From Lentzea indica (GTDB lineage Bacteria; Actinomycetota; Actinomycetes; Mycobacteriales; Pseudonocardiaceae), in the NCBI RefSeq assembly GCF_012184385.1, contig NZ_VSRL01000003.1, forward strand, positions 1-64,000: 64,000 bases of DNA, written 5' to 3'. The translations under genes were made by a program, and so were the position numbers. The notes beneath the pieces were generated by a model that did no database searches, was not told the origin of the DNA, and saw only the letters and a program-made list of their open reading frames with translations. Of the stretch, positions 1-64,000 are shown piece by piece (position 1 is the stretch's first letter; each line of letters opens with the position of its first letter).

Positions 1-1833
1 GCGAACGTCGACGCGGAGGCGGACCTCGACCTCAAGTTCGGCCGCGACCGCGACGGACTCAACTTCGAGCCGGTGCAGCCCAACACCCTCGACGAGCTCG
101 TGGTGCCGAAGGGCTACCAGCAGGACGTCGTCATCCGCTGGGGCGACGCGGTGCTGCCCGACGCGCCGAAGTTCGACTTCGACAAGCAGACCGCCGCCGC
201 CCAGGCGAAGCAGTTCGGCTTCAACGCCGACTTCTGCGGTCTCGTGCCGCTGCCGGGCTGGGACCGCTGGCTCATGGTGAGCAACCACGAGTACACGTCC
301 GAAGAGTTCATGTTCAAGACCTGGGACGCGAACAACCCCACCGAGGAGCAGGCCCGCATCGCGTGGGCCGCGCACGGTCTGTCGGTCGTGCAGGTCGAGC
401 GCGACCACCGCAGCGGCAAGCTTGTGGTGTCCAAGGACAAGCGCAAGTACAACCGCCGCATCACGATGACCACGCCGTTCGAGATGCGTGGCCCGGCAGC
501 GGGCTCGAAGCACCTCAAGACGTCGGCTGACGCCAGCGGCAAGGTCGTGCTCGGCACGCAGAACAACTGCGCCGGTGGCGTCACGCCGTGGGGCACGATC
601 CTGTCCGGCGAGGAGAACTTCAACCAGTACTTCGCCAACGGCGGCCAGGTCGCCGACCCGACGACGAAGGCGCGCCTCGCCCGCTACGGCATGTCCGGTG
701 GCGCCACGACCCGCAAGTGGGAGAAGTTCGACAAGCGCTTCGACCTCGTGCAGGAACCGAACGAGGCCAACCGCTTCGGCTGGATCGTCGAGATCGACCC
801 GCTCGACCCGACGTCGACGCCGGTCAAGCACACCGCGCTCGGCCGCTTCAAGCACGAGGGAGCGAACGTCATCGTCGCCCGCGACGGCCGTGTCGTCGCG
901 TACATGGGTGATGACGAGCGCTTCGACTACATGTACAAGTTCGTCACCGACGGGTGCTACCAGAAGGGCGACTCGAAGCGCGCCCGCGAGCACAACAAGC
1001 GCCTGCTCGACTCGGGCACGCTCTACGTCGCCAAGTTCACCGGTGACAGCCCGGCCGCCGAGATCGACGGCACCGGCAAGCTGCCGTCCGACGGTGAGTT
1101 CGACGGCTCGGGCCAGTGGATTCCGCTGGTGCACAACAACAAGTCGTTCGTCGAGGGCTTCACCGCCGAAGAGGTCTACATCTTCACGCGCCTCGCGGCC
1201 GACAAGGTCGGCGCCACGAAGATGGACCGCCCGGAAGACGTGGAGCCGAACCCGCACAACCGCCGCGTCTACGCCGCGCTCACCAACAACACCGACCGCG
1301 GCAAGCCCGGCAAGGAAGGCGCCACCGAGGTCGCGCCGCGGCTCGGCAACAAGCACGGTCAGGTGCTCGAGCTCGAAGAGCGCCGCGGCGACAACACGGC
1401 GACCACGTTCTCGTGGAAGCTGATGCTGGTCTGCGGTGACCCCAACGACCCCAGCACCTACTTCGCCGGCTTCGACAAGAAGCAGGTCAGTCCGATCTCG
1501 TGCCCGGACAACGTCGCGTTCGACTCGCGCGGCAACCTGTGGATCTCCACCGACGGCAACGCCCTGAAGTCCAACGACGGCCTGTTCGCAGTGCCGGTCG
1601 AGGGCAGGCGCCGCGGTCAGGTGAAGCAGTTCCTCACCGTGCCGATCGGTGCGGAGACGTGCGGCCCGGTCATCACGGACGACTTCGTCCTGGTGTCCGT
1701 GCAGCACCCCGGTGAGATCGACGGCGCGTCGGCGACCAAGCCGGCCTCGCACTGGCCGGACGGTGGCACCTCCCAGCCGCGTCCGTCCGTCGCCGTGGTT
1801 TGGCGCAAGGACCGTCGCCACATCTGCGGCTGA
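1..1833 (+). CDS. PhoX-family (DUF839) phosphatase, 5' partial
   Basis: The reading frame is open from base 1, so the true start and any Tat signal lie upstream; the GTG at 73 is only an internal codon. About 610 codons are visible. The segment GGVTPWGTILSGEENF and the late NLWISTDG motif are typical of the PhoX/DUF839 beta-propeller family. Known members are Tat-exported, calcium- and iron-dependent alkaline phosphatases that release phosphate from organic phosphoesters outside the membrane. Many actinobacterial paralogs have no tested substrate, so the activity is family-level inference. A hairpin at 1876-1913 follows the stop, and the next gene has its own ribosome-binding site, so this is probably the last gene of its transcript. 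Confidence 0.88.
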   Translation, partial: ANVDAEADLDLKFGRDRDGLNFEPVQPNTLDELVVPKGYQQDVVIRWGDAVLPDAPKFDFDKQTAAAQAKQFGFNADFCGLVPLPGWDRWLMVSNHEYTSEEFMFKTWDANNPTEEQARIAWAAHGLSVVQVERDHRSGKLVVSKDKRKYNRRITMTTPFEMRGPAAGSKHLKTSADASGKVVLGTQNNCAGGVTPWGTILSGEENFNQYFANGGQVADPTTKARLARYGMSGGATTRKWEKFDKRFDLVQEPNEANRFGWIVEIDPLDPTSTPVKHTALGRFKHEGANVIVARDGRVVAYMGDDERFDYMYKFVTDGCYQKGDSKRAREHNKRLLDSGTLYVAKFTGDSPAAEIDGTGKLPSDGEFDGSGQWIPLVHNNKSFVEGFTAEEVYIFTRLAADKVGATKMDRPEDVEPNPHNRRVYAALTNNTDRGKPGKEGATEVAPRLGNKHGQVLELEERRGDNTATTFSWKLMLVCGDPNDPSTYFAGFDKKQVSPISCPDNVAFDSRGNLWISTDGNALKSNDGLFAVPVEGRRRGQVKQFLTVPIGAETCGPVITDDFVLVSVQHPGEIDGASATKPASHWPDGGTSQPRPSVAVVWRKDRRHICG

Positions 1834-1875
1834 CGTACGGTGCTTTCCCGCTTACTCCTTGAGTTCGTTTGAACC

Positions 1876-1913
1876 GGTGCAGCCATCAGTCCGTATCACC
1901 TGGTGGCTGCACC
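1876..1913 (+). terminator. Hairpin after the PhoX gene
   Basis: GGTGCAGCCA and TGGCTGCACC pair, with CAG/CTG continuing the stem inside one mismatch. The hairpin lies 43 bases after the stop. No U-tract follows, as is common for actinobacterial terminators. Confidence 0.5.
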
Positions 1914-1961
1914 ACGGACAACTGAGACACGTCGCACTGTCTGTCCACTTAGGAGTAAGTG

Positions 1962-2501
1962 ATGAAACGTGCTGGTCTCGTGCTCGTCTCCACAGCTCTA
2001 CTCGGCGTCGCCTTAGGCGGCGCCGGCTCCACCGCCGCGCCAACACCGGCCGCCATGGACGTGTCTGACGCGAGGGTCGCACCCGCGGTTCAGGTTCCGT
2101 CCGGCAACAAGCTCGTCGCCAAGTTCTACGCCAAGGGTGTGCAGACCTACATCTGCACAGCGGGAGCGTGGAAGCTGCTGGAGCCCGCCGCCACCCTGGC
2201 GGACCGGCTCGGCCGTGCGGTCGCTCTGCACTCCCGCGGTCCGATCTGGGTGTCCACTGTGGACGGGAGCGCGGTCGAGGCCGCCCCGGTCGACGGTGCC
2301 CGCAACGAGATTCCAGGAGCGGTTCCCGAGCTCCTGCTGAAGTCCAAGTCGACCAGGGGCAAGGGCGTGTTCGCCGGCGTGAGCTACGTCCAGCGCCTCG
2401 CGACCAAGGGCGGTGTCGCGCCGGCAGGCGGATGCCAGGAAAGTGACCAGACCTCCGTGAACTACGAGGCGCTCTACACCTTCTCCGCACCCGTTCGCTG
2501 A
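1962..2501 (+). CDS. Secreted DUF3455 protein
   Basis: This 179-residue protein has an N-terminal signal peptide (basic MKR, hydrophobic core, small residues before TAAPTPAA near residue 27). The body shows DUF3455 features: a GVQTYICTAGAW segment, a conserved HSRGPIWVS, and a GGCQ near the end. The family is found in actinobacteria and fungi and has no assigned function. AGGAG at 1951-1955 lies 6 bases before ATG 1962; the GTG at 1959 is an in-frame alternative but is too close to the ribosome-binding site. It is probably transcribed alone, between hairpins at 1876-1913 and 2528-2552. Confidence 0.82.
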   Translation: MKRAGLVLVSTALLGVALGGAGSTAAPTPAAMDVSDARVAPAVQVPSGNKLVAKFYAKGVQTYICTAGAWKLLEPAATLADRLGRAVALHSRGPIWVSTVDGSAVEAAPVDGARNEIPGAVPELLLKSKSTRGKGVFAGVSYVQRLATKGGVAPAGGCQESDQTSVNYEALYTFSAPVR

Positions 2502-2527
2502 ACCAGCGCCACCACGGCCGCGCTGAC

Positions 2528-2552
2528 GACCCAGAACTCCGCCTTCTGGGTC
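2528..2552 (+). terminator. Hairpin after the DUF3455 gene
   Basis: GACCCAGAA and TTCTGGGTC form a perfect 9-bp stem with a 7-base loop, 26 bases after the stop codon. There is no U-tract. Confidence 0.5.
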
Positions 2553-2586
2553 CCGGTGAACTTCCTCGGCACGTTACGGTTTCCCC

Positions 2587-3264
2587 ATGAGTGATCGTCC
2601 GGTCGCCCTCGTCACCGGGGCATCCAGTGGAATCGGCTCGGCCATCGCCCGCGCTCTGGCGCCAACTCACGATCTTCTGCTGGGTGGACGTGACGAAACG
2701 TCCCTGTCGCTGCTCGCATCGGAACTGCCCGGCGCCGAGGCTTGGCCCTTCGACCTGACGAACCTCGCGTCAGCGGACACGGCCCACATCGCGCGCCTCG
2801 ACGTGGTGGTGCACAGCGCCGGCGTCGCAATGCTGGGACCGTTGGGCGAGGCCTCGGTCGACGTGTGGCGCCAGACCCTGGAAGTCAACGTCGTGGCGGT
2901 CGCCGAACTGACCCGGCTGCTGCTGCCCCAGCTCCGTGCCGCCGCCGGCCAGGTCGTCCTGATCAACTCTGGCGCCGGCCTGCGCGCCAACCCCGGCTGG
3001 GGCGTCTACGCCGCCTCGAAGTTCGCGCTGCGGGCCTACGCCGACGCCCTGCGCGCCGACGAGCCGTCGTTGCGCGTGACCTCGGTGTTCCCCGGCAGGA
3101 CCGACACGCCGATGCAGCGTGAGGTGCGCCGCCACGAGGGTGGCGAGTACGACGCCACGCAGTACCTGGATCCGGCCTCGGTGGGGCGCGCCGTGGCGTC
3201 GGCCGTGCTGGCGACGCCCGATGCGCACATCACCGAGGTGGTCGTACGTCCACGACCTCGCTGA
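2587..3264 (+). CDS. SDR family oxidoreductase
   Basis: A 225-residue classical short-chain dehydrogenase. The cofactor motif TGASSGIG is at residues 10-17, catalytic Ser is about 128 (LINSGAG), and YAASK gives Tyr141 and Lys145. These proteins are cytoplasmic NAD(P)-dependent oxidoreductases; the substrate cannot be read from the sequence. No clear Shine-Dalgarno precedes ATG 2587, so translation may be leaderless or weak. The gene ends one base before the stop of the converging amidohydrolase gene, with no room for a terminator. Confidence 0.88.
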   Translation: MSDRPVALVTGASSGIGSAIARALAPTHDLLLGGRDETSLSLLASELPGAEAWPFDLTNLASADTAHIARLDVVVHSAGVAMLGPLGEASVDVWRQTLEVNVVAVAELTRLLLPQLRAAAGQVVLINSGAGLRANPGWGVYAASKFALRAYADALRADEPSLRVTSVFPGRTDTPMQREVRRHEGGEYDATQYLDPASVGRAVASAVLATPDAHITEVVVRPRPR

Positions 3265-3265
3265 C

Positions 3266-4573
3266 TCAAGCTGTGCGCAGCCGCTGAGCCACCGCCGTGA
3301 CGCCGGCCTGAGCCTCCCGGCGATCGATCCGCGTCGACTCTCCACCAGCCACGACGTGGTCACCGGCCACCCAGACGTCGGTGACCCGTCGAGCCCCGGA
3401 AGCCCAGACCAGGTTCGCCAGCAGCTGCGAGTCTGGTGCGTCCAACCCGGTGGCGAACGCCGGGTCATCAGCGTCGACGTGCACGACGTCGGCCCAGCGT
3501 CCGGCCTCCAGCGCGCCGATGTCCTCACGACCGAGAGCAGCGGCTCCACCCCGAGTCGCCATCAGCAACGCCTGCGCGGCACCCAGCACCGTCGCGTCCA
3601 TCTTGGAAACCCTGGCGAACAGCCCGGCAAGCCGAGCCTCCTCGAACAGGTCCAGGTCGTCGTTCGACGCGGGCCCGTCCGTGCCCAGCCCGACCGAAAC
3701 ACCCGCGGCCAGCATCTCCGGCACCCGCGCGATGCCCGAGGCGAGCTTCGCGTTGGAGCCGGGGCAGTGCGCCACGCCAACGCCGAAGGACGCGTACAGC
3801 GCGATGTCGTCATCGGACAGATGAACGGAGTGCGCGGACAGCACCCGCCCGCCCAGAACGTCCGACGCCTTCAGCAATGCCGGCACCGACCCGTACTCGG
3901 CGCGCTGCGCCTCGTCCTCGAACGGCGACTCGGCGACGTGCACCATCAGCAGCGCCCCGCGGGCCCGAGCCTCCAGAGCCACGGCGGTCAGCTGGGCAGG
4001 CGACAGCGTGTACGCGGAATGCGGCCCGTAAGCCAGCTCAACCCGCCCACCTGGTCCGAACTGCAGCCCATCAGCGTCGATCCAGGAAGAGATCTCATCG
4101 GTCATGGACCGCCACGACATCCCCGGCACGTCGAGGATCGCCCCGCCGAACACCACGCGTGACCCGGCGGCCAGCACCGAAGAGACCAGCTCAGGCCCGT
4201 GGAAGTACATCTCGGCCGACGTCGTGACGCCGTGCCGCAGCATCTCCACCGCACCCAGCAGCATGCCCGTGCCGACGTCGGCGGCGGTCATCCGCGCTTC
4301 GTTGGGCCACATCTGCTCCTGCAGCCACCGCAGCAACGGTAGGTCCGAACCCAGCCCGCGCAGCACCGTCATCGGGCTGTGCGCGTGGGTGTTCACCAGG
4401 CCGGGCAGCAGGATGCCGGAGAGCCGCCGGACCTCTCCCTCGAAAGCGGGAGCATCAGCTAGTGGACCTACAAAGGTGATCCGACCGTCGACGACGTCCA
4501 CGACCGCGTCGCGCAACACGGAGCAGGACGAATCGCAGGGCAGGACCACCGGGGCATGCAGGCGCAGTGACAT
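3266..4573 (-). CDS. Amidohydrolase family protein (AtzA/TrzN/SAH-deaminase group)
   Basis: A 435-residue metal-dependent hydrolase. The N-terminal beta strands lead to PGLVNTHAHS (metal-binding HAH at residues 63-65); HVAES and GTDGPASNDDLDLF supply further active-site residues. The architecture matches the chlorohydrolase/cytosine-deaminase-like group that includes S-adenosylhomocysteine and guanine deaminases; the true substrate is unknown. The frame stays open to 4717, but ATG 4573 begins the homologous region. The upstream 200 bases on the divergent side hold a perfect Crp-type palindrome at 4591-4606, only 18 bases before this start, so catabolite-type control is plausible. Confidence 0.85.
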   Translation of the reverse strand: MSLRLHAPVVLPCDSSCSVLRDAVVDVVDGRITFVGPLADAPAFEGEVRRLSGILLPGLVNTHAHSPMTVLRGLGSDLPLLRWLQEQMWPNEARMTAADVGTGMLLGAVEMLRHGVTTSAEMYFHGPELVSSVLAAGSRVVFGGAILDVPGMSWRSMTDEISSWIDADGLQFGPGGRVELAYGPHSAYTLSPAQLTAVALEARARGALLMVHVAESPFEDEAQRAEYGSVPALLKASDVLGGRVLSAHSVHLSDDDIALYASFGVGVAHCPGSNAKLASGIARVPEMLAAGVSVGLGTDGPASNDDLDLFEEARLAGLFARVSKMDATVLGAAQALLMATRGGAAALGREDIGALEAGRWADVVHVDADDPAFATGLDAPDSQLLANLVWASGARRVTDVWVAGDHVVAGGESTRIDRREAQAGVTAVAQRLRTA

Positions 4574-4590
4574 GCGGAGAATCCTGCCAT

Positions 4591-4606
4591 TGTGATGCCG
4601 ATCACA
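4591..4606. promoter_or_regulatory. Perfect Crp/GlxR-type operator
   Basis: TGTGATGCCGATCACA matches the TGTGA-N6-TCACA consensus of Crp family regulators at every conserved base. It sits just upstream of the amidohydrolase start on the minus strand and upstream of the + strand small-ORF region. Its closeness to the start suggests repression of the amidohydrolase gene. Confidence 0.65.
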
Positions 4607-4702
4607 AGCATGCATAGGTCCGCGGCGAGTGGGAATCCTGCCTCCGTCGGGTGCGGGCCGACCCCCAGGGCCCGCCCCGACCAGAACTTCTCCCCAACCA
4701 GA

Positions 4703-4735
4703 GGGCCCGCCGAGCACGAACCGGCGGGCTCTTTG
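4703..4735 (+). terminator. Intrinsic terminator-like hairpin
   Basis: GCCCGCCG pairs with CGGCGGGC across a 9-10 base loop, followed by TCTTTGT. No annotated + strand gene lies upstream, so it may end a short untranslated transcript starting near the Crp-type site, or act as an attenuator for the small ORFs that follow. The bases between 4607 and 4702 hold no other feature I recognise. Confidence 0.45.
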
Positions 4736-4773
4736 TGCATCCGAAGCAACCAGAGCGACGGGGGCGACGTCAC

Positions 4774-4863
4774 ATGATCATGTCGAAGAAGCCGAGCAGG
4801 TCCAGTGGAGACTTCCGTCGCGCGCAGAAGCCCGCCACCCCCAAGCCGCCGACTCGTCGCTGA
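4774..4863 (+). CDS. Possible 29-residue basic peptide
   Basis: ATG 4774 (or ATG 4780) opens a short frame rich in Lys, Arg, Pro and Ser with the core KKPSRSSGDFRRAQK. A G-rich run around 4760-4764 could serve as ribosome-binding site. No family is recognised. It is listed because it precedes a second short frame of opposite charge (4914-5000) that has a good ribosome-binding site. Both could be non-coding. Confidence 0.35.
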   Translation: MIMSKKPSRSSGDFRRAQKPATPKPPTRR

Positions 4864-4868
4864 GTTGG

Positions 4869-4902
4869 CATGATCACTCCACACGGTACGGGCGTGATCA
4901 TG
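4869..4902. repeat. Inverted repeat CATGATCAC/GTGATCATG
   Basis: A perfect 9-bp inverted repeat (4869-4877 and 4894-4902) with a 16-base spacer, lying between the two short frames and ending just before the GGAGG of the second. A related CATGATCATG occurs at 4773-4782 over the first start codon. Operator or RNA hairpin are both possible. Confidence 0.5.
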
Positions 4903-4913
4903 CGGAGGCATCA

Positions 4914-5000
4914 GTGGCCGACATCGACCCTCAGAACGACGACCAGTTCAGCGATGTCGAGATGACGCAGGAGTTCGAAGTCATCAGGGACGAGATCTGA
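4914..5000 (+). CDS. Possible 28-residue acidic peptide
   Basis: GTG 4914 follows GGAGG by about 5 bases, a good actinobacterial ribosome-binding site. The peptide is strongly acidic (MADIDPQNDDQFSDVEMTQ and a DEI end), with no Cys and no hydrophobic segment. It stops one base before the stop of the converging histidine kinase gene. No family is recognised. The contrast with the basic peptide encoded at 4774-4863 suggests a pair, but that is inference only. Confidence 0.45.
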   Translation: MADIDPQNDDQFSDVEMTQEFEVIRDEI

Positions 5001-5001
5001 A

Positions 5002-6174
5002 CTAAGCCAGAGGCAGTTCGGCGCGGACCGTCCACCCAGTCGGTTCGCGTCGGCCTGCGGAGAACTTGCCGCCCAGCAGTTCCACGCGCTCGCGCATGCC
5101 GACGAGCCCGTAACCTCCAGAGCCACCAACGGGAACGCCAGAGGCCACCCCGTCGTCCTCGACGCCGAGTCGCAGCACACCGTCGCTTGAGGACAGTGAA
5201 ACGTCCACGGACGACACCGCGGAAGCGTGCTTCTGCGTGTTGGTCAACGACTCCTGCACCAACCGCAGCACCGAGCGGGCGAGCTCCTGTGGCACCGAGT
5301 CCTGCAGGTCGAACGATAGCCGCACCGGCAGACCTGACTCCGCCGCCAGCGAACGCACGTCGTCCACCAACGACGAAGACGCGGCCGGTCCGGAAGACTC
5401 GCCGTCCCGCAACGTTCCGACCAACCGCCGCATCGCGGTCAGTGCCTCGTAACCGGATGCCTCGATGGTCGGCAGCACCTGCTCGGCGGTCTCGCGGCTG
5501 ATCTGTCCTGCTTGGGCGTGCACGACGATCGCGGTCACGTAGTGCGCGACCACGTCGTGCAGTTCGCGCGCCAGCGCCATCCGTTCGGCGTTCTGGGCCG
5601 CCGCAACGGAAGCAGCCAATTGAGACGAACGTTCGTTGTCCCTTGCCCGGAAGTACAGCCCGGTGCCGATGGCCAGCACGAGCATGATGCTCGCGCCGAA
5701 CAGGTACGACGTGCCGTCCGGCTGCCATTCGCGGTACTCGACGGCGGCAACGATCGGCCAGCCGAGGACCTCCGCGACGACCATCGCCGCCAGCACCAGC
5801 GCCGTGCCGACCACCGCGCGCCAGCGCGACGACTCCCGCACGAGCACCGCGATGGTCGCCATCGCGGCACCGGTGATCGAGACATTGGCACCGCTGAAGA
5901 AGAAGTGCGGCGAGATCGCGACACCGAGAAACCGCATGTAGAGGGCCACGCAGACGATCGCGAACGTCAGTGCCAGCGCGGCGTCGAACGGCCTGCGCGG
6001 TGCCAGTACCGAGATCGCGCAGATGACCAGCACACCGGGGATCTGCCACCAGCCGAGCGCGGTGTCGATCGACCCGGTCTCCGCGATGGCGATGCCGGTG
6101 AGCGAGAGCGCCAGCGGCCACTGGCGTTTGGCGAGCAACCGCCAGTTCAGATCCTTGCTCTCCACCCGGTACAC
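5002..6174 (-). CDS. NarL-type sensor histidine kinase (orphan)
   Basis: A 390-residue membrane kinase. The first ~150 residues form several hydrophobic helices; a HisKA_3 dimerisation segment carries LARELHDVVAHYVTAIV with the phospho-accepting His near residue 206; the C-terminal ATPase domain ends with GGYGLVGMRERVELLGG. It resembles DesK/LiaS-class kinases that sense membrane state. No response regulator is adjacent, so the partner must be elsewhere. It is transcribed away from the NO synthase region, and converges with the small acidic ORF at 4914. Confidence 0.9.
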   Translation of the reverse strand: MYRVESKDLNWRLLAKRQWPLALSLTGIAIAETGSIDTALGWWQIPGVLVICAISVLAPRRPFDAALALTFAIVCVALYMRFLGVAISPHFFFSGANVSITGAAMATIAVLVRESSRWRAVVGTALVLAAMVVAEVLGWPIVAAVEYREWQPDGTSYLFGASIMLVLAIGTGLYFRARDNERSSQLAASVAAAQNAERMALARELHDVVAHYVTAIVVHAQAGQISRETAEQVLPTIEASGYEALTAMRRLVGTLRDGESSGPAASSSLVDDVRSLAAESGLPVRLSFDLQDSVPQELARSVLRLVQESLTNTQKHASAVSSVDVSLSSSDGVLRLGVEDDGVASGVPVGGSGGYGLVGMRERVELLGGKFSAGRREPTGWTVRAELPLA

Positions 6175-6334
6175 GGTAAAGCCGGAAGGACGATGGCGCG
6201 TCCGACCGGAGGCTAACTCGGCATCAGCCAGAAGGCTGAGTGAGCGACCTGCGGAAATACCCTCACGGCGGATGCCGGATCACGCCCCGGTCACGGACTC
6301 TGGAGGAGCGAAAGTCGGGGAAACGGAGGACGCC

Positions 6335-6433
6335 ATGTTGTCAGTTGTGTTCACTTGGGCCGCCGCTGTGGTCGGCCTGTTGGTCCTTGCGCTCATGGCC
6401 CTGTCGGGCGTGATGATCGATTCCCAGAGGTAG
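6335..6433 (+). CDS. Single-pass membrane micropeptide (32 aa)
   Basis: GGAGGA at 6325-6330 precedes ATG 6335 by 4 bases, one of the strongest ribosome-binding sites in the window. The 32-residue product is almost entirely one transmembrane helix (AAAVVGLLVLALMALSGV) with the short polar tail MIDSQR. The strong translation signal and clean helix argue for a real gene, but no family is recognised. It stands alone, divergent from the histidine kinase and convergent with the NO synthase gene. Confidence 0.6.
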   Translation: MLSVVFTWAAAVVGLLVLALMALSGVMIDSQR

Positions 6434-6477
6434 GCACAGCGCTAGCAGGTGGTACGGACCAGCGTGTGATGGGGAAG

Positions 6478-7638
6478 TCAGGCGCTGGTCAGGGAATGTT
6501 GCTGGCGGAGCAGCTCCGCCAGCCTGCTCGCCGGTTGAGGACGGGTCTCTTCCAACGCGGCCGTGAAGCGCGCCGGAGTACCGGTCCGTGCGCGCGCAGC
6601 GGCTGCGGTGTCCAACCGGAACGCGGGACGCGCAGCCGAAGGACGTTGGCGAGAGCGCAACCACGCCAGGCGGTGCAGGGCTTCCGCGTGGTGGTCCGTG
6701 ATGGTGACGGCCGCCTTGTCGAACGAGTGCAGCACTGCAGCGTTCAGGTGAACGGTCGCGAAGTCCCGCCACAGCGTGCGTTCGGACGACGTGTCCAAAC
6801 CCAACGCGTCGGCGACTTGGCGCGCCACGCCATAAGCGCCTTCCTCAGCCAATGAACGCGTGCCGATCTCGGCGCCGACGAACCACGAGTTGAACGGTGC
6901 CGCGGGGTAGTTCACGCCACCGATCGACAGCCGCATGTTCGAGATGACCGGAACCGCGTGCCAGCGCAGACCCATCTCGCCGAACCACGGCAAAGTCGGG
7001 TGCTCCAAAGGAACTTCGTGCACGATCTCGGACGGCAGCGTGAACACGCGCGGTCCCTCGTGCTGGGTTTCCACCACCAACGGCAGTACGTCGAAGCGCG
7101 ACCGTTGCGCCGGCGGCCGCCACCCCATGCCCTGCATGGTCTCGGTGAACTGGGTGTAGCGACGGTCCCCCATCCCGTCGGCGTACCCGGCGTACCGGAT
7201 CAGCTGTTCGTTCCAGATCACCGGGCCGGGCGAGCCCGGTGCGTCCGGCGCGAAAACCGTTACCAGAGGCCGGATCTCGCCGTCGTTCGTCGCCAGTCGC
7301 AGGTGCTCGACGCACTCTCCGGCAACAGCAGCGGCGTTGCGATAGCCGCGCAGATCGCGGACTTTGAGCCGGCGCCACGGCACACCAGAGGTGCACCAAC
7401 CGGAATCTCGCAACGCGATCCGCGCGCCGTACGCGAGTTCGTTGGTCGTGTGGCGGTAGGTTCCGGTCTCGGCGATCTCGGCGCGCACCTGGGCGATGCG
7501 GGCGGACAGCGAGCCTGCGTCGGAGTGCGCCGCGTGGAACATGCGGACGAACTCCTCCGCAACGGGGAGGACGTCGGGGGTCACGGAGCGAGAACCTAAG
7601 GCCGGAACAGCCTCACGCGTCACTGCCACTCGGGGCAT
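6478..7638 (-). CDS. Nitric oxide synthase oxygenase-like protein, divergent heme pocket
   Basis: 386 residues, the length of bacterial stand-alone NOS oxygenases, with no reductase domain. The alignment to the family is clear: ELAYGARIALRD, then AAPFNSWFVGAEIGTR (substrate-binding Glu retained) and LHSFDKAAVTITDHHAEA near the C-terminus. Known NOS proteins oxidise L-arginine to citrulline and NO with a heme-thiolate. Cys82 is in the ligand position, but the surrounding A-W-R-N-x-x-R-C-x-G-R motif is changed to A-L-R-D-S-G-W-C-T-S-G: the heme-stacking Trp is Leu76 and the Arg before Cys is Trp81. Redox tuning or even the reaction may differ. No reductase or redox partner is adjacent. Confidence 0.88.
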   Translation of the reverse strand: MPRVAVTREAVPALGSRSVTPDVLPVAEEFVRMFHAAHSDAGSLSARIAQVRAEIAETGTYRHTTNELAYGARIALRDSGWCTSGVPWRRLKVRDLRGYRNAAAVAGECVEHLRLATNDGEIRPLVTVFAPDAPGSPGPVIWNEQLIRYAGYADGMGDRRYTQFTETMQGMGWRPPAQRSRFDVLPLVVETQHEGPRVFTLPSEIVHEVPLEHPTLPWFGEMGLRWHAVPVISNMRLSIGGVNYPAAPFNSWFVGAEIGTRSLAEEGAYGVARQVADALGLDTSSERTLWRDFATVHLNAAVLHSFDKAAVTITDHHAEALHRLAWLRSRQRPSAARPAFRLDTAAAARARTGTPARFTAALEETRPQPASRLAELLRQQHSLTSA

Positions 7639-7716
7639 TTCGGGTGATCAACACCAGCCACTCCAACGAGTGAACGCGAGACCCAGTGTGTTCACTCGAA
7701 CGGCTTGAGGCCTCGA

Positions 7717-8418
7717 TCAGGTGAGCTCGTTCCGCTTGAACATCAGATCGTGCGAGACGCGGCCCTCGTTCACAGCCCTCTGCTCGAACTTCGTGACGGG
7801 TCGCCAGTCCGGTCGCGGTGCCCAGCCGTCGTACATGTTGGTCAGCAAACGCTCGCCGGAACACACCTCGAGCATCTGCTCCGCGTAGTGCTCCCAGTCC
7901 GTCGCGAGGTGCAGCACGCCACCCGGCTCCAGCCGTGACGCGACCAGCGCCACGAACTCCGGCTGAACGAGCCGGCGCTTGTGGTGCTTCTTCTTCGGCC
8001 ACGGGTCCGGGAAGAAGATCCGCACACCGTGCAGCGACGCGGGCGCGACGTGGTCGGTCAGCAGGTCGACGGCGTCACCGCGCAGCACGCGCAGGTTGTC
8101 CAGGCCGCCGAGGTGCTCGCCACGCAGCAGCAGCTGGGCGAGTCCTGGCTTGTAGACCTCGACCGCGACGTAGTTGAGCTCGGGCGCGGCGGCCACGAGC
8201 TGCGAGGTGGTCTCACCCATGCCGGACCCGATCTCCAGCAGCACGGGCGCGGAACGGCCGAACCACGAGTCGAAGTCCAGCGGTCCCTCCGGCAACGACT
8301 TCACGTCGTTGCCCATCTTCTCCCAGTACGTGTCCCAGGCACGCTCCTGTCCCACGGTCATGCGCTCGCCGCGCTGGACGAAGCTGACGATGGAACGAGG
8401 GAACTCAGGCCTGGTCAC
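7717..8418 (-). CDS. trmB: tRNA (guanine-N7-)-methyltransferase
   Basis: A 233-residue class I SAM methyltransferase that makes m7G46 in tRNA. The SAM motif is LLEIGSGMGETT, followed by the diagnostic FFPDPWPKKKHHKRR block and LATDWEHYAEQML. Length and motif order match bacterial TrmB with a normal short N-terminal extension. The gene lies between a conserved hypothetical gene and the NO synthase gene, all on the minus strand, but separated by gaps and probably not co-regulated. Confidence 0.95.
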   Translation of the reverse strand: MTRPEFPRSIVSFVQRGERMTVGQERAWDTYWEKMGNDVKSLPEGPLDFDSWFGRSAPVLLEIGSGMGETTSQLVAAAPELNYVAVEVYKPGLAQLLLRGEHLGGLDNLRVLRGDAVDLLTDHVAPASLHGVRIFFPDPWPKKKHHKRRLVQPEFVALVASRLEPGGVLHLATDWEHYAEQMLEVCSGERLLTNMYDGWAPRPDWRPVTKFEQRAVNEGRVSHDLMFKRNELT

Positions 8419-8429
8419 AGCCGTACAGA

Positions 8430-8939
8430 CTAGGCGATGAGTTCGATGTCCTCGATTTGCGCACGGAGCTCGTCGACCGTGAAGTCGATGGGGTGGGCCT
8501 GGCCGGGCCCGCGGTGCGCGGGGACCAGGTGGATCCAGCCGCGGTGCGAGTCCGTGAACTGCACGGTCGTGGGTGTCGCGGGCCCGTAGACACCGCTCTC
8601 GGACGGCACGAACTCCCAGTACCCGACCTCACCGAGGTCGACCCAGGGCACGAACACCCAGCCGGGACGTGACGAGAGCAACTCGCTCACCGCGTCCTCG
8701 ACGGCGTGACCTTCGGCACGGGAACGCAAACGGCCGCGGTCCAGCGCACGCAGCCACCAGGGTGCGGGGGCGTCCTCGACGGAACGCACCGCGCGGTACA
8801 TCGTGAGCACTTCGTTCTCGTTGGCGCGGTTCACCCAGGAACGACGCGTGTCTGCAGGGGTGAGGGCGAGTTCTGCAGGGTTGGGAGCCTCGAGCGCGCT
8901 TGCCCACTCGAGGCCGAGCATTGCTTCGACACGGACCAC
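8430..8939 (-). CDS. Conserved hypothetical protein, 169 aa
   Basis: The open frame reaches 9059, but GGAGG lies 6 bases before GTG 8939, and the sequence before it is low-complexity, so the 169-residue form is preferred. The protein is soluble, Trp- and Glu-rich, with WVFVPWVDLGEVGYWEFVP and a C-terminal VDELRAQIEDIEL. No domain is recognised. It ends 11 bases upstream of trmB on the same strand, which suggests co-transcription. Confidence 0.7.
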   Translation of the reverse strand: MVRVEAMLGLEWASALEAPNPAELALTPADTRRSWVNRANENEVLTMYRAVRSVEDAPAPWWLRALDRGRLRSRAEGHAVEDAVSELLSSRPGWVFVPWVDLGEVGYWEFVPSESGVYGPATPTTVQFTDSHRGWIHLVPAHRGPGQAHPIDFTVDELRAQIEDIELIA

Positions 8940-9067
8940 TGGCCACCTCCGCAGCGGGGTTATCCCAATTGAACGTGAATCCAAACGTCGGTGTTGTCCT
9001 GAAAGCGGCTTTTCACGGCTTGTTAACAGCACCCTTACGCAATGTGTGACGCCAGGCACGTTGCGGT

Positions 9068-10255
9068 GTGACGTGGAAACACGATGTAGGGGACGTGGCC
9101 CTGCTTCCCGCGCTCGTTGTCGCGCTGCCGTTGCTGCTCGCCGCGCAGACGATCGAGGAGCAGGAGTGGCACCTCGACGCGCTCGACGTCTACTCCGCGC
9201 AGGACCAGGCGCGCGGTGACGGCGTGATCGTCGCGGTGATCGACTCCGGGGTCGACGCCAAGCATCCCGACCTCGCGGGACGGGTCTTACCCGGAACGGG
9301 CTTCGGCAGCTCCGAGGGCACGGACGGCACGACCGACACCGACGGCCACGGCACGGGGATGGCCGGGATCATCGCGGCGACCGGCCGCAACGGCGGGGCG
9401 CTCGGCATCGCGCCCGGCGCCAAGATCCTTCCGATCGCGAGCGCCGAGAAGGAGCAGTTCTCGCTCGACGTCGTCGCGGAGAGCATCAGGTGGGCGGCCG
9501 ACCACGGCGCCAAGGTCGTCAACATGTCGCTGGGCTTCTCCAGCTCGATGACGCCGAGCCTGGTCAGGGCCGTGAACTACGCGATCGAGAAGGACGTCGT
9601 CCTCGTCGCCGCCACCGGCAACGAGGGCAAGGAGGTCTCCGCGCCCGCCAACATCGGTGGTGTGATCGCGGTCGCGGGCACGAACCGCGAGGGCAAGCCG
9701 TGGAAGTCGTCCAACGTCGGCGCGGACACGGTGCTCTCGGCTCCGGCGCAAGGCATCGTCACGGCGGCGCCGAAAAGCGTCTACTCCAGCGGTTACGCCG
9801 AGATGGACGGCACGAGCGCGGCGTCGGCGATCGTGTCCGGTGTCGCGGCGCTGGTTCGGGCGAAGCACCCGGAGATGCCGGCCAAGGACGTCGTCAACGC
9901 GCTGATCAAGACCGCGCAGGACCTGGCGGAGCCCGGCCGTGACGAGACGACCGGATTCGGCATGGTCAACCCGATGGGCGCGCTCACGGCGCAGTTCCCG
10001 CCGGTGGAACGCAATCCGCTGCTGCCGTCCCCGAAGCCGTCGACTCCGCAGCCAACGCCGACGCTCGCCGCCCAGCGTCCTGTGCAGCCGGCCGCCAAGA
10101 TCTCCGACCGGCTGCCGTTCGTTGCCGCCGTCGCGGGTGGAACCGCGGTGCTGACCGGGTTGCTGATCGCGTTGCCCGCCATCAGGTCACGGCGGAGCCA
10201 AAGATCGGCACAGCCCGTCGTCAGTGCGCGTGATACTCCACCGACTCCTTGGTGA
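9068..10255 (+). CDS. Mycosin-like S8 serine protease
   Basis: A 395-residue secreted, membrane-anchored subtilase. An N-terminal hydrophobic signal (LLPALVVALPLLLAAQ) precedes the catalytic triad: Asp in VAVIDSGVD, His in DGHGTGMAGI, Ser in MDGTSAASA. A Pro-rich linker and one C-terminal helix (FVAAVAGGTAVLTGLLIAL) complete the mycosin (MycP) architecture. Mycosins are parts of type VII secretion systems, but no ESX gene is present here, so it is an orphan. GTG 9068 is the longest start; GTG 9095 is an alternative. The 3' end overlaps the converging ABC gene by 35 bases. Confidence 0.88.
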   Translation: MTWKHDVGDVALLPALVVALPLLLAAQTIEEQEWHLDALDVYSAQDQARGDGVIVAVIDSGVDAKHPDLAGRVLPGTGFGSSEGTDGTTDTDGHGTGMAGIIAATGRNGGALGIAPGAKILPIASAEKEQFSLDVVAESIRWAADHGAKVVNMSLGFSSSMTPSLVRAVNYAIEKDVVLVAATGNEGKEVSAPANIGGVIAVAGTNREGKPWKSSNVGADTVLSAPAQGIVTAAPKSVYSSGYAEMDGTSAASAIVSGVAALVRAKHPEMPAKDVVNALIKTAQDLAEPGRDETTGFGMVNPMGALTAQFPPVERNPLLPSPKPSTPQPTPTLAAQRPVQPAAKISDRLPFVAAVAGGTAVLTGLLIALPAIRSRRSQRSAQPVVSARDTPPTPW

Positions 10256-11123
10256 GCTGCATGAAGGCCTCCTCCAGCGATCCGCGCTGAGGGCTGAGCT
10301 CGTGCAGCACGATCTGGTTCTCCGCCGCGATCTCACCGATCTGCGGCGCCGGAAGTCCGTGCACCACAAGGGCTCCGTTGACCGCGTCCTCGGTGACCGT
10401 CGCGCTCGCGGCGAGAATCTCGCGCAGCTTCAAGGCGTGTGGTGACCGCACCCGGACGTGGTCCTGGGTGGCGTCGCTGATGAACTGCTCGGTGGTGGTC
10501 TGCGCGATCAGCTGACCTTTGCCGATCACGATGAGGTCCTGGGCCGTCTGTGCCATCTCCGAGAGCAGGTGGCTCGACACGAACACCGTGCGGCCCTCGT
10601 CCGCGAGCCGGTGCATGAACTGCCGGATCCAGAGGATGCCCTCCGGGTCGAGGCCGTTGACCGGCTCGTCGAACAGCAGCACCTCGGGGTCGCCGAGCAA
10701 CGCGCCCGCGATGCCGAGCCGCTGGGACATGCCGAGCGAGAACCCGCCCGCCTTCTTGTTCGCGACCTCGGCGAGGCCGACGATCTCCAGCACCTCGTCG
10801 ACGCGCTTGAGCGGGATCTTGTTCGAGACCGCCATCCACTTCAGGTGCGAACGCGCGGAACGGTTGGGGTGCGTCCACTTCGCGTCGAGCAACGCGCCGA
10901 CCTTGCGCAGCGGCTCCTTCAGCTCTGCGTAGTGTTTCCCGTCGATCGTCACGTCCCCGTTGGTGGGGGTGTCGAGGCCGAGGACCATCCGCATGGTCGT
11001 GGACTTGCCCGCGCCGTTCGGGCCGAGGAAGCCCGTCACGCGGCCAGGCTTGACGGTGAAAGACAGGTCGTCCACGGCCTTCGTCCGGCCGTAGTGCTTG
11101 CGCAACCGCACTGCTTGGATCAT
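10221..11123 (-). CDS. ABC transporter ATP-binding protein (paralog B)
   Basis: A 300-residue ABC-2 type ATPase: Walker A GPNGAGKSTT, signature FSLGMSQRLG, Walker B VLLFDEPVNGLDPEG and switch His in VSSHLLSEM. ATG 11123 follows GGGAGAGG. It is a close paralog of the ATPase at 11978-12889; the whole layout through LHELSPQRGSLEEAFMQLT is shared. It lies downstream of the permease gene, separated by a long perfect hairpin (11155-11193). It probably exports lipids, drugs or peptides together with that permease; the substrate is unknown. Confidence 0.92.
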   Translation of the reverse strand: MIQAVRLRKHYGRTKAVDDLSFTVKPGRVTGFLGPNGAGKSTTMRMVLGLDTPTNGDVTIDGKHYAELKEPLRKVGALLDAKWTHPNRSARSHLKWMAVSNKIPLKRVDEVLEIVGLAEVANKKAGGFSLGMSQRLGIAGALLGDPEVLLFDEPVNGLDPEGILWIRQFMHRLADEGRTVFVSSHLLSEMAQTAQDLIVIGKGQLIAQTTTEQFISDATQDHVRVRSPHALKLREILAASATVTEDAVNGALVVHGLPAPQIGEIAAENQIVLHELSPQRGSLEEAFMQLTKESVEYHAH

Positions 11124-11154
11124 GGCCTCTCCCGTTCGGTCGAAAGAACTGACC

Positions 11155-11193
11155 GGGACGTGGGTCATCCCCCCGATGGATGACCCACGTCCC
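11155..11193 (-). terminator. 16-bp perfect hairpin between transporter genes
   Basis: GGGACGTGGGTCATCC (11155-11170) pairs perfectly with 11178-11193 across a 7-base loop. It lies after the permease stop and before the second ATPase start on the minus strand, so it could terminate or attenuate transcription inside the cluster. No U-tract follows directly. Confidence 0.6.
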
Positions 11194-11216
11194 GCTCCCC
11201 CTCTATTCGGAACCGG

Positions 11217-11981
11217 TCACGCGTCCCGGCGCTTCGCGACGATCAGCGCGACCACCAGCAGCGCGATCGCGATGCCGGCGAAGTAGGCCAGCGATCCCCA
11301 CTGGCTCAGCTTGAAGTCGATACCGGCTCCCGGCTGCTCGGCGGGATCGCCACCGGGCAGTGCCAGGAAGTGGTTGGCGTTCTGGAACGGCAGCCACGCC
11401 TGGATCTTGACGCCGACCTTCGGGATGATCCCGATCAGGCCTTCGAGCAGCATGTTCCACACGAGCAGGATCGCCACGGCACCGGCGGTCTGGCGGACCA
11501 GGATGCCGACCGCGATCGCGAGGACCGCGCCGATTCCGTACAGCAGGCCGACTCCCGCGACGTGCCGCCACTCCGCGCCCGTGTTGATCGCGAGGTCGGA
11601 GGCGGGCGACATCACCTTCGCGAGGCCCCACGAGCCGAACGCGATGATCTCGCCAAGCACAGCGGCGATGAACGCGACCACGACGGTCTTGGCGACGAGC
11701 GCGGACGTCCGGTTCGGCACCGCGAGGAACGTGGCGCGGATCGTGCTGAAGCGGTACTCGGTGGTGACCGCGAGCGCCGACATCACCAGCACCACGGCGA
11801 GCGCGAGCTGGCTGCTGCCGAACTGGGTGAGCCCGATGGACATCTGGCCGTTGTCGGTGGTGCCCGCGATGATCGCGGTGAGACCGACACCCAGGGCCAG
11901 GGCGAGTGCCGTGCACCAGTAGGGCGAACGGGTCGAGAAGAGCTTGATTCTCTCAACTGCCAACAGGGTCATCAGACTCAC
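11217..11981 (-). CDS. ABC-2 type permease
   Basis: A 254-residue integral membrane protein with about six hydrophobic segments and an N-terminal cytosolic VERIKLFSTRSPYW typical of the ABC-2 permease subfamily that pairs with DrrA/NatA-like ATPases. The GTG start overlaps the stop of the upstream ATPase gene by four bases (GTGA), so the two are translationally coupled. ATG 11972 is a possible alternative start. Its only permease neighbours are the two ATPases, so both may use this one subunit, or ATPase B may serve another transporter. Confidence 0.88.
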   Translation of the reverse strand: MSLMTLLAVERIKLFSTRSPYWCTALALALGVGLTAIIAGTTDNGQMSIGLTQFGSSQLALAVVLVMSALAVTTEYRFSTIRATFLAVPNRTSALVAKTVVVAFIAAVLGEIIAFGSWGLAKVMSPASDLAINTGAEWRHVAGVGLLYGIGAVLAIAVGILVRQTAGAVAILLVWNMLLEGLIGIIPKVGVKIQAWLPFQNANHFLALPGGDPAEQPGAGIDFKLSQWGSLAYFAGIAIALLVVALIVAKRRDA

Positions 11982-12889
11982 TTCCCGATCTCTGCGTGGT
12001 ACTCGACAGCATCACCGGTCAGCTGCATGAACGCCTCTTCGAGCGAGCCGCGCTGTGGGCTGAGCTCGTGCAGGACGACACCGTTCGCTGCGGCGATGTC
12101 ACCGATCTGGTCACTCGTGGCACCCGATACGGACAATGCCCCGTCGTCGCCGTCACGAACCGTGAAGCCCTTGTCCACGAGCAGCGGGCCGAGCTTGAAC
12201 AACTGAGGACTGCGCACCACCACTGAGTTACCCGTTGAGCGGTCGATGAACTCCGCGGTGCTGCTCTGCGTGATCAGCTTCCCCTTGCCGATCACCACGA
12301 GTTCGCTGGCCGTCAGCGCCATCTCGGACAGCAGGTGGCTCGACACCAGGACCGTGCGGCCCTCGGAGGCGAGGTTCTGCATGAAGGTGCGGATCCAGAG
12401 GATGCCCTCCGGGTCCAGGCCGTTGACCGGCTCGTCGAACAGCAGCACCTCGGGGTCGCCGAGCAGTGCCGCGGCGATCCCCAGCCGCTGCGACATGCCG
12501 AGCGAGAACCCGCCCGCCTTCTTGCGTGCGACTTGAGTGAGGCCGACCGCCTCCAGCACCGCGTCCACGCGCTTGTCCGGCAGCCCGTTGGACTTCGCGA
12601 GCCAGCGCAGGTGCGCCCGCGCCGACCGGTTGGGGTGCACCCACTTGGCGTCGAGCAGCGCACCGACCGTCCGCAGTGGACGGTTCAGCTCGGCGTAGGG
12701 CTTCCCGTCGATCAGCACGCGGCCTGCCGTCGGACGGTCGAGCCCCAGGATCATGCGCATGGTGGTGGACTTGCCGGCGCCGTTCGGACCGAGGAACCCG
12801 GTCACCCGTCCAGGCTGGACGGTGAACGACAGGTCGTCGACCGCGACCGTCCTGCCGTATCTCTTCGTGAGGCCGATTGCCTCGATCAT
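11978..12889 (-). CDS. ABC transporter ATP-binding protein (paralog A)
   Basis: A 303-residue ABC-2 type ATPase: Walker A GPNGAGKSTT, signature FSLGMSQRLG, Walker B VLLFDEPVNGLDPEG, H-loop VSSHLLSEM. The open frame continues to 12973, but ATG 12889 has AGGGGAAAG upstream and begins the conserved MIEAIGLTKRYGR core. First gene of the transporter operon, coupled to the permease. Its close similarity to the ATPase at 10221-11123 indicates a local duplication. Confidence 0.92.
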   Translation of the reverse strand: MIEAIGLTKRYGRTVAVDDLSFTVQPGRVTGFLGPNGAGKSTTMRMILGLDRPTAGRVLIDGKPYAELNRPLRTVGALLDAKWVHPNRSARAHLRWLAKSNGLPDKRVDAVLEAVGLTQVARKKAGGFSLGMSQRLGIAAALLGDPEVLLFDEPVNGLDPEGILWIRTFMQNLASEGRTVLVSSHLLSEMALTASELVVIGKGKLITQSSTAEFIDRSTGNSVVVRSPQLFKLGPLLVDKGFTVRDGDDGALSVSGATSDQIGDIAAANGVVLHELSPQRGSLEEAFMQLTGDAVEYHAEIGK

Positions 12890-13011
12890 TGGCTTTCCCC
12901 TCTCGGTGTGGGGACAACTCTGCTGCTCCGAGGGGGTCTGCCACATCGACCTGCGGTCTTCGAAAGCCGTCAACTTCCGTCGCCGTGTACCGCTACCTCC
13001 GTCGTAGTTGA

Positions 13012-13455
13012 ATGAGCCACATGGGATACACGGAAGCGCCCGAGGGCTGGTGGCGCGAGTTCGTCCTGGCCAAGCCCGCCCGCACCGGCAAGCTCGCGGT
13101 CACCCGCAAGGATGGCTCGCCGCACATCGCGCCGGTGTGGGTGGATCTCGACGGCCCGGACGTCGTTTTCCTGACCGCGCGCGACACGATCAAGGGCAAG
13201 TCGATCCTGCGCGACGGCCGGGTGGCCTTGTGCTTCGACGACGAGACCCCGCCGTTCAACTTCGTGACGATCACCGGTCAGGCCGTCACCGACGAGGACC
13301 CCGAGCAGCTCAAGTACTGGGCCGGCCGCACCGCCGCCCGCTACATGGGCGACGACCAGGCCGACCACTACGCCGATCGCAACGGCGTACCCGGTGAGAT
13401 GGTCGTCCGGGTCAAGGTCGACAAGGTCGTCGCCAAGGTCAACGTCGCCGACTAG
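13012..13455 (+). CDS. PPOX class F420-dependent oxidoreductase
   Basis: A 147-residue split-barrel flavin/F420-binding protein, with the conserved N-terminal GKLAVTRKDGSPHIAPVWV strand pair and a later RYMGDDQADHYADRNG segment typical of the TIGR03618/PPOX family in actinobacteria. Members bind F420 or FMN and reduce or detoxify small molecules; the substrate is unknown. ATG 13012 and ATG 13021 are both possible starts. It diverges from the ABC operon and converges with the HAD gene, ending 8 bases from it. Confidence 0.85.
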   Translation: MSHMGYTEAPEGWWREFVLAKPARTGKLAVTRKDGSPHIAPVWVDLDGPDVVFLTARDTIKGKSILRDGRVALCFDDETPPFNFVTITGQAVTDEDPEQLKYWAGRTAARYMGDDQADHYADRNGVPGEMVVRVKVDKVVAKVNVAD

Positions 13456-13463
13456 CTCGGCGT

Positions 13464-14252
13464 CTAGGCGGGGAAGAACCGCGACAGCACCTGCGCCGCG
13501 CCGTCCTCCACCACGGTCGGACCGACGACGTCCGCCACCGCGTGCACGTGCGCGGGTGCCTGTCCCATCGCGACACCGAGGCCTGCCCACTTCAGCATCT
13601 CGACGTCGTTGGAACCGTCGCCGATCGCGAGCGCGTCCTCCGCGCTGATGCCGAGTTCCTTGCTGAGCTCGTCCAGTGCCGTGCCCTTCGTGACGTTCGG
13701 CGGCACGGCGGTCAGCCACGGTTCGGTGTGGTCGACCGACCACTCGATGCCCGGCAGCTCCAGGTCCTTGACGGCGAACGACAGCTCGGCCGGCGTGCGG
13801 TCGAGCCAGCGCATGACCAGCCGTGGCGTCGGGATGTCGGCGATCTCGTCGAACGTCGCGTCGGTCGTCACACCCCACAGGTCGCCCGGCAGGAAGTGAC
13901 CGAGCGAGAGGTTGCCGACGCCGGTCTGCTCGACCGCGAACACCGCGCCGGGCAGCAGCGCCTGCAGCGTCTTGATCGTCGGGCCGGGGTCGAACGTCGT
14001 GCGCTTGGTGATCTCGTCCTTCGCCGGGTCCCACCACACGGCGCCGTTCGAGCACAGGGCGAGAGCGGCGGGCAACTGCGCGGCGATCGGGGTGGTGCCG
14101 ATCAGGCTGCGGCCGGTGCACAGCACGACCATCGTGCCGTGTTCCGTCACGCGCGTGATGGCCGCTTTCACGGCTGGCGAGATGTCGTTCGAGCCGACAG
14201 GGGTCAGGGTTCCGTCGATGTCCAACGCGACCAGGCGCGGTCTCCAGTTCAC
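13464..14252 (-). CDS. HAD-family (Cof-type) phosphatase
   Basis: A 262-residue class IIB HAD hydrolase: motif I ALDIDGTLTP, motif II VVLCTGRS, and late AIGDGSNDVEMLKWAGLGVAMG. These enzymes dephosphorylate sugar phosphates or cofactors in the cytoplasm. GTG 14252 is chosen because motif I follows within ten residues; the frame remains open to 14585 through the divergent TetR gene. The start is 23 bases from a perfect operator-like palindrome (14275-14296), so the TetR regulator could control both directions. Confidence 0.86.
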   Translation of the reverse strand: MNWRPRLVALDIDGTLTPVGSNDISPAVKAAITRVTEHGTMVVLCTGRSLIGTTPIAAQLPAALALCSNGAVWWDPAKDEITKRTTFDPGPTIKTLQALLPGAVFAVEQTGVGNLSLGHFLPGDLWGVTTDATFDEIADIPTPRLVMRWLDRTPAELSFAVKDLELPGIEWSVDHTEPWLTAVPPNVTKGTALDELSKELGISAEDALAIGDGSNDVEMLKWAGLGVAMGQAPAHVHAVADVVGPTVVEDGAAQVLSRFFPA

Positions 14253-14274
14253 GTGACGCCACCCTATGCGAAGG

Positions 14275-14296
14275 TTAGTGAATTGTGGTTCACTAA
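14275..14296. promoter_or_regulatory. Probable TetR operator TTAGTGAA-N6-TTCACTAA
   Basis: A perfect 8-bp inverted repeat with a 6-base spacer, placed in the 48-base gap between the divergent HAD and TetR genes and ending 4 bases before the TetR start. Size, symmetry and position fit an autoregulatory TetR-family operator. Confidence 0.65.
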
Positions 14297-14300
14297 TGGG

Positions 14301-14829
14301 GTGGCACGGCCTCGCACCATCACCGACGAACGGATCCTGGCGGCGGTCGCGGCGGTCATCGACCGGCGCGGACCGGAGTTCACCGTCGCGGACGTGGCGG
14401 CGGAGGCCGGGGTGTCGGTCGGGGCGGTGGCGAAGCGGTTCGGGTCGAAGAGCGGACTCCTGCAGGCCCTCACCCGAGCGGGCACCGAGGAGGTCGCCCC
14501 GCCGGATGCGCGAGACCGGCACCGTTCGCGAGGCGCTGCTCACCTGGTTCGACCGGCTGGCTGACCCGGTGGTGGCGACGAACAACCTCGCGCAGCTGGG
14601 GGTCGACCTGATCGACCCGGACCTGCGCGCGCTGCTGGCCAGGCACTACGCGGTGCTGGAGTCGGAACTGGAGACCCTGTGCGCGGCCGAGGGGCTGCCA
14701 CCGAACGCGGCCAGAGTCCTCGCCGCGCTGGTGTACGGCATCGCGATGGACTGGTCGGTGCGGCCGCGGGGTGAATTGCTCAAACGCATGGCAGACGACA
14801 TCGATCTGGTGCTGAAAGGGATGCGCTGA
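14301..14829 (+). pseudogene. TetR-family regulator with a single-base frameshift
   Basis: The N-terminal half, from GTG 14301, is a clean TetR helix-turn-helix (FTVADVAAEAGVSVGAVAKRFGSKSGLL). Near 14496-14506 the frame changes, and the rest of the protein (TGTVREALLTWFDRLADPVV, then the ligand-binding helices to MADDIDLVLKGMR) continues in another frame. Reading CCGCGG instead of CCGCCGG restores one protein of about 176 residues, so one extra C is the simplest cause. Both halves look intact, which favours sequencing error or a recent mutation. The last base overlaps the ATG of the following PPOX gene, as expected of a functional operon. Confidence 0.8.
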
Positions 14830-15308
14830 TGGCTACCTGGGCGGAGTTCGCAGCGGAACAGCCCGACCTGGCCGCGTTCGTGCAGGCCAGGTTCGCCGCG
14901 GACCGGCACGCGTTGATCGCGACCCTGCGCAAGGACGGCGCACCGCGGATCAGCGGCGTGGAGCCGGACTTCACGCGCGGTGAGCTGTGGGTCGGCATGA
15001 TGCTCGACTCGTTGAAGTCGCGCGACTTGCGCCGCGATCCGCGGTTCGCGTTGCACTGTCAGACCACGACCGCGTCCATGACCGAAGCCGGTGACGCGAA
15101 GATCAGCGGCACGGCCGAGTTCTGGACCGACAAGACGGACTACCTGAAAGACCTGTACGAACGCACCGGCTGGATGCCGGACGGCGGTGAGCTCGACCTC
15201 TTCCGGCTGGACGTCACCGAGGTCGTGTCGATCACCGTCGAGGGTGACGAGATGGTCGTCCTGTCCTGGCACGAGGGAAGGGGAATCCGGCGTGTCGCAA
15301 AGAAGTGA
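14829..15308 (+). CDS. Pyridoxamine 5'-phosphate oxidase family protein
   Basis: A 159-residue split-barrel flavoprotein: FAADRHALIATLRKDGAPRI followed by MLDSLKSRDLRRDPRFALH, features of the general PNPOx-like family rather than true PdxH. The ATG overlaps the stop of the TetR gene by one base, and its 3' end overlaps the next SDR by 17 bases, so TetR, PPOX and SDR form one operon. Probable cytoplasmic FMN- or F420-dependent reductase; substrate unknown. Confidence 0.83.
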   Translation: MATWAEFAAEQPDLAAFVQARFAADRHALIATLRKDGAPRISGVEPDFTRGELWVGMMLDSLKSRDLRRDPRFALHCQTTTASMTEAGDAKISGTAEFWTDKTDYLKDLYERTGWMPDGGELDLFRLDVTEVVSITVEGDEMVVLSWHEGRGIRRVAKK

Positions 15309-16212
15309 ACCCGATCTGAGCGGGAAGGTCGCCGTCGTCACCGGCGCCACCCGGGGTGCGGGCCGGGCGATCGCGGTCGAGCTCGGCGCGGCAGGGGCGA
15401 CCGTGTTCGTCGGTGGCCGGACCACTCGGACGCAGCAGTCTCCCGTCGGCCGGTCCGAGACGATCGAGGAGACGGCCGAGCTGGTGGATGCCGCCGGTGG
15501 CAAGGGGATCGCCATCCGGTGCGACTTCACCTCACCGTCCGATGTGGACGCTTTCGCGGCTCGGATCGATCGGCTCGACATCCTCGTGAACGACGTCTGG
15601 GGCGGGGAGAACCTCGTCGAGTGGGGGAAGTTCTGGGAGCACGACCTGGAGCGGCAGTTGCGGATGTGGCGCAACGGGGTTGAGTCGCATCTCGTGGCGC
15701 TGCACAAGTTGATGCCGCTCGTCGTGCGGTCTGACGATGGGCTCGTGGTCGAGGTGACCGATGGTGAGGACGGTGAGGCTTACTTTGTGAACCTCGCTTA
15801 CGACGCGGTGAAGTCGTCGGTGCGGCGGTTCGGTGAGGTGCTGGCCAAGGATCTTCGTGACGTTCCTGGTGTTACTGCTGTTGCTGCTACGCCTGGGTTT
15901 TTGCGGTCTGAGCAGATGTTGGAGACGTTTGGGGTTACTGAGGCCAACTGGCGGGATGCTGTTGCTGAGGTGCCCGACTATGCGGTGTCTGAGACTCCCC
16001 ACTATCTCGGGCGGGGGATTGCGTGTTTGGCGGCGGATTCTGGGCGGGCTCGGTTTTCTGGGGAGTGTTTGTCTTCTTGGCGGCTTATGCGGGAGTACGG
16101 GTTTCGGGATCTTGACGGGTCTCAGCCTGATTGGGGGCGGTGGTATGAGGAGGTGGTGAAGCCTCGGATGGCTGGGGTGGTTGTGGAGGCTGATCCTTTG
16201 TCGTATCGGTAG
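15292..16212 (+). CDS. SDR family oxidoreductase
   Basis: A 306-residue short-chain dehydrogenase with TGATRGAGRA as cofactor motif and a relaxed active site (FVNLAYDAVKSSVRRF, Tyr and Lys in place). GAGGGAAGGGG precedes GTG 15292, inside the end of the PPOX gene. The first half uses normal C-ending codons. From about 15700 onward codons increasingly end in T or G; in 16141-16200 I count 28 G, 17 T, 8 A and only 7 C, against 23 G, 19 C, 11 A and 7 T at 15301-15360. The drift runs into the repeat element that starts 18 bases after the stop. Confidence 0.87.
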   Translation: MSQRSEPDLSGKVAVVTGATRGAGRAIAVELGAAGATVFVGGRTTRTQQSPVGRSETIEETAELVDAAGGKGIAIRCDFTSPSDVDAFAARIDRLDILVNDVWGGENLVEWGKFWEHDLERQLRMWRNGVESHLVALHKLMPLVVRSDDGLVVEVTDGEDGEAYFVNLAYDAVKSSVRRFGEVLAKDLRDVPGVTAVAATPGFLRSEQMLETFGVTEANWRDAVAEVPDYAVSETPHYLGRGIACLAADSGRARFSGECLSSWRLMREYGFRDLDGSQPDWGRWYEEVVKPRMAGVVVEADPLSYR

Positions 16213-16230
16213 TCCCGCCTCGGGGTTTCT

Positions 16231-16459
16231 TGGGGCTCCGCCCCAAATCCCGCCAATCTGATCAAAGACCTGTCCAGCGCCGTCGGCGGGTTGATGGCAC
16301 GCCTGTTGTTTTTGGCGGCTTGCGGCTGCGAGGTGGGTTGCGTTGGTGTGGGGTGGTCCCGTCACGAGTCGTACGCGGCAACAGCATCGGCACGACTCGT
16401 GACGGGACCACCCCACCCGCGTTGTGTGTGAAAGCGGGGCTCGGCTTCGCCTTCGCGGT
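16231..16459. repeat. Convergent-junction hairpin element, copy 1
   Basis: Shared with 36057-36358. It starts with the GGGGCTCCGCCCC palindrome, then a conserved block around CCAATCTGATCAAAGACCTG, then a perfect 25-bp inverted repeat (16348-16372 and 16392-16416) with a 19-base loop, and ends with a GGCTTCGCCTTCGCGGT tail. It occupies most of the 272-base gap between the convergent SDR and response-regulator genes, so a bidirectional terminator role is likely. No ORF inside it looks real. Confidence 0.85.
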
Positions 16460-16484
16460 CGGCTTGCCCCCGGCCTCGCGGTGA

Positions 16485-17141
16485 TCAGGCGTCGCCGGGG
16501 CGGACCAAGCCGGTTTCGTAGGCCAGCACTACTGCCTGCACTCGGTCTCGCAGTTCCAGCTTTGCCAGAATTCGGCCCACGTGGGTCTTCACTGTTGCTT
16601 CGGACAGGAAGAGCTTCCTGGCGATCTCCGTGTTCGACAGGCCCTTCGCGATCAGCACCAGCACCTCGCGTTCCCGCTCGGTCAGGACGTCCAGGACGGT
16701 GGCGTCACGCAGTTCGCCGCCGCCGTCGCCCAGGAATCGGCCCAGCAGTCGCTTGGTCACCGATGGTGAGACCACGGCGTCGCCGGAGGCCACCGCGCGC
16801 AGGGCCGAGACCAGGTCTGAAGGTGGGGTGTCCTTCAGCAGGAAGCCGCTGGCGCCGTTGCGCAGGGCCGACAGGGCGTACTCGTCCATGTCGAAGGTGG
16901 TCATGACCAGCACCTTGGCAGTGTTGGCCTCGGCGATGCGCTTCGTTGCCTCCACGCCGTCCAGTACGGGCATGCGGACGTCCATCAGGACGACGTCGGG
17001 GCGCAGTTTGTCGGCCATTTGCACTGCGTCCAGGCCGTCGGCGGCTTCGCCGATGACGTCGATGTCCTCCTGCGCTCCCAGCACCATGCGGAAGCCCATG
17101 CGCATGAGTTCTTGGTCGTCGACCAGCAGCACCCGAATCAC
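16485..17141 (-). CDS. NarL/FixJ-family response regulator
   Basis: A 218-residue two-domain regulator. The receiver domain has acidic residues in LLVDDQE, phospho-Asp in VVLMDVRMPVLDG and Lys in FLLKDTPP; the C-terminal LuxR-type helix-turn-helix is LTEREREVLVLIAKGLSNTEIARKL. GTG 17141 is 4 bases from the kinase stop, so the pair is one operon with the kinase first. Codons at its 3' end often end in A or G, the mirror of the + strand C-to-T drift across the element. Target genes are not evident. Confidence 0.93.
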   Translation of the reverse strand: MIRVLLVDDQELMRMGFRMVLGAQEDIDVIGEAADGLDAVQMADKLRPDVVLMDVRMPVLDGVEATKRIAEANTAKVLVMTTFDMDEYALSALRNGASGFLLKDTPPSDLVSALRAVASGDAVVSPSVTKRLLGRFLGDGGGELRDATVLDVLTEREREVLVLIAKGLSNTEIARKLFLSEATVKTHVGRILAKLELRDRVQAVVLAYETGLVRPGDA

Positions 17142-17145
17142 TCGA

Positions 17146-18324
17146 TCACCCTATGGCCAGAGGGAAGATCGCGCGCACGCGCCAGCCTCCGCCGGGGTTG
17201 GGGCCTGCTTCGAACTCTCCGCCCAGCACTGCGGTCCTTTCCCTCATGCCGATCAGGCCGTTGCCGCCGGACACCTTGACCACGTCGTGGGGGGTGCCGA
17301 AGCCGTTGTCGATGATTTCCAGTCGTAGTTCTTCTGGCGTGCGGGCCAGGCGCACTAGCGCGGTTGTGCCTGCTCCGGCGTGTTTGATGGTGTTCGTGAG
17401 TGCTTCCTGCACGATTCGGTAGATGCTCAGGCCCACGCCGGCTGGGAGGTCGTCCACGTCGCCGGTGATCTCCAGGCGTACCGGGACGCCTGCCGCGCGG
17501 GTGTTTTCGGCCAGTTCGACCACGCCGCGTGCGTCTGGTTGGGGGGCCCATTGTGTTTCGGTGTCTTCGCTGCGGAGCACGCCCAGCAGGCGTCGCATCT
17601 CGGTCAGGGCCAGGCGGCCGGTTTCGGCGATGGTGCGGACGGCGTTCTCGGCGACTTCTGGCTGAGTCCTGATCGTGTAGGCGGCGCCGTCGGCGTGGAC
17701 GATCATCACGCTCACCGCGTGCGCGACCACGTCGTGCAGTTCGCGGGCGATTCGGGAGCGTTCCTCGCCCACTGCGATCTTGGCTTGCTGGTCGCGTTCG
17801 GTTTCGAGCAGCGCTAGGCGTTGTTCCAGTTCGCTTTGGTAGGCGCGGCGGGCGCCGATGAACTCGCCCATCGCCCAGCTGAAGCCGAAGATCACGAAGA
17901 CCATGAACACGAGGAACACGGCCTGGATGTCGCCGACCTGGAAGATCGCCCAGAGCAGTGTGCCCGCCAGCAGCCAGGCCGAGTAGATCAGGCCCGACCT
18001 GCGGCCGATGTACGCGACGAGCGTGTACAGCGCGATGGCCAATGCGAAGTCGGACATGCGGACCGGGATGCCGCTCTCGCCGCCGTGAGTGAAGAGTTGC
18101 AGGAAGGCGCCCGCGAGGATCAGGTAGCTGGTGCCTAGCGGGTGATATCGCCGGAACGGCAGCGGGCCCAGCATCAGCAACGTCACGGCGAGATACGCGG
18201 AGAACGACACACCACGGTCGATCGCGCTGACCGCGACGCCCATGTCGAAGATCAGCAAAAGCCCGGCGATCAGGGAGTCCCCGAACGCCGGGTGAGCCTT
18301 CATCCACAGGCTGAACCTCCGCAC
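17146..18324 (-). CDS. NarL-type sensor histidine kinase
   Basis: A 392-residue kinase with about five to six N-terminal membrane segments, a coiled region, the HisKA_3 box IARELHDVVAHAVSVMI and an ATPase domain ending GGNGLIGMRERTAVLGGEF. GTG 18324 gives the full membrane domain. It is the cognate partner of the downstream response regulator. There is no large extracellular domain, so it probably senses a signal in or at the membrane, as DesK-like kinases do. It diverges from the membrane/GntR operon at 18442. Confidence 0.92.
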   Translation of the reverse strand: MRRFSLWMKAHPAFGDSLIAGLLLIFDMGVAVSAIDRGVSFSAYLAVTLLMLGPLPFRRYHPLGTSYLILAGAFLQLFTHGGESGIPVRMSDFALAIALYTLVAYIGRRSGLIYSAWLLAGTLLWAIFQVGDIQAVFLVFMVFVIFGFSWAMGEFIGARRAYQSELEQRLALLETERDQQAKIAVGEERSRIARELHDVVAHAVSVMIVHADGAAYTIRTQPEVAENAVRTIAETGRLALTEMRRLLGVLRSEDTETQWAPQPDARGVVELAENTRAAGVPVRLEITGDVDDLPAGVGLSIYRIVQEALTNTIKHAGAGTTALVRLARTPEELRLEIIDNGFGTPHDVVKVSGGNGLIGMRERTAVLGGEFEAGPNPGGGWRVRAIFPLAIG

Positions 18325-18402
18325 TGGACAAGGTTAGGTGCGGATCGAACTTCCGCGCGTCGCGCCACGGAATGACGCTGCGTACGACTTCAGTGTGAGT
18401 TA

Positions 18403-18424
18403 TTGTGTCGAGGGGTTGATACAA
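18403..18424. promoter_or_regulatory. Possible GntR (YtrA-type) operator
   Basis: TTGTGTC and GATACAA form a near-perfect inverted repeat (6 of 7 pairs) with an 8-base spacer, ending just before the ribosome-binding site of the membrane/GntR operon. Small YtrA-type regulators usually autoregulate, so this is a reasonable candidate. Confidence 0.35.
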
Positions 18425-18441
18425 AGCTGGAGGGGGTGCGC

Positions 18442-19113
18442 ATGCTGTACGACATGTTGTGGGCCGCTGGTGTGGGACTGGTGCTGCTGGTCCTGCTGTG
18501 GCCGACCCGGTCGACCGGCAAGCGGCTGCTCAAGAGCTGGAAGGTGCACGACCCCACGCCGGCACAGATCGACGACGCGATCCGCTACCTGAAGCGGCGG
18601 CGGTTGCTCTACCCGTGGCTCTTCGTCGGGCTGACGCTCGTGCCGCTCGGCAGTGGCCGCGGCACCGGTTCGCTCGCGGCGATCGTGCTCGGAGGGACGC
18701 TGCTCGCCGAGCTGCTGGCGTTGCGGCCTGCCCGCGAAGGGCAGCGCCGGGTGGCGTCGCTCACGCCGCGCGGTCTGTTCGACATCGCCTCGCAGTACGT
18801 GTTGATCGCGTACGCGGCGATCGTGGGGATCGGCCTGGTCCTGCTCCTCGTCGACCTCCGGGTGGGTCAGGTGCCCGCGCTCGTGGTCTCCGTCGGCGCG
18901 GTCGCGGCCGTCACCTGGGCGGCCGTCGCGCGGCCCGCCGACGGTGACGAGGCGGTCGATCGGGCACTCCGCACCCGCAGCGTGCACGTGTCGGCGGGGC
19001 TCGGTGCGGCTGTGGTCGGTGCGCTTGTCGGTGGCGTCTTCGCCATCGTCGGAGTGGCGGCATGGGTCCTGATGGCCAACACGAACGTGGTCTCCAAGAA
19101 GATCTTCTGGTGA
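18442..19113 (+). CDS. Multi-pass membrane protein of unknown function
   Basis: A 223-residue protein with about five hydrophobic helices and the cytosolic N-terminal segment PTRSTGKRLLKSWKVHDPT. GGAGGGGGT lies 5 bases before ATG 18442. No family is recognised. Its stop overlaps the GTG of a small GntR regulator by four bases, so it is translationally coupled to it. In YtrA-type loci the partner is usually a membrane or ABC system, which suggests the regulator responds to envelope conditions. Confidence 0.75.
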   Translation: MLYDMLWAAGVGLVLLVLLWPTRSTGKRLLKSWKVHDPTPAQIDDAIRYLKRRRLLYPWLFVGLTLVPLGSGRGTGSLAAIVLGGTLLAELLALRPAREGQRRVASLTPRGLFDIASQYVLIAYAAIVGIGLVLLLVDLRVGQVPALVVSVGAVAAVTWAAVARPADGDEAVDRALRTRSVHVSAGLGAAVVGALVGGVFAIVGVAAWVLMANTNVVSKKIFW

Positions 19114-19478
19114 CTGCTCCCCGGATCGTCGTCGACGTCGGCAACGGCGTCGCTCCCTGGCGTCAGGTCCGCGATCAGCTGATCCTGCTGATCAGCGGTG
19201 GTGTCCTGCCGGTCGGGTCGCGGTTGCCGACCATCCGCCAGCTCGCCGCCGACCTCGGGCTTGCCGCGGGAACCGTCGCGCGGGCGTACCGGGAGCTGGA
19301 GATCGAGGGCGTCCTCACGACAGGACGAAGGCAGGGCACCGTGGTGGCTGCCCTGCCTTCGCATTCACCGGACCCGCTCTCCGCCGCCGCGGCGGAGTTC
19401 GTCGCCGTCGCTCGGTCGCTCGGCGCCAGTGAGGGGGAGGCACTGAACGCCGTGCGGTCCCACTACGTGGGTGAGTAA
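19110..19478 (+). CDS. GntR/YtrA-family regulator
   Basis: A 122-residue short GntR protein: an N-terminal winged helix with LPTIRQLAADLGLAAGTVAR and YRELEIEGVLTT, then only a short C-terminal helical tail in place of a ligand-binding domain. This size and layout define the YtrA subfamily, which usually represses its own operon. GTG 19110 overlaps the stop of the membrane-protein gene (GTGA). The 3' end overlaps the convergent gene at 19463 by 16 bases. Confidence 0.88.
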   Translation: MTAPRIVVDVGNGVAPWRQVRDQLILLISGGVLPVGSRLPTIRQLAADLGLAAGTVARAYRELEIEGVLTTGRRQGTVVAALPSHSPDPLSAAAAEFVAVARSLGASEGEALNAVRSHYVGE

Positions 19479-19897
19479 GGCGACTCGATCTTCGGTGCGG
19501 GTCGCGGTTCGCCGATGTGCCCGTGGCGTTCCTCGTAGATGCGGTGTTCTTCGGCCATCTGGTCCGCGAGCTGCTCCTGGAGCTGGCGATCCCGAATCCT
19601 GGCCAGGATCGCCATCGTGACGCCGTGAGCCAGCGCCAGCAGCAACAGCACCACACCCAGCTTCACGACCACGTTCTTCACCGGGTCGCCGGTCTGGACC
19701 TCGATGATCGACACCAGTGCCAGCAGTCCGAGCACGACGAGATGGAACAGGACGGCCGTCAGCCTCATCATGGCCGCGGCCTGTTCGTCGTCGTACGCGC
19801 GCCTCAGGTATCCCTTGCCGCTGTGGTAGATCAGCTGGCCGTCGACGACGACCAGGACGATCCCCAGCACCAGGAACGTCACGTAGCTGTCTTCCAT
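19463..19897 (-). CDS. Hypothetical membrane protein, 144 aa
   Basis: Three hydrophobic segments (FLVLGIVLVVVDGQLIY, LFHLVVLGLLALVSII and VVVKLGVVLLLLALAHGV) are followed by a charged, probably coiled tail (QLQEQLADQMAEEHRIYEER) and a Pro-rich end. No family is recognised. It overlaps the end of the GntR gene and diverges from the dynamin operon by only 54 bases, so the two may share a promoter region. Confidence 0.7.
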   Translation of the reverse strand: MEDSYVTFLVLGIVLVVVDGQLIYHSGKGYLRRAYDDEQAAAMMRLTAVLFHLVVLGLLALVSIIEVQTGDPVKNVVVKLGVVLLLLALAHGVTMAILARIRDRQLQEQLADQMAEEHRIYEERHGHIGEPRPAPKIESPYSPT

Positions 19898-19951
19898 GGG
19901 CTGTGGCTACCCGCGCACGCACGCCCACAAACCGTGGCACGATCAGTGCCC

Positions 19952-21457
19952 GTGACGGCGTTGCAAGGACAACAACAACTGGCCGGTCCGCTCTGCGCGG
20001 CGGTGGCCAACTTGTGCGTTGCCCTGCAGCCGCAGGTCTCTCAGCAGACCGCCGCCGGATTCCAGGAAGTGCTGCGACGTCTGCATGCACCGCTGCAGGT
20101 CGCGGTGGCCGGCCGGATCAAGTCCGGGAAGTCGACGCTGGTCAACGCGTTGATCGGCCGCCGGGTCGCGCCCACCGACGTCGGCGAGTGCACGCGACTC
20201 GTCACGCGCTATCAATACGGAACCGTAGACCGCATCGAAGTCGTGCTGCGGGACGGACGACGGCAGGTGCTGCCGTTCGACCCGAACGGCATGATTCCCG
20301 CTTCTCTTGGCGTGGATGGCGTTTCGCACATCGAGGCATACCTGACGAACGCGGTGCTGCGCGACTTCACCGTCATCGACACGCCCGGGCTCGGTTCGCT
20401 GGACGCGGCTTCGGTCGCGCGCACCGAGGAACTGCTCGATCCCGTGTCGCGCAACGCCGTCGCTGGTGCTGAGGCCGTGCTCTACGTCGTGACGCAGGGC
20501 GTGCGCGCGGACGACCACTCAACTCTCGCGGCCTTCACCGCCGCGACCGCGTCCAGGGAAGCCGGGCCGGTCAACGCCATCGCCGCGCTGAACAAGGTGG
20601 ACGCCGTCGCGCCGGAAACCGTTGAAGGCTCGGACGGTGACGTCTGGCGTGCCGCCGAGATCCTGGCGTCGAAGCAGGCCGAACTGCTCAAACCGCGGGT
20701 CGCCGACGTGCTGCCGGTGATCAGCCTGCTCGCCGAGTCCGCGGAGACCGGCGAGTTCACGTCGGCGGACGCGGAGGCGTTGCGGCAGCTCGCGGCCCTG
20801 GACGCGGACACCCGCACGATGATGCTGATGTCCGGTGACCTCTTCACCTCGTGGGACTGCGACGTTCCGGCCGGCGTCCGATCCCGGTTGCTGGAGAAGC
20901 TCGACCTCTACGGCATCGGCCGTGCCTTGGCCGCCGTCGACGCGGAGCCCGCGATCACGGCAGGGGCGCTGCGGCGGGTGCTGTTCGACGCTTCCGGGTT
21001 CGCCGCGGTCCGAGGCCGGCTGGACGCGGTGTTCCGTGCGCGGGCCGACGGCATCAAAGCGGCGGCCGCGCTGGCCTCGGTCACCTCGCTGGCCGCGGGC
21101 GACCCCGGCGAACGGCAGCGCGTGCACGACGCGATCGAGGTTCTGCTGGCCAGACCGGAGGCGCACCAGCTGCGGCTCCTGGAGGCGCTGACGCTGGTCT
21201 CGTCCGGCGCGGTCACGCTGGCACCGGACCTGACGGAGGAGGTGCTGCGCGTCGGCAGCACCCCGGACATCCCGGCTCAGCTGGGTCTGACCGGCCGTCC
21301 TGCCTCTGAGCTGGTCGCCCATGCGCTGGAACGCGCCGGTTGGTGGCGTTCGTTCGCGTCGTTCGGCGCGACGCCGGCCCAGGCTCGGGTGGCGCACGTC
21401 GTCCATCGGGCGTATTTCCTCATCTGGCAGCAACTACGTGCTGGGGGGCACCGATGA
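19952..21457 (+). CDS. Dynamin-like GTPase (first of pair)
   Basis: About 501 residues. The GTPase motifs are G1 GRIKSGKSTL near residues 54-63, G3 DTPGLG at 143 and G4 NKVD at 214, followed by a long helical region. This fits bacterial dynamin-like/IniA-type proteins, which act on membranes, often as pairs. GTG 19952 or GTG 19946 could be the start; neither has a strong ribosome-binding site. The stop overlaps the ATG of a GrpE-like gene, itself overlapping a second dynamin-like gene. Unlike the second one, I see no obvious membrane hairpin here. Confidence 0.85.
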   Translation: MTALQGQQQLAGPLCAAVANLCVALQPQVSQQTAAGFQEVLRRLHAPLQVAVAGRIKSGKSTLVNALIGRRVAPTDVGECTRLVTRYQYGTVDRIEVVLRDGRRQVLPFDPNGMIPASLGVDGVSHIEAYLTNAVLRDFTVIDTPGLGSLDAASVARTEELLDPVSRNAVAGAEAVLYVVTQGVRADDHSTLAAFTAATASREAGPVNAIAALNKVDAVAPETVEGSDGDVWRAAEILASKQAELLKPRVADVLPVISLLAESAETGEFTSADAEALRQLAALDADTRTMMLMSGDLFTSWDCDVPAGVRSRLLEKLDLYGIGRALAAVDAEPAITAGALRRVLFDASGFAAVRGRLDAVFRARADGIKAAAALASVTSLAAGDPGERQRVHDAIEVLLARPEAHQLRLLEALTLVSSGAVTLAPDLTEEVLRVGSTPDIPAQLGLTGRPASELVAHALERAGWWRSFASFGATPAQARVAHVVHRAYFLIWQQLRAGGHR

Positions 21458-21819
21458 GCGTGAACGGAACCGATCCGACCGACGTGGCGTCGGACGATGG
21501 TGTGGAGACCATTGCCGACGAGCTCCTCGACCAGGCGTTGGCCGAACGCCGCGCGCTGGTCGAGCTGTGCCTGTACGCGCTGGACCGCGCCAGTGCCGGC
21601 GTCGTCGAGCGCATCGAAGAAGGACTGTCGTCCATAGGAGTCGTGGCGATGCGAGCCGACGGTGAGCGCTTCGACCCCTCCGTGCACGAGGCAGGCGGCA
21701 CCGTGCCGACGGACGACCTGTCGTTGCAGGGCCTGGTCGCCGAGACCGAGGTGCCGGGTTTCTGCGACCGCGGACGTCTCCTGCGCGCTCCTATCGTGAC
21801 GGTCTACACGGCCCGATGA
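21454..21819 (+). CDS. GrpE-like nucleotide-exchange-factor domain protein
   Basis: A 121-residue protein. After a helical N-terminus (ELLDQALAERRALVELCL) the C-terminal half resembles the GrpE beta-wing: EGLSSIGVVAMRADGERFDP, HEAGG, and GFCDRGRLLRAPIVTV. True GrpE has a longer coiled helix and serves DnaK; no Hsp70 gene is nearby. Four-base overlaps on both sides place it between two dynamin-like GTPases. It may be an exchange factor or adaptor for the pair, or serve an Hsp70-like protein elsewhere. Both are inference. Confidence 0.75.
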   Translation: MSVNGTDPTDVASDDGVETIADELLDQALAERRALVELCLYALDRASAGVVERIEEGLSSIGVVAMRADGERFDPSVHEAGGTVPTDDLSLQGLVAETEVPGFCDRGRLLRAPIVTVYTAR

Positions 21820-23636
21820 GCAACCTCTCCCAGACCGTCCGCCAGACGCGCGAGCGTCTCACCTCTCTCGTGCGCGAGCTCGACCCGTCCATGGCCGACT
21901 GGGTCGCCAGGCGCTCTGCGCCGGAGGTCTCGTCCGTGGTGATCGTCGGCGAGACGAACCGCGGCAAGTCCTCTCTGGTCAACGCTCTGCTGGCGACCCC
22001 AGGCCTGTCACCGGTCGACGCCGACGTCGCCACCTCGACGTACCTCGTCTTCCAGCACGGTCCGTCCTGGGCGGCCCGCGCCTGCTACCCCGGCCTGCTC
22101 GCGCCCGTCAGCTTCCCGCTGCCCGCGCTGATCAACTGGGTCTCCGCGGCCCACGATCTGCCGGAGGGTGAGCTGCCCCCGCGCTACGTCGAGGTCGACG
22201 CCCCGATCCCGTTGCTGGAACGAATGTCCGTTGTGGACACTCCGGGTGTCGGCGGTCTCGAGTCGGTGCACGGCGAACTGGCTCTCGAAGCCGTCACCTC
22301 GGCCACCGCACTGGTCTTCGTCGTCGACGCCTCCGCGCCGTTCACGCGCGGCGAGCTGGACTTCCTCAAGCGTGTCGGCGACCGCGTCGAAACCGTCGTC
22401 TTCGCCTTGACGAAGACCGACCAGTACCGCGGCTGGCGGCAGGTCCTGGACGCCGATCGAGCGCTTTTGGCCGAACACGCCCCGCGCTTTGCCGACGCCA
22501 CGTTCTACCCGGTGTCGTCCCGCATGTTCGACATGGCGGGCCAGGCTCCGAACCCGGACGCGGCCGCGATGCTCCGGGAACGTTCCGGCGTGGCAGCGCT
22601 GCAAACCTCTCTGCAGGAACTCGTCGCGGGCCGTGCCGGAATGCTGGCCGAGGCCAACGCCCTGCGCGCTTTGTCCACCGTCCTCGACGAGCTGTTGATT
22701 CGCCTTGAGCACGAGAAGCGCGCTCTGTCCGTGGGCGAGGACGAGGCCGCTGTCCTGCGCGCCCGCCGCGAAGAGCTGCAAACCGAACGCCGCTCGTCCA
22801 CCCGAGGCTGGCAGGTCCGCCTGCGCGGCGAGATCCAGCGCGCCCGCGTGGAGAACTCGCACGAGATCTCCCGTCAGATGCGCGACCTCCAGACCTGGTA
22901 CCGCCAGGCCATCGACGCCGCCGACCGCGCAGCCCTGGCTCAGTTGCCGCAGCAGGTGGACACGGCTTTGCAGGTCGTGTCCGGCCGCATCTCCACGGCG
23001 TTGTCGGTGCGCCTCTCCCAGGTCGCCGACGCCGTCCTCGCCACGTTGTTCTCCTCAGAGGAACTGACCTTGATCCGCGGTCAGTTCGCGCGCGGCGAGC
23101 AGCCCCCTGTCGTGTTGCGTCCCAAGGAAAAGCGCCCACCGACAGCTGAGGACAAGCTCCTCGTGTTCATGGGCGTGTCCGGAGGCCTGGGCGCAGGCAA
23201 GCTGGCCGTCATGCCCCTGGCCGGGCTCGGCATCGCGGTCTTGAACCCGATCGTCCTGCCGGTGACCATCGCTCTCGGCCTCGGCGCGGGCTGGTGGATG
23301 GCCAGAACCCGCACCCACACCGCAGAAAAGCAGCACGTCAAGCAATGGCTCTCCGACGCCATCGCCGATGCGCGCTCCACAGTGGACCAGCTCGCTGCCG
23401 AGCAGCTGATCGAGGCGGAGCAGGCACTGTCGCTGGCGCTCGACGAAGCGCTGGCCAAGCGCATCGAGGCCATCGAGGCGGAGCTGCGCGAGGTCGACAG
23501 GGCACTGCGGATGGAGGCCGGCGAACGCGGCCGCGAACTGCAGTCCGTGACCCGGCAGCTCGCCGAGGTGGAGTCGGGCCGAGCGAAGGCAGAAGAGCTG
23601 CTCGGCCGTATACGATCGGTTCGGGACCGCGCGTGA
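21816..23636 (+). CDS. Dynamin-like GTPase with membrane hairpin (second of pair)
   Basis: 606 residues. G1 GETNRGKSSL is near residues 45-54, G3 DTPGVG at 141 and G4 TKTD near 199. Long helical stalk regions flank a hydrophobic hairpin (LAVMPLAGLGIAVLNPIVLP, about 462-500), and the C-terminus is a coiled coil (EAELREVDRALRMEAGE). This is the layout of membrane-inserting bacterial dynamins such as IniA/IniC or DynA. It is translationally coupled to the GrpE-like gene. Likely roles are membrane repair, stress response or septation. Confidence 0.87.
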   Translation: MSNLSQTVRQTRERLTSLVRELDPSMADWVARRSAPEVSSVVIVGETNRGKSSLVNALLATPGLSPVDADVATSTYLVFQHGPSWAARACYPGLLAPVSFPLPALINWVSAAHDLPEGELPPRYVEVDAPIPLLERMSVVDTPGVGGLESVHGELALEAVTSATALVFVVDASAPFTRGELDFLKRVGDRVETVVFALTKTDQYRGWRQVLDADRALLAEHAPRFADATFYPVSSRMFDMAGQAPNPDAAAMLRERSGVAALQTSLQELVAGRAGMLAEANALRALSTVLDELLIRLEHEKRALSVGEDEAAVLRARREELQTERRSSTRGWQVRLRGEIQRARVENSHEISRQMRDLQTWYRQAIDAADRAALAQLPQQVDTALQVVSGRISTALSVRLSQVADAVLATLFSSEELTLIRGQFARGEQPPVVLRPKEKRPPTAEDKLLVFMGVSGGLGAGKLAVMPLAGLGIAVLNPIVLPVTIALGLGAGWWMARTRTHTAEKQHVKQWLSDAIADARSTVDQLAAEQLIEAEQALSLALDEALAKRIEAIEAELREVDRALRMEAGERGRELQSVTRQLAEVESGRAKAEELLGRIRSVRDRA

Positions 23637-23852
23637 AAGTGCAACAACGACCGTTGCGCCGATAGGTTACGACACCCGACTGAAATTAATCGAGCATTGC
23701 TCATTTTGCCTGTTCAGGGCACCGTTGTCGACGCAACTTAAATGCATGTGTCCAAAGGTGCACCGATGTCGCGCATTTGATTGTCGGGTTAGTTCACGAA
23801 CGCTTCATTGATTGGGTATGGGGGTTAATTAGCCACTGCTTTGCTCACGAAT
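23637..23852. other. AT-richer intergenic region
   Basis: This 216-base gap is visibly richer in A and T than its surroundings. It contains a small GAGCA-T-TGCTC hairpin followed by ATTTTG near 23692-23707, which may terminate the dynamin operon, and the TTAATTAG stretch just upstream of the next start, which is a candidate promoter element. No small ORF with a ribosome-binding site was seen. Confidence 0.4.
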
Positions 23853-24440
23853 ATGAAGCTGCAGCGAGACCAGGTGGTCGCGGCAACCCTGGTGGGCACC
23901 GTGGTGGTGGTGCTCGGGTTCGCGTCGGGCCTCGGACGTGTGCCGGTGGCGCAGGGTGGCTCCACCCAGACGCCCAACGCGACGAAGCCCACGCAGCAGG
24001 AGGCACACCACCCGCAGGCGAACCCCGTTCCGCATCCGGTGGGGCACAACAACCCCGTCCAGGTGGCGCACCCGCCGTTGCCGCACGTCCCCGCACCGAC
24101 GCATCCCCATCAGACCGTGCCGCCGCGCACGACGCCGCCGACGAAGCCGCCGTCGACCGCGCCCACGACTCCGCCGAACGAGCCGTGCGACCCGGACGTG
24201 GTGAAGGCACTGCTCAAGCAGCTCGGCGTCCTGGTGGACGAACTACCGGTCGTGTCCGAGCTGATCGACGGCAGCGCCCCGATCGACGAACTGTCCAAAT
24301 TGGACCTGTCGCCGTTGCTCGGCCTGCTGGGTGCGGCGCCGAAGCCGCCCGCTGACCTGCCCGCCGAACTGCCGGGCGGCTGCAAGCTCCTGGTGGACGA
24401 GAAGAGCGGCAAGGTCACCGGCCTGCTGGACACGCCGTGA
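23853..24440 (+). CDS. Pro/His-rich membrane-anchored protein
   Basis: 195 residues from ATG 23853 (TTG 23841 is an alternative; neither has a ribosome-binding site). One N-terminal helix (VVAATLVGTVVVVLGFASG) anchors a long low-complexity segment rich in Pro, His and Thr, which may bind metal ions, and a folded C-terminal part with two Cys (about 112 and 179) that could form a disulfide. It is coupled by a GTGA overlap to a CopD-domain gene and followed by two cupredoxins, so a role in extracytoplasmic copper handling is likely but unproven. Confidence 0.72.
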   Translation: MKLQRDQVVAATLVGTVVVVLGFASGLGRVPVAQGGSTQTPNATKPTQQEAHHPQANPVPHPVGHNNPVQVAHPPLPHVPAPTHPHQTVPPRTTPPTKPPSTAPTTPPNEPCDPDVVKALLKQLGVLVDELPVVSELIDGSAPIDELSKLDLSPLLGLLGAAPKPPADLPAELPGGCKLLVDEKSGKVTGLLDTP

Positions 24441-25321
24441 GCGAGGAAGCGAAGACCCTGTACCTGCTGGCCCGGTCGTTCGACTACCTGGGCACGACCG
24501 TCTTCCTCGGTGGCATGGCGTTCGTGGCGATGCTGTGGCCGGACGGAGCCGGCACCTCCAGACTGCGGCGGTTGCTGGTGCTCGGCTGGCTGTGCGGGCT
24601 CGCCGGTTCGGCCGCGGGCCTCTGCCTCGAAGCGGCGTGGATAGCGGGCAAGCCGCCGTCGGCCGCGTTCGATCCCGCAGTCTTGGCACCGGTGCTGGAC
24701 AGCGCGTTCGGCCGGGTCTGGGTGGCGCGGACGTTGCTCTGGGTGCTGGCGCTCGTCGTGCTGATCGACCTGTCCCGACGCGGTGCGACGGCGGCACGGT
24801 CACTCGCGTGGCGTGTCGGTGCGGGCGCGGTCGGACTGGGAATCCTGCGCACGAACGGGATGACCGGCCACGCGCTGGACCTGCCCGGCTGGGGTCAGGC
24901 CGTCGTGTTCGTGCACCTGCTGGTGGTCTGCGTGTGGATCGGCGGCCTCGCGGTGTTGCTGATCGCGGTGCTGCCCACGCGAGATCGCGATGTGCTCGTC
25001 CACGTCCTGCCCCGTTACTCGAAGCTCGCCCTGATCTCCGTCGCGACGCTCACCGCCGCGGGCTCGCTGCTCGCCTGGCGGCTCGTCGGTTCGGTCGACG
25101 CGCTGTTCGGCAGCGGGTACGGCCGGATCCTGCTGATCAAGCTCTCGGTGTTCGCGCTCATGCTCGCCGCCGGCCTCGCGAGCAAGACCTGGGTGGACCG
25201 GCGCATGAAGGTCGCCGCGAACACCAGGACGCTCGCCCTCTCGGTCACCGTCGAGACGGTCTTCGCCGTCGTCGTGCTCGGTGTGGCCGCCCTGCTCGTC
25301 ACGACCAGTCCTGGTCGCTGA
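24437..25321 (+). CDS. CopD-domain membrane protein
   Basis: A 294-residue protein with about eight transmembrane helices. TNGMTGHALDLPGW and VVFVHLLVVCVWIGGLAVLL match the CopD (copper-resistance D) domain, in which His and other residues near the membrane are linked to copper uptake. GTG 24437 overlaps the previous stop. Both neighbours downstream are cupredoxins, which supports a copper function. No CopC is present; a cupredoxin could take its place. Confidence 0.85.
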   Translation: MSEEAKTLYLLARSFDYLGTTVFLGGMAFVAMLWPDGAGTSRLRRLLVLGWLCGLAGSAAGLCLEAAWIAGKPPSAAFDPAVLAPVLDSAFGRVWVARTLLWVLALVVLIDLSRRGATAARSLAWRVGAGAVGLGILRTNGMTGHALDLPGWGQAVVFVHLLVVCVWIGGLAVLLIAVLPTRDRDVLVHVLPRYSKLALISVATLTAAGSLLAWRLVGSVDALFGSGYGRILLIKLSVFALMLAAGLASKTWVDRRMKVAANTRTLALSVTVETVFAVVVLGVAALLVTTSPGR

Positions 25322-25341
25322 TGCACCCGAAAGGATCCACA

Positions 25342-26202
25342 GTGGACAAACCAACACGTTTCGCCGTGCTGCTCGCGGCGTTCGGCATCGCGGGTACCGC
25401 GCTGTGCCTCAACCTCGTGAGCACGGGGTCGGCCGCGCCGACCGCTGTCGACCTGGCCGCGCAGCAGCAACAGGTCCAGGCGGCCGCGCCGATCCAGGTC
25501 GACATCATGGACTTCGCGTACTCGCCCGCCGCACTCACGGTCAACGTCGGTGACACGGTCGTGTGGACGAACCACGACTCGGCGCCGCACAACGTGGTGG
25601 TCACCGACGGGCCGGAGAAGTTCACCTCGCCCACGCTGAGCCAGGGCCAGTCCTACAGCTTCACGTTCAGCAAGCCGGGCAAGTACAGCTACTACTGCTC
25701 GGTCCACCCGAACATGACGGCGTCGGTCACCGTGTCCGGCGGCAGCCCCACCACCACGACAACGCCGCCCACCACGACGACACCGCCGACCACCACCACG
25801 AAGCCGACGGGCCATCCCACGACCCACCCGAGCCCGACGACCACGACGCCGCCGAGCAGCGGTGAGTGCGTGCCGAAGGAGTCGCTCGAGCCGTTCGTCG
25901 CCCACCTGAAGGCGGCGCACCTGGAGACTTCGCCCCTCCAGCAGGTGAACGACGCGGTGGACTTCGACAACTACATCAAGGCGCACACCGTGCTGATCGA
26001 GAAGATGCTGGACCCGGCGCTCAACAGTTCGGTGCCGCAGGACGTCCTCGCTCCGTTCATCGCCCATGTGAAGGCGGCGCACCTCGAGACCTCGCCGCTG
26101 CAGCAGGTGAACGACGCGTTGGCGTTCGACAACTACATCAAGGCGCACACCGTGCTGATCGAGAAGATGCTAGACCCCGCGCTCAACCAGGCGATCTGCT
26201 AA
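25342..26202 (+). CDS. Secreted cupredoxin with tandem C-terminal repeat
   Basis: 286 residues from GTG 25342 (AAAGGA 6 bases upstream; ATG 25321 is an alternative). A signal segment is followed by a plastocyanin-type domain with all expected type-1 copper ligands: His in TNHDSAPHN, then Cys, His and Met in YYCSVHPNM. A Thr/Pro-rich linker leads to two almost identical blocks of about 45-50 residues, each with HLETSPLQQVNDA and DNYIKAHTVLIEKMLDP. The repeat is also nearly identical in DNA, indicating a recent duplication. The function of the repeat is unknown. Confidence 0.88.
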   Translation: MDKPTRFAVLLAAFGIAGTALCLNLVSTGSAAPTAVDLAAQQQQVQAAAPIQVDIMDFAYSPAALTVNVGDTVVWTNHDSAPHNVVVTDGPEKFTSPTLSQGQSYSFTFSKPGKYSYYCSVHPNMTASVTVSGGSPTTTTTPPTTTTPPTTTTKPTGHPTTHPSPTTTTPPSSGECVPKESLEPFVAHLKAAHLETSPLQQVNDAVDFDNYIKAHTVLIEKMLDPALNSSVPQDVLAPFIAHVKAAHLETSPLQQVNDALAFDNYIKAHTVLIEKMLDPALNQAIC

Positions 26203-26768
26203 TGCGGCGCGGCCTGGCCAGCGCTGTCCTGGCCGCGTTCGCCGTGCTGACGATGCTCAGCACGGCGCCGGTCGCCAGCGCAGAGCCGCACCAGATCCCG
26301 ATCTCCCAGTTCGCCTACCAGCCGGCGTCCATGACCGTGCGCGTCGGTGACGTGGTCACCTGGACCAACCAGGACCAGGCCCCGCACGACGTCGTGGCGG
26401 GCACCTTCCGCTCACCCATGCTCGAGACCGGGCAGTCGTGGAGCTACACGTTCACCCAGCCGGGCACCTTCGACTACATCTGCTCCGTCCACCCCGACAT
26501 GCGGGCCCGGATCACCGTGCTGGCGGCGCCGACCACCCAGCAGCCGGTCGTTCCACCGGCCGCGCCCGCGACGCCCACGACGGCCGCGACCGAAGAGGCG
26601 GCGACGACGACCTCGGCTGCTGCCACCTCCACCAGCGCCGTTGCCGCCGTGGTCACGCCGGTGCAACCGTCACCGACCCTGCCCCCGATGCTGTTGCTCG
26701 CCGGCCTCGTGGCGGCCGTGACCACGCTGGGTCTGCTGCTGATCGGATCTCGTCCAGACGGGGCGTGA
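26202..26768 (+). CDS. Membrane-anchored cupredoxin
   Basis: 188 residues. The signal peptide ends near ASAEP; the cupredoxin domain has His in TNQDQAPHD and Cys-x2-His-x4-Met in ICSVHPDM. A Thr/Ala/Pro linker follows, and one C-terminal helix (MLLLAGLVAAVTTLGLLLIG) anchors it outside the membrane. The ATG overlaps the previous stop by one base. It is the last gene of the CopD/cupredoxin operon. Type-1 copper proteins carry electrons or buffer copper. Confidence 0.88.
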   Translation: MRRGLASAVLAAFAVLTMLSTAPVASAEPHQIPISQFAYQPASMTVRVGDVVTWTNQDQAPHDVVAGTFRSPMLETGQSWSYTFTQPGTFDYICSVHPDMRARITVLAAPTTQQPVVPPAAPATPTTAATEEAATTTSAAATSTSAVAAVVTPVQPSPTLPPMLLLAGLVAAVTTLGLLLIGSRPDGA

Positions 26769-26839
26769 CCTTGGCGACGGAACCGAACCGGCATAACGTG
26801 GGTCATACCGGTACGCAAGAGCGCAGGAGGTGTGTCCCG

Positions 26840-27526
26840 GTGTACATCGACGAGAACGGTGCGGCCGACACCGAGCTGAAGGTCACCGTCGAGGATGAGG
26901 AGTACACCGCCGACGTCACCTTCGACCTCGACGAGGACGGCGTGAACGACTCCGCCGTGGTCGAGACGGACGATGGTGGCCACCTGGCGTTCACCGACAC
27001 GAACGGTGATGGCGACGCCGATCTGATGACCACGTTCGACAAGGACGGCAATCTCCTGAGCCAGGCCCGGTTCGAGGAGAATTCCGGCGAGTGGGTTGCC
27101 GTCGACCCGAACGACACTCAGCAAGAAAAGACGAATTCCTCGCCCAAGCAGGCGATTGTCGTGGACACCGACGAAGGCGATCGAAACGTCGGGCAGGCGA
27201 CAGAGGACACCGACGGAGACGGCAAGGCCGACACCGCGGTCGTCCGTGACGACGACGGAGACACCTGGCTGTTCACCGACAAGAACGGCGACGGACGGGC
27301 CGACGTGGCGACCGAGATCACACGATCCGGCGAGGTCACGATGTCGGAACACCGTGGTGACGACTGGGTCGAGGTCGAGCACGGGCACATCGAGTCCGAC
27401 GGCCGGTACGTGACCGACTCGAAGAGCGGCATTTTGGACGAGTCGGACGACTGGTTCGAGGAAGAACGGTTCGACGGCGTCGTCCGAATCGATTCCACCA
27501 CCGGGCAGTGGATCAGCCCGAACTGA
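26840..27526 (+). CDS. Acidic protein with EF-hand-like Asp/Gly repeats (DUF6802-like)
   Basis: 228 residues from GTG 26840, 9 bases after CAGGAGG. It is extremely acidic. Two regions repeat the pattern DLDEDGVND...DTNGDGDAD and DTDGDGKAD...DKNGDGRAD, which resemble calcium-binding DxDxDG loops of dockerin/EF-hand or thrombospondin type 3 kind. There is no signal peptide, so it would be cytoplasmic unless exported otherwise. I recall similar actinobacterial proteins grouped as DUF6802. It ends at a strong terminator. Confidence 0.78.
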
Positions 27527-27538
27527 AGCGCAGGTCAC

Positions 27539-27583
27539 AGGCCCCGGTGTGGTGAGAACCGCACCGGGGCCTCTTGTGTTTTT
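27539..27583 (+). terminator. Intrinsic terminator after the acidic protein gene
   Basis: AGGCCCCGGTG pairs with the matching GC-rich arm ending CACCGGGGCCT, followed by CTTGTGTTTTT. A textbook GC-stem plus U-tract. Confidence 0.88.
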
Positions 27584-27827
27584 CACACCTCAAGCGCGCC
27601 TTAACGCCGTCCGAGTGCTGAATCGATTCCAGAATCGGTTTTGTGAGAGAAGCGACAGGCTGGGGGTGCGTTACCTGCCATTCACCGGGCTAACCTCGGT
27701 CCATCCCCTTCCACGCACGCCCGGCCCCACCGGGCGTCTGGAGCTATTCCCGAGGACGACGAAGTCCCCAACCGGACCCAGCCACGTCCTCGGGCAGCCG
27801 AGGCGTTCAGTCAGGAGACGAGACGAG
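27584..27827 (+). promoter_or_regulatory. Promoter/leader region of the PEP carboxykinase gene
   Basis: About 240 non-coding bases. At 27620-27637 two overlapping palindromes occur: GAATCGATTC and CGATTC-CA-GAATCG, a plausible operator. AGGAG at 27813-27817 is the ribosome-binding site. No riboswitch fold is recognised. Confidence 0.4.
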
Positions 27828-29639
27828 ATGACGGCAGTGACCATTCCCGGTCTCGAACAGGCACCCACCAACCACGCGCGTTTGCTCGCATGGGTTCAGG
27901 AAGTCGCTGAGCTGACCTGCCCCGATGAGGTTGTTTGGGCCGACGGGTCCCAGGGCGAATGGGACCGTCTCACGAAGAAGCTCGTCGACGCCGGCACCTT
28001 CGTGCCGCTGAAGAAGAAGCAGAACTCCTTCTGGGCGGCCTCTGACCCGAGCGACGTCGCTCGCGTGGAAGAGCGGACCTACATCTGTTCGGTGCGCGAG
28101 GAGGACTCGGGCCCGACGAACAACTGGATGGACCCTTCAGAGATGAAGGCCATCATGACCGAGCTCTACCGGGGCTGCATGCGTGGCCGCACGATGTACG
28201 TGATCCCGTTCTGCATGGGCCCGCTCGACGCGGAGAAGCCGATGCTCGGTGTGGAGATCACCGACTCGGAGTACGTCGTCGTCTCGATGCACATCATGAC
28301 CCGCATGGGCACCAAGGCCCTCGCGCTCTTCGGTGAGGACGCCGACTTCGTGCCGGCGCTGCACTCGCTCGGCGCGCCGCTCGAGACCGGCCAGCAGGAC
28401 GTCTCGTGGCCGTGCAACGACACGAAGTACATCTCGCACTTCCCGGAGACCCGCGAGATCTGGAGCTTCGGCTCCGGCTACGGCGGCAACGCCCTGCTCG
28501 GCAAGAAGTGCTACTCGCTGCGCATCGCCTCGGTGATGGCGCGCGACGAGGGCTGGCTCGCCGAGCACATGCTGATTCTCAAGCTCACCTCGCCGGAGAA
28601 CAAGGCGTACTACATCGCCGCCGCGTTCCCGTCGGCCTGCGGCAAGACCAACCTCGCGATGCTCGAGCCGACCATCCCCGGCTGGAAGGTCGAGACGCTC
28701 GGCGACGACATCGCGTGGATGCGCTTCGGTGAGGACGGCCGCCTGTACGCGGTGAACCCGGAGAACGGCTTCTTCGGCGTCGCGCCCGGCACGGACTACC
28801 ACACCAACCCGAACGCGATGCGCACCATCGCCAAGGGCAACTCGCTGTTCACCAACGTCGCGCTGACCGACGACGGCGACATCTGGTGGGAGGGCATGGG
28901 CGAGCCCCCGGCCCACCTGACCTCGTGGAAGCACCAGGACTGGACGCCGGAGAGCGTTGAGCTTTCGTCGCACCCGAACTCGCGCTACTGCACGCCGATC
29001 GAGCAGTGCGACATCAAGGCACCGGAGTGGGACGACCCCAACGGCGTGCCGATCTCGGCGATCTTCTTCGGTGGCCGCCGCGCCACGACGATCCCGCTGG
29101 TCACCGAGTCGCGCGACTGGCAGCACGGCACCTACATGGGCGCCACGCTGTCCTCGGAGACCACGGCCGCCGCGGTCGGCAAGACCGGCGTCGTCCGTCG
29201 CGACCCGATGGCGATGCTGCCGTTCATCGGCTACAACGCCGGTGACTACCTCCAGCACTGGGTCGACCTCGGCAAGCGCGCCAACGCCGACAAGCTGCCG
29301 AAGATCTTCTACGTCAACTGGTTCCGCCGCGGCGACGACAAGCGCTTCCTGTGGCCTGGGTTCGGCGAGAACTCGCGTGTGCTGAAGTGGGCCATCGAGC
29401 GCATCGAGGGCAAGTCCGCCGCCACCGAAACCCCCATCGGTTACGTGCCGACCGCTGAGGACCTCGACCTCGAGGGCCTGGACACGCCGATCGAGGACAT
29501 CGAGGCCGCGCTCGAGGTGAACGCCGACGAGTGGCGTGCCGAGATCCCGCTGGTCGAGGAGTGGTTCGCGAAGATCGGCGAGAAGGTCCCGACCACGCTC
29601 CGCGACGAGCTGGCGGCCCTGAAGCAGCGCCTGGGCTGA
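27828..29639 (+). CDS. pckG: Phosphoenolpyruvate carboxykinase (GTP)
   Basis: 603 residues, normal for the GTP-dependent enzyme. It converts oxaloacetate and GTP to phosphoenolpyruvate, the entry step of gluconeogenesis, in the cytoplasm. The P-loop [11 protein letters not shown] is at about residues 268-278; the substrate/metal segment [20 protein letters not shown] and the FFGVAPGT region are in place. AGGAG precedes ATG 27828 by 10 bases. It is monocistronic, bounded by a leader with palindromes and a strong terminator. Confidence 0.96.
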
Positions 29640-29657
29640 TCCTTCTCAGGTGTTAGG

Positions 29658-29696
29658 TGCCCCAGCGGTCAACGGCGACCGCTGGGGCATCTTTTT
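29658..29696 (+). terminator. Intrinsic terminator of pckG
   Basis: TGCCCCAGCGGTC pairs perfectly with GACCGCTGGGGCA across a short loop and is followed by TCTTTTTG. Confidence 0.92.
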
Positions 29697-29713
29697 GCGG
29701 TACTACTAGTCGT

Positions 29714-29926
29714 GTGACGCAGGACGAGGACTTCCTCGGCGGACTCCACTACGACGGCTCGAAGCGCGATGTCGAGGTCGGCCCGACGACGGGCATCGTG
29801 CGCTACTACCCGGTGCCGCCGGCCCCGCCGACCCGCACGCCGTGGTGGCGCTACACGCTCGTGTTCATCCTTGGTTTAGCGATCGGCACTGCGGCAGGTG
29901 TGGTCCTGTGCAGCAATTTTCTCTGA
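29714..29926 (+). CDS. Small C-tail-anchored membrane protein, 70 aa
   Basis: GTG 29714 opens a frame with an acidic start (MTQDEDFLGGLHYDGSKRD), a Pro-rich middle and one C-terminal helix (LVFILGLAIGTAAGVVL) ending in CSNFL. TACTAG at 29704-29709 looks like a -10 box that would start the RNA at or just before the GTG, so the message is probably leaderless. No family is recognised. The DnaA-box cluster begins 34 bases after its stop. Confidence 0.65.
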   Translation: MTQDEDFLGGLHYDGSKRDVEVGPTTGIVRYYPVPPAPPTRTPWWRYTLVFILGLAIGTAAGVVLCSNFL

Positions 29927-29959
29927 ATCAGTGCAGCTCACCGTCCATTTGAGACGAAG

Positions 29960-30032
29960 TTGTCCACAGGTGTGGACGGCTCTGTGCACATGTTGTGGAT
30001 AGCTGTGGACAGCCATTGGGGACTTCTCCACA
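29960..30032. promoter_or_regulatory. Cluster of DnaA-box-like sequences
   Basis: One exact TTGTCCACA (29960-29968) is accompanied by TTCTCCACA (30024-30032), and on the other strand CTATCCACA (29994-30002), CTGTCCACA (30004-30012) and CCGTCCACA (29971-29979); a TGTGCACA lies at 29983-29990. That is five or six boxes, most 8 of 9 matches or better, in 73 bases. It is not next to dnaA or dnaN, so it is unlikely to be oriC; DnaA titration or DnaA-controlled transcription is more plausible. Confidence 0.6.
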
Positions 30033-30093
30033 GGTTCCGAAAATGGTCTTGCTCCAGGAATGAACCTGGACCCTTCCGGGAACGTCTTAGTTA

Positions 30094-30109
30094 TGTGATG
30101 GCGGTCACA
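30094..30109. promoter_or_regulatory. Perfect Crp/GlxR-type operator
   Basis: TGTGATGGCGGTCACA matches TGTGA-N6-TCACA at every conserved position. It lies 35 bases before the start of the membrane micropeptide at 30144, a position compatible with control of that gene. Confidence 0.6.
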
Positions 30110-30143
30110 AAGATCGTCACCGAGGCGGAAAGGAAGGTGTGCC

Positions 30144-30308
30144 ATGGGGATCGCAGGAATCGCGATGCTGGTGCTGTCCCTGGCCGCCGTGCTGATGGTC
30201 GTGCTCGCAGGCTCAGTTCGGGAGCGGGTTGTCTCGGATGCCGAGGAGAGTCCCGCTGAAGGCCTTGTTGGCCTCGGCGTAACAGACCGCGTTGGTCCAC
30301 CCCTCTGA
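30144..30308 (+). CDS. Small membrane peptide, 54 aa
   Basis: AGGAAGG lies 6 bases before ATG 30144. The first ~22 residues form one helix (IAMLVLSLAAVLMVVLAG), followed by a charged tail. The last 96 bases overlap the 3' end of the convergent Septum_form gene, so the tail codons may be incidental. The strong ribosome-binding site and the upstream Crp-type operator support a real gene. No family is recognised. Confidence 0.5.
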   Translation: MGIAGIAMLVLSLAAVLMVVLAGSVRERVVSDAEESPAEGLVGLGVTDRVGPPL

Positions 30309-31054
30309 CCAGGCCTGGGAACCGGGGTTCCGCCACGCGGGGAACACGTCGGTGCGCTTGGTCGAGCCCAGGTAGTCGTGCACGGCCTTGGTGCACTTCT
30401 CGTTCGCGATGGCGTTCATCTGCTCTTTGGACGGAGCGGGGTCGGTCGACTTGCCGAGCGACACGACACCGGCGGGCACTGCCTCTGCCATGTGCGGCGT
30501 GTTGCACGCGACGACCTTGACCTCCTGGTCCTTGGACGGCGAACCCTGGGTGCAGGTCTGGAACGTCGTGAAGCCGTTGCCGCCGAGGACTCCCTTCAGG
30601 GAACCCTTGCGCGCCAGCGGCTTTTCGTCGGGGCTGATCTCCACGACGGTGCACAGCCGCCAGCGCTGACCGTCCTTCCAGCCCTGCTCGTTGGGCCAGA
30701 ACGCCCAGACCCGCAGGCGCGTCGAGTCCGAGTCCCCGCTGCCCAGGTAGTCGGTGAGCGTCTGGCGGCACGGCGGGAGCGCGGCTTTGCGGAGCGCCTG
30801 CGTGTCCGGATAGTCGAGGGCAGACCGGTGAGCTCACCCACGCTCATGACCTCGGCCTCGTGCGAGTCGGTGCACTGCAGCACCTTCAGCTCGTAGGCGT
30901 TCATGCACTGGCCGGTCTTGGGCAGTGTGGGCGCGGAGGCGGAGGCCGTGGACGGCAGAGGTCCAGGGACCGCCTGCCCTCCGACATGGATCGCACACGC
31001 GGACAGGGCCCACGTGCTCAGGATGATTGCCACCGCCAGCCGCACACGAGTCAC
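30213..31054 (-). pseudogene. Septum_form-family lipoprotein with a frameshift
   Basis: The N-terminus, from GTG 31054, has a lipoprotein signal (WALSACAIHV) and the first half of a Septum_form domain (GQCMNAYELKVLQCTDSHEAE). At about 30807-30833 the frame shifts; the remainder continues in another frame with YPDTQALRKAALPPC, DYLG, and a second Cys-rich half containing VVACNTPHMAEAV and NEKCTKAVHDYLG. One missing base would explain it. The combined length of about 280 residues suits the family, whose role in division or envelope is poorly known. The start overlaps the stop of the pyroglutamyl-peptidase-like gene by four bases. Confidence 0.75.
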
Positions 31055-32307
31055 ACCACAGAGACTAGGGCCTTGACCTGATCGGCGATGGCCCGACGCT
31101 GACTTTCGAACGTGGCATCGGTCAACGCGGCCGGATCGGCCGGCTGCCCGAGCACCGGCGTGTGCAGGTGTCCACCGAGGACATTCGTTGCGCCGTAACC
31201 GATTCGCACGCGATTGGCCCGGTACATGCTCTCGTTGGAGAGGTAGTCACCGCCGCCACCGCTGGCCGCGACAGCGCCCGGCGTCGGGTTGTCAGTGCGG
31301 CAGTCCCGCTGGCTGCCGACCGGCGTGCCGACCTTCCACTCGCAGAAGCTCAGGTTGTACGCCACGGTGAACGGGCCGGTGCCCGCGTCGATCATCTTCT
31401 GGAACGGCAGCGAGGTCTCGATGAACTCGTTCGCCGGCTGCGGCCAGCCTGCGGCGTCCGGGACGCTGCCGTACGACTCGACGTCGTTGTTGTCCGCGAA
31501 GCCACCGCGCCAGCGCGCCGCCCACCGCTCGACGTCGAAGCGTCCAGGCCGGCCCTGGCTGATCGTCACGAACGCGTCGGGCTTCTGCGCCAGCGCGGAT
31601 CCGTAGAACTGCTCGACGATGCCCTCGTCGAAACCGCCCCACAGCACCGGCAGCACCGCGGCCTGCAGCACGACCTTGCCGTTCGGCGTGGTGATCTCAC
31701 GGCCGTCGAGCTGCAGCGCCGCCGCACCCGCAGGGTTGGCACGCCGCACGTTCGTTCCGGTGAGCTGGAACGGGTCGAAGCCGGTCACCGCGATTCTGCG
31801 CACGCCGGGCCTGGTGGGAAAGGCGGAGTCGCTCAAACCCCGTGCGGCCCAGTCGAACTGCTGGATCAGCTTCGCGCGTTCGTGGGCGGACAGGGAGAAG
31901 CGCGGCTTCCACTGGCGAAGCGCGGTGCTGAGCTGCAGGCGCGCCCAGTAGAGCGGGCGGTCGTCGTAAGCGTCGTGCGCCTGCGGTGTCGTGCTCTGCG
32001 CGCGGGCGACAGCGGCCTTCCACAGCGCGTTGCCTTCACGTTGCACGAACTGCTGCGCCTGCTTCTGCACCGCCTGGCGGCAGAGCTTGGTGGTGAAGTC
32101 CGTGACGCGGCCGTCGAATCCGGCGAGCTTCACGAGCGCGGGGCCGACGGCGGGACCGCCGCCGACGAGCGTGTCGTCGAGCCGCTGTTCTTCGACGGTC
32201 AGCGGGACGGTGGTGTCGTAGCAGTTCGCGTCCTGCGCTTGAGCGATGCCAGGACTCAGGGTGAGTGCGATCGCGGTCAGTCCGACCAGTCCAGCGATGG
32301 TTTTCAC
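31051..32307 (-). CDS. Secreted pyroglutamyl-peptidase I-like protein
   Basis: 418 residues from GTG 32307, which starts a typical signal peptide (MKTIAGLVGLTAIALTLSPG); TTG 32322 is an alternative. A helical N-terminal extension of about 150 residues precedes a C15-like core: IAVTGFDPFQLTGTNVRRANP, then NLSFCEWKVG (candidate nucleophile Cys) and NVLGGHLHTPVL (candidate His). Cytoplasmic Pcp removes N-terminal pyroglutamate from peptides; a secreted form would release free pyroglutamate outside. Downstream it overlaps the Septum_form gene by four bases. A hairpin separates it from mctP. Confidence 0.8.
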   Translation of the reverse strand: MKTIAGLVGLTAIALTLSPGIAQAQDANCYDTTVPLTVEEQRLDDTLVGGGPAVGPALVKLAGFDGRVTDFTTKLCRQAVQKQAQQFVQREGNALWKAAVARAQSTTPQAHDAYDDRPLYWARLQLSTALRQWKPRFSLSAHERAKLIQQFDWAARGLSDSAFPTRPGVRRIAVTGFDPFQLTGTNVRRANPAGAAALQLDGREITTPNGKVVLQAAVLPVLWGGFDEGIVEQFYGSALAQKPDAFVTISQGRPGRFDVERWAARWRGGFADNNDVESYGSVPDAAGWPQPANEFIETSLPFQKMIDAGTGPFTVAYNLSFCEWKVGTPVGSQRDCRTDNPTPGAVAASGGGGDYLSNESMYRANRVRIGYGATNVLGGHLHTPVLGQPADPAALTDATFESQRRAIADQVKALVSVV

Positions 32308-32328
32308 GTCTTTGATCCTCAACGGAAA

Positions 32329-32358
32329 GGGCCACCCGTCGAAACCGACGGGTGGCCC
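32329..32358 (-). terminator. Terminator hairpin after mctP
   Basis: GGGCCACCCGTCG and CGACGGGTGGCCC form a perfect 13-bp stem with a 4-base loop, extended by AACGG/CCGTT. It follows the mctP stop and precedes the peptidase start on the minus strand. Confidence 0.75.
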
Positions 32359-32378
32359 ATACCGTTAACTGCTGCGTC

Positions 32379-34013
32379 TCAGTGGGTCGCGACGGGCTTG
32401 ACCCGCGGGCTGTCCTCGTCGACGTGGTAGTCGGACGGGTCGGTCTGGTCCGTGCCGTTGAAGACCTTGGCCCTCTTGGCGATCAGCGTGACCACGACGG
32501 CGACGATCAGGTTCATCATCAGTGCGGGAACACCGACGTAGATCGTCATCTTCACACCCTCGAACGGGTTCCAGCCGAAGAGCGACAGCTTCTCCAGCGA
32601 CAGCGCGGAACTGCCGAAGTGCTTGCGGGAGCCGTCGGCACTGGGGATGAGGTACAGCAGGTACATGCCGTAGGCCATGCCCGCGAACCAGCCCGCGACG
32701 AGGCCCCACACGTGGAACCAGCGGGTGTAGAGCGCGATCGCGACGGCGGGCAGCGTCTGCAGAATGATCACGCCGCCGATCAGCTGCAGGTCGATCGAGA
32801 ACTGCGGGTCGATGAACACGATGAACGCGACCGCGCCGAACTTGACGACCAGGCTGGCGAGCTTGGCCTGCTTGGCCTCCTCCGCCGGCGTGGCGTTCTT
32901 CTTCAGGTACTCCTTGTAGACGTTGCGCGTCCACAGGTTCGCCGCCGCGATCGACATGATCGCCGCCGGCACGAGAGCACCGATGCCGATGGCCGCGAAC
33001 GCGATGCCCGCGAACCAGGACGGGAAGTTCGCGCCGAAGAGCTCGGGCACGATCGTGTTGGTGTCGGGCCGTCCGGTCGCCTGGTTCACGATCGGCTTGG
33101 TGCCCGCGCTGATCGCGACGTAGCCCAGCAGCGCCAGCAGGCCGAGCACCAGCGAGTACGCCGGCAGCGCCACCATGTTCCGCTTGATGACGTTGCGGCC
33201 GCGGCTGGCCAGGATGCCGGTCAGCGAGTGCGGGTAGATGAAGAGGGCGAGCGCGGAGCCGAGCGCCAGCGTCGCGTACTGCAGCTGGTTGTTGGCGTTG
33301 AGCAGGATGCCGTCACCCGGCGCCGGCGTGGCCTTGAACTTGGCGTCCGCGTCGTTGAAGATCTCGCCCCAGCCGCCGAACTTCGACGGCAGGTAGACGA
33401 TCGCGACCAGGATGACGACGTAGATCAGGATGTCCTTGACGAACGCGATCAGCGCCGGCGCCCGCAGACCCGACTGGTACGTGTAGACCGCGAGGATCAC
33501 GAACGCGACGAACAGCGGCAGGTGGCCGAGAATGCCGCTGCCGTTGAGGCCCATGGACCGCAGCACGGCTTCGAGGCCGACGAGCTGCAGCGCGATGTAC
33601 GGCATGGTCGCGAAGATGCCGGTGATGGCGATCAGCAGCGCCAGCCAGTGCGAGCCGTAGCGGCCCTTCACGAAGTCGGCGGGCGTGACGTAGCCGTGCA
33701 CGCGGCTGACCGACCACATCCGCACCAGCGGCAGGAACACGATCGGGTAGAGGATCACCGTGTACGGCAGCGCGAAGAACCCGGTCGCGCCCGCGCCGAA
33801 CATCAGTGCCGGCACCGCGACGAACGTGTAGGCGGTGTAGAGGTCACCGCCGACCAGGAACCACGTGATCCAGCTGCCGAACTTTCTGCCGCCGAGGCCC
33901 CACTCGTCCAGGTGCTCGAGGGTGTCGCCCTTCTGCCACTTCGCCGCGACGAATCCCATGACTGTGACCAGCAGGAAGAGAGCGCTGAAAACGATCAGCT
34001 CGGTCCACTGCAT
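32379..34013 (-). CDS. mctP: Monocarboxylate uptake permease MctP (sodium:solute symporter family)
   Basis: 544 residues, about 13 transmembrane helices. SSS-family features are GLGGRKFGSWITWFLVGGD, the RVHGYVTPADFVKGRYGS block and the long sodium-site helices. MctP-type permeases import lactate, pyruvate and other monocarboxylates. The ATG overlaps the stop of a DUF3311 gene (TGATG), the usual small partner. The GntR gene and pxpA upstream, and the pyroglutamyl-peptidase-like gene downstream, suggest that 5-oxoproline could be one of its substrates; this is inference. Confidence 0.9.
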   Translation of the reverse strand: MQWTELIVFSALFLLVTVMGFVAAKWQKGDTLEHLDEWGLGGRKFGSWITWFLVGGDLYTAYTFVAVPALMFGAGATGFFALPYTVILYPIVFLPLVRMWSVSRVHGYVTPADFVKGRYGSHWLALLIAITGIFATMPYIALQLVGLEAVLRSMGLNGSGILGHLPLFVAFVILAVYTYQSGLRAPALIAFVKDILIYVVILVAIVYLPSKFGGWGEIFNDADAKFKATPAPGDGILLNANNQLQYATLALGSALALFIYPHSLTGILASRGRNVIKRNMVALPAYSLVLGLLALLGYVAISAGTKPIVNQATGRPDTNTIVPELFGANFPSWFAGIAFAAIGIGALVPAAIMSIAAANLWTRNVYKEYLKKNATPAEEAKQAKLASLVVKFGAVAFIVFIDPQFSIDLQLIGGVIILQTLPAVAIALYTRWFHVWGLVAGWFAGMAYGMYLLYLIPSADGSRKHFGSSALSLEKLSLFGWNPFEGVKMTIYVGVPALMMNLIVAVVVTLIAKRAKVFNGTDQTDPSDYHVDEDSPRVKPVATH

Positions 34014-34279
34014 CAGTTGGCTCCCTCGTCCAGGTCGTCAACGCCGAGCTTGTCCGGCTTGCCCGTGACCACGGGCTGGTCCTTGGTCTTGACGTAGACC
34101 AGGCCGACGCACAGGACGCCGAGCGGCACGAACGCGAACTGGTACCAGTAGAAGAACGGGAGCCCGAACAGCCGGGGCTCGTCGATGTTGAACCACGGCG
34201 TGATGAGCATGAGCAGCGGAACCAGCAGCAGCAGGTTCCAGTTGCTCCAGCGCAAGCCGGTCTTGCGATCCGACGGCAT
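34013..34279 (-). CDS. DUF3311 small membrane protein
   Basis: 88 residues with two transmembrane helices (LLLLVPLLMLITPWFN and FFYWYQFAFVPLGVLCVGLVY). DUF3311 proteins are nearly always encoded next to an MctP-type symporter and are thought to be an accessory subunit, as in YhdT/PanF-like pairs. It is coupled to mctP by an overlapping stop/start. Confidence 0.85.
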   Translation of the reverse strand: MPSDRKTGLRWSNWNLLLLVPLLMLITPWFNIDEPRLFGLPFFYWYQFAFVPLGVLCVGLVYVKTKDQPVVTGKPDKLGVDDLDEGAN

Positions 34280-34385
34280 GGTGGCCCCTCCGTGTACGCG
34301 GTGTTTCGCGGATGTTAGGCCTGATGAGACGTGCCGTCAGCCTCGTGATCGGAATCGTTGCACTCTGCTTAACGTTCCCTTTGGA

Positions 34386-35072
34386 CTAATGCGTCTCGAG
34401 GCGGCTGACGACGTCCTGCTCGGCGGCGTCGAAGTACTCGAGGAGCTGGTCGATCGCCTGGTCGATCGTCCCATCGTTCAACAATTCAACAATCCTGCGA
34501 TTCCACGCCAGGTACGTCGGGTAGAACGCGTCCATCTCCTGCGCGACGCGGAAGGCCAGCATGAGCTCGGCGAAGAGGCGGTCGGACTCGTCGCTCAGCC
34601 GGGTGCTGCCGGCGAGCCCGACGATGCCCCGGTGGAACTGGATGTTCGCTGGGCCCGCCTTGCTGAAGTCGTTCTTCTCCGCCCGCGCCACGGCCTGCCG
34701 GACCGGCGCGCGAACGGCTTCCCGCCGCTTCTCGCTGACGTCGTTCCACAGCCGGAGAGCGCCGCACTCGATCACTCGGCGCGCGGCGTAGAGGTCGCGC
34801 ACGTCGTCGCCGGTGGGCCTGCGGACGAACACCCCGCGGCTGTGCTCGTGCACCAGGATCCGGTCACGGGTGAGCAACCGGAACGCCTCCCTGAGCGTGT
34901 TGCGGCTGACGCCCAGCGCCCCGCCGATCGCTTCCTCGCTCAGTCGCAGCCCTGGTTCGAGCTCGCCGTCGAGCACCCGCTCTCGCAGCATGTCCGCGAC
35001 CTTTTGCGCGGTGCTCGCGCGCTCCAGATCGGCCTTGCCCTGGGCCAGCGTCGACACCCACGTCTCAGTCAC
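34386..35072 (-). CDS. GntR/FadR-subfamily regulator (FCD domain)
   Basis: 228 residues. The N-terminal winged helix holds LRLSEEAIGGALGVSRNTLREAFRLL, and the C-terminal all-helical FCD domain carries metal/ligand residues in RVIECGALRL, NIQFHRGIVGLAG and WNRRIVELL. FCD regulators bind small carboxylic acids. It sits between the mctP/DUF3311 pair and divergent pxpA, with a perfect palindrome in the divergent promoter, so it probably controls uptake and hydrolysis of 5-oxoproline or another monocarboxylate. Confidence 0.88.
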   Translation of the reverse strand: MTETWVSTLAQGKADLERASTAQKVADMLRERVLDGELEPGLRLSEEAIGGALGVSRNTLREAFRLLTRDRILVHEHSRGVFVRRPTGDDVRDLYAARRVIECGALRLWNDVSEKRREAVRAPVRQAVARAEKNDFSKAGPANIQFHRGIVGLAGSTRLSDESDRLFAELMLAFRVAQEMDAFYPTYLAWNRRIVELLNDGTIDQAIDQLLEYFDAAEQDVVSRLETH

Positions 35073-35111
35073 CCCGCAAGTCTATTTGCAGGATCGTTCC
35101 ATTGCACTATC

Positions 35112-35128
35112 GTTGAATCGTTCAACAA
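35112..35128. promoter_or_regulatory. Probable FadR-type GntR operator
   Basis: GTTGAA-TCG-TTCAAC is a perfect inverted repeat (35112-35126). Overlapping it on the minus strand, TTGTTGAACGA (35118-35128) fits the FadR-subfamily pattern TNGT-N3-ACNA. It lies between divergent gntR and pxpA. The same 11-mer occurs at 34474-34484 inside the 3' end of gntR. Confidence 0.6.
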
Positions 35129-35169
35129 TCCCACGATCCTACAAAGCCTGCGTGCGTTGGAGGGCGACC

Positions 35170-35949
35170 ATGGACCTGAACGCGGACCTCGGTGAGGGCT
35201 TCGGCCACTGGACCTTGGGCGATGATCGTGCGCTCTTGTCGGTGGTGACCAGCGCAAACGTTGCCTGCGGGTACCACGCGGGGGATGCCGACACGATGCG
35301 CTCGGTGTGTTCTCTCGCTGCTTCCGCGGGCGTCGCCGTCGGGGCTCACGTGGGGTATCGGGACCTCGCCGGGTTCGGGCGGCGGTTCATCGACGTTGCT
35401 CCGGACACCCTGACGAACGAGGTGTTGGCTCAGCTCGGGGCTTTGTCCGCGTTCGCTCGTGCCGCTGGGACTCGGGTGTCGTATGTGAAGCCGCATGGGG
35501 CGCTTTACAACGCTTTGGTTCGGCATGAGGCCCAGGCTGATGCCGTGGTGGATGCGGTTCGGATGTTCGATCCGACCCTTGCTGTGTTGGGGCCGCCTGG
35601 GGCGGTGTGGTTGAAGCGGGCCTCGGTGGCTGGGTTGCGGGTTTGGCACGAGGCGTTTGCGGATCGGGCCTACACGGATGCTGGGACGTTGGTGCCTCGG
35701 GGGCAGTCTGGGGCTGTGTTGCGGGATCCGGCTGAGATTGCTTCTCGGTGTGTGCTGCTTGCTACCGAGGGGTGGGTTCGGAGCGTTTCTGGGCGGCCGG
35801 TGCGTGTTCCTGCTGACTCCATCTGTGTGCATGGGGATACCGCCAACGCTGTGGAGATTGCTCGGGCGGTTCGGGCTGCTTTGGAGGGGGCTGGGGTTGT
35901 GGTGGGGCGGGTTGAGTCGCCGCTTCGGCACACTCGGTACGCGGGTTGA
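35170..35949 (+). CDS. pxpA: 5-oxoprolinase subunit A (LamB/YcsF family)
   Basis: 259 residues, the full length of PxpA. Family motifs are MDLNADLGEGFGHW at the N-terminus, SANVACGYHAGDADTM, VGAHVGYRD and YVKPHGALYN. With PxpB and PxpC it hydrolyses 5-oxoproline to glutamate using ATP; pxpB and pxpC are not in this window. GGAGGG precedes ATG 35170. Codon use changes along the gene: 35641-35700 has about 25 G, 14 T, 14 C and 7 A, with many T-ending codons, unlike the start of the gene. The gene runs toward copy 2 of the hairpin element. Confidence 0.92.
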   Translation: MDLNADLGEGFGHWTLGDDRALLSVVTSANVACGYHAGDADTMRSVCSLAASAGVAVGAHVGYRDLAGFGRRFIDVAPDTLTNEVLAQLGALSAFARAAGTRVSYVKPHGALYNALVRHEAQADAVVDAVRMFDPTLAVLGPPGAVWLKRASVAGLRVWHEAFADRAYTDAGTLVPRGQSGAVLRDPAEIASRCVLLATEGWVRSVSGRPVRVPADSICVHGDTANAVEIARAVRAALEGAGVVVGRVESPLRHTRYAG

Positions 35950-36056
35950 GTGTGGTTGGCGCGTGGGTTGCGTTGGCCGTCTCCCTGTTTCGTTGGCGGC
36001 TGCCGGTTTCGTGTCCGTAGGTGGTCGGGTTGCGTGCTGGTGTTCCTGCTGCTTTC

Positions 36057-36358
36057 TGGGGCTCCGCCCCAGACCCCGCCAATCTGATCAAAGACCTGTC
36101 CAGCGCCGCGCGCGCGTTGATGGCACGCCGGTTGAGTTGGGCGGGGTGCGGCTGCGTAGGTGGGTTGCGTTTGGCGTGGGGTGGTCCCGTCACGAGTCGC
36201 ACGGAGGCAGCCACACCCGAGGGGTCAGGTCAAGTCGACGAAAAGCGTGTCGACTTGACCTGACCCCTCGGGCGCGGCAGGACGCGTCGGTACGACTCGT
36301 GACGGGACCACCCCACCAGCTGGCTGTGTGAAAAGCGGCTCGGCTCCGCCTTCGCGGT
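36057..36358. repeat. Convergent-junction hairpin element, copy 2, with nested hairpin
   Basis: It carries the same modules as 16231-16459: GGGGCTCCGCCCC, the CCAATCTGATCAAAGACCTG block, and a perfect 24-bp outer inverted repeat (36176-36199 and 36293-36316) identical in sequence to that of copy 1. The loop holds a second perfect 24-bp inverted repeat (36216-36239 and 36249-36272; arm contains GGGGTCAGGTCAAGTCGAC) with a 9-base loop, absent from copy 1. The element lies in a 494-base gap between convergent pxpA and the ROK gene; the rest of the gap (35950-36056 and 36359-36443) shows nothing recognisable. Confidence 0.87.
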
Positions 36359-36443
36359 TGAAGATCGCCATTACTGTCAGACCCGCTCAGTACGTTGGGT
36401 CGCGGGGGACACGAAATCCAAGGGGACCCTTGCGGGAGCGTGC

Positions 36444-37334
36444 CTAGCTGACCAGGGCTGCCGCCCCCACCAGTCCGGCCTCGCCGCCCAGCTCTGCCGC
36501 TCGCACTTCCAGCCCTGCCAGGTATGACAGTCCTGCGTGGGTCTTCAGGGTGCGGCGCACCGGCTCGAACAGCAGTTCACCGGCTTGCGCCACTCCGCCT
36601 CCGATGACCGCCAGCTCCAGGTCGCACACTGCGGCTGCTCCGGCGATGGCCATGCCGACTGCCTGACCAGCGCGTTCGAAGGCTTCCAGCGGGATCTTCT
36701 CCCCGGCCAGTGCTGCGGCGGCCAGGACGGCGGCGTCGGCTTCGTCTGGGGCCTGCCATCCGGCTCGGCGGGCCCAGGCCACCATTCGTGGGCCGCCTGC
36801 GACGGTTTCGGCGCAGCCGCGGCCTCCGCACGTGCAAGGGGCGCCGTCGGGTTCTACGACGATGTGGCCGATGTGGCCTGCGTTGCCGGTTCGGCCGCCG
36901 AACGGGCGGCCGTCCAGTACCAGGCCGCCGCCTACGCCGGTGGACACGACCAGGCCGACCATGAAACTGCTGCCTTGGCCTGCGCCGCGCCGGTGTTCGC
37001 CGAGGGCCATGCACACGCCGTCGCCTGCTAGCTCGACTCGTAGGCCGGGGAACAGGTCTGATACTGCGGAGCGCAGGGGAAAGGCTTGCCACGAGGGCAC
37101 GTTGATCGGTGAGACGGTGCCGCGAATGGTGTCCACTGGGCCCGCCGAGGCGATTCCCACGGCCGACACGGGGTCGCCCTGGACCACCGACGACACGACT
37201 GAGACGACGGCGTCCCACGGGTCGGAGGCTGGTGTGGGTACCCGCGAGGAGCGCACCACGGAGCCGGAAGGGTCCACCAGGGCGGCGGCGATCTTGGTGC
37301 CGCCGAAGTCCAGTGCCAGCACCAGATCAGTCAC
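36444..37334 (-). CDS. ROK-family sugar kinase
   Basis: 296 residues. The N-terminal phosphate-binding motif is LALDFGGTKIAAALVD; the ROK signature includes GLVVSTGVGGGLVLDG and GHIGHIVVEPDG followed by the zinc motif CTCGGRGCAE. ROK kinases phosphorylate glucose, N-acetylmannosamine or related sugars. GTG 37334 overlaps the stop of the GH38-like gene by four bases, so the two are co-translated, suggesting the kinase acts on a sugar linked to that protein. The open frame continues far upstream but is only a shadow. Confidence 0.9.
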   Translation of the reverse strand: MTDLVLALDFGGTKIAAALVDPSGSVVRSSRVPTPASDPWDAVVSVVSSVVQGDPVSAVGIASAGPVDTIRGTVSPINVPSWQAFPLRSAVSDLFPGLRVELAGDGVCMALGEHRRGAGQGSSFMVGLVVSTGVGGGLVLDGRPFGGRTGNAGHIGHIVVEPDGAPCTCGGRGCAETVAGGPRMVAWARRAGWQAPDEADAAVLAAAALAGEKIPLEAFERAGQAVGMAIAGAAAVCDLELAVIGGGVAQAGELLFEPVRRTLKTHAGLSYLAGLEVRAAELGGEAGLVGAAALVS

Positions 37335-39514
37335 GGTGACCCATGGTAACCAGCTACTTCTAGCCGGATCACCGGCGTGGTGCGGACCAGGTCGCCTGCC
37401 GCCACTCGGACTACGGCTGACCACGAGCCGGGATCGGCCCAGGCGGGGGCTGAGATGGTGAAGTCGAGTGAGGTTCGGCCTTGGGCCGGCAGCTTGGCGC
37501 CGATGCTGAACGGGGTGACGAGTTCCCACGTTTCGCGTGGTGACAGTACCCAGGCTTGGAGAGGCAGGTCTCCGTGTGCGCCGGAGGCCACGACCACGCG
37601 CAGTGGCGCGGATCCACCTGGAGGCACGGAGACCACCGAGGGTGAGGACGCCACCCACAGGACCTCGACGGGGTCTTCGAAGTCCCATTCCGGCACGGTC
37701 AGCAGCACGACGTCGTAGACCTCGAAGGGCAGGCCCTCCAAAGCGGCGCGCAGCGGGTAGCAGCCGGGAGTTCGTGGCGGCACGAGCCGCACCTCGGCTG
37801 ACGTGTACCCGCCTGCGGGTAGTGAGACCGGCAGTGAGTCCCAGGAGGCCGACCAGCCGTCGGGGAGCGACAGCCTGACTACGCCCTCGAACTCCGGGCC
37901 GTCCGAGACCGCGACCACGCGCACGCGGGTCGGGCTGAGCATCTCCAGGTGCACGTTCGCGGCGAGTCCGCCCAACGGGGACGGTTCGAGCAGCCAGTAA
38001 CGGGCGAACACCGGGGTCACTGTGGGCGAGACGGGGCCCAGCGGTGGTCCGGCCAACGACAGCTTTGGCGCCACGGAAGGCAAGGTGCCGACAGGAGGTG
38101 TGCGCGAGCCGAGCACTCCCACCAGCGGTGATGGGCCGAGGTGTTCGACCTCGTGCCACAACGTGAAAGTTGAGGAGCCGACCATCTTCTCGCCCACCTC
38201 GCTGTGCCAGACGGTCACCGGGCCGGTCAGGCGAGGAGCCTCCAGTGCCGGGCCGTCGACGGCGACCAGGGAGGCGATCGGGTCGTATGACAGGACGTAG
38301 TGGGTGGAGGCGATCTCTGTGCCGTAGCCGCGCTTCCAGCCGTGGTCGACGTTGTCCTCGACCAACGCATAGGTCCGCCACCCGCACGCCGGCACTTCTC
38401 GGGCCAGGAAGGTCACGGTCGAGCCGTCGACCAACGTCGGCAACGCGTCGCCCTCGAACTCCACGTGCACGTTCCTGGGGGAAGGCAGGTGCACGGAAAC
38501 GATGTCGGTGCACGGTGAGGGCAACGGGTTCCAGGCGACCACGGACGAGTCCACAGTGGACGTCAGGGCCGCCAGCGATCGTGCGATGACGTCGGACCGC
38601 AGGTCGAACGCTTCGCGTGGGTGCGCTGCGGCAGCGCGCTCAAGAGCAGCGGTGGGGAAGGTCGCACCGGTCAGCCGGGCCGCGTGTGACGCGAACACCG
38701 CGGCCGGTGACTCGTCGAGAGGGGCGGGAGGCACTGGTACGGATCCGCGCACGTAGTAGTCGCGCGGCAGCGAGCACACGACTCGCGGCCAGGTGTAGCG
38801 GGTGCTCCAGTCGTGGTGGATCGCGGTCACCCACGGGTTGGGAGCGGAACGGGCGGTGCCGACGGGCAGCATCACGTGCGGTGCGGGGGCCGAAGACCGC
38901 AGTTCCAGGAAAGACGAGTAGACCGAACGCTCGGCCTCGGCCAAGGAAGAGACCGCCAACGGCGAACCGGGAGGCAGCGACGAGAGCAACGGCGACACAC
39001 CGACCACATTGGACTCGGAGCCGACGGGCTCGACCCGTCCCTCGGAGATCAGCCGCAACAGCAGCGAGCGGTGTTGCGGGAACGTGTCCCAGTAGGGCTG
39101 CAGCAACTCCACCGACGTCACGGCGAACCGGTAGGCGGGATCGGTCAGCGCCAGGTCCAGGTGGGCCCGCAGCGCCTCGAACGGTGCGTCGCCGGCCACG
39201 TGACCGACGAGGTGCACTGTCCACCCCGGCGAGCCTACGACCAGCGAGAACGTGCATCTCTCCTCGCCGGACGCGGATCGCACCACGGCCTCGGCCGGGA
39301 CCATCGCACCAGGTGAGTGCTCGGAGACGTCGACGGCGATCTCGTAGCCGAACGGGCCCATGACCAGCGAGCCGCCGTGCCGTGGCGAGTGCAGGCCGGG
39401 GCCGGACACGTGCGCGTGCACCGGTCCGGCCAACGCAGGTGAGCTCACCCGCACCACCTGGAGCAGCGCGGTCCGAGGCCCGACGAAGAGCTCGGTGGAC
39501 TCGGCTGCGATCAC
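37331..39514 (-). CDS. GH38-like protein with degenerate catalytic site and NEW3-type C-terminus
   Basis: 727 residues. After a beta-rich N-terminal part, residues from about 100 resemble the GH38 alpha-mannosidase core (HLVGHVAGD, then ALTDPAYRFAVTSVELLQPY and LRLISEGRVEPVGS), but the metal-binding H-N-D motif and the nucleophile Asp are not recognisable. The C-terminal part has repeated beta-sandwiches, the last resembling NEW3/alpha-galactosidase-associated domains. No signal peptide is visible. It may be a non-catalytic or altered glycosidase; function unknown. It is translationally coupled to a ROK sugar kinase. Confidence 0.65.
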   Translation of the reverse strand: MIAAESTELFVGPRTALLQVVRVSSPALAGPVHAHVSGPGLHSPRHGGSLVMGPFGYEIAVDVSEHSPGAMVPAEAVVRSASGEERCTFSLVVGSPGWTVHLVGHVAGDAPFEALRAHLDLALTDPAYRFAVTSVELLQPYWDTFPQHRSLLLRLISEGRVEPVGSESNVVGVSPLLSSLPPGSPLAVSSLAEAERSVYSSFLELRSSAPAPHVMLPVGTARSAPNPWVTAIHHDWSTRYTWPRVVCSLPRDYYVRGSVPVPPAPLDESPAAVFASHAARLTGATFPTAALERAAAAHPREAFDLRSDVIARSLAALTSTVDSSVVAWNPLPSPCTDIVSVHLPSPRNVHVEFEGDALPTLVDGSTVTFLAREVPACGWRTYALVEDNVDHGWKRGYGTEIASTHYVLSYDPIASLVAVDGPALEAPRLTGPVTVWHSEVGEKMVGSSTFTLWHEVEHLGPSPLVGVLGSRTPPVGTLPSVAPKLSLAGPPLGPVSPTVTPVFARYWLLEPSPLGGLAANVHLEMLSPTRVRVVAVSDGPEFEGVVRLSLPDGWSASWDSLPVSLPAGGYTSAEVRLVPPRTPGCYPLRAALEGLPFEVYDVVLLTVPEWDFEDPVEVLWVASSPSVVSVPPGGSAPLRVVVASGAHGDLPLQAWVLSPRETWELVTPFSIGAKLPAQGRTSLDFTISAPAWADPGSWSAVVRVAAGDLVRTTPVIRLEVAGYHGSP

Positions 39515-39515
39515 C

Positions 39516-39535
39516 GAACGATCGCACCATCGTTC
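39516..39535. promoter_or_regulatory. Inverted repeat at the GH38-like start
   Basis: GAACGAT-CGCACC-ATCGTTC, a perfect 7-bp inverted repeat ending 2 bases from the GTG start. It could be an operator or an RNA hairpin that hides the start. The ATCGTTC half also occurs in the GntR operator region at 35108-35128. Confidence 0.45.
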
Positions 39536-39565
39536 AGTACTGGACGAAATACCCCGATGGTGGCG

Positions 39566-41674
39566 TTATCTCTTGAGCATGCGGGTAAGGCCGGCTGCCA
39601 CCGTCGTCGCCAGGATCCATCCGGTGACGATCAGGCCGGACGCGATCCACTGCGAGGCGCCCGGAGTCTGCCAGCGGTTCTTGTTGCCGAAGTCGACGAT
39701 CGGCACCACCAGGTCGATGGTGTAGAGCCACGCGTTCCACGGCAGGTGGTCGTCGTCGTTGATGACCACCAACGGACCCTTGACCTGGAACCAGATGCTG
39801 CCGACGACCCACGCCGCGATCAGCCATCCCAGAGCGCGCGCCGGGCGGTAGCCGTAGCCGACCATCGAGCGCTGCAAGAAGCTCCACAGCAGCACGAGCG
39901 GGCCGAAGAACCTCATGCCCTCGGCGACCGCGCGGTACCGCAGGCGTTGCTTCTCGATCAGCACGGTCGAGGCGTGCTCCTCGTTGCCCGCCGCGGTCAG
40001 CATCTCGGCGAACTGGTCGTACGGGCGCGGGTGGTAGCTGCGGCGCATGGCCTGCCGGAGCCAGCGCAGCCGTTGCTCGACCTGGGCGTCGTCGCGCAGG
40101 TCGATCGGGTAGGCGAGCGAGTCGTAGCGGAAGTCGTCGAGGTCGATGAAACCCGTGGCGTTCCAGAACGTCTCGTTGTCGTCCAACGAGGTGCAGCGCG
40201 CCTGCCGCAGCGTCACCAGGCCCTTGGGCGGCGACACGACGTTGAGCATCAGCTCCTGGACCTGCATGCCCATGGCGTTCAACGCGTGGCTGTCGAGCTT
40301 GTAGCCGAGCACCGCGCCGTTGAAGTTCGCCATGCGGCCGATGATCGCGCGCCGGCACCGCACACCGCCGTGCGCGACGAACTCCTTCTCGCCGCGCGCG
40401 CAGATGAGGTCGCGGCCGATCGTGGCGCCACCGATGTCCAGCGACGGCTTCTCACGCGGCTGGTGGCGGTACGTGCCCGGCTTGATCAGGCGGCTGCCGC
40501 GCAGGTCGAGGTTCGCGCCGACGGTGATGCCGCGCAGCTCCAGGCCGCCGGAGATCTCCGACTCGCGCACCACGAAGTTGCTGCCGATCTGCGAACGGTT
40601 GGTCAGCAGGGCGTCCGCAGCCGGATTGTCCACAATGGCCCGTTCGATCGTGATGCTGCCGCGCACGTGGATGTCGACCATGCGCAGCTGGCCCTTGATC
40701 CGGATGCCTCGCCCGACGATGTCGCCGCCGATCTCCGCACCGTCGACGTGCAGCGCCCTTCCCGATCCGGTCGGGTCGGTGCCGACGGAAGGAGGTGATA
40801 CGGCGTCCAGCACCGCGTCTGCCAGCGACAACGTGCCGCCGATGCGGGCGTTCACGGCGCGGACGGTGCCTGCGCTGGTGAAGCCGCGGTCCAGTTCCAC
40901 GTCGCCGGACACGTCCACGCGGTCCAGGAACAGCGTCGCCGACGGGTCGGCGTGCGGATCTGTGGTGTCGTCGAAGGCGTTGCCGCGCGAGAGCATCGCG
41001 CCGCGCAACGACAGTGCCGAGCTGATCCGGGCATTTGCCAGGAACACCACGCCGTGCGAGGTGAACGCGCCGAGCAGGTTGCCGCCGACCTGCATGCCGT
41101 TGCCGTTCAACGTGAAGCCGTCCGGGTTCTCCAGCACCGCGCTGCCGAGGTTGACGTTGCCGCCGATGCGCGCACCCGCGAGCCGCATCTCGCCCTCGGT
41201 GTGGATGCCGAACCCGAGCAGCGCGCCGGCGACCGTCAGCCGGTCGCCGTGCACGCACAGCCCGCCGGGCACGCTGAACCTGCTGTCCCGCAACAGGACC
41301 GAGCCCGCGATCTCGGCGTCGGTCAGGTCCGCCAGCCCGGAGACGCGGCAGCCGCGCAGCGAAACGTCGTTGCTGCTGCTGAGATTGCGCGCCTCAAGAC
41401 CAGGCAGGTCGCAGTCGGTGAACGAGATGCCGGCGAGGTTCGCCTGCCGCAGGTCCGGTGCCGCTTCGAACTGGCAGCGTTCGAACTCCAGCACGTACGG
41501 CACCTCGACCGCGCGCAGGTCCAGCACATCGGTGACCACGCGGTCCACCACGCGGATGACGGGCGGGGTGCTCGGCTTGCGCCGAGGCAACCTCCACCCG
41601 CCACCACCTGAGTTGTCGTTCTCCCCCAACAGTCCCCGCAGCACGTCCGCCGCGGCGACCTTCCCCCTCGCCAC
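39566..41674 (-). CDS. Beta-helix (pentapeptide-like) membrane protein
   Basis: 702 residues. From about residue 45 to 500 the sequence consists of short repeating strands (LADLTDAEIAGSVLLRDS, MRLAGARIGGNVNLGSAVL, LELRGITVGANLDLRGS), typical of a right-handed beta-helix related to pentapeptide repeats. The last ~170 residues hold a helical segment (RWLRQAMRRSYHPRPYDQF) and three transmembrane helices. Similar actinobacterial proteins are often called membrane-associated oxidoreductases, without evidence for a cofactor. It follows the ATP-binding gene of an amino-acid ABC transporter by 3 bases, so it belongs to that operon. Confidence 0.75.
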   Translation of the reverse strand: MARGKVAAADVLRGLLGENDNSGGGGWRLPRRKPSTPPVIRVVDRVVTDVLDLRAVEVPYVLEFERCQFEAAPDLRQANLAGISFTDCDLPGLEARNLSSSNDVSLRGCRVSGLADLTDAEIAGSVLLRDSRFSVPGGLCVHGDRLTVAGALLGFGIHTEGEMRLAGARIGGNVNLGSAVLENPDGFTLNGNGMQVGGNLLGAFTSHGVVFLANARISSALSLRGAMLSRGNAFDDTTDPHADPSATLFLDRVDVSGDVELDRGFTSAGTVRAVNARIGGTLSLADAVLDAVSPPSVGTDPTGSGRALHVDGAEIGGDIVGRGIRIKGQLRMVDIHVRGSITIERAIVDNPAADALLTNRSQIGSNFVVRESEISGGLELRGITVGANLDLRGSRLIKPGTYRHQPREKPSLDIGGATIGRDLICARGEKEFVAHGGVRCRRAIIGRMANFNGAVLGYKLDSHALNAMGMQVQELMLNVVSPPKGLVTLRQARCTSLDDNETFWNATGFIDLDDFRYDSLAYPIDLRDDAQVEQRLRWLRQAMRRSYHPRPYDQFAEMLTAAGNEEHASTVLIEKQRLRYRAVAEGMRFFGPLVLLWSFLQRSMVGYGYRPARALGWLIAAWVVGSIWFQVKGPLVVINDDDHLPWNAWLYTIDLVVPIVDFGNKNRWQTPGASQWIASGLIVTGWILATTVAAGLTRMLKR

Positions 41675-41677
41675 GAG

Positions 41678-42445
41678 CTAGACCGGGTCTTTCGGACCGT
41701 GGTGGGTCGGGTCGAGCACGCGGGCCAGGAACGACTGGGTGCGCTCCTCCTGAGGGTTGCCGATCACCTCGGCCGCCGGGCCCTCCTCGACGATGTAGCC
41801 GCCGTCCATGAAGATCACCTTGTCGGCGACCTCGCGGGCGAACTGCATCTCGTGGGTCACGACCAGCATCGTCATGCCCTCGTCGGCGAGCTGGCGCATC
41901 ACGCCGAGCACGTCGCCGACGAGCTCGGGGTCGAGCGCCGAGGTCGGCTCGTCGAACAGCATCACCTCGGGGTCCATCGACAGCGCGCGGGCGATCGCCG
42001 CACGCTGCTGCTGCCCACCGGAGAGCTGCGCCGGCATCGCGGCGACCTTGTCACGCAGGCCGACGCGGTCCAGGTTGCGCAGCGCGACCTCGCGGGCCTG
42101 GCTCTCTGAGCGCTTGAGCACCTTGCGCTGGGCGACCATGAGGTTGTTCAGCACGTTGAGGTGGGAGAACAGGTTGAAGCCCTGGAAGACCATGCCGATC
42201 TTCGTGCGTGCCCGGTCGATGTCGACGTCCGGGTCGGTGAGGTCGGTGCCGTTGACGGTGATCTTGCCGCCGTTCGGCTCCTCCAGCAGGTTCACGCACC
42301 GCAGCAGCGTCGACTTGCCGGAGCCGGACGGCCCGATGATGCAGACGACGTCGCCGCGGTTGACGGTCAGATCGATGTTCTTGAGGACTTCCAGCGGGCC
42401 GAACGACTTCTTCAGCCCGATGATCTCGACACAGATGTCGCTCAT
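41678..42445 (-). CDS. Polar amino-acid ABC transporter ATP-binding protein
   Basis: 255 residues, GlnQ/GluA type: Walker [16 protein letters not shown], signature [15 protein letters not shown], Walker [16 protein letters not shown] and H-loop [11 protein letters not shown]. It powers uptake of a polar amino acid such as glutamine or glutamate. The ATG overlaps the permease stop by four bases; the following gene is the beta-helix membrane protein, not a second permease. Confidence 0.94.
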
Positions 42446-43239
42446 ACGACGGACACCTTCTTCCCGCCCGTGCGCTTCTCCAAGTACCGCGACAGGTAGC
42501 CGAGCGGCAGCGTGATGATCAGGTAACAGAGGCCCGCGATGAGGATCGGCGTCAGCGAAGGGCTGCGGCTCAGCGTCTCGCGGCCGAACTTCGTGAGCTC
42601 GTACTGCTCGCGGAACAGTCCGAGGATGTAGATGAGCGAGGAGTCCTTGGTCAGCAGGATCAGCTCGTTCGTCAGCGGCGGCAGGATGATCCGGAACGCC
42701 TGCGGGATCACGATCGTGATCATGGCGCGGCCGCTCGACATGCCCAGCGAACGGGCAGCCTCGACCTGGCCCTTCGGCACCGCCTGGAGGCCGGCGCGGA
42801 TCGTCTCCGCCATGTACGCCGCTCCGACGCCACCGAGCGCCAGCATGACCGTGGTCAGCGGCGGGAACTGCATCTGGAACGCGATCGGCACGCCGTAGTA
42901 GATGCCGATGAACACAAGCAGCGCGGGCACACCGCGGAAGAACTCGATGTAGACGGTGGCGATCCAGCGGTACGGGCCGACCGTCGACAGCTTCATCAGC
43001 GCGAGCACGAGCCCCAGTGCGAGGCCGAACGCGAAGCCGAGCGCGGTGTAGATGATGGTGTTCTTCAACGCGACGGTGATCACGTTGGGGAACATCGAGG
43101 CGGCGATGTCGGTGTTGAAGAACGCTCGCCGGATCTGGCCCCAGTCGGCCAGGAATGCGACGAGAAGGACCACGACGATCAAGATGCCGTACTGCGCGTA
43201 GCGGATGTATTCCGCGCGCTTGCGCTTGGACATGGCCAT
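42442..43239 (-). CDS. Polar amino-acid ABC transporter permease
   Basis: 265 residues. One N-terminal helix is followed by the HisM-type permease core with about five helices and the EAA loop [27 protein letters not shown] precedes ATG 43239 by 5 bases; the frame extends to 43269 without a site. There is only one permease gene, so the transporter is probably a homodimer in the membrane. Confidence 0.93.
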
Positions 43240-43315
43240 TGCGGCTCCTAGCGGAGGTGGTTCGGACAAGCGGCGGGGCCGGCGCGTCGTGCTTGCACCG
43301 GCCCCGGAGAAGCGA

Positions 43316-44128
43316 CTACTTCGACGTCGGCTTCTTGCCGAACCACTTCTCGTAGATCTTGTCGTACTCGCCGTTCTCCTTGGCCTTCTTCAGCACTTCG
43401 TTGATCTTCGTCAGCAGGGCGGTGTTGCCCTTCTTGACGCCGATGCCGTACTTCTCACCGGTGTCGAACTCGGTGGTGACCTCGGTTTCCGGGAACTCCT
43501 TGGCGTAGTCGTAGAGCACGCCGTTGTCGTTGATCACCGCGTCCACCGCGCCGGTGCGGACGGCGGTCTCGGACAGCGGGAGGTCCTCGAACTGCACGAC
43601 GGTGTAGCCGTTGGCGGCCGCGTTGTCGTTGGCGTACTTCTCACCCGTGGTGTCCTGCTGGACGCCGAGCTTCTTGCCCTTGAGGTCGGCCAGGGACTTG
43701 AGGTTCGACCCCTTCTTGACCAGCAGCGCCTGCGAGGCGTCGAAGTACGGGTCCGAGAAGTCGATCGCCTGCTTGCGCTCGTCGGTGATCGTCATGCCCG
43801 CCGCGGCCAGGTCGCACTGGTTCGCGTTGAACGAGGTGCCCGAGGTGATCGTCTCGAACGGGGTGTCGAAGATCTGCTGGGTGACACCCAGGTCCTTGGC
43901 GACCAGGTCGACGAGGTCGACGTCGAAGCCGACCGTCTTGTCGCCCTCGCTGAACTGGAAGGGCTTGTAGGACAGGTGGGTGCAGGTGACGAGCTTGCCG
44001 CTCTGCACCAGCGGGACACCAGAGTTGCCAGAACCCTGGTTCACCGGAGTCGCGCAGCCCGAAGCTGCCATCACGGCCAGCCCCAATGCCGGGATCAGGG
44101 CCATCAACTGCCTGGTTCGACGAGCCAC
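43316..44128 (-). CDS. Amino-acid ABC transporter substrate-binding lipoprotein
   Basis: 270 residues, family 3 solute-binding protein. The lipobox is in MAASGCATP; the mature part has the family signature FSEGDKTVGFDVDLVDLVAKD and FDTPFETITSG. GAGGAG lies 7 bases before GTG 44128. First gene of the operon SBP, permease, ATPase, beta-helix protein. A perfect palindrome at 44185-44202 lies in its promoter region. Confidence 0.93.
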   Translation of the reverse strand: MARRTRQLMALIPALGLAVMAASGCATPVNQGSGNSGVPLVQSGKLVTCTHLSYKPFQFSEGDKTVGFDVDLVDLVAKDLGVTQQIFDTPFETITSGTSFNANQCDLAAAGMTITDERKQAIDFSDPYFDASQALLVKKGSNLKSLADLKGKKLGVQQDTTGEKYANDNAAANGYTVVQFEDLPLSETAVRTGAVDAVINDNGVLYDYAKEFPETEVTTEFDTGEKYGIGVKKGNTALLTKINEVLKKAKENGEYDKIYEKWFGKKPTSK

Positions 44129-44184
44129 TGCGTCACTCCTCGTAACTGTTGCGGACGAGTGAACGGGATACTGCCACTCGGGTG

Positions 44185-44202
44185 ACGTGCTGGACAGCAC
44201 GT
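44185..44202. promoter_or_regulatory. Palindrome ACGTGCTG-GA-CAGCACGT
   Basis: A perfect 8-bp inverted repeat with a 2-base centre, 57 bases upstream of the substrate-binding protein start. Size and position fit a transcription-factor operator for the amino-acid transporter operon. The rest of the 240-base gap (44129-44368) shows no other clear feature. Confidence 0.5.
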
Positions 44203-44368
44203 GCGTGTTACAGGCCACTCCAACGCAACAATTTTGTGTGAAATCGCCCGGCTAGACGCAAATCATTGTGCGAATTGGCCTAGATCACACAACGTATGCA
44301 CGTATTGCACCCGAATGGTGACGACTCGCAACATCCCTTGATCAGGATTTGATCACGGAAGGGCTCGT

Positions 44369-47041
44369 TCACCGGGAACGGTCGGTCAACAAGCCCGCGA
44401 CCAGCGCAGTCCACCCCGTCTGGTGGGTTGCGCCGAGGCCTTCGCCGGTGTCCCCGTCGAAGTACTCGCTGAAGGTGATGTGCTTGCGCCAAAGAGGTGA
44501 CTCCGAGGCCTCGATCCGCTTGCCGTCCGAAGGCCTGCGCCCGTCGTGGTCGGGCAGGAACAACCCGACCAGCCGGTCGCTCAGCTCGTCCGCGACCTGG
44601 CCGGCGGTGACGTAGCGGCCGGAGTGCGTCGGCATCTCGACCTGGAACATGCCGTCGTGGAACGCGCAGACCGTGCGGAGCGCCTCCACGAGGAGAGCGT
44701 TGGTGGGCAGCCAGATCGGGCCGCGCCAGTTCGAGTTGCCGCCGAACATCGGCGTGTGCGACTCGCCGGGCTCGTAGCCCATCCGGTGGTCCTGACCGGC
44801 GACGTTGACCTCGAGGCCCTCGCGGTGGGCCGCACTGAGCGAGCGGATGCCGTGCGGCGAGAGGAACTCGTGCTCGTCGAGCATCCGGTGCAGCACGCGC
44901 TTGAGCTTGTGCTCGTCCAGCAACGACACGAACGCACCGCGCTCGTAGTGGAACGTGATGAACTGCCGCAGCTCCGGCCGGCGCTTGAGCAGATGCTCCA
45001 GCCGTCTCGTGAACCCGTGCAGCTCGCCGAGCACCCACGGTTCCAGAACCGCACTGGCCAGCAGCGGGATCAGGCCGACCATCGACCGCACACGGACCGG
45101 CTCGGACTCCACCGAACCGTCAGGGCGCCGGCGCGAGACCCGGTCGTAGCAAAAGCCGTCCTCGTCGTGCCAGATGCCGCCGCCGTGCGACCCGAAGTGC
45201 GTGAACGCCTCCGCGATCGACAGGAAGTGCTCGACGAACTTCGTCGCAACGTCCTCATAGGACTCGTCGTCACGCGCCAGCTCCAGCGCGATCTGCATGA
45301 GGTGCAGGCTGTACGCGGCCATCCACGACGTGGCGTCGGACTGCTCCAGCCGCCACTCGCCCAGCATCGGCTCGGACCTGTTGACCGGCCCGATGTTGTC
45401 CATGCCGAGGAACCCGCCCTCGAACAGGTAGCTGCCGTCGGCGTCCTTGCGGTTGACCCACCAGGAGAAGTTCAGCAGCAGCTTGTGGAAGATCTTCGCG
45501 AGGAACTGCCGGTCCCAGCTGCCGTCCGCGCGGTAGACCTGCAGCGCCGCCCACGCGTGCACGGGCGGGTTGACGTCGCCGAACTCCCACTCGTAGGCGG
45601 GAATCTGGCCGTTCGGATGCATCATCCACTCGCGGCAGAACAGCAGCAGCTGCTCCTTCGCGAACGCCGGGTCGACCAGCGTGAACGGGATGGTGTGGAA
45701 CGCGAGGTCCCACGCCGCGAACCACGGGTACTCCCACTCGTCCGGCATGGAGATCACGTCAGCCACGTCGAGGTGCCGCCAGTGCACGTTGCGCGCCTCG
45801 GGCGTGCGCCTGCTCGACGGTGCCTCGGGCTTGGTCGGGTCTCCGTCGAGCCAGTCGCGCGTGCGGAACCGGTAGTGCTGCTTGGTCCACATCAACCCGG
45901 CGAGCGCGCGCCGCAGCACGTTCTTCTCCTCCGGACCTGCGTTGGGCGCGATGCCGTCGTGGAACTCGTCGGCTTCCAGCTTGCGGGCCTGCATGGTCTC
46001 GTCGAAGCTCGGCCCGAACGGGTCCAGATGTCCGTCGCCGCCGACGAGCCTCAACCGGACGGTCACGGTCTCACCGGGTTCGACCGGGTCGAACGAGTAC
46101 CAGGCAGCGAACTTCGTGCCCGCCGCACCCGCGTCGTCCGGCCCGACCACCTGGCACGTGCTGGTCGACCCGTGCACGACGTAGTTGCAGATGCCGTCCT
46201 TGGTCCACGGCGACGGGTTGCGCTCGGCACCGAAGAGCGACATCTCGTTGCTCTCGTTGTCCGTCATGAGCATCGACGGCGCGTCGTCCAGATGCAGCGT
46301 GTACCGGCCGAGGTTCCCGTGGTCGGCGGTGACCTTGCGTCCGGTAGTGGTGCTCGCAACGAGTTGGCACGGCCGTTGGTCGCGGCCCCAGGCCCAGGTG
46401 TTGCGGAACCACAACTGCGGGAGGAGGTGCAGCGGCGCGTCCTCAGGCCCGTGGTTGGTCGCCTTGATCTCGACGCAGATGTCGTCGGTGTCGGCCTTGG
46501 CGTAGGTGACCTGGACGTCGAAGAACCGGTTCTCGTCGAGCACCCCGGTGTCGGAGAGCTCGGGCTCGCGGTTCTCCCGTCCCGCGTTCCGCGCCATCTC
46601 CCTGAGCTGGCCGTACGGGAACTCCTTCTGCGGATAGCGGTAGAGCACCTGCATCCACGAGTGGGTGGGCGTCCCGTCGGTCACCCACCAGTGCTCCTTG
46701 ACGTCCTCACCGTGGTTGCCCTCGTCGTTGGTGAGGCCGAAGTACCGCTCCTTGAGGATCGGGTCGTTGCCGTTCCACAGCGCCACAGCCAGGTTGAGGA
46801 ACCCGTGCACGTCGCAGATGCCCGCGATGCCGTCCTCACCCCACCGGTACGCGCGGGCACGGGCGTGGTCGAACGGGAACGACGCCCACGCGTCACCCTC
46901 GGGCGAGTAGTCCTCGCGGACCGTGCCCCACTGGCGACCCGAGAGGTACGGCCCCCACCGCCGCCACGGCGAAGTCGGGTTCCCCGACTCCGCGAGACGC
47001 GCCCGTTCCGCTTGTTCGCCCATCGCCCCAGTGTGGGACAC
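44369..47041 (-). CDS. Glycoside hydrolase, GH63/MGH1-like glucosidase
   Basis: 890 residues. The N-terminal half is a beta-sandwich region ([19 protein letters not shown] near the start); the C-terminal half is an (alpha/alpha)6 barrel with [34 protein letters not shown] and [20 protein letters not shown], matching GH63-like glucosidases and mannosylglycerate-hydrolase-type enzymes. Acid/base and nucleophile candidates are the Asp in AAWDLAF and Glu residues near the C-terminus. There is no signal peptide, so it is cytoplasmic, probably acting on trehalose-like or glucosylglycerate-type compounds. GTG 47041 or ATG 47023 may be the start. Confidence 0.85.
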
Positions 47042-47171
47042 GGGATCCGACGGCCGGTTGCGCCCGGGTCAGGTCTGAGTCATTCCTCACTAAACCCTCG
47101 GTCGATTCACGCTTGGATGTGACCTGAACGGCGCATTTCGGTTGCTTTCGAACCCGGTCAAGATTCCTCGG

Positions 47172-49238
47172 GTGACCCGCGACGACAGCGAGGATGCGGT
47201 CTTCGCCCGCGCCGTGACCGCCGCACTGGAGCCGGCCCGGGCCCGAGTGCCGCTGCAACGGGACCCCGTCCTGCTGCGGCACACCGTCGAGGTGGCCAAG
47301 CCGTGGGTGATGGCGCAGGCGCAGTCAGAGCGGCGCAACTACGTCGACCGCAAGGTGAAGGTCGCGGCCGGTGAGGTCGGCTGGGCGGCGCGCCGGCCGG
47401 AGCTGTGGCGGTGGGTGTTCGTCGTGGTGATCCCGACGATCACGTGGCCGTTCGTGCCGTGGGCAGGCAACCGGGACCTGCTGGCCCTCGCGGGCGGCGC
47501 GGTGTTCTTCCTGCTCATGTCCTTGGTGATGGTCGCGGTGTCGTCCGCGGGAGCGACGGGCCGCAGGATCGGCAGGGGCTGGGCGATCGCGGGCATGGGC
47601 GTCGCGCCCTGGCTGGTCGGGACGGTGTTCCTCACGTCGATCGGCGGGTCGATCTGGTGGACGTTGGCACTGGTCGTGGTCTTCACGGGCATCGCGGGTG
47701 CGGTGCAGACCGCCGTGGAGACCGTGCTGCCGACCCCGGCGATCACGGCCGCGACCGCTGCGGCTGATCAGGCCTTCGAAGAGTGGTGCGCGGCCGTGCT
47801 GGAGCAGGGCGTGTTGCCGGTCCTCCGCACTGAGCTGCGCAGCAACCAGGCCGTACCCGGTGTGGAGCTGAGGTACCGCGACGCGGCCGGCCTGCAGAAG
47901 GGTGGCTCGTTGATCAGCCACCAGCCGGTGCCGGCTGGACGGAGACTGGCCGAGCTGGTGCGCACCCTGGCCGGGGGCAGTTTCGCTCTCGCCGGTCCGC
48001 GCGGGGCCGGCAAGACCAGCCTGCTGGACGCGTTCTGCCAGGGCGCCTATCGCGAACCCGAGGAGTCGCTCGACCTCGCGATCGTGGTCGCGGCACCGGT
48101 GGACTACGTCCCGCGGGAGTTCGTGCTGCACCTGTATGCGCGCACTTGCCGGGCGGTGCTCTGGTACGTGGCGTCGGTCGATCCACGTGCGGTGAAGGCG
48201 GCTCGTCGGCGCGACCGGTGGTGGCGTCCACTGCCCGACGAGGCGGTGTTGCTGGTGCGATCTGCTCAGCAGGGGCTGCAGGACGTCGCCTACGTGCAGA
48301 CGCGCAGTGGTGAGGCGAGCGGCAAGTTCGGGTTCCGCGGCGCCGAACTCAGTTTCAAGCGCGGCGTCAGCCTGGCCGGTCGGGCGGCGACGTTCCCCGA
48401 GCTGGTCGACGACTTCCGCGGCTTCGTGTGGGACGCGGCGAGAGCCCTGGCGCCCACTCGCGTGGTGATCGCCATCGACGAGATGGACCGCATCGGCGCC
48501 GGAGAGTCCGCCCGCCGGTTCCTCAACGAGATCAAAGCGATCTTCGACGTGCCCGGCTGCTACTACCTGATGTCCGTCTCCACCGAGGCCCAGCACGACT
48601 TCGAGATGGCCGGCATGGGTCTGCGCAGCGTCTTCGACAGCTCGTTCGACGAGGTCGTGCGGGTCGACTACCTCGACTTCGACCTGGCCAGAAGCCTGAT
48701 CAGCAGGTCGGTCGAGGAGCTGCCGGACGCGTTCGTGGCGCTGGCCTACGCGTTCTCCGGCGGGCTGGCCCGGCAGCTCACCAGATCAGCCCGCGCGATC
48801 GTGCGGCAGAAGCAGGGGACGCTGCTGGCCGCGGTCACCGAGGAGCTGATCGCCGACGAGCTCGATCGGGTGTGCAAGACGACAGGGGACGCACTCACCG
48901 CGCTGGACGACCACGACGCCGTGAACTCCCTGCTTCGCGTGCTCGCGGATCCCGTGCCCGAACTGCACGACTACCGCAAGGCGATCCAGGCCGCGTACGA
49001 GGGTGAGGACGCCGCGATCCGCAACCTGCGCGACCTCGCGGCGGCACGGATCGAGTTCCTGGCCGTCGTGCGGGACTACTTCACCGACGAGCTGACCGAG
49101 GCGCTCCCCGCGGAGGTCAACGCGCTGGCGAGAGCGCGGAGGTACGCGGGGAGCAACCCGGCGACGGGCCTGGCGTTGCTGGAGGAGTTCAGCTCTGTGT
49201 GGAGTGTGCGTCCAGCACCAGAGCCACGGCCTCGGTGA
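47172..49238 (+). CDS. Membrane-anchored P-loop NTPase (KAP/STAND-like)
   Basis: About 688 residues from GTG 47172 (TTG 47142 is an alternative). Four hydrophobic segments lie near residues 75-190. The NTPase domain has Walker A GPRGAGKTSLLDAF at about 275 and Walker B RVVIAIDEMDRIG near 430, with ARRFLNEIKAIF after it, as in KAP-type AAA/STAND ATPases. The C-terminal part is helical. Such proteins sometimes take part in phage defence or signalling, but no effector gene is adjacent. The 3' end overlaps the convergent peptidase gene by 50 bases. Confidence 0.78.
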   Translation: MTRDDSEDAVFARAVTAALEPARARVPLQRDPVLLRHTVEVAKPWVMAQAQSERRNYVDRKVKVAAGEVGWAARRPELWRWVFVVVIPTITWPFVPWAGNRDLLALAGGAVFFLLMSLVMVAVSSAGATGRRIGRGWAIAGMGVAPWLVGTVFLTSIGGSIWWTLALVVVFTGIAGAVQTAVETVLPTPAITAATAAADQAFEEWCAAVLEQGVLPVLRTELRSNQAVPGVELRYRDAAGLQKGGSLISHQPVPAGRRLAELVRTLAGGSFALAGPRGAGKTSLLDAFCQGAYREPEESLDLAIVVAAPVDYVPREFVLHLYARTCRAVLWYVASVDPRAVKAARRRDRWWRPLPDEAVLLVRSAQQGLQDVAYVQTRSGEASGKFGFRGAELSFKRGVSLAGRAATFPELVDDFRGFVWDAARALAPTRVVIAIDEMDRIGAGESARRFLNEIKAIFDVPGCYYLMSVSTEAQHDFEMAGMGLRSVFDSSFDEVVRVDYLDFDLARSLISRSVEELPDAFVALAYAFSGGLARQLTRSARAIVRQKQGTLLAAVTEELIADELDRVCKTTGDALTALDDHDAVNSLLRVLADPVPELHDYRKAIQAAYEGEDAAIRNLRDLAAARIEFLAVVRDYFTDELTEALPAEVNALARARRYAGSNPATGLALLEEFSSVWSVRPAPEPRPR

Positions 49239-50607
49239 TCCGAGCCGCGTGCGCCAGGTGCAGCCACTCGTCCGGCACGTGGCAGTTGGAGTCCGGCCCG
49301 ACCGCACCGGTCACCAGGAACTGAGCGTCCGGGTACGCCTCGTGCAGCAGCCCCATGAACGGGATCGAGCCGCCCAGCGACACTGTCCGCCACGGCGAGC
49401 CGAAGATCTCCTTGCCCGCATCGTCCAAAACAGCTGACAGCCATGGCGCCAGCTCCGGCGCGTTCCAGCCGTCAGCGGCCTCGACGCGTGAGAGCTCGAC
49501 CGTCGCGTTGTACGGCACGTCGGTGGTCAGGCGCTCCTGGACCGCAGCCAAAGCGGCCGAGGACGAGGCCGTCGGCGGCAGCCTGAACGAGAGCACCAGC
49601 GAGGTGAACGGCCTCAGCACGTTGCCCGCGTCGTCCGGCGACGGCAGGCCGTCCGCTCCCGTGACCGACAGCGTGGGGCGCCAGCCGGTGCCGAGCGCCT
49701 GCTCGACCTCGTCGGACGACATCGGCTGCAGGTCGCCGACCCGCGGCACGGGACCCCACAGTGCACCCGGCGCGGCCTCGACGGCCTCGCGGACCTCGGA
49801 CATGCGGTGTGACGGGATGTCGACGTGCATCTCCGGGATGAGGATCTCGCCGGTCGCGGAGTCCTCGATCCGGTCCAGCAACATGCGCGCGATGCGGAAC
49901 GACGACGGCACCATGCCGGAGGCCATGCCCGAGTGCAGGCCGCCCTCCAGCACGCGCACGGTCATCGTGACCTGCACCAACCCGCGCAGCGACGTGGTCA
50001 GCCACATGCGCTCGTAGTCCGAGCCGCCGGAGTCCAGGCACACGACCAGCGACACGCGGCCCAGCCGCGGAGACAGGTGCTCCAAGTACGCGGGCAGATC
50101 GGGCGAACCCGACTCCTCGCCGGTCTCCAGCAGCACGACGCAACGGCCGTGCGAGCCGCCGGCCGCGCGGACGGCCTCGATCGCGGCGATGGCGGCATAT
50201 CCGGAGTAACCGTCATCGGCCGCGCCACGGCCGTAGAGACGTCCGTCACGCAGAACCGGGGTCCACGGACCGAGCCCTTCGCTCCAGTTCGCCACCGGCG
50301 GTTGCTTGTCGAGGTGTCCGTAAAGCAACACCGTGTCGTCGCCCGAGTTACCGAACGCGGGCACGTCGACCACGAGAAGTGGCGTGCGTCCCGCCAGTTG
50401 GACGACGTCCAGCGTGACGTCCGGCAGTGAGCGCGAGGCGATCCACGCGCGCACGTGCTCGATCGCCGCGGCCAGTTCGCCGTGCTCTTCCCAGGCGGGA
50501 TCGAACGCGGGCGAGATCGCCGGGACGGCGACGAGCTGAGACAGGCTCGGGACGATGTCGTCGTCCCAGAGCGTCCTGACGGTGCTGGTCACAACTGAGC
50601 GGTCCAC
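49189..50607 (-). CDS. M20-family dipeptidase
   Basis: 472 residues. Metal ligands are in LLYGHLDKQPP, RLYGRGAADDGYSG and LLETGEESGSPDL, with a dimerisation domain inserted and a C-terminal ligand region. This is the layout of M20 carnosinase/dipeptidase-like zinc enzymes of the cytoplasm. It diverges from the 2-oxoacid dehydrogenase operon, with a 355-base gap, and converges with the NTPase gene. Confidence 0.9.
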   Translation of the reverse strand: MDRSVVTSTVRTLWDDDIVPSLSQLVAVPAISPAFDPAWEEHGELAAAIEHVRAWIASRSLPDVTLDVVQLAGRTPLLVVDVPAFGNSGDDTVLLYGHLDKQPPVANWSEGLGPWTPVLRDGRLYGRGAADDGYSGYAAIAAIEAVRAAGGSHGRCVVLLETGEESGSPDLPAYLEHLSPRLGRVSLVVCLDSGGSDYERMWLTTSLRGLVQVTMTVRVLEGGLHSGMASGMVPSSFRIARMLLDRIEDSATGEILIPEMHVDIPSHRMSEVREAVEAAPGALWGPVPRVGDLQPMSSDEVEQALGTGWRPTLSVTGADGLPSPDDAGNVLRPFTSLVLSFRLPPTASSSAALAAVQERLTTDVPYNATVELSRVEAADGWNAPELAPWLSAVLDDAGKEIFGSPWRTVSLGGSIPFMGLLHEAYPDAQFLVTGAVGPDSNCHVPDEWLHLAHAARITEAVALVLDAHSTQS

Positions 50608-50962
50608 CTCTCGATCCTGTCACGACTCCGCCTCTGCTCGCGTCCCTAGGCTCTTCCCAGGAGGCGTGCGACGAAGTTAACGATCGGTAACCGGGACAAT
50701 GACGTCCGGTAATCGGACGGCCTAGTCGGAGGGCAAAAGGTCGAACCTCCGACTGTTGTCGCTGATCAGAACGTTGACTCGTGTGTTACGAAGTGGGACG
50801 GGTCTCACCAACACGGGTGGGGCCGTGTCAGGATGTGGTCGTAAGCCACCGTCACCGTCGACGGCTGCCTCCGGCCCCACAGGGTTGGCGGCGACCGCCG
50901 GCGTCGCCGCACGAGATCGTCACGAGCGATCAGGCGGTCGGAGAAGACAGAGGAGAAGGCGC
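50608..50962 (+). promoter_or_regulatory. Promoter/leader of the 2-oxoacid dehydrogenase operon
   Basis: This 355-base gap holds GTTAACGATCGGTAAC (50676-50691), palindromic except for one pair, and a 9-bp inverted repeat AGTCGGAGG/CCTCCGACT (50724-50732 and 50746-50754) that would form an RNA hairpin. A TTGACT at about 50772-50777 could be a -35 box. AGGAG at 50951-50955 is the E1 alpha ribosome-binding site. No small gene is recognised. Confidence 0.45.
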
Positions 50963-52159
50963 ATGTCGTCCCCTGAGCAATGGACGCACCCTGAGCCGGA
51001 CGCAGCGCCGGCCGCCACTGCCGCAAAACCGACAGCGGAACAGGTGATCGCAGGCTTGCGAGCAACAGACGAGGGCGGCGCCGACCTGGTGCAGCTCCTC
51101 ACCCCCGAGGGTGAGCGGGTGTCGCACCCCGACTTCGACATCGACATCTCGGCGGAGGAGCTGCGCGGCCTGTACCGCGACATGGTCCTGATCCGCCGGG
51201 TCGACCGCGAGGCGAACGCGTTGCAGCGCAAGGGCCAGCTCGGCATCTGGGTGCCGCTGCTCGGCCAGGAGGCTGCGCAGATCGGCGCCGGCCGCGCGAT
51301 GCGTCCGACCGACATGGCGTTCCCGAGCTACCGCGAGCACGGCATCGCGTGGACCCGCGGCATCAACCCGACGGAGCTGCTGGGCATCTTCCGCGGCACC
51401 GACCAGGGCACGTGGGACCCGGTCGAGAAGCGCTTCCACCCGTACACGATCGTCATCGGCAACCAGGTCCTCAACGCGGCCGGGTACGCGATGGGCCAGA
51501 AGTTCGACGGCAAGGTCGGCGACGACGACGGCGAAGCCACCATGTGCTTCTTCGGCGATGGCGCGACCTCGCAGGGTGACGTGCACGAGGGCTTCGTCTG
51601 GGCGGCCGTGTACGACGCGCCGCTGGTCTTCTTCTGCCAGAACAACCAGTGGGCCATCTCCGAGCCCACCGAGCGCCAGTCGCGCCTGCCGCTGTACCAG
51701 CGCGCCCGCGGCTACGGCTTCCCCGGCATCCGCGTCGACGGCAACGACGTGCTGGCCACGCTTGCCGTCACGCGCTGGGCGCTGGAGGAGTGCCGCCACG
51801 GCAACGGCCCGATCCTGATCGAGGCGTTCACCTACCGGATGGACGCGCACACCACCTCCGACGACCCGACCCGCTACCGGCTGTCGGACGAGCTGGAGCT
51901 GTGGAAGCTCAAGGACCCGATCGAGCGGGTCAAGGTCTACCTGGTCAAGCAGCAGTGGGCGGACCAGGCGTTCTTCGCCGAGGTCGAGGCCGACGCCGAC
52001 GCGCTGGGCGAGGAGCTGCGCGAGTTCTGCACGAACATGCCGGACCCGCCGGCCGAACGGATCTTCAGCAACGTGTACGCGGAGGGGAACCCCAACCTCG
52101 AAGCGCAGCGCGACGAATTCCTCGACTACGTCTCGGGTTTTGCTGGAGGTGAGCACTGA
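50963..52159 (+). CDS. 2-oxoacid dehydrogenase E1 component, alpha subunit (branched-chain or pyruvate type)
   Basis: 398 residues from ATG 50963. Thiamine diphosphate binding is shown by FFGDGATSQGDVHEGFVWAA...NNQWAIS; HTTSDDPTRYR holds the phosphorylation-loop-like segment. With the beta subunit it decarboxylates a 2-oxoacid and passes the acyl group to the E2 lipoyl domain. The layout E1 alpha, E1 beta, E2 without E3 resembles mycobacterial bkdABC, so branched-chain 2-oxoacids are the likelier substrate. The stop overlaps the E1 beta start (TGATG). Confidence 0.92.
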   Translation: MSSPEQWTHPEPDAAPAATAAKPTAEQVIAGLRATDEGGADLVQLLTPEGERVSHPDFDIDISAEELRGLYRDMVLIRRVDREANALQRKGQLGIWVPLLGQEAAQIGAGRAMRPTDMAFPSYREHGIAWTRGINPTELLGIFRGTDQGTWDPVEKRFHPYTIVIGNQVLNAAGYAMGQKFDGKVGDDDGEATMCFFGDGATSQGDVHEGFVWAAVYDAPLVFFCQNNQWAISEPTERQSRLPLYQRARGYGFPGIRVDGNDVLATLAVTRWALEECRHGNGPILIEAFTYRMDAHTTSDDPTRYRLSDELELWKLKDPIERVKVYLVKQQWADQAFFAEVEADADALGEELREFCTNMPDPPAERIFSNVYAEGNPNLEAQRDEFLDYVSGFAGGEH

Positions 52160-53183
52160 TGGCTGCTCCGACCATGGATCGTTCCACGACCGCTGCCCCG
52201 GCCACCCCGGTGCAGACGCTCACGATCTCCAAGGCGCTCAACATGGGCCTGCGGGCGGCCATGGAGGCCAACCCCAAGGTCATCATGATGGGCGAGGACA
52301 TCGGCAAGCTCGGCGGTGTCTTCCGGATCACCGATGGTCTGCAGAAGGACTTCGGTGAGCAGCGCGTGCTCGACACGCCGCTCGCGGAGTCCGGCATCAT
52401 CGGCACGGCCGTCGGCCTCGCGATCCGCGGCTACCGCCCGGTCTGCGAGATCCAGTTCGACGGCTTCATCTTCCCCGGCTTCGACCAGATCGTGTCGCAG
52501 GTCGCGAAGCTGCACTACCGCACGCAGGGCAAGATCAAGATGCCCATCGTGATCCGCGTGCCGTTCGGTGGCGGCATCGGTGCCGTCGAGCACCACTCGG
52601 AGTCGCCCGAGTCGTACTTCGCGCACACCGCCGGCCTCAAGGTCGTCTCGTGCTCGAACCCTGCCGACGCGTACTGGATGATCCAGCAGGCGATCGACTG
52701 CGACGACCCGGTGCTGTTCTTCGAGCCCAAGCGCCGTTACTACGAGAAGGGCGAGTCGACACCACGGCCCAGCCGGGCCCGCTGTTCCAGTCGCGGGTTC
52801 TGCGCACCGGCACGGACGCGACGTTGGTCGCGTACGGCCCGATGGTGCGCACTGCCATCGACGCTGCCAACGCGGCCGCGGAGGACGGGACCTCGCTGGA
52901 GGTCATCGACCTGCGCACGCTGTCGCCGCTGGACCTGGCGCCCGTGTTCGAGTCGGTGCGCCGCACCGGCCGTCTGGTCGTCGTGTCCGAGGCGCCGTCC
53001 GAGTCCTCGATCGCCAGCGAGATTGCAGCCAAGGTCCAGCAGGAGTGCTTCTACTCGCTGCAGGCACCGGTGCTGCGGGTGACCGGCTTCGACACCCCGT
53101 ACCCGCCGTCGAAGCTCGAGGAGGAGTTCCTCCCCGACCTCGACCGGGTGCTGCACGCCGTCGACCGCTCTCTCGCCTGGTAA
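52159..53183 (+). pseudogene. 2-oxoacid dehydrogenase E1 component, beta subunit, frameshifted
   Basis: The N-terminal ~198 codons, from ATG 52159, are a normal E1 beta (MGLRAAMEANPKVIMMGEDI, HHSESPESYFAHTAGLKVV, VLFFEPKRRYYEKGE). At 52750-52757 the frame changes; the C-terminal half continues in another frame as VDTTAQPGPLFQSRVLRTGT through ILYSLQAPVL-like sequence to VLHAVDRSLAW. GGCGAGTCGAC read as GGCGAGGTCGAC restores a full-length protein of about 341 residues. One missing G in an otherwise perfect gene of a central operon points to consensus error, though a real mutation cannot be excluded. Confidence 0.88.
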
Positions 53184-53197
53184 GGGGAACTCCGGAA

Positions 53198-54592
53198 ATG
53201 CCGCAGTACAAGCAATTCCCCCTGCCGGACACGGCTGAGGGGCTGACAGAGGCCGAGATCCTCACCTGGCACGTCAAGCCGGGTGACACCGTCACGGTCA
53301 ACCAGATCATCGTCGAGATCGAGACGGCCAAGGCCGCCGTCGAGCTGCCGTGCCCGTGGGCCGGCGTGGTGACCGAGCTGCTCGCGGAGCCCGGTCAGAC
53401 CGTCGAGGTGGGCGTCCCGATCATCACGATCGACACCGACCCCGGTGGCGCGGCCGCACCTGCTCCCGTCACCCCGGCCGCTGCCGAGTCCAACGGCACC
53501 TCGTCCGGCAAGATCGGCGAGGAGATGCCGGGCGGGCGCATCGCGACGCTCGTCGGCTACGGCCCGAAGTCCGGTGCCGCCAAGCGCCGTGCGCGCAAGG
53601 ACGCTCCGGCCGTCGCCAAGGCCGCCGCGGCTTCGATCACGCCGGCCGCTCCGGTCGTGCGGGCTCAGGAACCCGTTGCGGCGCCTGTCGCTGCGCCGGC
53701 TCCGGTGCAGGCGCCGGGTGGTTACGTGCCGCTGGCCAAGCCGCCGGTCCGCAAGCTGGCCAAGGACCTCGGCGTCGACCTGTACGCGCTCACGGGCTCC
53801 GGCCCGGACGGCGTGATCACGCGCGAGGACGTCGAAAGCGCCGTCTCCGCACCGGCTCCCGCCGCCGCTGCCCCGTCCTTTGTGGACAACGGCAGCCGCG
53901 AGCGCAGGGTGCCGATCAAGGGCGTCCGCAAGGCGACCGCGCAGGCGATGGTGGACAGCGCGTTCACCGCGCCGCACGTCACCGAGTTCCTGACGGTTGA
54001 CGTGACGCCGATGATGGACCTGCGCGCGCGCCTGAAGAACGCGCCGGAGTTCCGTGGCGTGAAGCTGACGCCGCTGGCGTTCTGCGCCAAGGCGGTCATC
54101 CTCGCCGCGCGCCGCACGCCCGACGTCAACGCGACGTGGGACGCCGCCGCGAACGAGATCGTCTACAAGGACTACGTCCACCTGGGCATCGCGGCCGCCA
54201 CGCCGCGCGGCCTGGTGGTCCCGAAGGTCCGCGACGCCGACCGGATGTCGTTGAAGGAACTGGCGATCGCGCTCGACGAGCTCGCCACCGTCGCCCGTGA
54301 CGGCAAGACCGCCCCTGCCGACATGATGAACGGCACCATCACGATCACCAACGTCGGCGTCTTCGGCGTCGACACCGGCACGCCGATCCTCAACCCCGGC
54401 GAGTCCGCGATTCTCGCCCTGGGCGCGATCCGCGACATGCCGTGGGTGGTCGACGGCGAGATCAAGATTCGCAAGATCTGCCAGCTCGCGCTCTCCTTCG
54501 ACCACCGCGTGGTCGACGGTCAGCAGGGCTCGCAGTTCCTGGCCGACGTCGGCGCGTTGCTCGCCGAGCCCGGCATCGCGATGACCTACTGA
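53198..54592 (+). CDS. Dihydrolipoamide acyltransferase (E2) of a 2-oxoacid dehydrogenase complex
   Basis: 464 residues from ATG 53198 (AAGGGGAA upstream). One lipoyl domain with lipoyl-Lys45 in IETAKAA; an Ala/Pro linker; a peripheral-subunit-binding domain (PVRKLAKDLGVDLYALTGSG); and the catalytic domain ending in LSFDHRVVDGQQ, with active His near 436. It transfers the acyl group from E1 to CoA in the cytoplasm. It ends the operon, followed by a terminator; no E3 is encoded here. Confidence 0.93.
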   Translation: MPQYKQFPLPDTAEGLTEAEILTWHVKPGDTVTVNQIIVEIETAKAAVELPCPWAGVVTELLAEPGQTVEVGVPIITIDTDPGGAAAPAPVTPAAAESNGTSSGKIGEEMPGGRIATLVGYGPKSGAAKRRARKDAPAVAKAAAASITPAAPVVRAQEPVAAPVAAPAPVQAPGGYVPLAKPPVRKLAKDLGVDLYALTGSGPDGVITREDVESAVSAPAPAAAAPSFVDNGSRERRVPIKGVRKATAQAMVDSAFTAPHVTEFLTVDVTPMMDLRARLKNAPEFRGVKLTPLAFCAKAVILAARRTPDVNATWDAAANEIVYKDYVHLGIAAATPRGLVVPKVRDADRMSLKELAIALDELATVARDGKTAPADMMNGTITITNVGVFGVDTGTPILNPGESAILALGAIRDMPWVVDGEIKIRKICQLALSFDHRVVDGQQGSQFLADVGALLAEPGIAMTY

Positions 54593-54607
54593 GGCAGCTC
54601 GGTATGT

Positions 54608-54642
54608 GAGGGCCCGCGGACGTCTGTCCGCGGGCCCTTTCG
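54608..54642 (+). terminator. Intrinsic terminator of the dehydrogenase operon
   Basis: GGGCCCGCGGAC pairs perfectly with GTCCGCGGGCCC over a 4-base loop, followed by TTTCGTT. Confidence 0.9.
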
Positions 54643-54686
54643 TTCGACGCATGTGTGTCAACGCTCGAACTGAGGGGACGCACACA

Positions 54687-56186
54687 ATGCGCAAGCGACT
54701 GTCTTTGTTGATGACCGCGGGTCTGCTTCTGGGCCTGACCGAGGTGGCGCAGGCCGGCGAGACCGGCTTGGTGCGGACCGATGCCGGCCCCGTGCGCGGC
54801 ACCGTTCTTGCTGATCACCAGCTGTACCAGGGGATTCCGTACGCGGCGCCGCCGGTGGGCGAGCTGCGGTGGCGCTCGCCGCGGCCGGTCACGCCGTGGA
54901 CCACGCCCCGTGACGCCACCAAGCCAGGCCCGGCCTGCGCTCAGGCGGCCGGTGCGGGTTCGCCGAGCAGCACCGAGGACTGCCTGTACCTCAACGTGAC
55001 CACGCCTTCGCGGCACGGGCGCAAGCCGGTCATGGTGTACATCCACGGCGGCGGCAACAGCTACCTGTCCGGCGAAGGGTTCGGCGCGCGGCGTCTGGCC
55101 GTGCAGGGCGACGTGGTGGTCGTGACGATCAACTACCGGTTGGGCTTCTTCGGCTTCTTCGGGCATCCGGACCTGCCCGACTCGGGCGCGTACGGCATCG
55201 AGGACCAGCAGGCCGCCCTGCGATGGGTGCAGCGCAACGCCGCCGCGTTCGGCGGGGATCCGCGCAACGTCACCGTTTTCGGCGAGTCCGGCGGTGCGTT
55301 CGACGTGTGTGCGCACGTGACGTCGCCGCTGTCACGCGGGCTGTTCCAGAAAGCCATCGCACAGAGCGGAGGCTGCTCCACGACGTGGGGTGCCAACGGC
55401 GTGATCCACACCAAGCCCGCTGGTGCCCCGTGGATCACGAATTCCGCGGCCCGGTCCGATGCTGTCGCTGTCTCGGCTCAGCTCGGCTGCTCGGACGTCG
55501 CGTGCCTGCGTTCGTTGCCCGCAACGGCTTTCACCGCCATCGACCGGGGCGCGACCCCGGTGGTGATCGGCAACAGCGTGCTGCCGATGCACCCCGCCGA
55601 CGCGTTGCGGTCCGGTCGCTTCAACCGCGTCCCGGTGATCTGGGGCAACACCCGTGACGAGGGCAGGCTGACGTCGGCGACCGTGCCGGAGCCGTTCGAC
55701 TACCGGGGTTTGCTGGAGCAGTCGTTCGGTGCGGAGAAGGCAGCGAAGATCATCGCTGAGTACCCGGCGGGCGAGTCTGCACGTGTTGCCTATGGTGCTG
55801 TGCTCACGGACGGCGTGTGGGCGTGCAATCAGCTCGCCGATGATCGGCTGCTCTCCCGCTTCACGCCGACGTACGGCTACGAGTTCGCCGACCGCACCGC
55901 GCCGCTCGGATGGTTCAAGGACCTCTTCCCCAAGGGCTTCCCGCCCGGCGCCTGGCACTCGTCCGAGCTCGCCTACCTGTTCGACGTCCCGACGTTTGAC
56001 CTCGACCTGGCCCAGCAGCGGCTCGCGGCGACGATGATCCGCGACTGGACGACGTTCGCCCGCACCGGCAAGCCCGGCTGGGCGCGGTTCTCCACGGGCA
56101 ACGTGCAGGAGTACGCGCTGGGGCGTGTCGGCCAGATCAACGCTCTGACCAGGCACAACTGCTCGTTCTGGAACTCGATCGGTTAA
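54687..56186 (+). CDS. Secreted type B carboxylesterase
   Basis: 499 residues from ATG 54687 (GAGGGGA 8 bases upstream). A signal peptide ends near AQAGE. The catalytic Ser is in TVFGESGGAFD, the oxyanion hole in YIHGGGNSYLSG, acid in TRDEGRL and His in GAWHSSELAYLF. Family members hydrolyse esters of xenobiotics or lipids; this one acts outside the cell. Its own terminator is not evident. The following MerR promoter begins 7 bases after the stop, which leaves very little room. Confidence 0.92.
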   Translation: MRKRLSLLMTAGLLLGLTEVAQAGETGLVRTDAGPVRGTVLADHQLYQGIPYAAPPVGELRWRSPRPVTPWTTPRDATKPGPACAQAAGAGSPSSTEDCLYLNVTTPSRHGRKPVMVYIHGGGNSYLSGEGFGARRLAVQGDVVVVTINYRLGFFGFFGHPDLPDSGAYGIEDQQAALRWVQRNAAAFGGDPRNVTVFGESGGAFDVCAHVTSPLSRGLFQKAIAQSGGCSTTWGANGVIHTKPAGAPWITNSAARSDAVAVSAQLGCSDVACLRSLPATAFTAIDRGATPVVIGNSVLPMHPADALRSGRFNRVPVIWGNTRDEGRLTSATVPEPFDYRGLLEQSFGAEKAAKIIAEYPAGESARVAYGAVLTDGVWACNQLADDRLLSRFTPTYGYEFADRTAPLGWFKDLFPKGFPPGAWHSSELAYLFDVPTFDLDLAQQRLAATMIRDWTTFARTGKPGWARFSTGNVQEYALGRVGQINALTRHNCSFWNSIG

Positions 56187-56192
56187 TCGGGT

Positions 56193-56223
56193 TTGACTCT
56201 CCAGTCACTGGAGGGTTCAGAGT
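56193..56223 (+). promoter_or_regulatory. MerR-type promoter with 19-bp spacer and embedded palindrome
   Basis: TTGACT (56193-56198) and CAGAGT (56218-56223) are 19 bases apart, and the spacer contains the perfect dyad CTCCAGT-C-ACTGGAG (56199-56213). An over-long spacer with a palindrome inside is the hallmark of MerR-controlled promoters. The start of transcription would fall at about the GTG of the regulator, giving a leaderless message. Confidence 0.8.
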
Positions 56224-56230
56224 TGTCCCC

Positions 56231-57151
56231 GTGACGCGCTACCAGATCGGCGAGCTGGCCAGGATGACCGGCCTCACCGTCAGAACGATCCGGTTCTACT
56301 CCGACCAGGGCCTCATTCCGCCCACCTCCAGAACGGTCGGCGGCTACCGGACGTACGACGGTGAGGCGGTCGCCAAGCTCAAGCTCGTCCGCACGCTGAG
56401 AGATCTCGGTGTCGACCTGCCGACAGCCGGGCGGATTCTCGCCCGCGAGGTGACGGTGACCGACGTGGCGCGTGCTCACGCAGAAGCGATCGACGCGCAG
56501 ATGAAGACGTTGCGGCTGCGCCGTGCCGTCCTGCGCGCCGTCGCCAAAGGAGGGGAGATGGAACTGATGAACGAGTTGGCACGCATGTCGGACGAGGAGC
56601 GCCAGCGGATCCTCGACGACTTCTTCGAGGAGGTGTTCGGGCCCTACGAGCTGGATCCGCAGTTCGAGCAGCACATGCGATCCGTGCGGATCGAGCTGCC
56701 GGACGACCCGACGACCGAGCAGCTGGAGGCGTGGGTCGAGCTCGCGAAGCTCGTGCAGGACCCGGACTTCCGCGCGTCGGTCAAGCGGATGTCCCAGCAG
56801 CACGAGGAACGCCGCCGTGACGGCGCGGACATGAGCCCGCCGGCCGACAACCAGATGGAGGCGTTCAACTTCGCGATCGCCCAGGCGCGCGAGGCTCTCG
56901 AAGCCGGGATCACGCCGGAGTCGGATGCTGCTCGCGAGATCGTGAACCGCGTGAACGCCAACTGGGCGGAGGCGCTGGGCGTGCCGAACGACGAACGCGT
57001 CGTCGAGCGGCTGCGCACGTTCTCCGACTTCGCGGACCCGCGTGCCGAGCGGTACTGGGTCCTGATCGCGAAGATCAACGGCTGGCCGGCCATGCCGGAC
57101 CACTCGCGGGAGCGCGCCTGGCTGCGCGCTGCCGGACAGCCGCTGGGCTAG
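56231..57151 (+). CDS. MerR-family regulator (large effector domain)
   Basis: 306 residues. The N-terminal winged helix MTRYQIGELARMTGLTVRTI and RFYSDQGLIPP is typical of MerR; a dimerisation helix follows, then about 200 residues of helical effector domain (DEERQRILDDFFEEVFGPYE, NANWAEALGVPNDERV), longer than metal-sensing MerR and lacking a Cys cluster, so a small organic ligand is more likely. GTG 56231 lies directly after its own MerR-type promoter, so it autoregulates. Confidence 0.9.
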   Translation: MTRYQIGELARMTGLTVRTIRFYSDQGLIPPTSRTVGGYRTYDGEAVAKLKLVRTLRDLGVDLPTAGRILAREVTVTDVARAHAEAIDAQMKTLRLRRAVLRAVAKGGEMELMNELARMSDEERQRILDDFFEEVFGPYELDPQFEQHMRSVRIELPDDPTTEQLEAWVELAKLVQDPDFRASVKRMSQQHEERRRDGADMSPPADNQMEAFNFAIAQAREALEAGITPESDAAREIVNRVNANWAEALGVPNDERVVERLRTFSDFADPRAERYWVLIAKINGWPAMPDHSRERAWLRAAGQPLG

Positions 57152-57171
57152 ATCACACCCCGCGGTGAACG

Positions 57172-57199
57172 GGAACCAGCTGGGCGCCCAGCTCGTTCC
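57172..57199. promoter_or_regulatory. Long palindrome upstream of the 108-aa gene
   Basis: GGAAC-c-AGCTGGGCGCCCAGCT-c-GTTCC: a perfect 16-bp core (57178-57193) with matching 5-bp outer arms. With no loop it suits a protein-binding dyad more than a terminator. It lies between the MerR gene and the next start. Confidence 0.5.
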
Positions 57200-57222
57200 T
57201 GTAGCAACGAAGGGGGATCGTC

Positions 57223-57549
57223 ATGTCTGCTCTGTTCGAACTGCTCGGGGGAGTTCTCGGGGAGGCCTTCGGCCCCACCGGAGAAGATCATTCACGTGGC
57301 GACGGCGACGTCTTCCTGGACGGCCGCTGGCAGGAGGGCGAGCTGTTCTTCGGCCCCACGAAGATCGTCTGGGACGAGCGGATCATCTTCAGCAACGACG
57401 AGGGCCGGGTCGAGCAGATCATCGACCAGGACCCGCCGCACCCGAACTTCGTCGTGCTGCACTTCCGCCGCGCCGAGGACGTCGTGCTGCTCGCCGTGCA
57501 CCGCCGCGAGCTCAAGCGCGTGGGCGCGGTCCTGAAGCTGCCTCTCTAA
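57223..57549 (+). CDS. Conserved hypothetical protein, 108 aa
   Basis: A soluble protein of mostly beta strands (LFFGPTKIVWDERIIFSND, NFVVLHFRRAEDVVLLAVH) with an acidic N-terminal part. A G-rich run (AAGGGGG) precedes ATG 57223. No family is recognised. It overlaps the end of the convergent membrane-protein gene by 4 bases. Confidence 0.7.
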   Translation: MSALFELLGGVLGEAFGPTGEDHSRGDGDVFLDGRWQEGELFFGPTKIVWDERIIFSNDEGRVEQIIDQDPPHPNFVVLHFRRAEDVVLLAVHRRELKRVGAVLKLPL

Positions 57550-58007
57550 CCGGTCTCCCTGATCCTCACCGCCACCGCGCTGAACGCGACCCCGCCGGCC
57601 GCGATGGCCATCGCGGCCGCGCAGAACGCCCGCTGGTTCGCCGCCTGAGCAGCGAGGTACTGCTCCTCGGTCAGCACCCGCACGACCTTGCGCTGCGACG
57701 TCGTGTACTGCCCGTTCTCGTACTTCAGGTTGCCCGCGGTGGCTCCGCTCGCCAGCGTGACCAGCGCGATGATCCACCCGCCGTAGAACCCGATGGCGGC
57801 CAGGATGATCGCCCGCGACGGCAACGCCTCTTTGAGCAACCGGAACAGACCCTTGAGCCCGTTGGCGCGCAAGGGACCTCGCGCGGTCTTGACGAGCAGC
57901 AGCACGAACACCGCGATCGTCAGCGCGATGGCGACCACGGCCATCCACGTGGGCAGCAGCGGTGCGCCCGGCAGCACCGTCGACACCACCACGAGCGCGT
58001 CGATCAC
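57546..58007 (-). CDS. Hypothetical membrane protein, 153 aa
   Basis: Three to four hydrophobic segments (WMAVVAIALTIAVFVLLLV, AIILAAIGFYGGWIIALVTL, AFCAAAMAIAAGGVAFSAV) with a soluble loop containing NLKYENGQYTTSQRKVVRVL. GTG 58007 is the start. No family is recognised. It lies 138 bases downstream of the nuclease gene on the same strand; that gap shows nothing else. Confidence 0.7.
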   Translation of the reverse strand: MIDALVVVSTVLPGAPLLPTWMAVVAIALTIAVFVLLLVKTARGPLRANGLKGLFRLLKEALPSRAIILAAIGFYGGWIIALVTLASGATAGNLKYENGQYTTSQRKVVRVLTEEQYLAAQAANQRAFCAAAMAIAAGGVAFSAVAVRIRETG

Positions 58008-58145
58008 GGCGATCCCGGCCGCGCCCGCTGCACGGGCAAGAGCTTCATGGCTCGGGAGGACAAGTCCAACCTGGACGTTTACCGAGCCATAACCACCGAC
58101 CGAGATGGTGTACGTGGCCCGCCGGGACAGGGGAACGGCGGGCCA

Positions 58146-58874
58146 TCACCTGAGCCCCTTCACGACGTTCCGCAGCTCGGCCTCTTTGCGGTACAACGTC
58201 GGCACCGCCTTGGTGACCTTCGCCAGCAACACCGTCTGGTCCACCGGCGCCACCGCGTCCCACGTCAGCCCGCCGGGCTTGGCCAGCTGGTCCACCAGCC
58301 CGATCGCGGTCCTGGCCGTGTCCGCCGCCACCGTCAGCTCGGTCTTGCCGGCCTTGAGCGGTTGCGCCTCGACCACGGCCGCGGCCTCGGTGATCGCCCG
58401 TACCTGCCCAGGCAACGTGCAGGGCACCTCAGGCGAATGCAGCCCCTTCTGCTTCTGCGCCGCCTCGGCGTTCGCCCCCTTGACCTGGCTGAGATGCCGG
58501 GCGTCGTTGACCGTGGGCACGGCCAGCCCGTCGGCGATCAGCGCGGCGTTGACCAGCTTTCCGTCCTGTGTGGACACAGCAGCGAACTGCCCTTCCTTCG
58601 CAACGGTGACAGGAGTTCCTTCCGGCAACAGCTCGCTCAGCCGCTTCCTGGCCTCCTCGTGCAGGCACTCGCCCGCAGCGGGCGCGTCAACGTTCACGAG
58701 CCTGATCACCGTGACGCGGTCACCCTCGCGCACCTCGACCGTCTCCGCGTCGATCACGCGCACGACATGGCTGAAAACGACCGGTCGCGGGCGGTCCGCG
58801 ACCGTCACGACGTAGGCACTGCTCGCGGCACCGGCCAGGACCCCGGCGGCCATGAGGTACACATTCGGGAGCAT
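58146..58874 (-). CDS. Membrane-anchored thermonuclease-like (SNase) protein
   Basis: 242 residues from ATG 58874 (GGGGG 7 bases upstream; the frame extends further without a site). An N-terminal helix (VYLMAAGVLAGAASSAYVV) anchors or exports it. The SNase fold is shown by VVRVIDAETVEVREGDRV, VNVDAPAAGECLHEEARKRL and NAALIADGLAV. Staphylococcal-type nucleases cut DNA and RNA with calcium; the catalytic Arg and Glu are not all certain here, so activity is tentative. The ~100 C-terminal residues are a helical extension of unknown role. Confidence 0.78.
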   Translation of the reverse strand: MLPNVYLMAAGVLAGAASSAYVVTVADRPRPVVFSHVVRVIDAETVEVREGDRVTVIRLVNVDAPAAGECLHEEARKRLSELLPEGTPVTVAKEGQFAAVSTQDGKLVNAALIADGLAVPTVNDARHLSQVKGANAEAAQKQKGLHSPEVPCTLPGQVRAITEAAAVVEAQPLKAGKTELTVAADTARTAIGLVDQLAKPGGLTWDAVAPVDQTVLLAKVTKAVPTLYRKEAELRNVVKGLR

Positions 58875-58988
58875 CTCGATTCCCCCTAACGCCGATCTGC
58901 TGGGCTGATCGGAGTAGTGGAATCCGGCGTTACTCCTCGCGTTCGCTGATTTACCGACGGCTAACCGACACGACCTACGTTCACGTAC

Positions 58989-59384
58989 GTGCTGATCAAA
59001 CTGGGAATCGTCACGACCGGCGTAGCCCTGCTTCTTGGGGGAACAGCGCAAGCAGCAGAGCCGACCCCGCCGACCTGCCCGAGCGCGGTGCAGATCGGCT
59101 CGACCGGTGTCGTCAAACGCGGCACCACGACCATGGCCACCATCACGCAGTTCGAGGGATGCGGCGCCAAGTACGGCCACATCCGCGTCCAGGCGTCGAA
59201 CCCGTTCCGCGCGTCGATCCGGCTCAGCGGCGGCGGCTCGTTCACGCCGCCCACGCAGGGCGCGCTCAACCAGCGTGACGTGTGGACGTCCAGCAAGGCG
59301 CTGAACGACAAGTGCACCGCGGCCGTCGGCACCGTGCAGATCGGCGAGGACGAGCTGACCGGGCGCAGCGGCCTGTCCTGCTGA
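58989..59384 (+). CDS. Small secreted hypothetical protein
   Basis: 131 residues from GTG 58989. A signal peptide (IKLGIVTTGVALLLGGTAQA) is followed by a compact, mostly beta mature domain with four Cys (TCPSAVQIG, FEGCGAKYG, NDKCTAAVG and the final SGLSC), which could form two disulfides. No family is recognised. It diverges from the nuclease gene by 114 bases. Confidence 0.72.
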   Translation: MLIKLGIVTTGVALLLGGTAQAAEPTPPTCPSAVQIGSTGVVKRGTTTMATITQFEGCGAKYGHIRVQASNPFRASIRLSGGGSFTPPTQGALNQRDVWTSSKALNDKCTAAVGTVQIGEDELTGRSGLSC

Positions 59385-59394
59385 TCGAACGGGA

Positions 59395-59418
59395 GCGGGC
59401 GGCCCGAAAGCCGCCCGC
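59395..59418. terminator. Bidirectional hairpin between convergent genes
   Basis: GCGGGCGGC and GCCGCCCGC form a perfect 9-bp stem with a 6-base loop (CCGAAA), centred between the stops of the secreted-protein gene and the acyl-CoA dehydrogenase gene. Confidence 0.7.
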
Positions 59419-59424
59419 CATCCC

Positions 59425-60639
59425 TCACTTGATCTGCATGCCGGAGATCATCCGGGACACGACGAGCCGCTGAATCTCCGAAGTCCCCTCGAAAATGGTG
59501 AAGATCTTGGCGTCACGGTGCATCCGCTCGACCGGGTGCTCGCGCGTGTACCCGGCCCCACCAAGGATCTGGATCGCCCGCTCGGTAGCCCACACCGACA
59601 CCTCGGACGCCTTGAGCTTCGACATCGAGCCCTCACCCGCGGTGAAAGGCACGTTGTTGCGGCCCATCCACGCCGCGCGCCACACCAGCAGTCGCGACGC
59701 GTCGATCTCCATCCGCATGTTCGCGAGGTCGAAGGCGATCGACTGGTTCTCGATGATCTTGCGGCCGAACGCCTCGCGGTCCTTCGCGTACTCCAGGGCG
59801 TAGTCGTAGGCGGCGCGGGCGACGCCCACGGCCATCGCGCCGACGGTGGGGCGTGTGGTCTCGAAGGTGGCCATCGCGGCCTGTCCGCCGGCTTTCAGGC
59901 CCTCGCGGGCGCGGGCGAGGCGGGCTTCCAGCCGTTCGCGGCCACCCAGCACGCAACGGCCGGGCACTCGCACGTCGTCGAGGAACACGTCGGCCGTGTG
60001 GGAGGCGCGCATGCCGTGCTTCTTGATCTTTCCCGGCGACGACAGGCCAGGCGTGCCAGGCGGAACGATGAAGCCGGCCTGTCCGCGGGATCCCAGCGAA
60101 GGATCGACCACCGCGGTCACGACGTGCACGTTCGCAATGCCGCCATTGGTCGCCCAGGCCTTCTGGCCGTTCAGAACCCACTCGTCGGTGGCCTCGTCGT
60201 ACCGTGCCCGCGTGCGGTATCCGGCGACGTCCGAACCTGCCTGCGGTTCGGAGGCGCAGAACGCCGCGAGCTTCGGGTCCGACTCGTCGCCGAAGCACTC
60301 CGGCACCCACTCGGCCAGTTGCTCGGGCTCGCCGCCCGCGAAGATGCCGGCGACGGCCAGGCCGGTGCCCATCAACGACAGCGCGATCCCGGCGTCACCC
60401 CAGAACAACTCTTCGGTCGCGATGGGCAGCGACAGCCCGATCGGGTCCGCGAACCAGGTCGCGAGGGCCTCGAAGCCGTAGAGGCCGATCTTCGCGGCCT
60501 CCTGGATCACCGGCCACGGCGTCTCCTCGCGCTCGTCCCACTCGGAGGCCGCAGGCCTGATCACGTCGCGGGCGAAGCCGTGCACCCAGTCGCGCAGGTC
60601 GGTCTGGTCTTCGTTCAGCTCGAGCGAGAAGCCACCCAC
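59425..60639 (-). CDS. Acyl-CoA dehydrogenase
   Basis: 404 residues from GTG 60639, preceded by GGGAGAG. It has the FAD/substrate motifs AFCASEPQAGSDVAGYRT, WATNGGIANVHVV and KKHGMRASHTADVFLDDVRV, and the C-terminal IFEGTSEIQRLVVSRMI containing the catalytic Glu region. It introduces the alpha-beta double bond in beta-oxidation. It lies 23 bases after an SCP2-like gene on the same strand, probably one transcript, under a TetR regulator encoded divergently. Confidence 0.93.
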   Translation of the reverse strand: MGGFSLELNEDQTDLRDWVHGFARDVIRPAASEWDEREETPWPVIQEAAKIGLYGFEALATWFADPIGLSLPIATEELFWGDAGIALSLMGTGLAVAGIFAGGEPEQLAEWVPECFGDESDPKLAAFCASEPQAGSDVAGYRTRARYDEATDEWVLNGQKAWATNGGIANVHVVTAVVDPSLGSRGQAGFIVPPGTPGLSSPGKIKKHGMRASHTADVFLDDVRVPGRCVLGGRERLEARLARAREGLKAGGQAAMATFETTRPTVGAMAVGVARAAYDYALEYAKDREAFGRKIIENQSIAFDLANMRMEIDASRLLVWRAAWMGRNNVPFTAGEGSMSKLKASEVSVWATERAIQILGGAGYTREHPVERMHRDAKIFTIFEGTSEIQRLVVSRMISGMQIK

Positions 60640-60662
60640 AAGAACTCTCCCAAAAAATTTCG

Positions 60663-61292
60663 TCAGGCCTTCGGGATGTTGAACAGGCTCATGAACCCGG
60701 CCGCGAACCCCAGGTCGCCCTTCACCTTCAGCTTGCCCGTCATGAACAGCACGGGGGCGGAGGCGTTGCCGGTCGCGAGCTTCAGGAAGTCGGCTGGCGT
60801 CAGCGTCACGATGGCACGAGCCTCGCGCGTCACGCCCTTGTTGATGACGCACGTTGCGTCTTCGATGATGGCCTCGTAGACGTCTTCGAGCACGTGGAAG
60901 TGCACGACGGCACGGGTGGCGCCGGCCCGGTCCGCGCGGAAGTGGACCTCCATGCGGCGGAACACCTCGTCCAGGACGCGCGTGCGCAGCGCGGGGTCGG
61001 CCACAACGCCCTCGATCTGGTCCTTCGAGGCGCGCGAGATGATGCGGGCGAAGTTGGACGGGTCCATCTTCGACAGGTCGAGGTCCGCGCCGCCGTCGGC
61101 GAGCGTACCCAGGGCCGTCAGAAGGGCCGCGAAGTCGTCCTTGCCCAGCTTCTTCGGGTCGATGCCGCGGGCGATGACGTCGATGTTCACGTCCTTCAAG
61201 GCGGGATCGTCCGGCGAGATCTGCTGCAACGTGCTGATCAGCTCGGCCGGGCTGAGCTTTGCGATCGCCTCGGTGGTGAGGTCGAGCGTCAT
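60663..61292 (-). CDS. SCP2 sterol-binding domain protein
   Basis: 209 residues. The N-terminal half is helical (KLSPAELISTLQQISPD, LGKDDFAALLTALGTLADGG); the C-terminal half is an SCP2 domain with VTLTPADFLKLATGNASAPV and LFMTGKLKVKGDLGFAAGF. SCP2 proteins bind acyl-CoA or sterols. AGGAGG lies 7 bases before ATG 61292. It is first in the transcript with the acyl-CoA dehydrogenase, and its upstream region holds two operator-like palindromes. Confidence 0.88.
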   Translation of the reverse strand: MTLDLTTEAIAKLSPAELISTLQQISPDDPALKDVNIDVIARGIDPKKLGKDDFAALLTALGTLADGGADLDLSKMDPSNFARIISRASKDQIEGVVADPALRTRVLDEVFRRMEVHFRADRAGATRAVVHFHVLEDVYEAIIEDATCVINKGVTREARAIVTLTPADFLKLATGNASAPVLFMTGKLKVKGDLGFAAGFMSLFNIPKA

Positions 61293-61311
61293 TGACACAC
61301 CTCCTGGTACC

Positions 61312-61340
61312 TACTCGCGAGTAAGACTACTGGCCAGTAG
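61312..61340. promoter_or_regulatory. Tandem TetR-type operators TACT-N4-AGTA
   Basis: TACTCGCGAGTA (61312-61323) and CTACTGGCCAGTAG (61327-61340) are perfect palindromes sharing TACT-N4-AGTA, with centres 16 bp apart. They lie between divergent SCP2-like and TetR genes, so they are probably the regulator's binding sites. Confidence 0.75.
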
Positions 61341-61390
61341 ATAGGGCGGCAACCCGATCGGATAATCTTGTTGCTCCGAACCGAGGGGTA

Positions 61391-62041
61391 ATGATGCGCA
61401 CAGAAGGTCGAGCCAAGCGCTTGCCACGCGCGGTGCGTGAGCGGCAGATCATGGACGCCGCCGTCGACGTGTTCTCGCGGCTCGGCTTTCACGCGGCCTC
61501 GATGGACGAGATCTCCGAGGTCGCGGGCATCTCCAAGCCGATGCTCTACGCCTACCTCGGCTCGAAGGAGGAGCTGTTCGCGATCTGCATCCGGCGTGAG
61601 GCCACGCGGATGATGGAGGCCATCGCGACCGGCGTCGAGCCCGACCAGGAACCCGACGTGCAGCTGTGGAGCGGGCTCAGAGCCTTCTTCGGGTTCGTCG
61701 GCGAGAACAGGGCGAGCTGGCTCGTGCTGCACCGGCAGGCGTCGACCCAGGGCGGTCCGTTCGCGGTCGAGCTCACGGACATGCGCAGCCGGGCGGTGTC
61801 GCTGGTCGCGGCGCTGCTCACCCAGTCCACGAAGGCGCCGGCGACCGTGCTGGAGGCCGAGTCGCTGGCCGCCGCGCTGGTCGGGGCCGGCGAGTCGCTC
61901 GCGGAGTGGTGGCTCGATCACCCGGAGGAACCCGCCGGCGTCGTCGCGGCCCGCCTCATGAACCTCGTCTGGATGGGTTTCGGCGACCTCGTCGAGGGCA
62001 ACGTCTGGCACCCGCCGTCACGGCGTCAGGTCTCGGGCTGA
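61391..62041 (+). CDS. TetR-family regulator of lipid genes
   Basis: 216 residues. The N-terminal helix-turn-helix ASMDEISEVAGISKPMLYAY and LGSKEELFAICI is followed by an all-helical ligand domain. GAGGGG is 2 bases from ATG 61391 and 5 from ATG 61394, so the latter may be the actual start. The tandem palindromes upstream and the divergent SCP2/acyl-CoA dehydrogenase genes suggest it represses fatty-acid or sterol catabolism and responds to an acyl-CoA. The 3' end overlaps the MaoC gene by 24 bases. Confidence 0.9.
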   Translation: MMRTEGRAKRLPRAVRERQIMDAAVDVFSRLGFHAASMDEISEVAGISKPMLYAYLGSKEELFAICIRREATRMMEAIATGVEPDQEPDVQLWSGLRAFFGFVGENRASWLVLHRQASTQGGPFAVELTDMRSRAVSLVAALLTQSTKAPATVLEAESLAAALVGAGESLAEWWLDHPEEPAGVVAARLMNLVWMGFGDLVEGNVWHPPSRRQVSG

Positions 62042-62791
62042 TCCCAGAAGGTGGGGCCCCTTGCCCCACACGGCGAACTCCCAGCCGTTCGAGCTCTCGT
62101 GTGCCGAGAACTCGACGCGACCGGGGATGAGCAGCGGCTTCTTGAACCGGACGTCCACGGTCACCGCCTCTGGCAGCCTGCCTTCCAGTGCGGCGAGGCA
62201 GCGCGCCTTCGTCCACATGCCGTGCGCGATCGCGCGCTTGAAGCCGAAGAGCTTGGCGCTCAACGGGTACAGGTGGATCGGGTTCCGGTCACCCGCCGCC
62301 GCGCCGTACCGCCGCCCGATGTCCGCGGGCACCCGCCACACCGCCGACCCGATCGGCCGCTCCAGCTCCTCGCCGCTCGCGGATCCGCCTCCTGTCCGCC
62401 GCAGGTAGGTCGAAACTCCTTCCCACACACCGCAAACCGACGTCACCACGTCGACCTGGGTGCCCTGCGGATGTAGACGCAGATCGCGCGCGGACACCGT
62501 GATCTCCACCGGCTCGCACAACTTCAGCGGACGCGACTGCGTGATCCGGTTCGCGATGTGCACGAGGCCGGGCAACGGGAACGGAAACCCGGAGCCGGTC
62601 ATCAGCTTCATCTGCAACGGAAAGCCCAGCACGTGCGGGTAGGTCAACGGCAACGCGTCGCGCAACCCGAACCCGCACACCGCGTTGTAGGCCGCCAGGT
62701 GCTTCAACGAGACGTCGACAGTGGCCGAAACCGGCTCCGCGGCAAGGGTTTCCCCGCGCCGGAACGATGTCAGGGCGGCGCGCAGCAACAT
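62018..62791 (-). CDS. MaoC-like (R)-specific enoyl-CoA/ACP dehydratase
   Basis: 257 residues, a double hot-dog protein: the second half has YGAAAGDRNPIHLYPLSAKLFGF and FKRAIAHGMWTKARCL, the hydratase-2 motif with Asp and His. The closest known context is mycobacterial htdX (Rv0241c), next to fabG4. It hydrates or dehydrates 3-hydroxyacyl thioesters. ATG 62791 (or GTG 62794) overlaps the FabG stop, so the two are co-translated. Confidence 0.9.
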   Translation of the reverse strand: MLLRAALTSFRRGETLAAEPVSATVDVSLKHLAAYNAVCGFGLRDALPLTYPHVLGFPLQMKLMTGSGFPFPLPGLVHIANRITQSRPLKLCEPVEITVSARDLRLHPQGTQVDVVTSVCGVWEGVSTYLRRTGGGSASGEELERPIGSAVWRVPADIGRRYGAAAGDRNPIHLYPLSAKLFGFKRAIAHGMWTKARCLAALEGRLPEAVTVDVRFKKPLLIPGRVEFSAHESSNGWEFAVWGKGPHLLGSARDLTP

Positions 62792-64000
62792 CACGCCCCC
62801 AGGAGCATCTGGCCGCACACCCGCACGACGTTCCCGTTCACGCCACCGGAACCCGGCGACGCGAACCACGCCACGGTCTCCGCGACGTCGACCGGCAGCC
62901 CGCCCTGCGAAAGGCTGTTCATCCGCCGCCCGACCTCCCGTGTCATCAACGGCACGGCCGCGGTCATCTTCGTCTCGATGAACCCCGGCGCGACGGCGTT
63001 GATCGTGGCCCCGCGGGCGGCCAGAACCGGCGCCAGCGTCTGAACCATCCCGATCACGCCGGCCTTCGACGTGGCGTAGTTGGCCTGGCCGACGTTGCCA
63101 GCGATGCCGGCGATCGACGACACCCCGACGATCCGTCCGCCCGCGCGCAGCACGTCGCCTTCGAGCAGCGCCGCGTTGATCCGCTCCTGGCAGGCCAGGT
63201 TGACCTCCAGCACCGCGTCCCACTGCGAGGAGTCCATGCGTGCCAACGTCTTGTCCCGCGTGATGCCCGCGTTGTGCACGACGACGTCCACTCCGCCGTG
63301 CCGTTCGAGCAGGTACGAGGTCAGCTTCGCCGGATCGCCCGTGATGTCGAGCTGCAACGCCGATCCGCCGACGGAGTTCGCGACCTTCGAAAGATCCTCC
63401 CCTGCCGCGGGCACGTCCAGGCAGACCACGTGCGCGCCATCGCGGGCGAGCGTGGACGCGATCGCTTCGCCGATACCGCGGGAAGCGCCGGTGACCAGCG
63501 CGACCTTGCCGTCGAGCGTGCCGACCGGCGACGCCCCGGAAACGTGGATGACCTGCCCGGACACATATGCCGACCGTCCGGACAGCAGGAATCGCAGCGT
63601 GGACTCGACTCCGTCTTCGGCGCCGTCGGCCACGTAGACCAGGTTCGCCGTGCCGCCCCGCCGCAGCTCCTTGCCAACGGAGCGAACAAAGCCCTCCAGC
63701 GCACGTTGCGCCACGGAGTCCGGCGACCGCCCGATCACGATCACCCGCGCGCACGGCCCGAGCTTCGTGATCACCGGGTGGAAGAAGTCGTGCAGCTGCC
63801 GCAGGTCCGCGACGGCCGAGATCTCCGAGGCGTCGAAGATCAGCGCGCCGTAAGGGGCAGGACCTGTTTCGAGCTGCTTCAGAAAGGGCAGCCGGGATGT
63901 GCCACCGACCAGCACCGGTGTGGCCAAAGCGGCGTCGCGGCGGAGTGGATACGGGTTCGGCAGGCCGAGCCTGCGCACGAGCTGGCGTCCCAGCCCCGAC
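62791..64000 (-). CDS. fabG: FabG4-like 3-oxoacyl-ACP/CoA reductase, 5' partial
   Basis: The frame runs off the right edge, so the N-terminus is missing; about 402 codons remain. The first part is a degenerate Rossmann-like domain ([19 protein letters not shown]), and the second a classical SDR with [27 protein letters not shown] and [13 protein letters not shown]. This two-domain layout is that of high-molecular-weight FabG4 (Rv0242c), an NADH-using 3-oxoacyl reductase. Coupled to the MaoC gene; the next gene upstream may be a thiolase, as in mycobacteria. Confidence 0.92.

Follow-up and report, generated by a model that had tools for sequence, protein, structure and literature searches.

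Strand skew in bacterial DNA is normally taken as a record of the direction of replication and transcription. Around a hairpin-bearing element in a 64,000-nucleotide stretch of the Lentzea indica genome (hereafter the window), one strand is biased in a graded manner through genes of both orientations. What could leave such a local record? A sequence-only reading of this DNA had proposed that the + strand loses C and gains T and G toward the element, and that deamination of a strand exposed near the hairpin, or error-prone replication or repair starting there, was responsible.

Base composition around two element copies in the window

Two copies of the element are present in the window, with the following features.

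15292..16212, + strand: SDR-family gene (adh_short), upstream of copy 1 (Pfam PF00106, E=4.9e-19)
16226..16464, + strand: element copy 1, with edges as set for the own-genome copies (blastn query 16213-16485)
16232..16244, + strand: short GC hairpin GGGGCTCCGCCCC, left end of the element (alignment of 28 copies)
16254..16303, + strand: core with the highest conservation, CAATCTGATC ... GTTGATGGCACGCC (columns invariant or nearly so among 43 copies of the genus)
16348..16416, unstranded: long stem of copy 1 (25-nt arms 16348-16372 and 16392-16416, 100% complementary)
16485..17141, - strand: LuxR-type response regulator, downstream of copy 1 (Pfam Response_reg and GerE)
17146..18303, - strand: histidine kinase, downstream of copy 1 (Pfam HisKA_3)
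35170..35949, + strand: LamB/YcsF family gene, upstream of copy 2 (Pfam PF03746, E=5.5e-99)
35993..36052, + strand: left extension (TTGGCGGCTGCCGGTTTCGTGTCCGTAGGTGG...), common to many copies (60 nt 5' of the core aligned)
36053..36363, + strand: element copy 2, with a nested second stem in the loop (alignment, folding)
36444..37322, - strand: ROK-family gene, downstream of copy 2 (Pfam PF00480, E=1.5e-57)

A recount returned exactly the base counts given earlier (23 G, 19 C, 11 A and 7 T at 15301-15360; 28 G, 7 C, 8 A and 17 T at 16141-16200). In 300-nt windows, the skew peaks adjoin the element, with GC skew rising from about 0.1 to 0.385 at 15900-16199 and AT skew dropping to -0.46 at 16050-16349. 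In 400-nt steps, the background of the window is a mean GC skew of 0.000 (sd 0.077) and a mean AT skew of 0.003 (sd 0.154). After overlapping windows were merged, the top two peaks of GC minus AT skew in the 64-kb window were found at 35601-36000 (0.877) and 15801-16200 (0.787), and both of these C-poor, G+T-rich peaks sit immediately 5' of an element copy.

The same pattern is seen in codon usage. By thirds toward copy 1, third-position T/(T+C) in the SDR gene is 0.20, 0.49 and 0.80, and the YcsF gene at copy 2 is likewise shifted from C to T (0.27, 0.65 and 0.77). A-ending codons are raised in the minus-strand genes beyond copy 1, as had been proposed: third-position A/(A+G) is 0.26 in the response regulator, compared with 0.03-0.09 in 19 of 24 orthologs, and 0.32 in the histidine kinase, with 0.44 in the half closer to the element and 0.20 in the far half. 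The ROK-family gene downstream of copy 2 reaches 0.40. The graded, strand-specific bias is confirmed, and so is its location around copy 1; the 2 kb assigned to it (15700..17700) are too narrow, since the downstream arm extends over about 2-3 kb, a reach also seen at copy 2 and around other copies of the genus.

A repeat family with oriented flanks

The element is a member of a Lentzea repeat family that is dispersed, structured and non-coding. Its own genome gave 106 blastn matches and at least 40 copies or fragments (40 of 130 candidates were scored), and at least 99 further loci came from other records, nearly all Lentzea. The latter required an exact core match, and the orthologous copies among them are non-independent; all these copy counts are lower bounds, part of the candidates having been scored. 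The conserved unit covers about 240-310 nt, and up to about 640 nt are common to two 99%-identical copies carried by genome G002. The left extension may reach further left than 35993, a longer version of it being common to these twin copies. The long inverted repeat is internal to the element, not terminal, and alignment places a second stem in its loop in many other copies. Folding is equally stable for either DNA strand (-105.9 and -106.1 kcal/mol), and the fold z-scores of copy 2 are -10.0 (DNA +), -10.7 (DNA -) and -11.3 (RNA +). None of the 13 pairs in the alignment fold of the left domain had changes on both sides, which gives that domain no support from covariation; the variable nested stems were inspected in the alignment. 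Rfam gave no match at the gathering score in the window holding the two copies, a plasmid collection gave no match, and a sigma-70-type promoter scan of copies 1 and 2 revealed none. G021 has an empty site at the position of copy 1, with approximate element edges.

We also considered a RAYT and a reverse transcriptase as partner genes. Y1_Tnp (PF01797) was found in 11 of 24 Lentzea genomes and not in the other 13, most of them with copies; G002 is among those where it was not found. RVT_1 was found in 12 of 24 and was not found in G001, G010, G014 and G020, all of which have copies. Both candidates were rejected on this patchy presence relative to the element copies.

Viewed in the repeat's own frame, an oriented profile of C loss emerged from the 40 own copies or fragments and at least 99 other loci. 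The sense strand of the element loses C (to T, less often to G) along some 1 kb of upstream and 2-3 kb of downstream DNA, the sign of the skew being identical on both sides and tracking the element through genes of either strand. Among the 133 copies in the matches listed, flanks with a minimum length of 600 or 800 nt were scored; upstream, 108 of 110 had the expected sign, and downstream, 94 of 99 did, seven copies having the wrong sign on one side (2 upstream, 5 downstream). In upstream co-oriented genes, third-position T/(T+C) on the element strand is 0.67, 0.60, 0.43 and 0.31, then 0.11-0.16 past 1 kb. The downstream arm, rather than being steepest next to the element, runs flat or with a slight hump at 0.5-1 kb. 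At 4-fold sites A is depleted as well (0.007-0.009 near against 0.025-0.026 far). The element body is hardly changed (C>T 0.060, G>A 0.035-0.046; where there was a majority base, the rates for G000 also take in flanking DNA, at most 60 and 80 nt). Among the 10 copies of G002 with flanks examined, L257, whose left part is missing, is unshifted upstream and L258 has little T shift there, while L254 and L255 are shifted little or not at all downstream. A further contrary result is that 8 of 105 T-shifted windows lie more than 2 kb from any copy. A left-extension remnant is present at the distant T-shifted site L047, near 3080; at the distant sites L041 and L066 a remnant was sought and none was seen. 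The bias detected at copy 1 recurs, in the repeat's own frame, across the 40 own copies or fragments and the loci from other records, and it is nearly certain that the C-poor zones follow the repeat.

Derived substitutions, controls and gene direction

Among 21 SDR orthologs without a detected left core, 20 are C-ending (third-position T/(T+C) of 0.02-0.12 in the last third), so that the shift is derived. At SDR third positions, 37 of 108 ancestral C are now T and 18 are now G; C>G is also common in little-shifted orthologs (21 of 108 in G003). C to T predominates among the polarised changes. In upstream co-oriented genes, polarised C-to-T falls on the non-template strand. There is no neighbour-base preference, with odds ratios of 4-12 across the four 5' neighbours and 5.5-9.8 across the four 3' neighbours. 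The SDR polarisation background comprised 20 of 24 genomes (excluding G000, G007, G011 and G013). The YcsF background comprised 14 of 24, picked after the ortholog codon results were known, and excluded G000, G007, G011 and G002, three or four of them derived, and six raised-A genomes (G006, G012, G013, G014, G016 and G020). SDR and YcsF paralogs (L123, L148-L153; 53-63% identity) were removed from the ortholog sets.

Orthologs lacking the element had been expected to lack the codon pattern, and most do, with the exceptions of G013 (SDR, regulator) and G007 (YcsF). In G013 the SDR gene is shifted (0.38, 0.40 and 0.35 by thirds) and the regulator reaches 0.36, and no family-1 element was found there; a second hairpin family of that genome occupies the shifted SDR locus. 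G007 has a shifted YcsF gene (last third 0.56), left-extension remnants being the sole trace of an element. We read these loci as probable scars of lost copies, in G013 one without a detectable remnant. The inverted YcsF locus of G002 has the highest third-position A/(A+G) of the 24 (0.71 and 0.63); because ten genomes without a detected element are also raised in A in the middle third of YcsF (0.29-0.55), we count the inverted locus as no more than supporting evidence. The inference made at copy 1, of a local mutational effect that is strand-specific and linked to the element, is supported by a sign that follows orientation, by mostly unshifted element-free orthologs and by polarised changes that are mainly C to T.

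Several causes were rejected or weakened. A general 3'-end effect disagrees with 264 genes (85 convergent ends) located more than 4 kb from copies, which are flat at 0.09-0.14, and symmetric break resection predicts opposite signs on the two sides, where the same sign is seen. As for replication-fork direction, 11 of 14 places in G002 point along the presumed fork (terminus position assumed; flanks of 10 of the 14 examined), and 2 of 14 (3030520 and 6838438) speak against it as cause: they run against the presumed fork and are shifted in their own frame, 6838438 weakly. An effect of any hairpin repeat does not fit the flat flanks at 40 copies of the second hairpin family of G013. The hairpin, to which the sequence-only reading had attributed the bias, is not supported as cause: both strands fold alike, the unrelated 40-copy hairpin repeat shows no effect, and stem-less copies are still shifted. 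Upstream third-position T/(T+C) is 0.28, 0.62 and 0.58 in L056, L059 and L065, where the stem was judged from assembled sequence and assembly collapse is possible. Among copies flagged as hairpin-less, these three are the only clear stem deletions, L057 and L064 being cut or split and the stem of L066 being diverged.

Transcription alone had been dismissed on the grounds that the bias keeps one strand identity across convergent genes. This holds for the downstream arm, which is independent of the direction of the called genes; the upstream arm is strong only with a gene directed toward the element. The median log-odds of the upstream arm is 2.03 where the upstream gene points toward the element (n=83) and 0.42 where it points away (n=16, p=2.9e-7), whereas the downstream arms of the same groups are alike (p=0.73). 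The comparison kept 99 of 133 copies, with an upstream gene at most 450 nt away and at least 300 nt long; 'away' genes additionally needed a non-negative codon score, and the 16 'away' copies are partly orthologs of one another (one 1374-nt gene occurs four times) and not independent. Eight of 13 long 'away' genes were checked in Pfam and all eight match, one marginally. Some loss of C is nevertheless seen in 'away' upstream flanks (0.33 in the nearest 500 nt, 0.47 past 3.5 kb). Because the downstream arms of both groups are alike, element age is an unlikely cause of the upstream difference. The upstream arm thus requires a gene transcribed toward the repeat and the downstream arm is indifferent to gene direction, a point that is new here.

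Possible mechanisms and known systems

We tentatively favour, as quite possible, an explanation in which transcription or R-loops would leave the sense strand of the repeat open to deamination. RNA polymerases travelling in the direction of the element would stall and form R-loops at and before it, giving the upstream arm, while rightward transcription would start from the element or cross it into downstream DNA; since no promoter was seen at copies 1 and 2, this downstream transcription is assumed. The sense strand would thus be kept unpaired and the displaced non-template strand deaminated without sequence preference, the changes being fixed mainly at silent sites. Selection probably just filters the products, and recent spread, conversion or selection would maintain the likeness of the copies. 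Something special about the element would be needed, because ordinary transcription toward 3' ends leaves no trace. As precedents, C-to-T changes of the non-transcribed strand have been reported for transcription in E. coli (work cited in PMC10030826, which also treats non-template deamination), and dCas9 R-loops undergo deamination of their displaced strand (PMC6411842). The little-changed element body argues against an exposed strand, unless selection or conversion restores it.

Both the identical sign on the two sides and the downstream indifference to gene direction would be accounted for by a nickase, host or element-specific, cutting the strand opposite the sense strand within the element, with helicases and nucleases widening the nick into a gap both ways; the sense strand so exposed would then undergo deamination or be refilled by an error-prone polymerase. 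C>G beside C>T in the SDR gene fits abasic-site repair, but C>G is likewise frequent in the little-shifted G003 ortholog, the upstream need for a gene toward the element is unpredicted, and the candidate partners Y1_Tnp and RVT_1 fail; we consider a nickase unlikely, though worth weighing. An R-loop-primed origin, with RNA on the upstream template strand followed by rightward synthesis that displaces the sense strand in the manner of a mitochondrial D-loop, would unite the transcription-dependent upstream arm with the direction-independent 2-3 kb downstream arm. There are precedents: control-region inversion accompanies inverted skew in three fish mitogenomes (PMC4182315), and R-loop-dependent (constitutive stable) replication is described in E. 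coli (PMC7045392). The downstream arm, not steepest at the element, stands against such an origin, which we judge improbable. Only slightly less doubtful is the wider proposal that the family is an oriented, kilobase-range mutator whose copies would act as R-loop-primed one-way strand-displacement sites (chromosomal D-loops), keeping their own sequence intact while rewriting their neighbours' codon usage strand by strand and leaving a scar that outlasts the element.

If a sense-strand hairpin blocked polymerases copying that strand, a single-strand gap 5' of the hairpin would form regardless of fork direction. The predictions of an upstream gap decaying over about 1 kb and of fork independence count in its favour, as does a G002 copy 131 kb from dnaA that points against the presumed fork and is shifted in its own frame. 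However, equal folding of the strands would lead to the opposite sign downstream, which is unseen, the effect persists at stem-less copies and is lacking at another 40-copy hairpin family, and dependence on upstream gene direction is unpredicted, making a hairpin block quite improbable. We give very little weight to a cytosine deaminase acting on DNA near the element: C is the principal base lost, but A is depleted too, and the lack of neighbour-base preference counts against a motif-specific (APOBEC/AID-like) enzyme. Equally little weight is given to the absence of any mutator, with insertion into already G+T-rich sequence or selection (codon use, transcript features) on the flanks. Placement is indeed non-random (85 of 133 copies after a co-oriented gene, 44 of 133 between called convergent genes), but the shift is derived, distant 3' ends are flat, convergent or not, and the sign follows the element across genes of both strands.

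In Lentzea, a small repeat appears to override replication and transcription direction locally, in its own orientation. Codon usage, gene finding and skew-based inference can mislead near such repeats, and a codon-based gene caller missed the SDR and YcsF genes. The roughly 40 copies or fragments of the own genome, in two orientations, form a natural experiment on the time for which a strand remains unpaired around a defined site; should an RNA-DNA hybrid be responsible, the genus would give dozens of comparable chromosomal sites on what makes transcription mutagenic.

No comparable repeat-directed, strand-specific flank mutation was found in the open-licence papers searched, nor any description of a flank mutation gradient at REPs. 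REP, BIME and MITE sequences are many-copy, intergenic, structured palindromes and insertion sequence targets. The Lentzea repeat is also multi-copy, intergenic and structured, but it is composite and much longer, its conserved unit far exceeding the short palindromic unit of REPs (20-40 nt), and Y1_Tnp was not found in 13 of the 24 genomes. The second multi-copy hairpin repeat of G013 is likewise dispersed and hairpin-bearing in the same genus, with unskewed flanks at 40 copies. In the repeat-induced point mutation of fungi, C-to-T changes are linked to repeats; in Lentzea, by contrast, it is the flanks that are altered, on a single strand, and not the repeat. Transcription-associated or R-loop deamination of the non-template strand shares the C-to-T change on the RNA-displaced strand and, for the upstream arm, the dependence on transcription direction, whereas the Lentzea effect is tied to one repeat, reaches 1-3 kb, acts downstream regardless of gene direction and is fixed genus-wide. 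The mitochondrial control region is similarly an oriented element with strand skew, whose inversion goes along with inverted skew; the Lentzea effect differs in being bacterial and local (kilobases), at dozens of sites per chromosome.

Oriented loss of C around the element copies

The sequence-only reading had described a C-poor, T- and G-rich strand beside the element, and a recount of its base counts at 15301-15360 and 16141-16200 gave identical values. Measured over 300 nt, GC skew rises to 0.385 at 15900-16199 and AT skew falls to -0.46 at 16050-16349. When AT skew is subtracted from GC skew across the 64 kb, the top two distinct peaks lie directly 5' of the two copies of this dispersed repeat.

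Element copies in the window and genes beside them (Pfam)
Copy 1, about 16226-16464: SDR gene; LuxR-type regulator and kinase
Copy 2, about 36053-36363: LamB/YcsF gene; ROK gene

The SDR gene (15292-16212) and the YcsF gene (35170-35949) were both missed by a codon-usage caller trained on the same genome, because of their codon shift.

Blastn gave at least 106 matches in the L. indica genome (G000; best 40 of 130 candidates scored), where at least 40 copies or fragments were counted, 34 with the left part. Elsewhere in the genus, 22 of 23 genomes gave a match (a weak one in G018, E 2.5e-6); outside it 7 of 36 did, every one at E 1.9e-5 or weaker. At least 99 stretches came up when named genomes were scanned with a sequence pattern; the 80 listed are all from Lentzea but one, 'Nocardia sp. 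NRRL S-836'.

Read in the element's own orientation, upstream T/(T+C) per 100 nt in the L. indica genome is 0.55, 0.53, 0.48, 0.44 and 0.41, coming down to 0.33-0.37 beyond 1.1 kb. Downstream the sign is the same, with 0.42, then 0.36-0.40 and about 0.33 again by 2 kb; at least 99 loci of other records match this profile closely. Among 133 copies with the left part, scored only where the flank sufficed, the expected sign was found upstream in 28/28 own copies and 80/82 others, and downstream in 25/26 and 69/73 (control windows, n=667: mean -0.008, sd 0.15). Among windows of 80 codons, 97 of 105 strongly T-shifted and 120 of 124 strongly A-shifted ones lie within 2 kb of a copy, against a background of 1253/5435 for all such windows. 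There is an oriented loss of C centred on the element, with a reach of 1-3 kb. Genes more than 4 kb from copies (n=264; 85 convergent ends) showed no rise, third-position T/(T+C) being 0.09-0.14 up to the stop codon.

Some copies at contig ends are cut by apparent insertion sequences (IS) at fixed points beside the element, and three such interrupted sides, of 174-192 nt, showed no shift. By eye, the left-side IS ends in what we take to be a transposase tail resembling the ISAs1 family. The twin copies of G002 have on their right a minisatellite (L253, 4826-5141; L254, 4578-4820) whose unit, GGCGAGACAGGAGCCCAGCCGGTG, measures about 25 nt.

Fetched loci with apparent IS interruptions
Left side: L003, L010, L013, L017, L022, L025
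Right side: L015, L020, L021, L064

Orthologs with and without the element

At third codon positions, with each gene split into thirds toward the element, the SDR genes next to an element in G000, G007 and G011 have last-third T/(T+C) of 0.80, 0.51 and 0.21; of the remaining 21 orthologs, 20 range from 0.02 to 0.12 and that of G013 reaches 0.35. A/(A+G) in the adjacent regulator is 0.26, 0.36 and 0.11 in the same three genomes, 0.36 in G013, 0.14 in G003, where an element's right half persists, and between 0.03 and 0.09 in the other 19. The SDR locus of G021 is an empty site. Relative to the majority of the 20 other orthologs, SDR third positions of G000 show C>T at 37/108, C>G at 18/108, G>T at 13/96 and no G>A, and the unshifted SDR genes of G021 and G002 one C>T each. 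In the protein tree G000 and G007 are joined (93/87), while G011, G013 and G002 are not grouped with them; the tree leaves 12 of its 21 inner branches open. The ortholog comparison shows the C loss at the SDR locus to be derived, later than the ancestor of the element-free orthologs.

In G002 the element lies 3' of YcsF in inverted orientation, and this gene has last-third T/(T+C) of 0.02 and A/(A+G) of 0.71/0.63 over its last two thirds; we take this as supporting evidence only, because element-free genomes reach 0.55 and a single locus is involved. Shifted genes also occur without an intact element at L117 (SDR and regulator of G013), L128 (YcsF of G007) and L047:3551-3731. Remnants of the element's left extension are present at L128 and L047, and the shifted genes at all three loci are possibly scars of lost copies.

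Structure and conservation of the element

The element is non-coding, about 240-310 nt long, with no Rfam match in the window. It comprises a GC hairpin in its left part, a core (CAATCTGATC...GTTGATGGCACGCC) almost invariant throughout the genus, and a long stem with 25-nt arms, whose loop often bears a second stem of copy-specific sequence. Copy 2 folds far below 100 shuffles (z -10.0 and -10.7 for the two DNA strands, -11.3 for RNA). The nested stem (window about 36215-36272) varies in sequence between aligned copies. Its pairing nevertheless looks complete in most of them, pointing to hairpin-templated correction or to selection acting on the fold. In three copies lacking the long stem, where collapsed assembly is possible, the upstream shift is still 0.28, 0.62 and 0.58.

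The element body is barely altered (C>T 0.060 vs G>A 0.035-0.046), while adjacent silent C is largely lost. Cores at shared sites look species-typical rather than site-typical: at the SDR site G000 has AAAGACCTGTCC and G007 AAAGACCGGCC, and at the YcsF site G000 has AAAGACCTGTCC and G011 CAGGACCGGGCC, a pattern as under inter-copy conversion or repeated insertion. Recent spread, inter-copy conversion or selection could each suffice for the spared body and species-typical cores.

Candidate mechanisms and relation to known systems

The sign of the shift follows the element's orientation in genes of both directions. For the log-odds of T over C against baseline, the upstream median is 2.03 for the 83 copies whose upstream gene is read toward them and 0.42 for the 16 with that gene pointing away (p=2.9e-7). 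Downstream, the medians of the same groups are 1.12 (62) and 1.07 (12; p=0.73). Eight of the 13 long genes pointing away were run against Pfam, and all eight matched, one marginally (LpdA-like oxidoreductase, DapD, GH20, L25 twice, LeuA, GDSL, MucB_RseB). So the upstream arm tracks whether the upstream gene is transcribed toward the element, and the downstream arm, alike in both groups, seems intrinsic to the element. Products are mostly T upstream and G as well as T downstream, a difference that may come from codon selection.

Under the transcriptional explanation that we tentatively favour, polymerases travelling in the element's direction would stall, R-loops would form before it and its sense strand would be left unpaired near the copies; polymerases would go on past the element or start beyond it. 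A scan at the element recognised no promoter. A strand-specific nick widened into a gap is an unlikely source of the exposed strand, and strand-displacement synthesis primed at the element is unlikelier still. Fork direction is itself an unlikely cause: in the complete genome G002 (dnaA at 2,899,512), assuming bidirectional replication from dnaA, 11 of 14 element places point along the fork, yet the shift at the opposing places 3030520 and 6838438 still follows their own orientation, weakly at the latter.

A block by the hairpin is improbable. G013 holds another, unrelated multi-copy hairpin repeat at L117:2407-2620 and 39 further fetched places (at least 43 matches, best 40 of 134 candidates scored; consensus including ACGCGGGGgCCCcgCGTac...GTAGGGCCCCCGCGT). 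Its 40 copies show no flank skew; being a hairpin repeat is therefore not enough for the shift. The action of a deaminase is the most doubtful of these alternatives, and C-to-T showed no neighbour-base preference.

Our search of the open-licence literature found no dispersed bacterial repeat that subjects kilobases of neighbouring genes to strand-biased deamination in an orientation set by the repeat. Strand-biased deamination is already known from transcription, replication and mitochondria (PMC4182315, PMC10030826, PMC6411842). The mutational chemistry is familiar, and the novelty is confined to its tie to a repeat.
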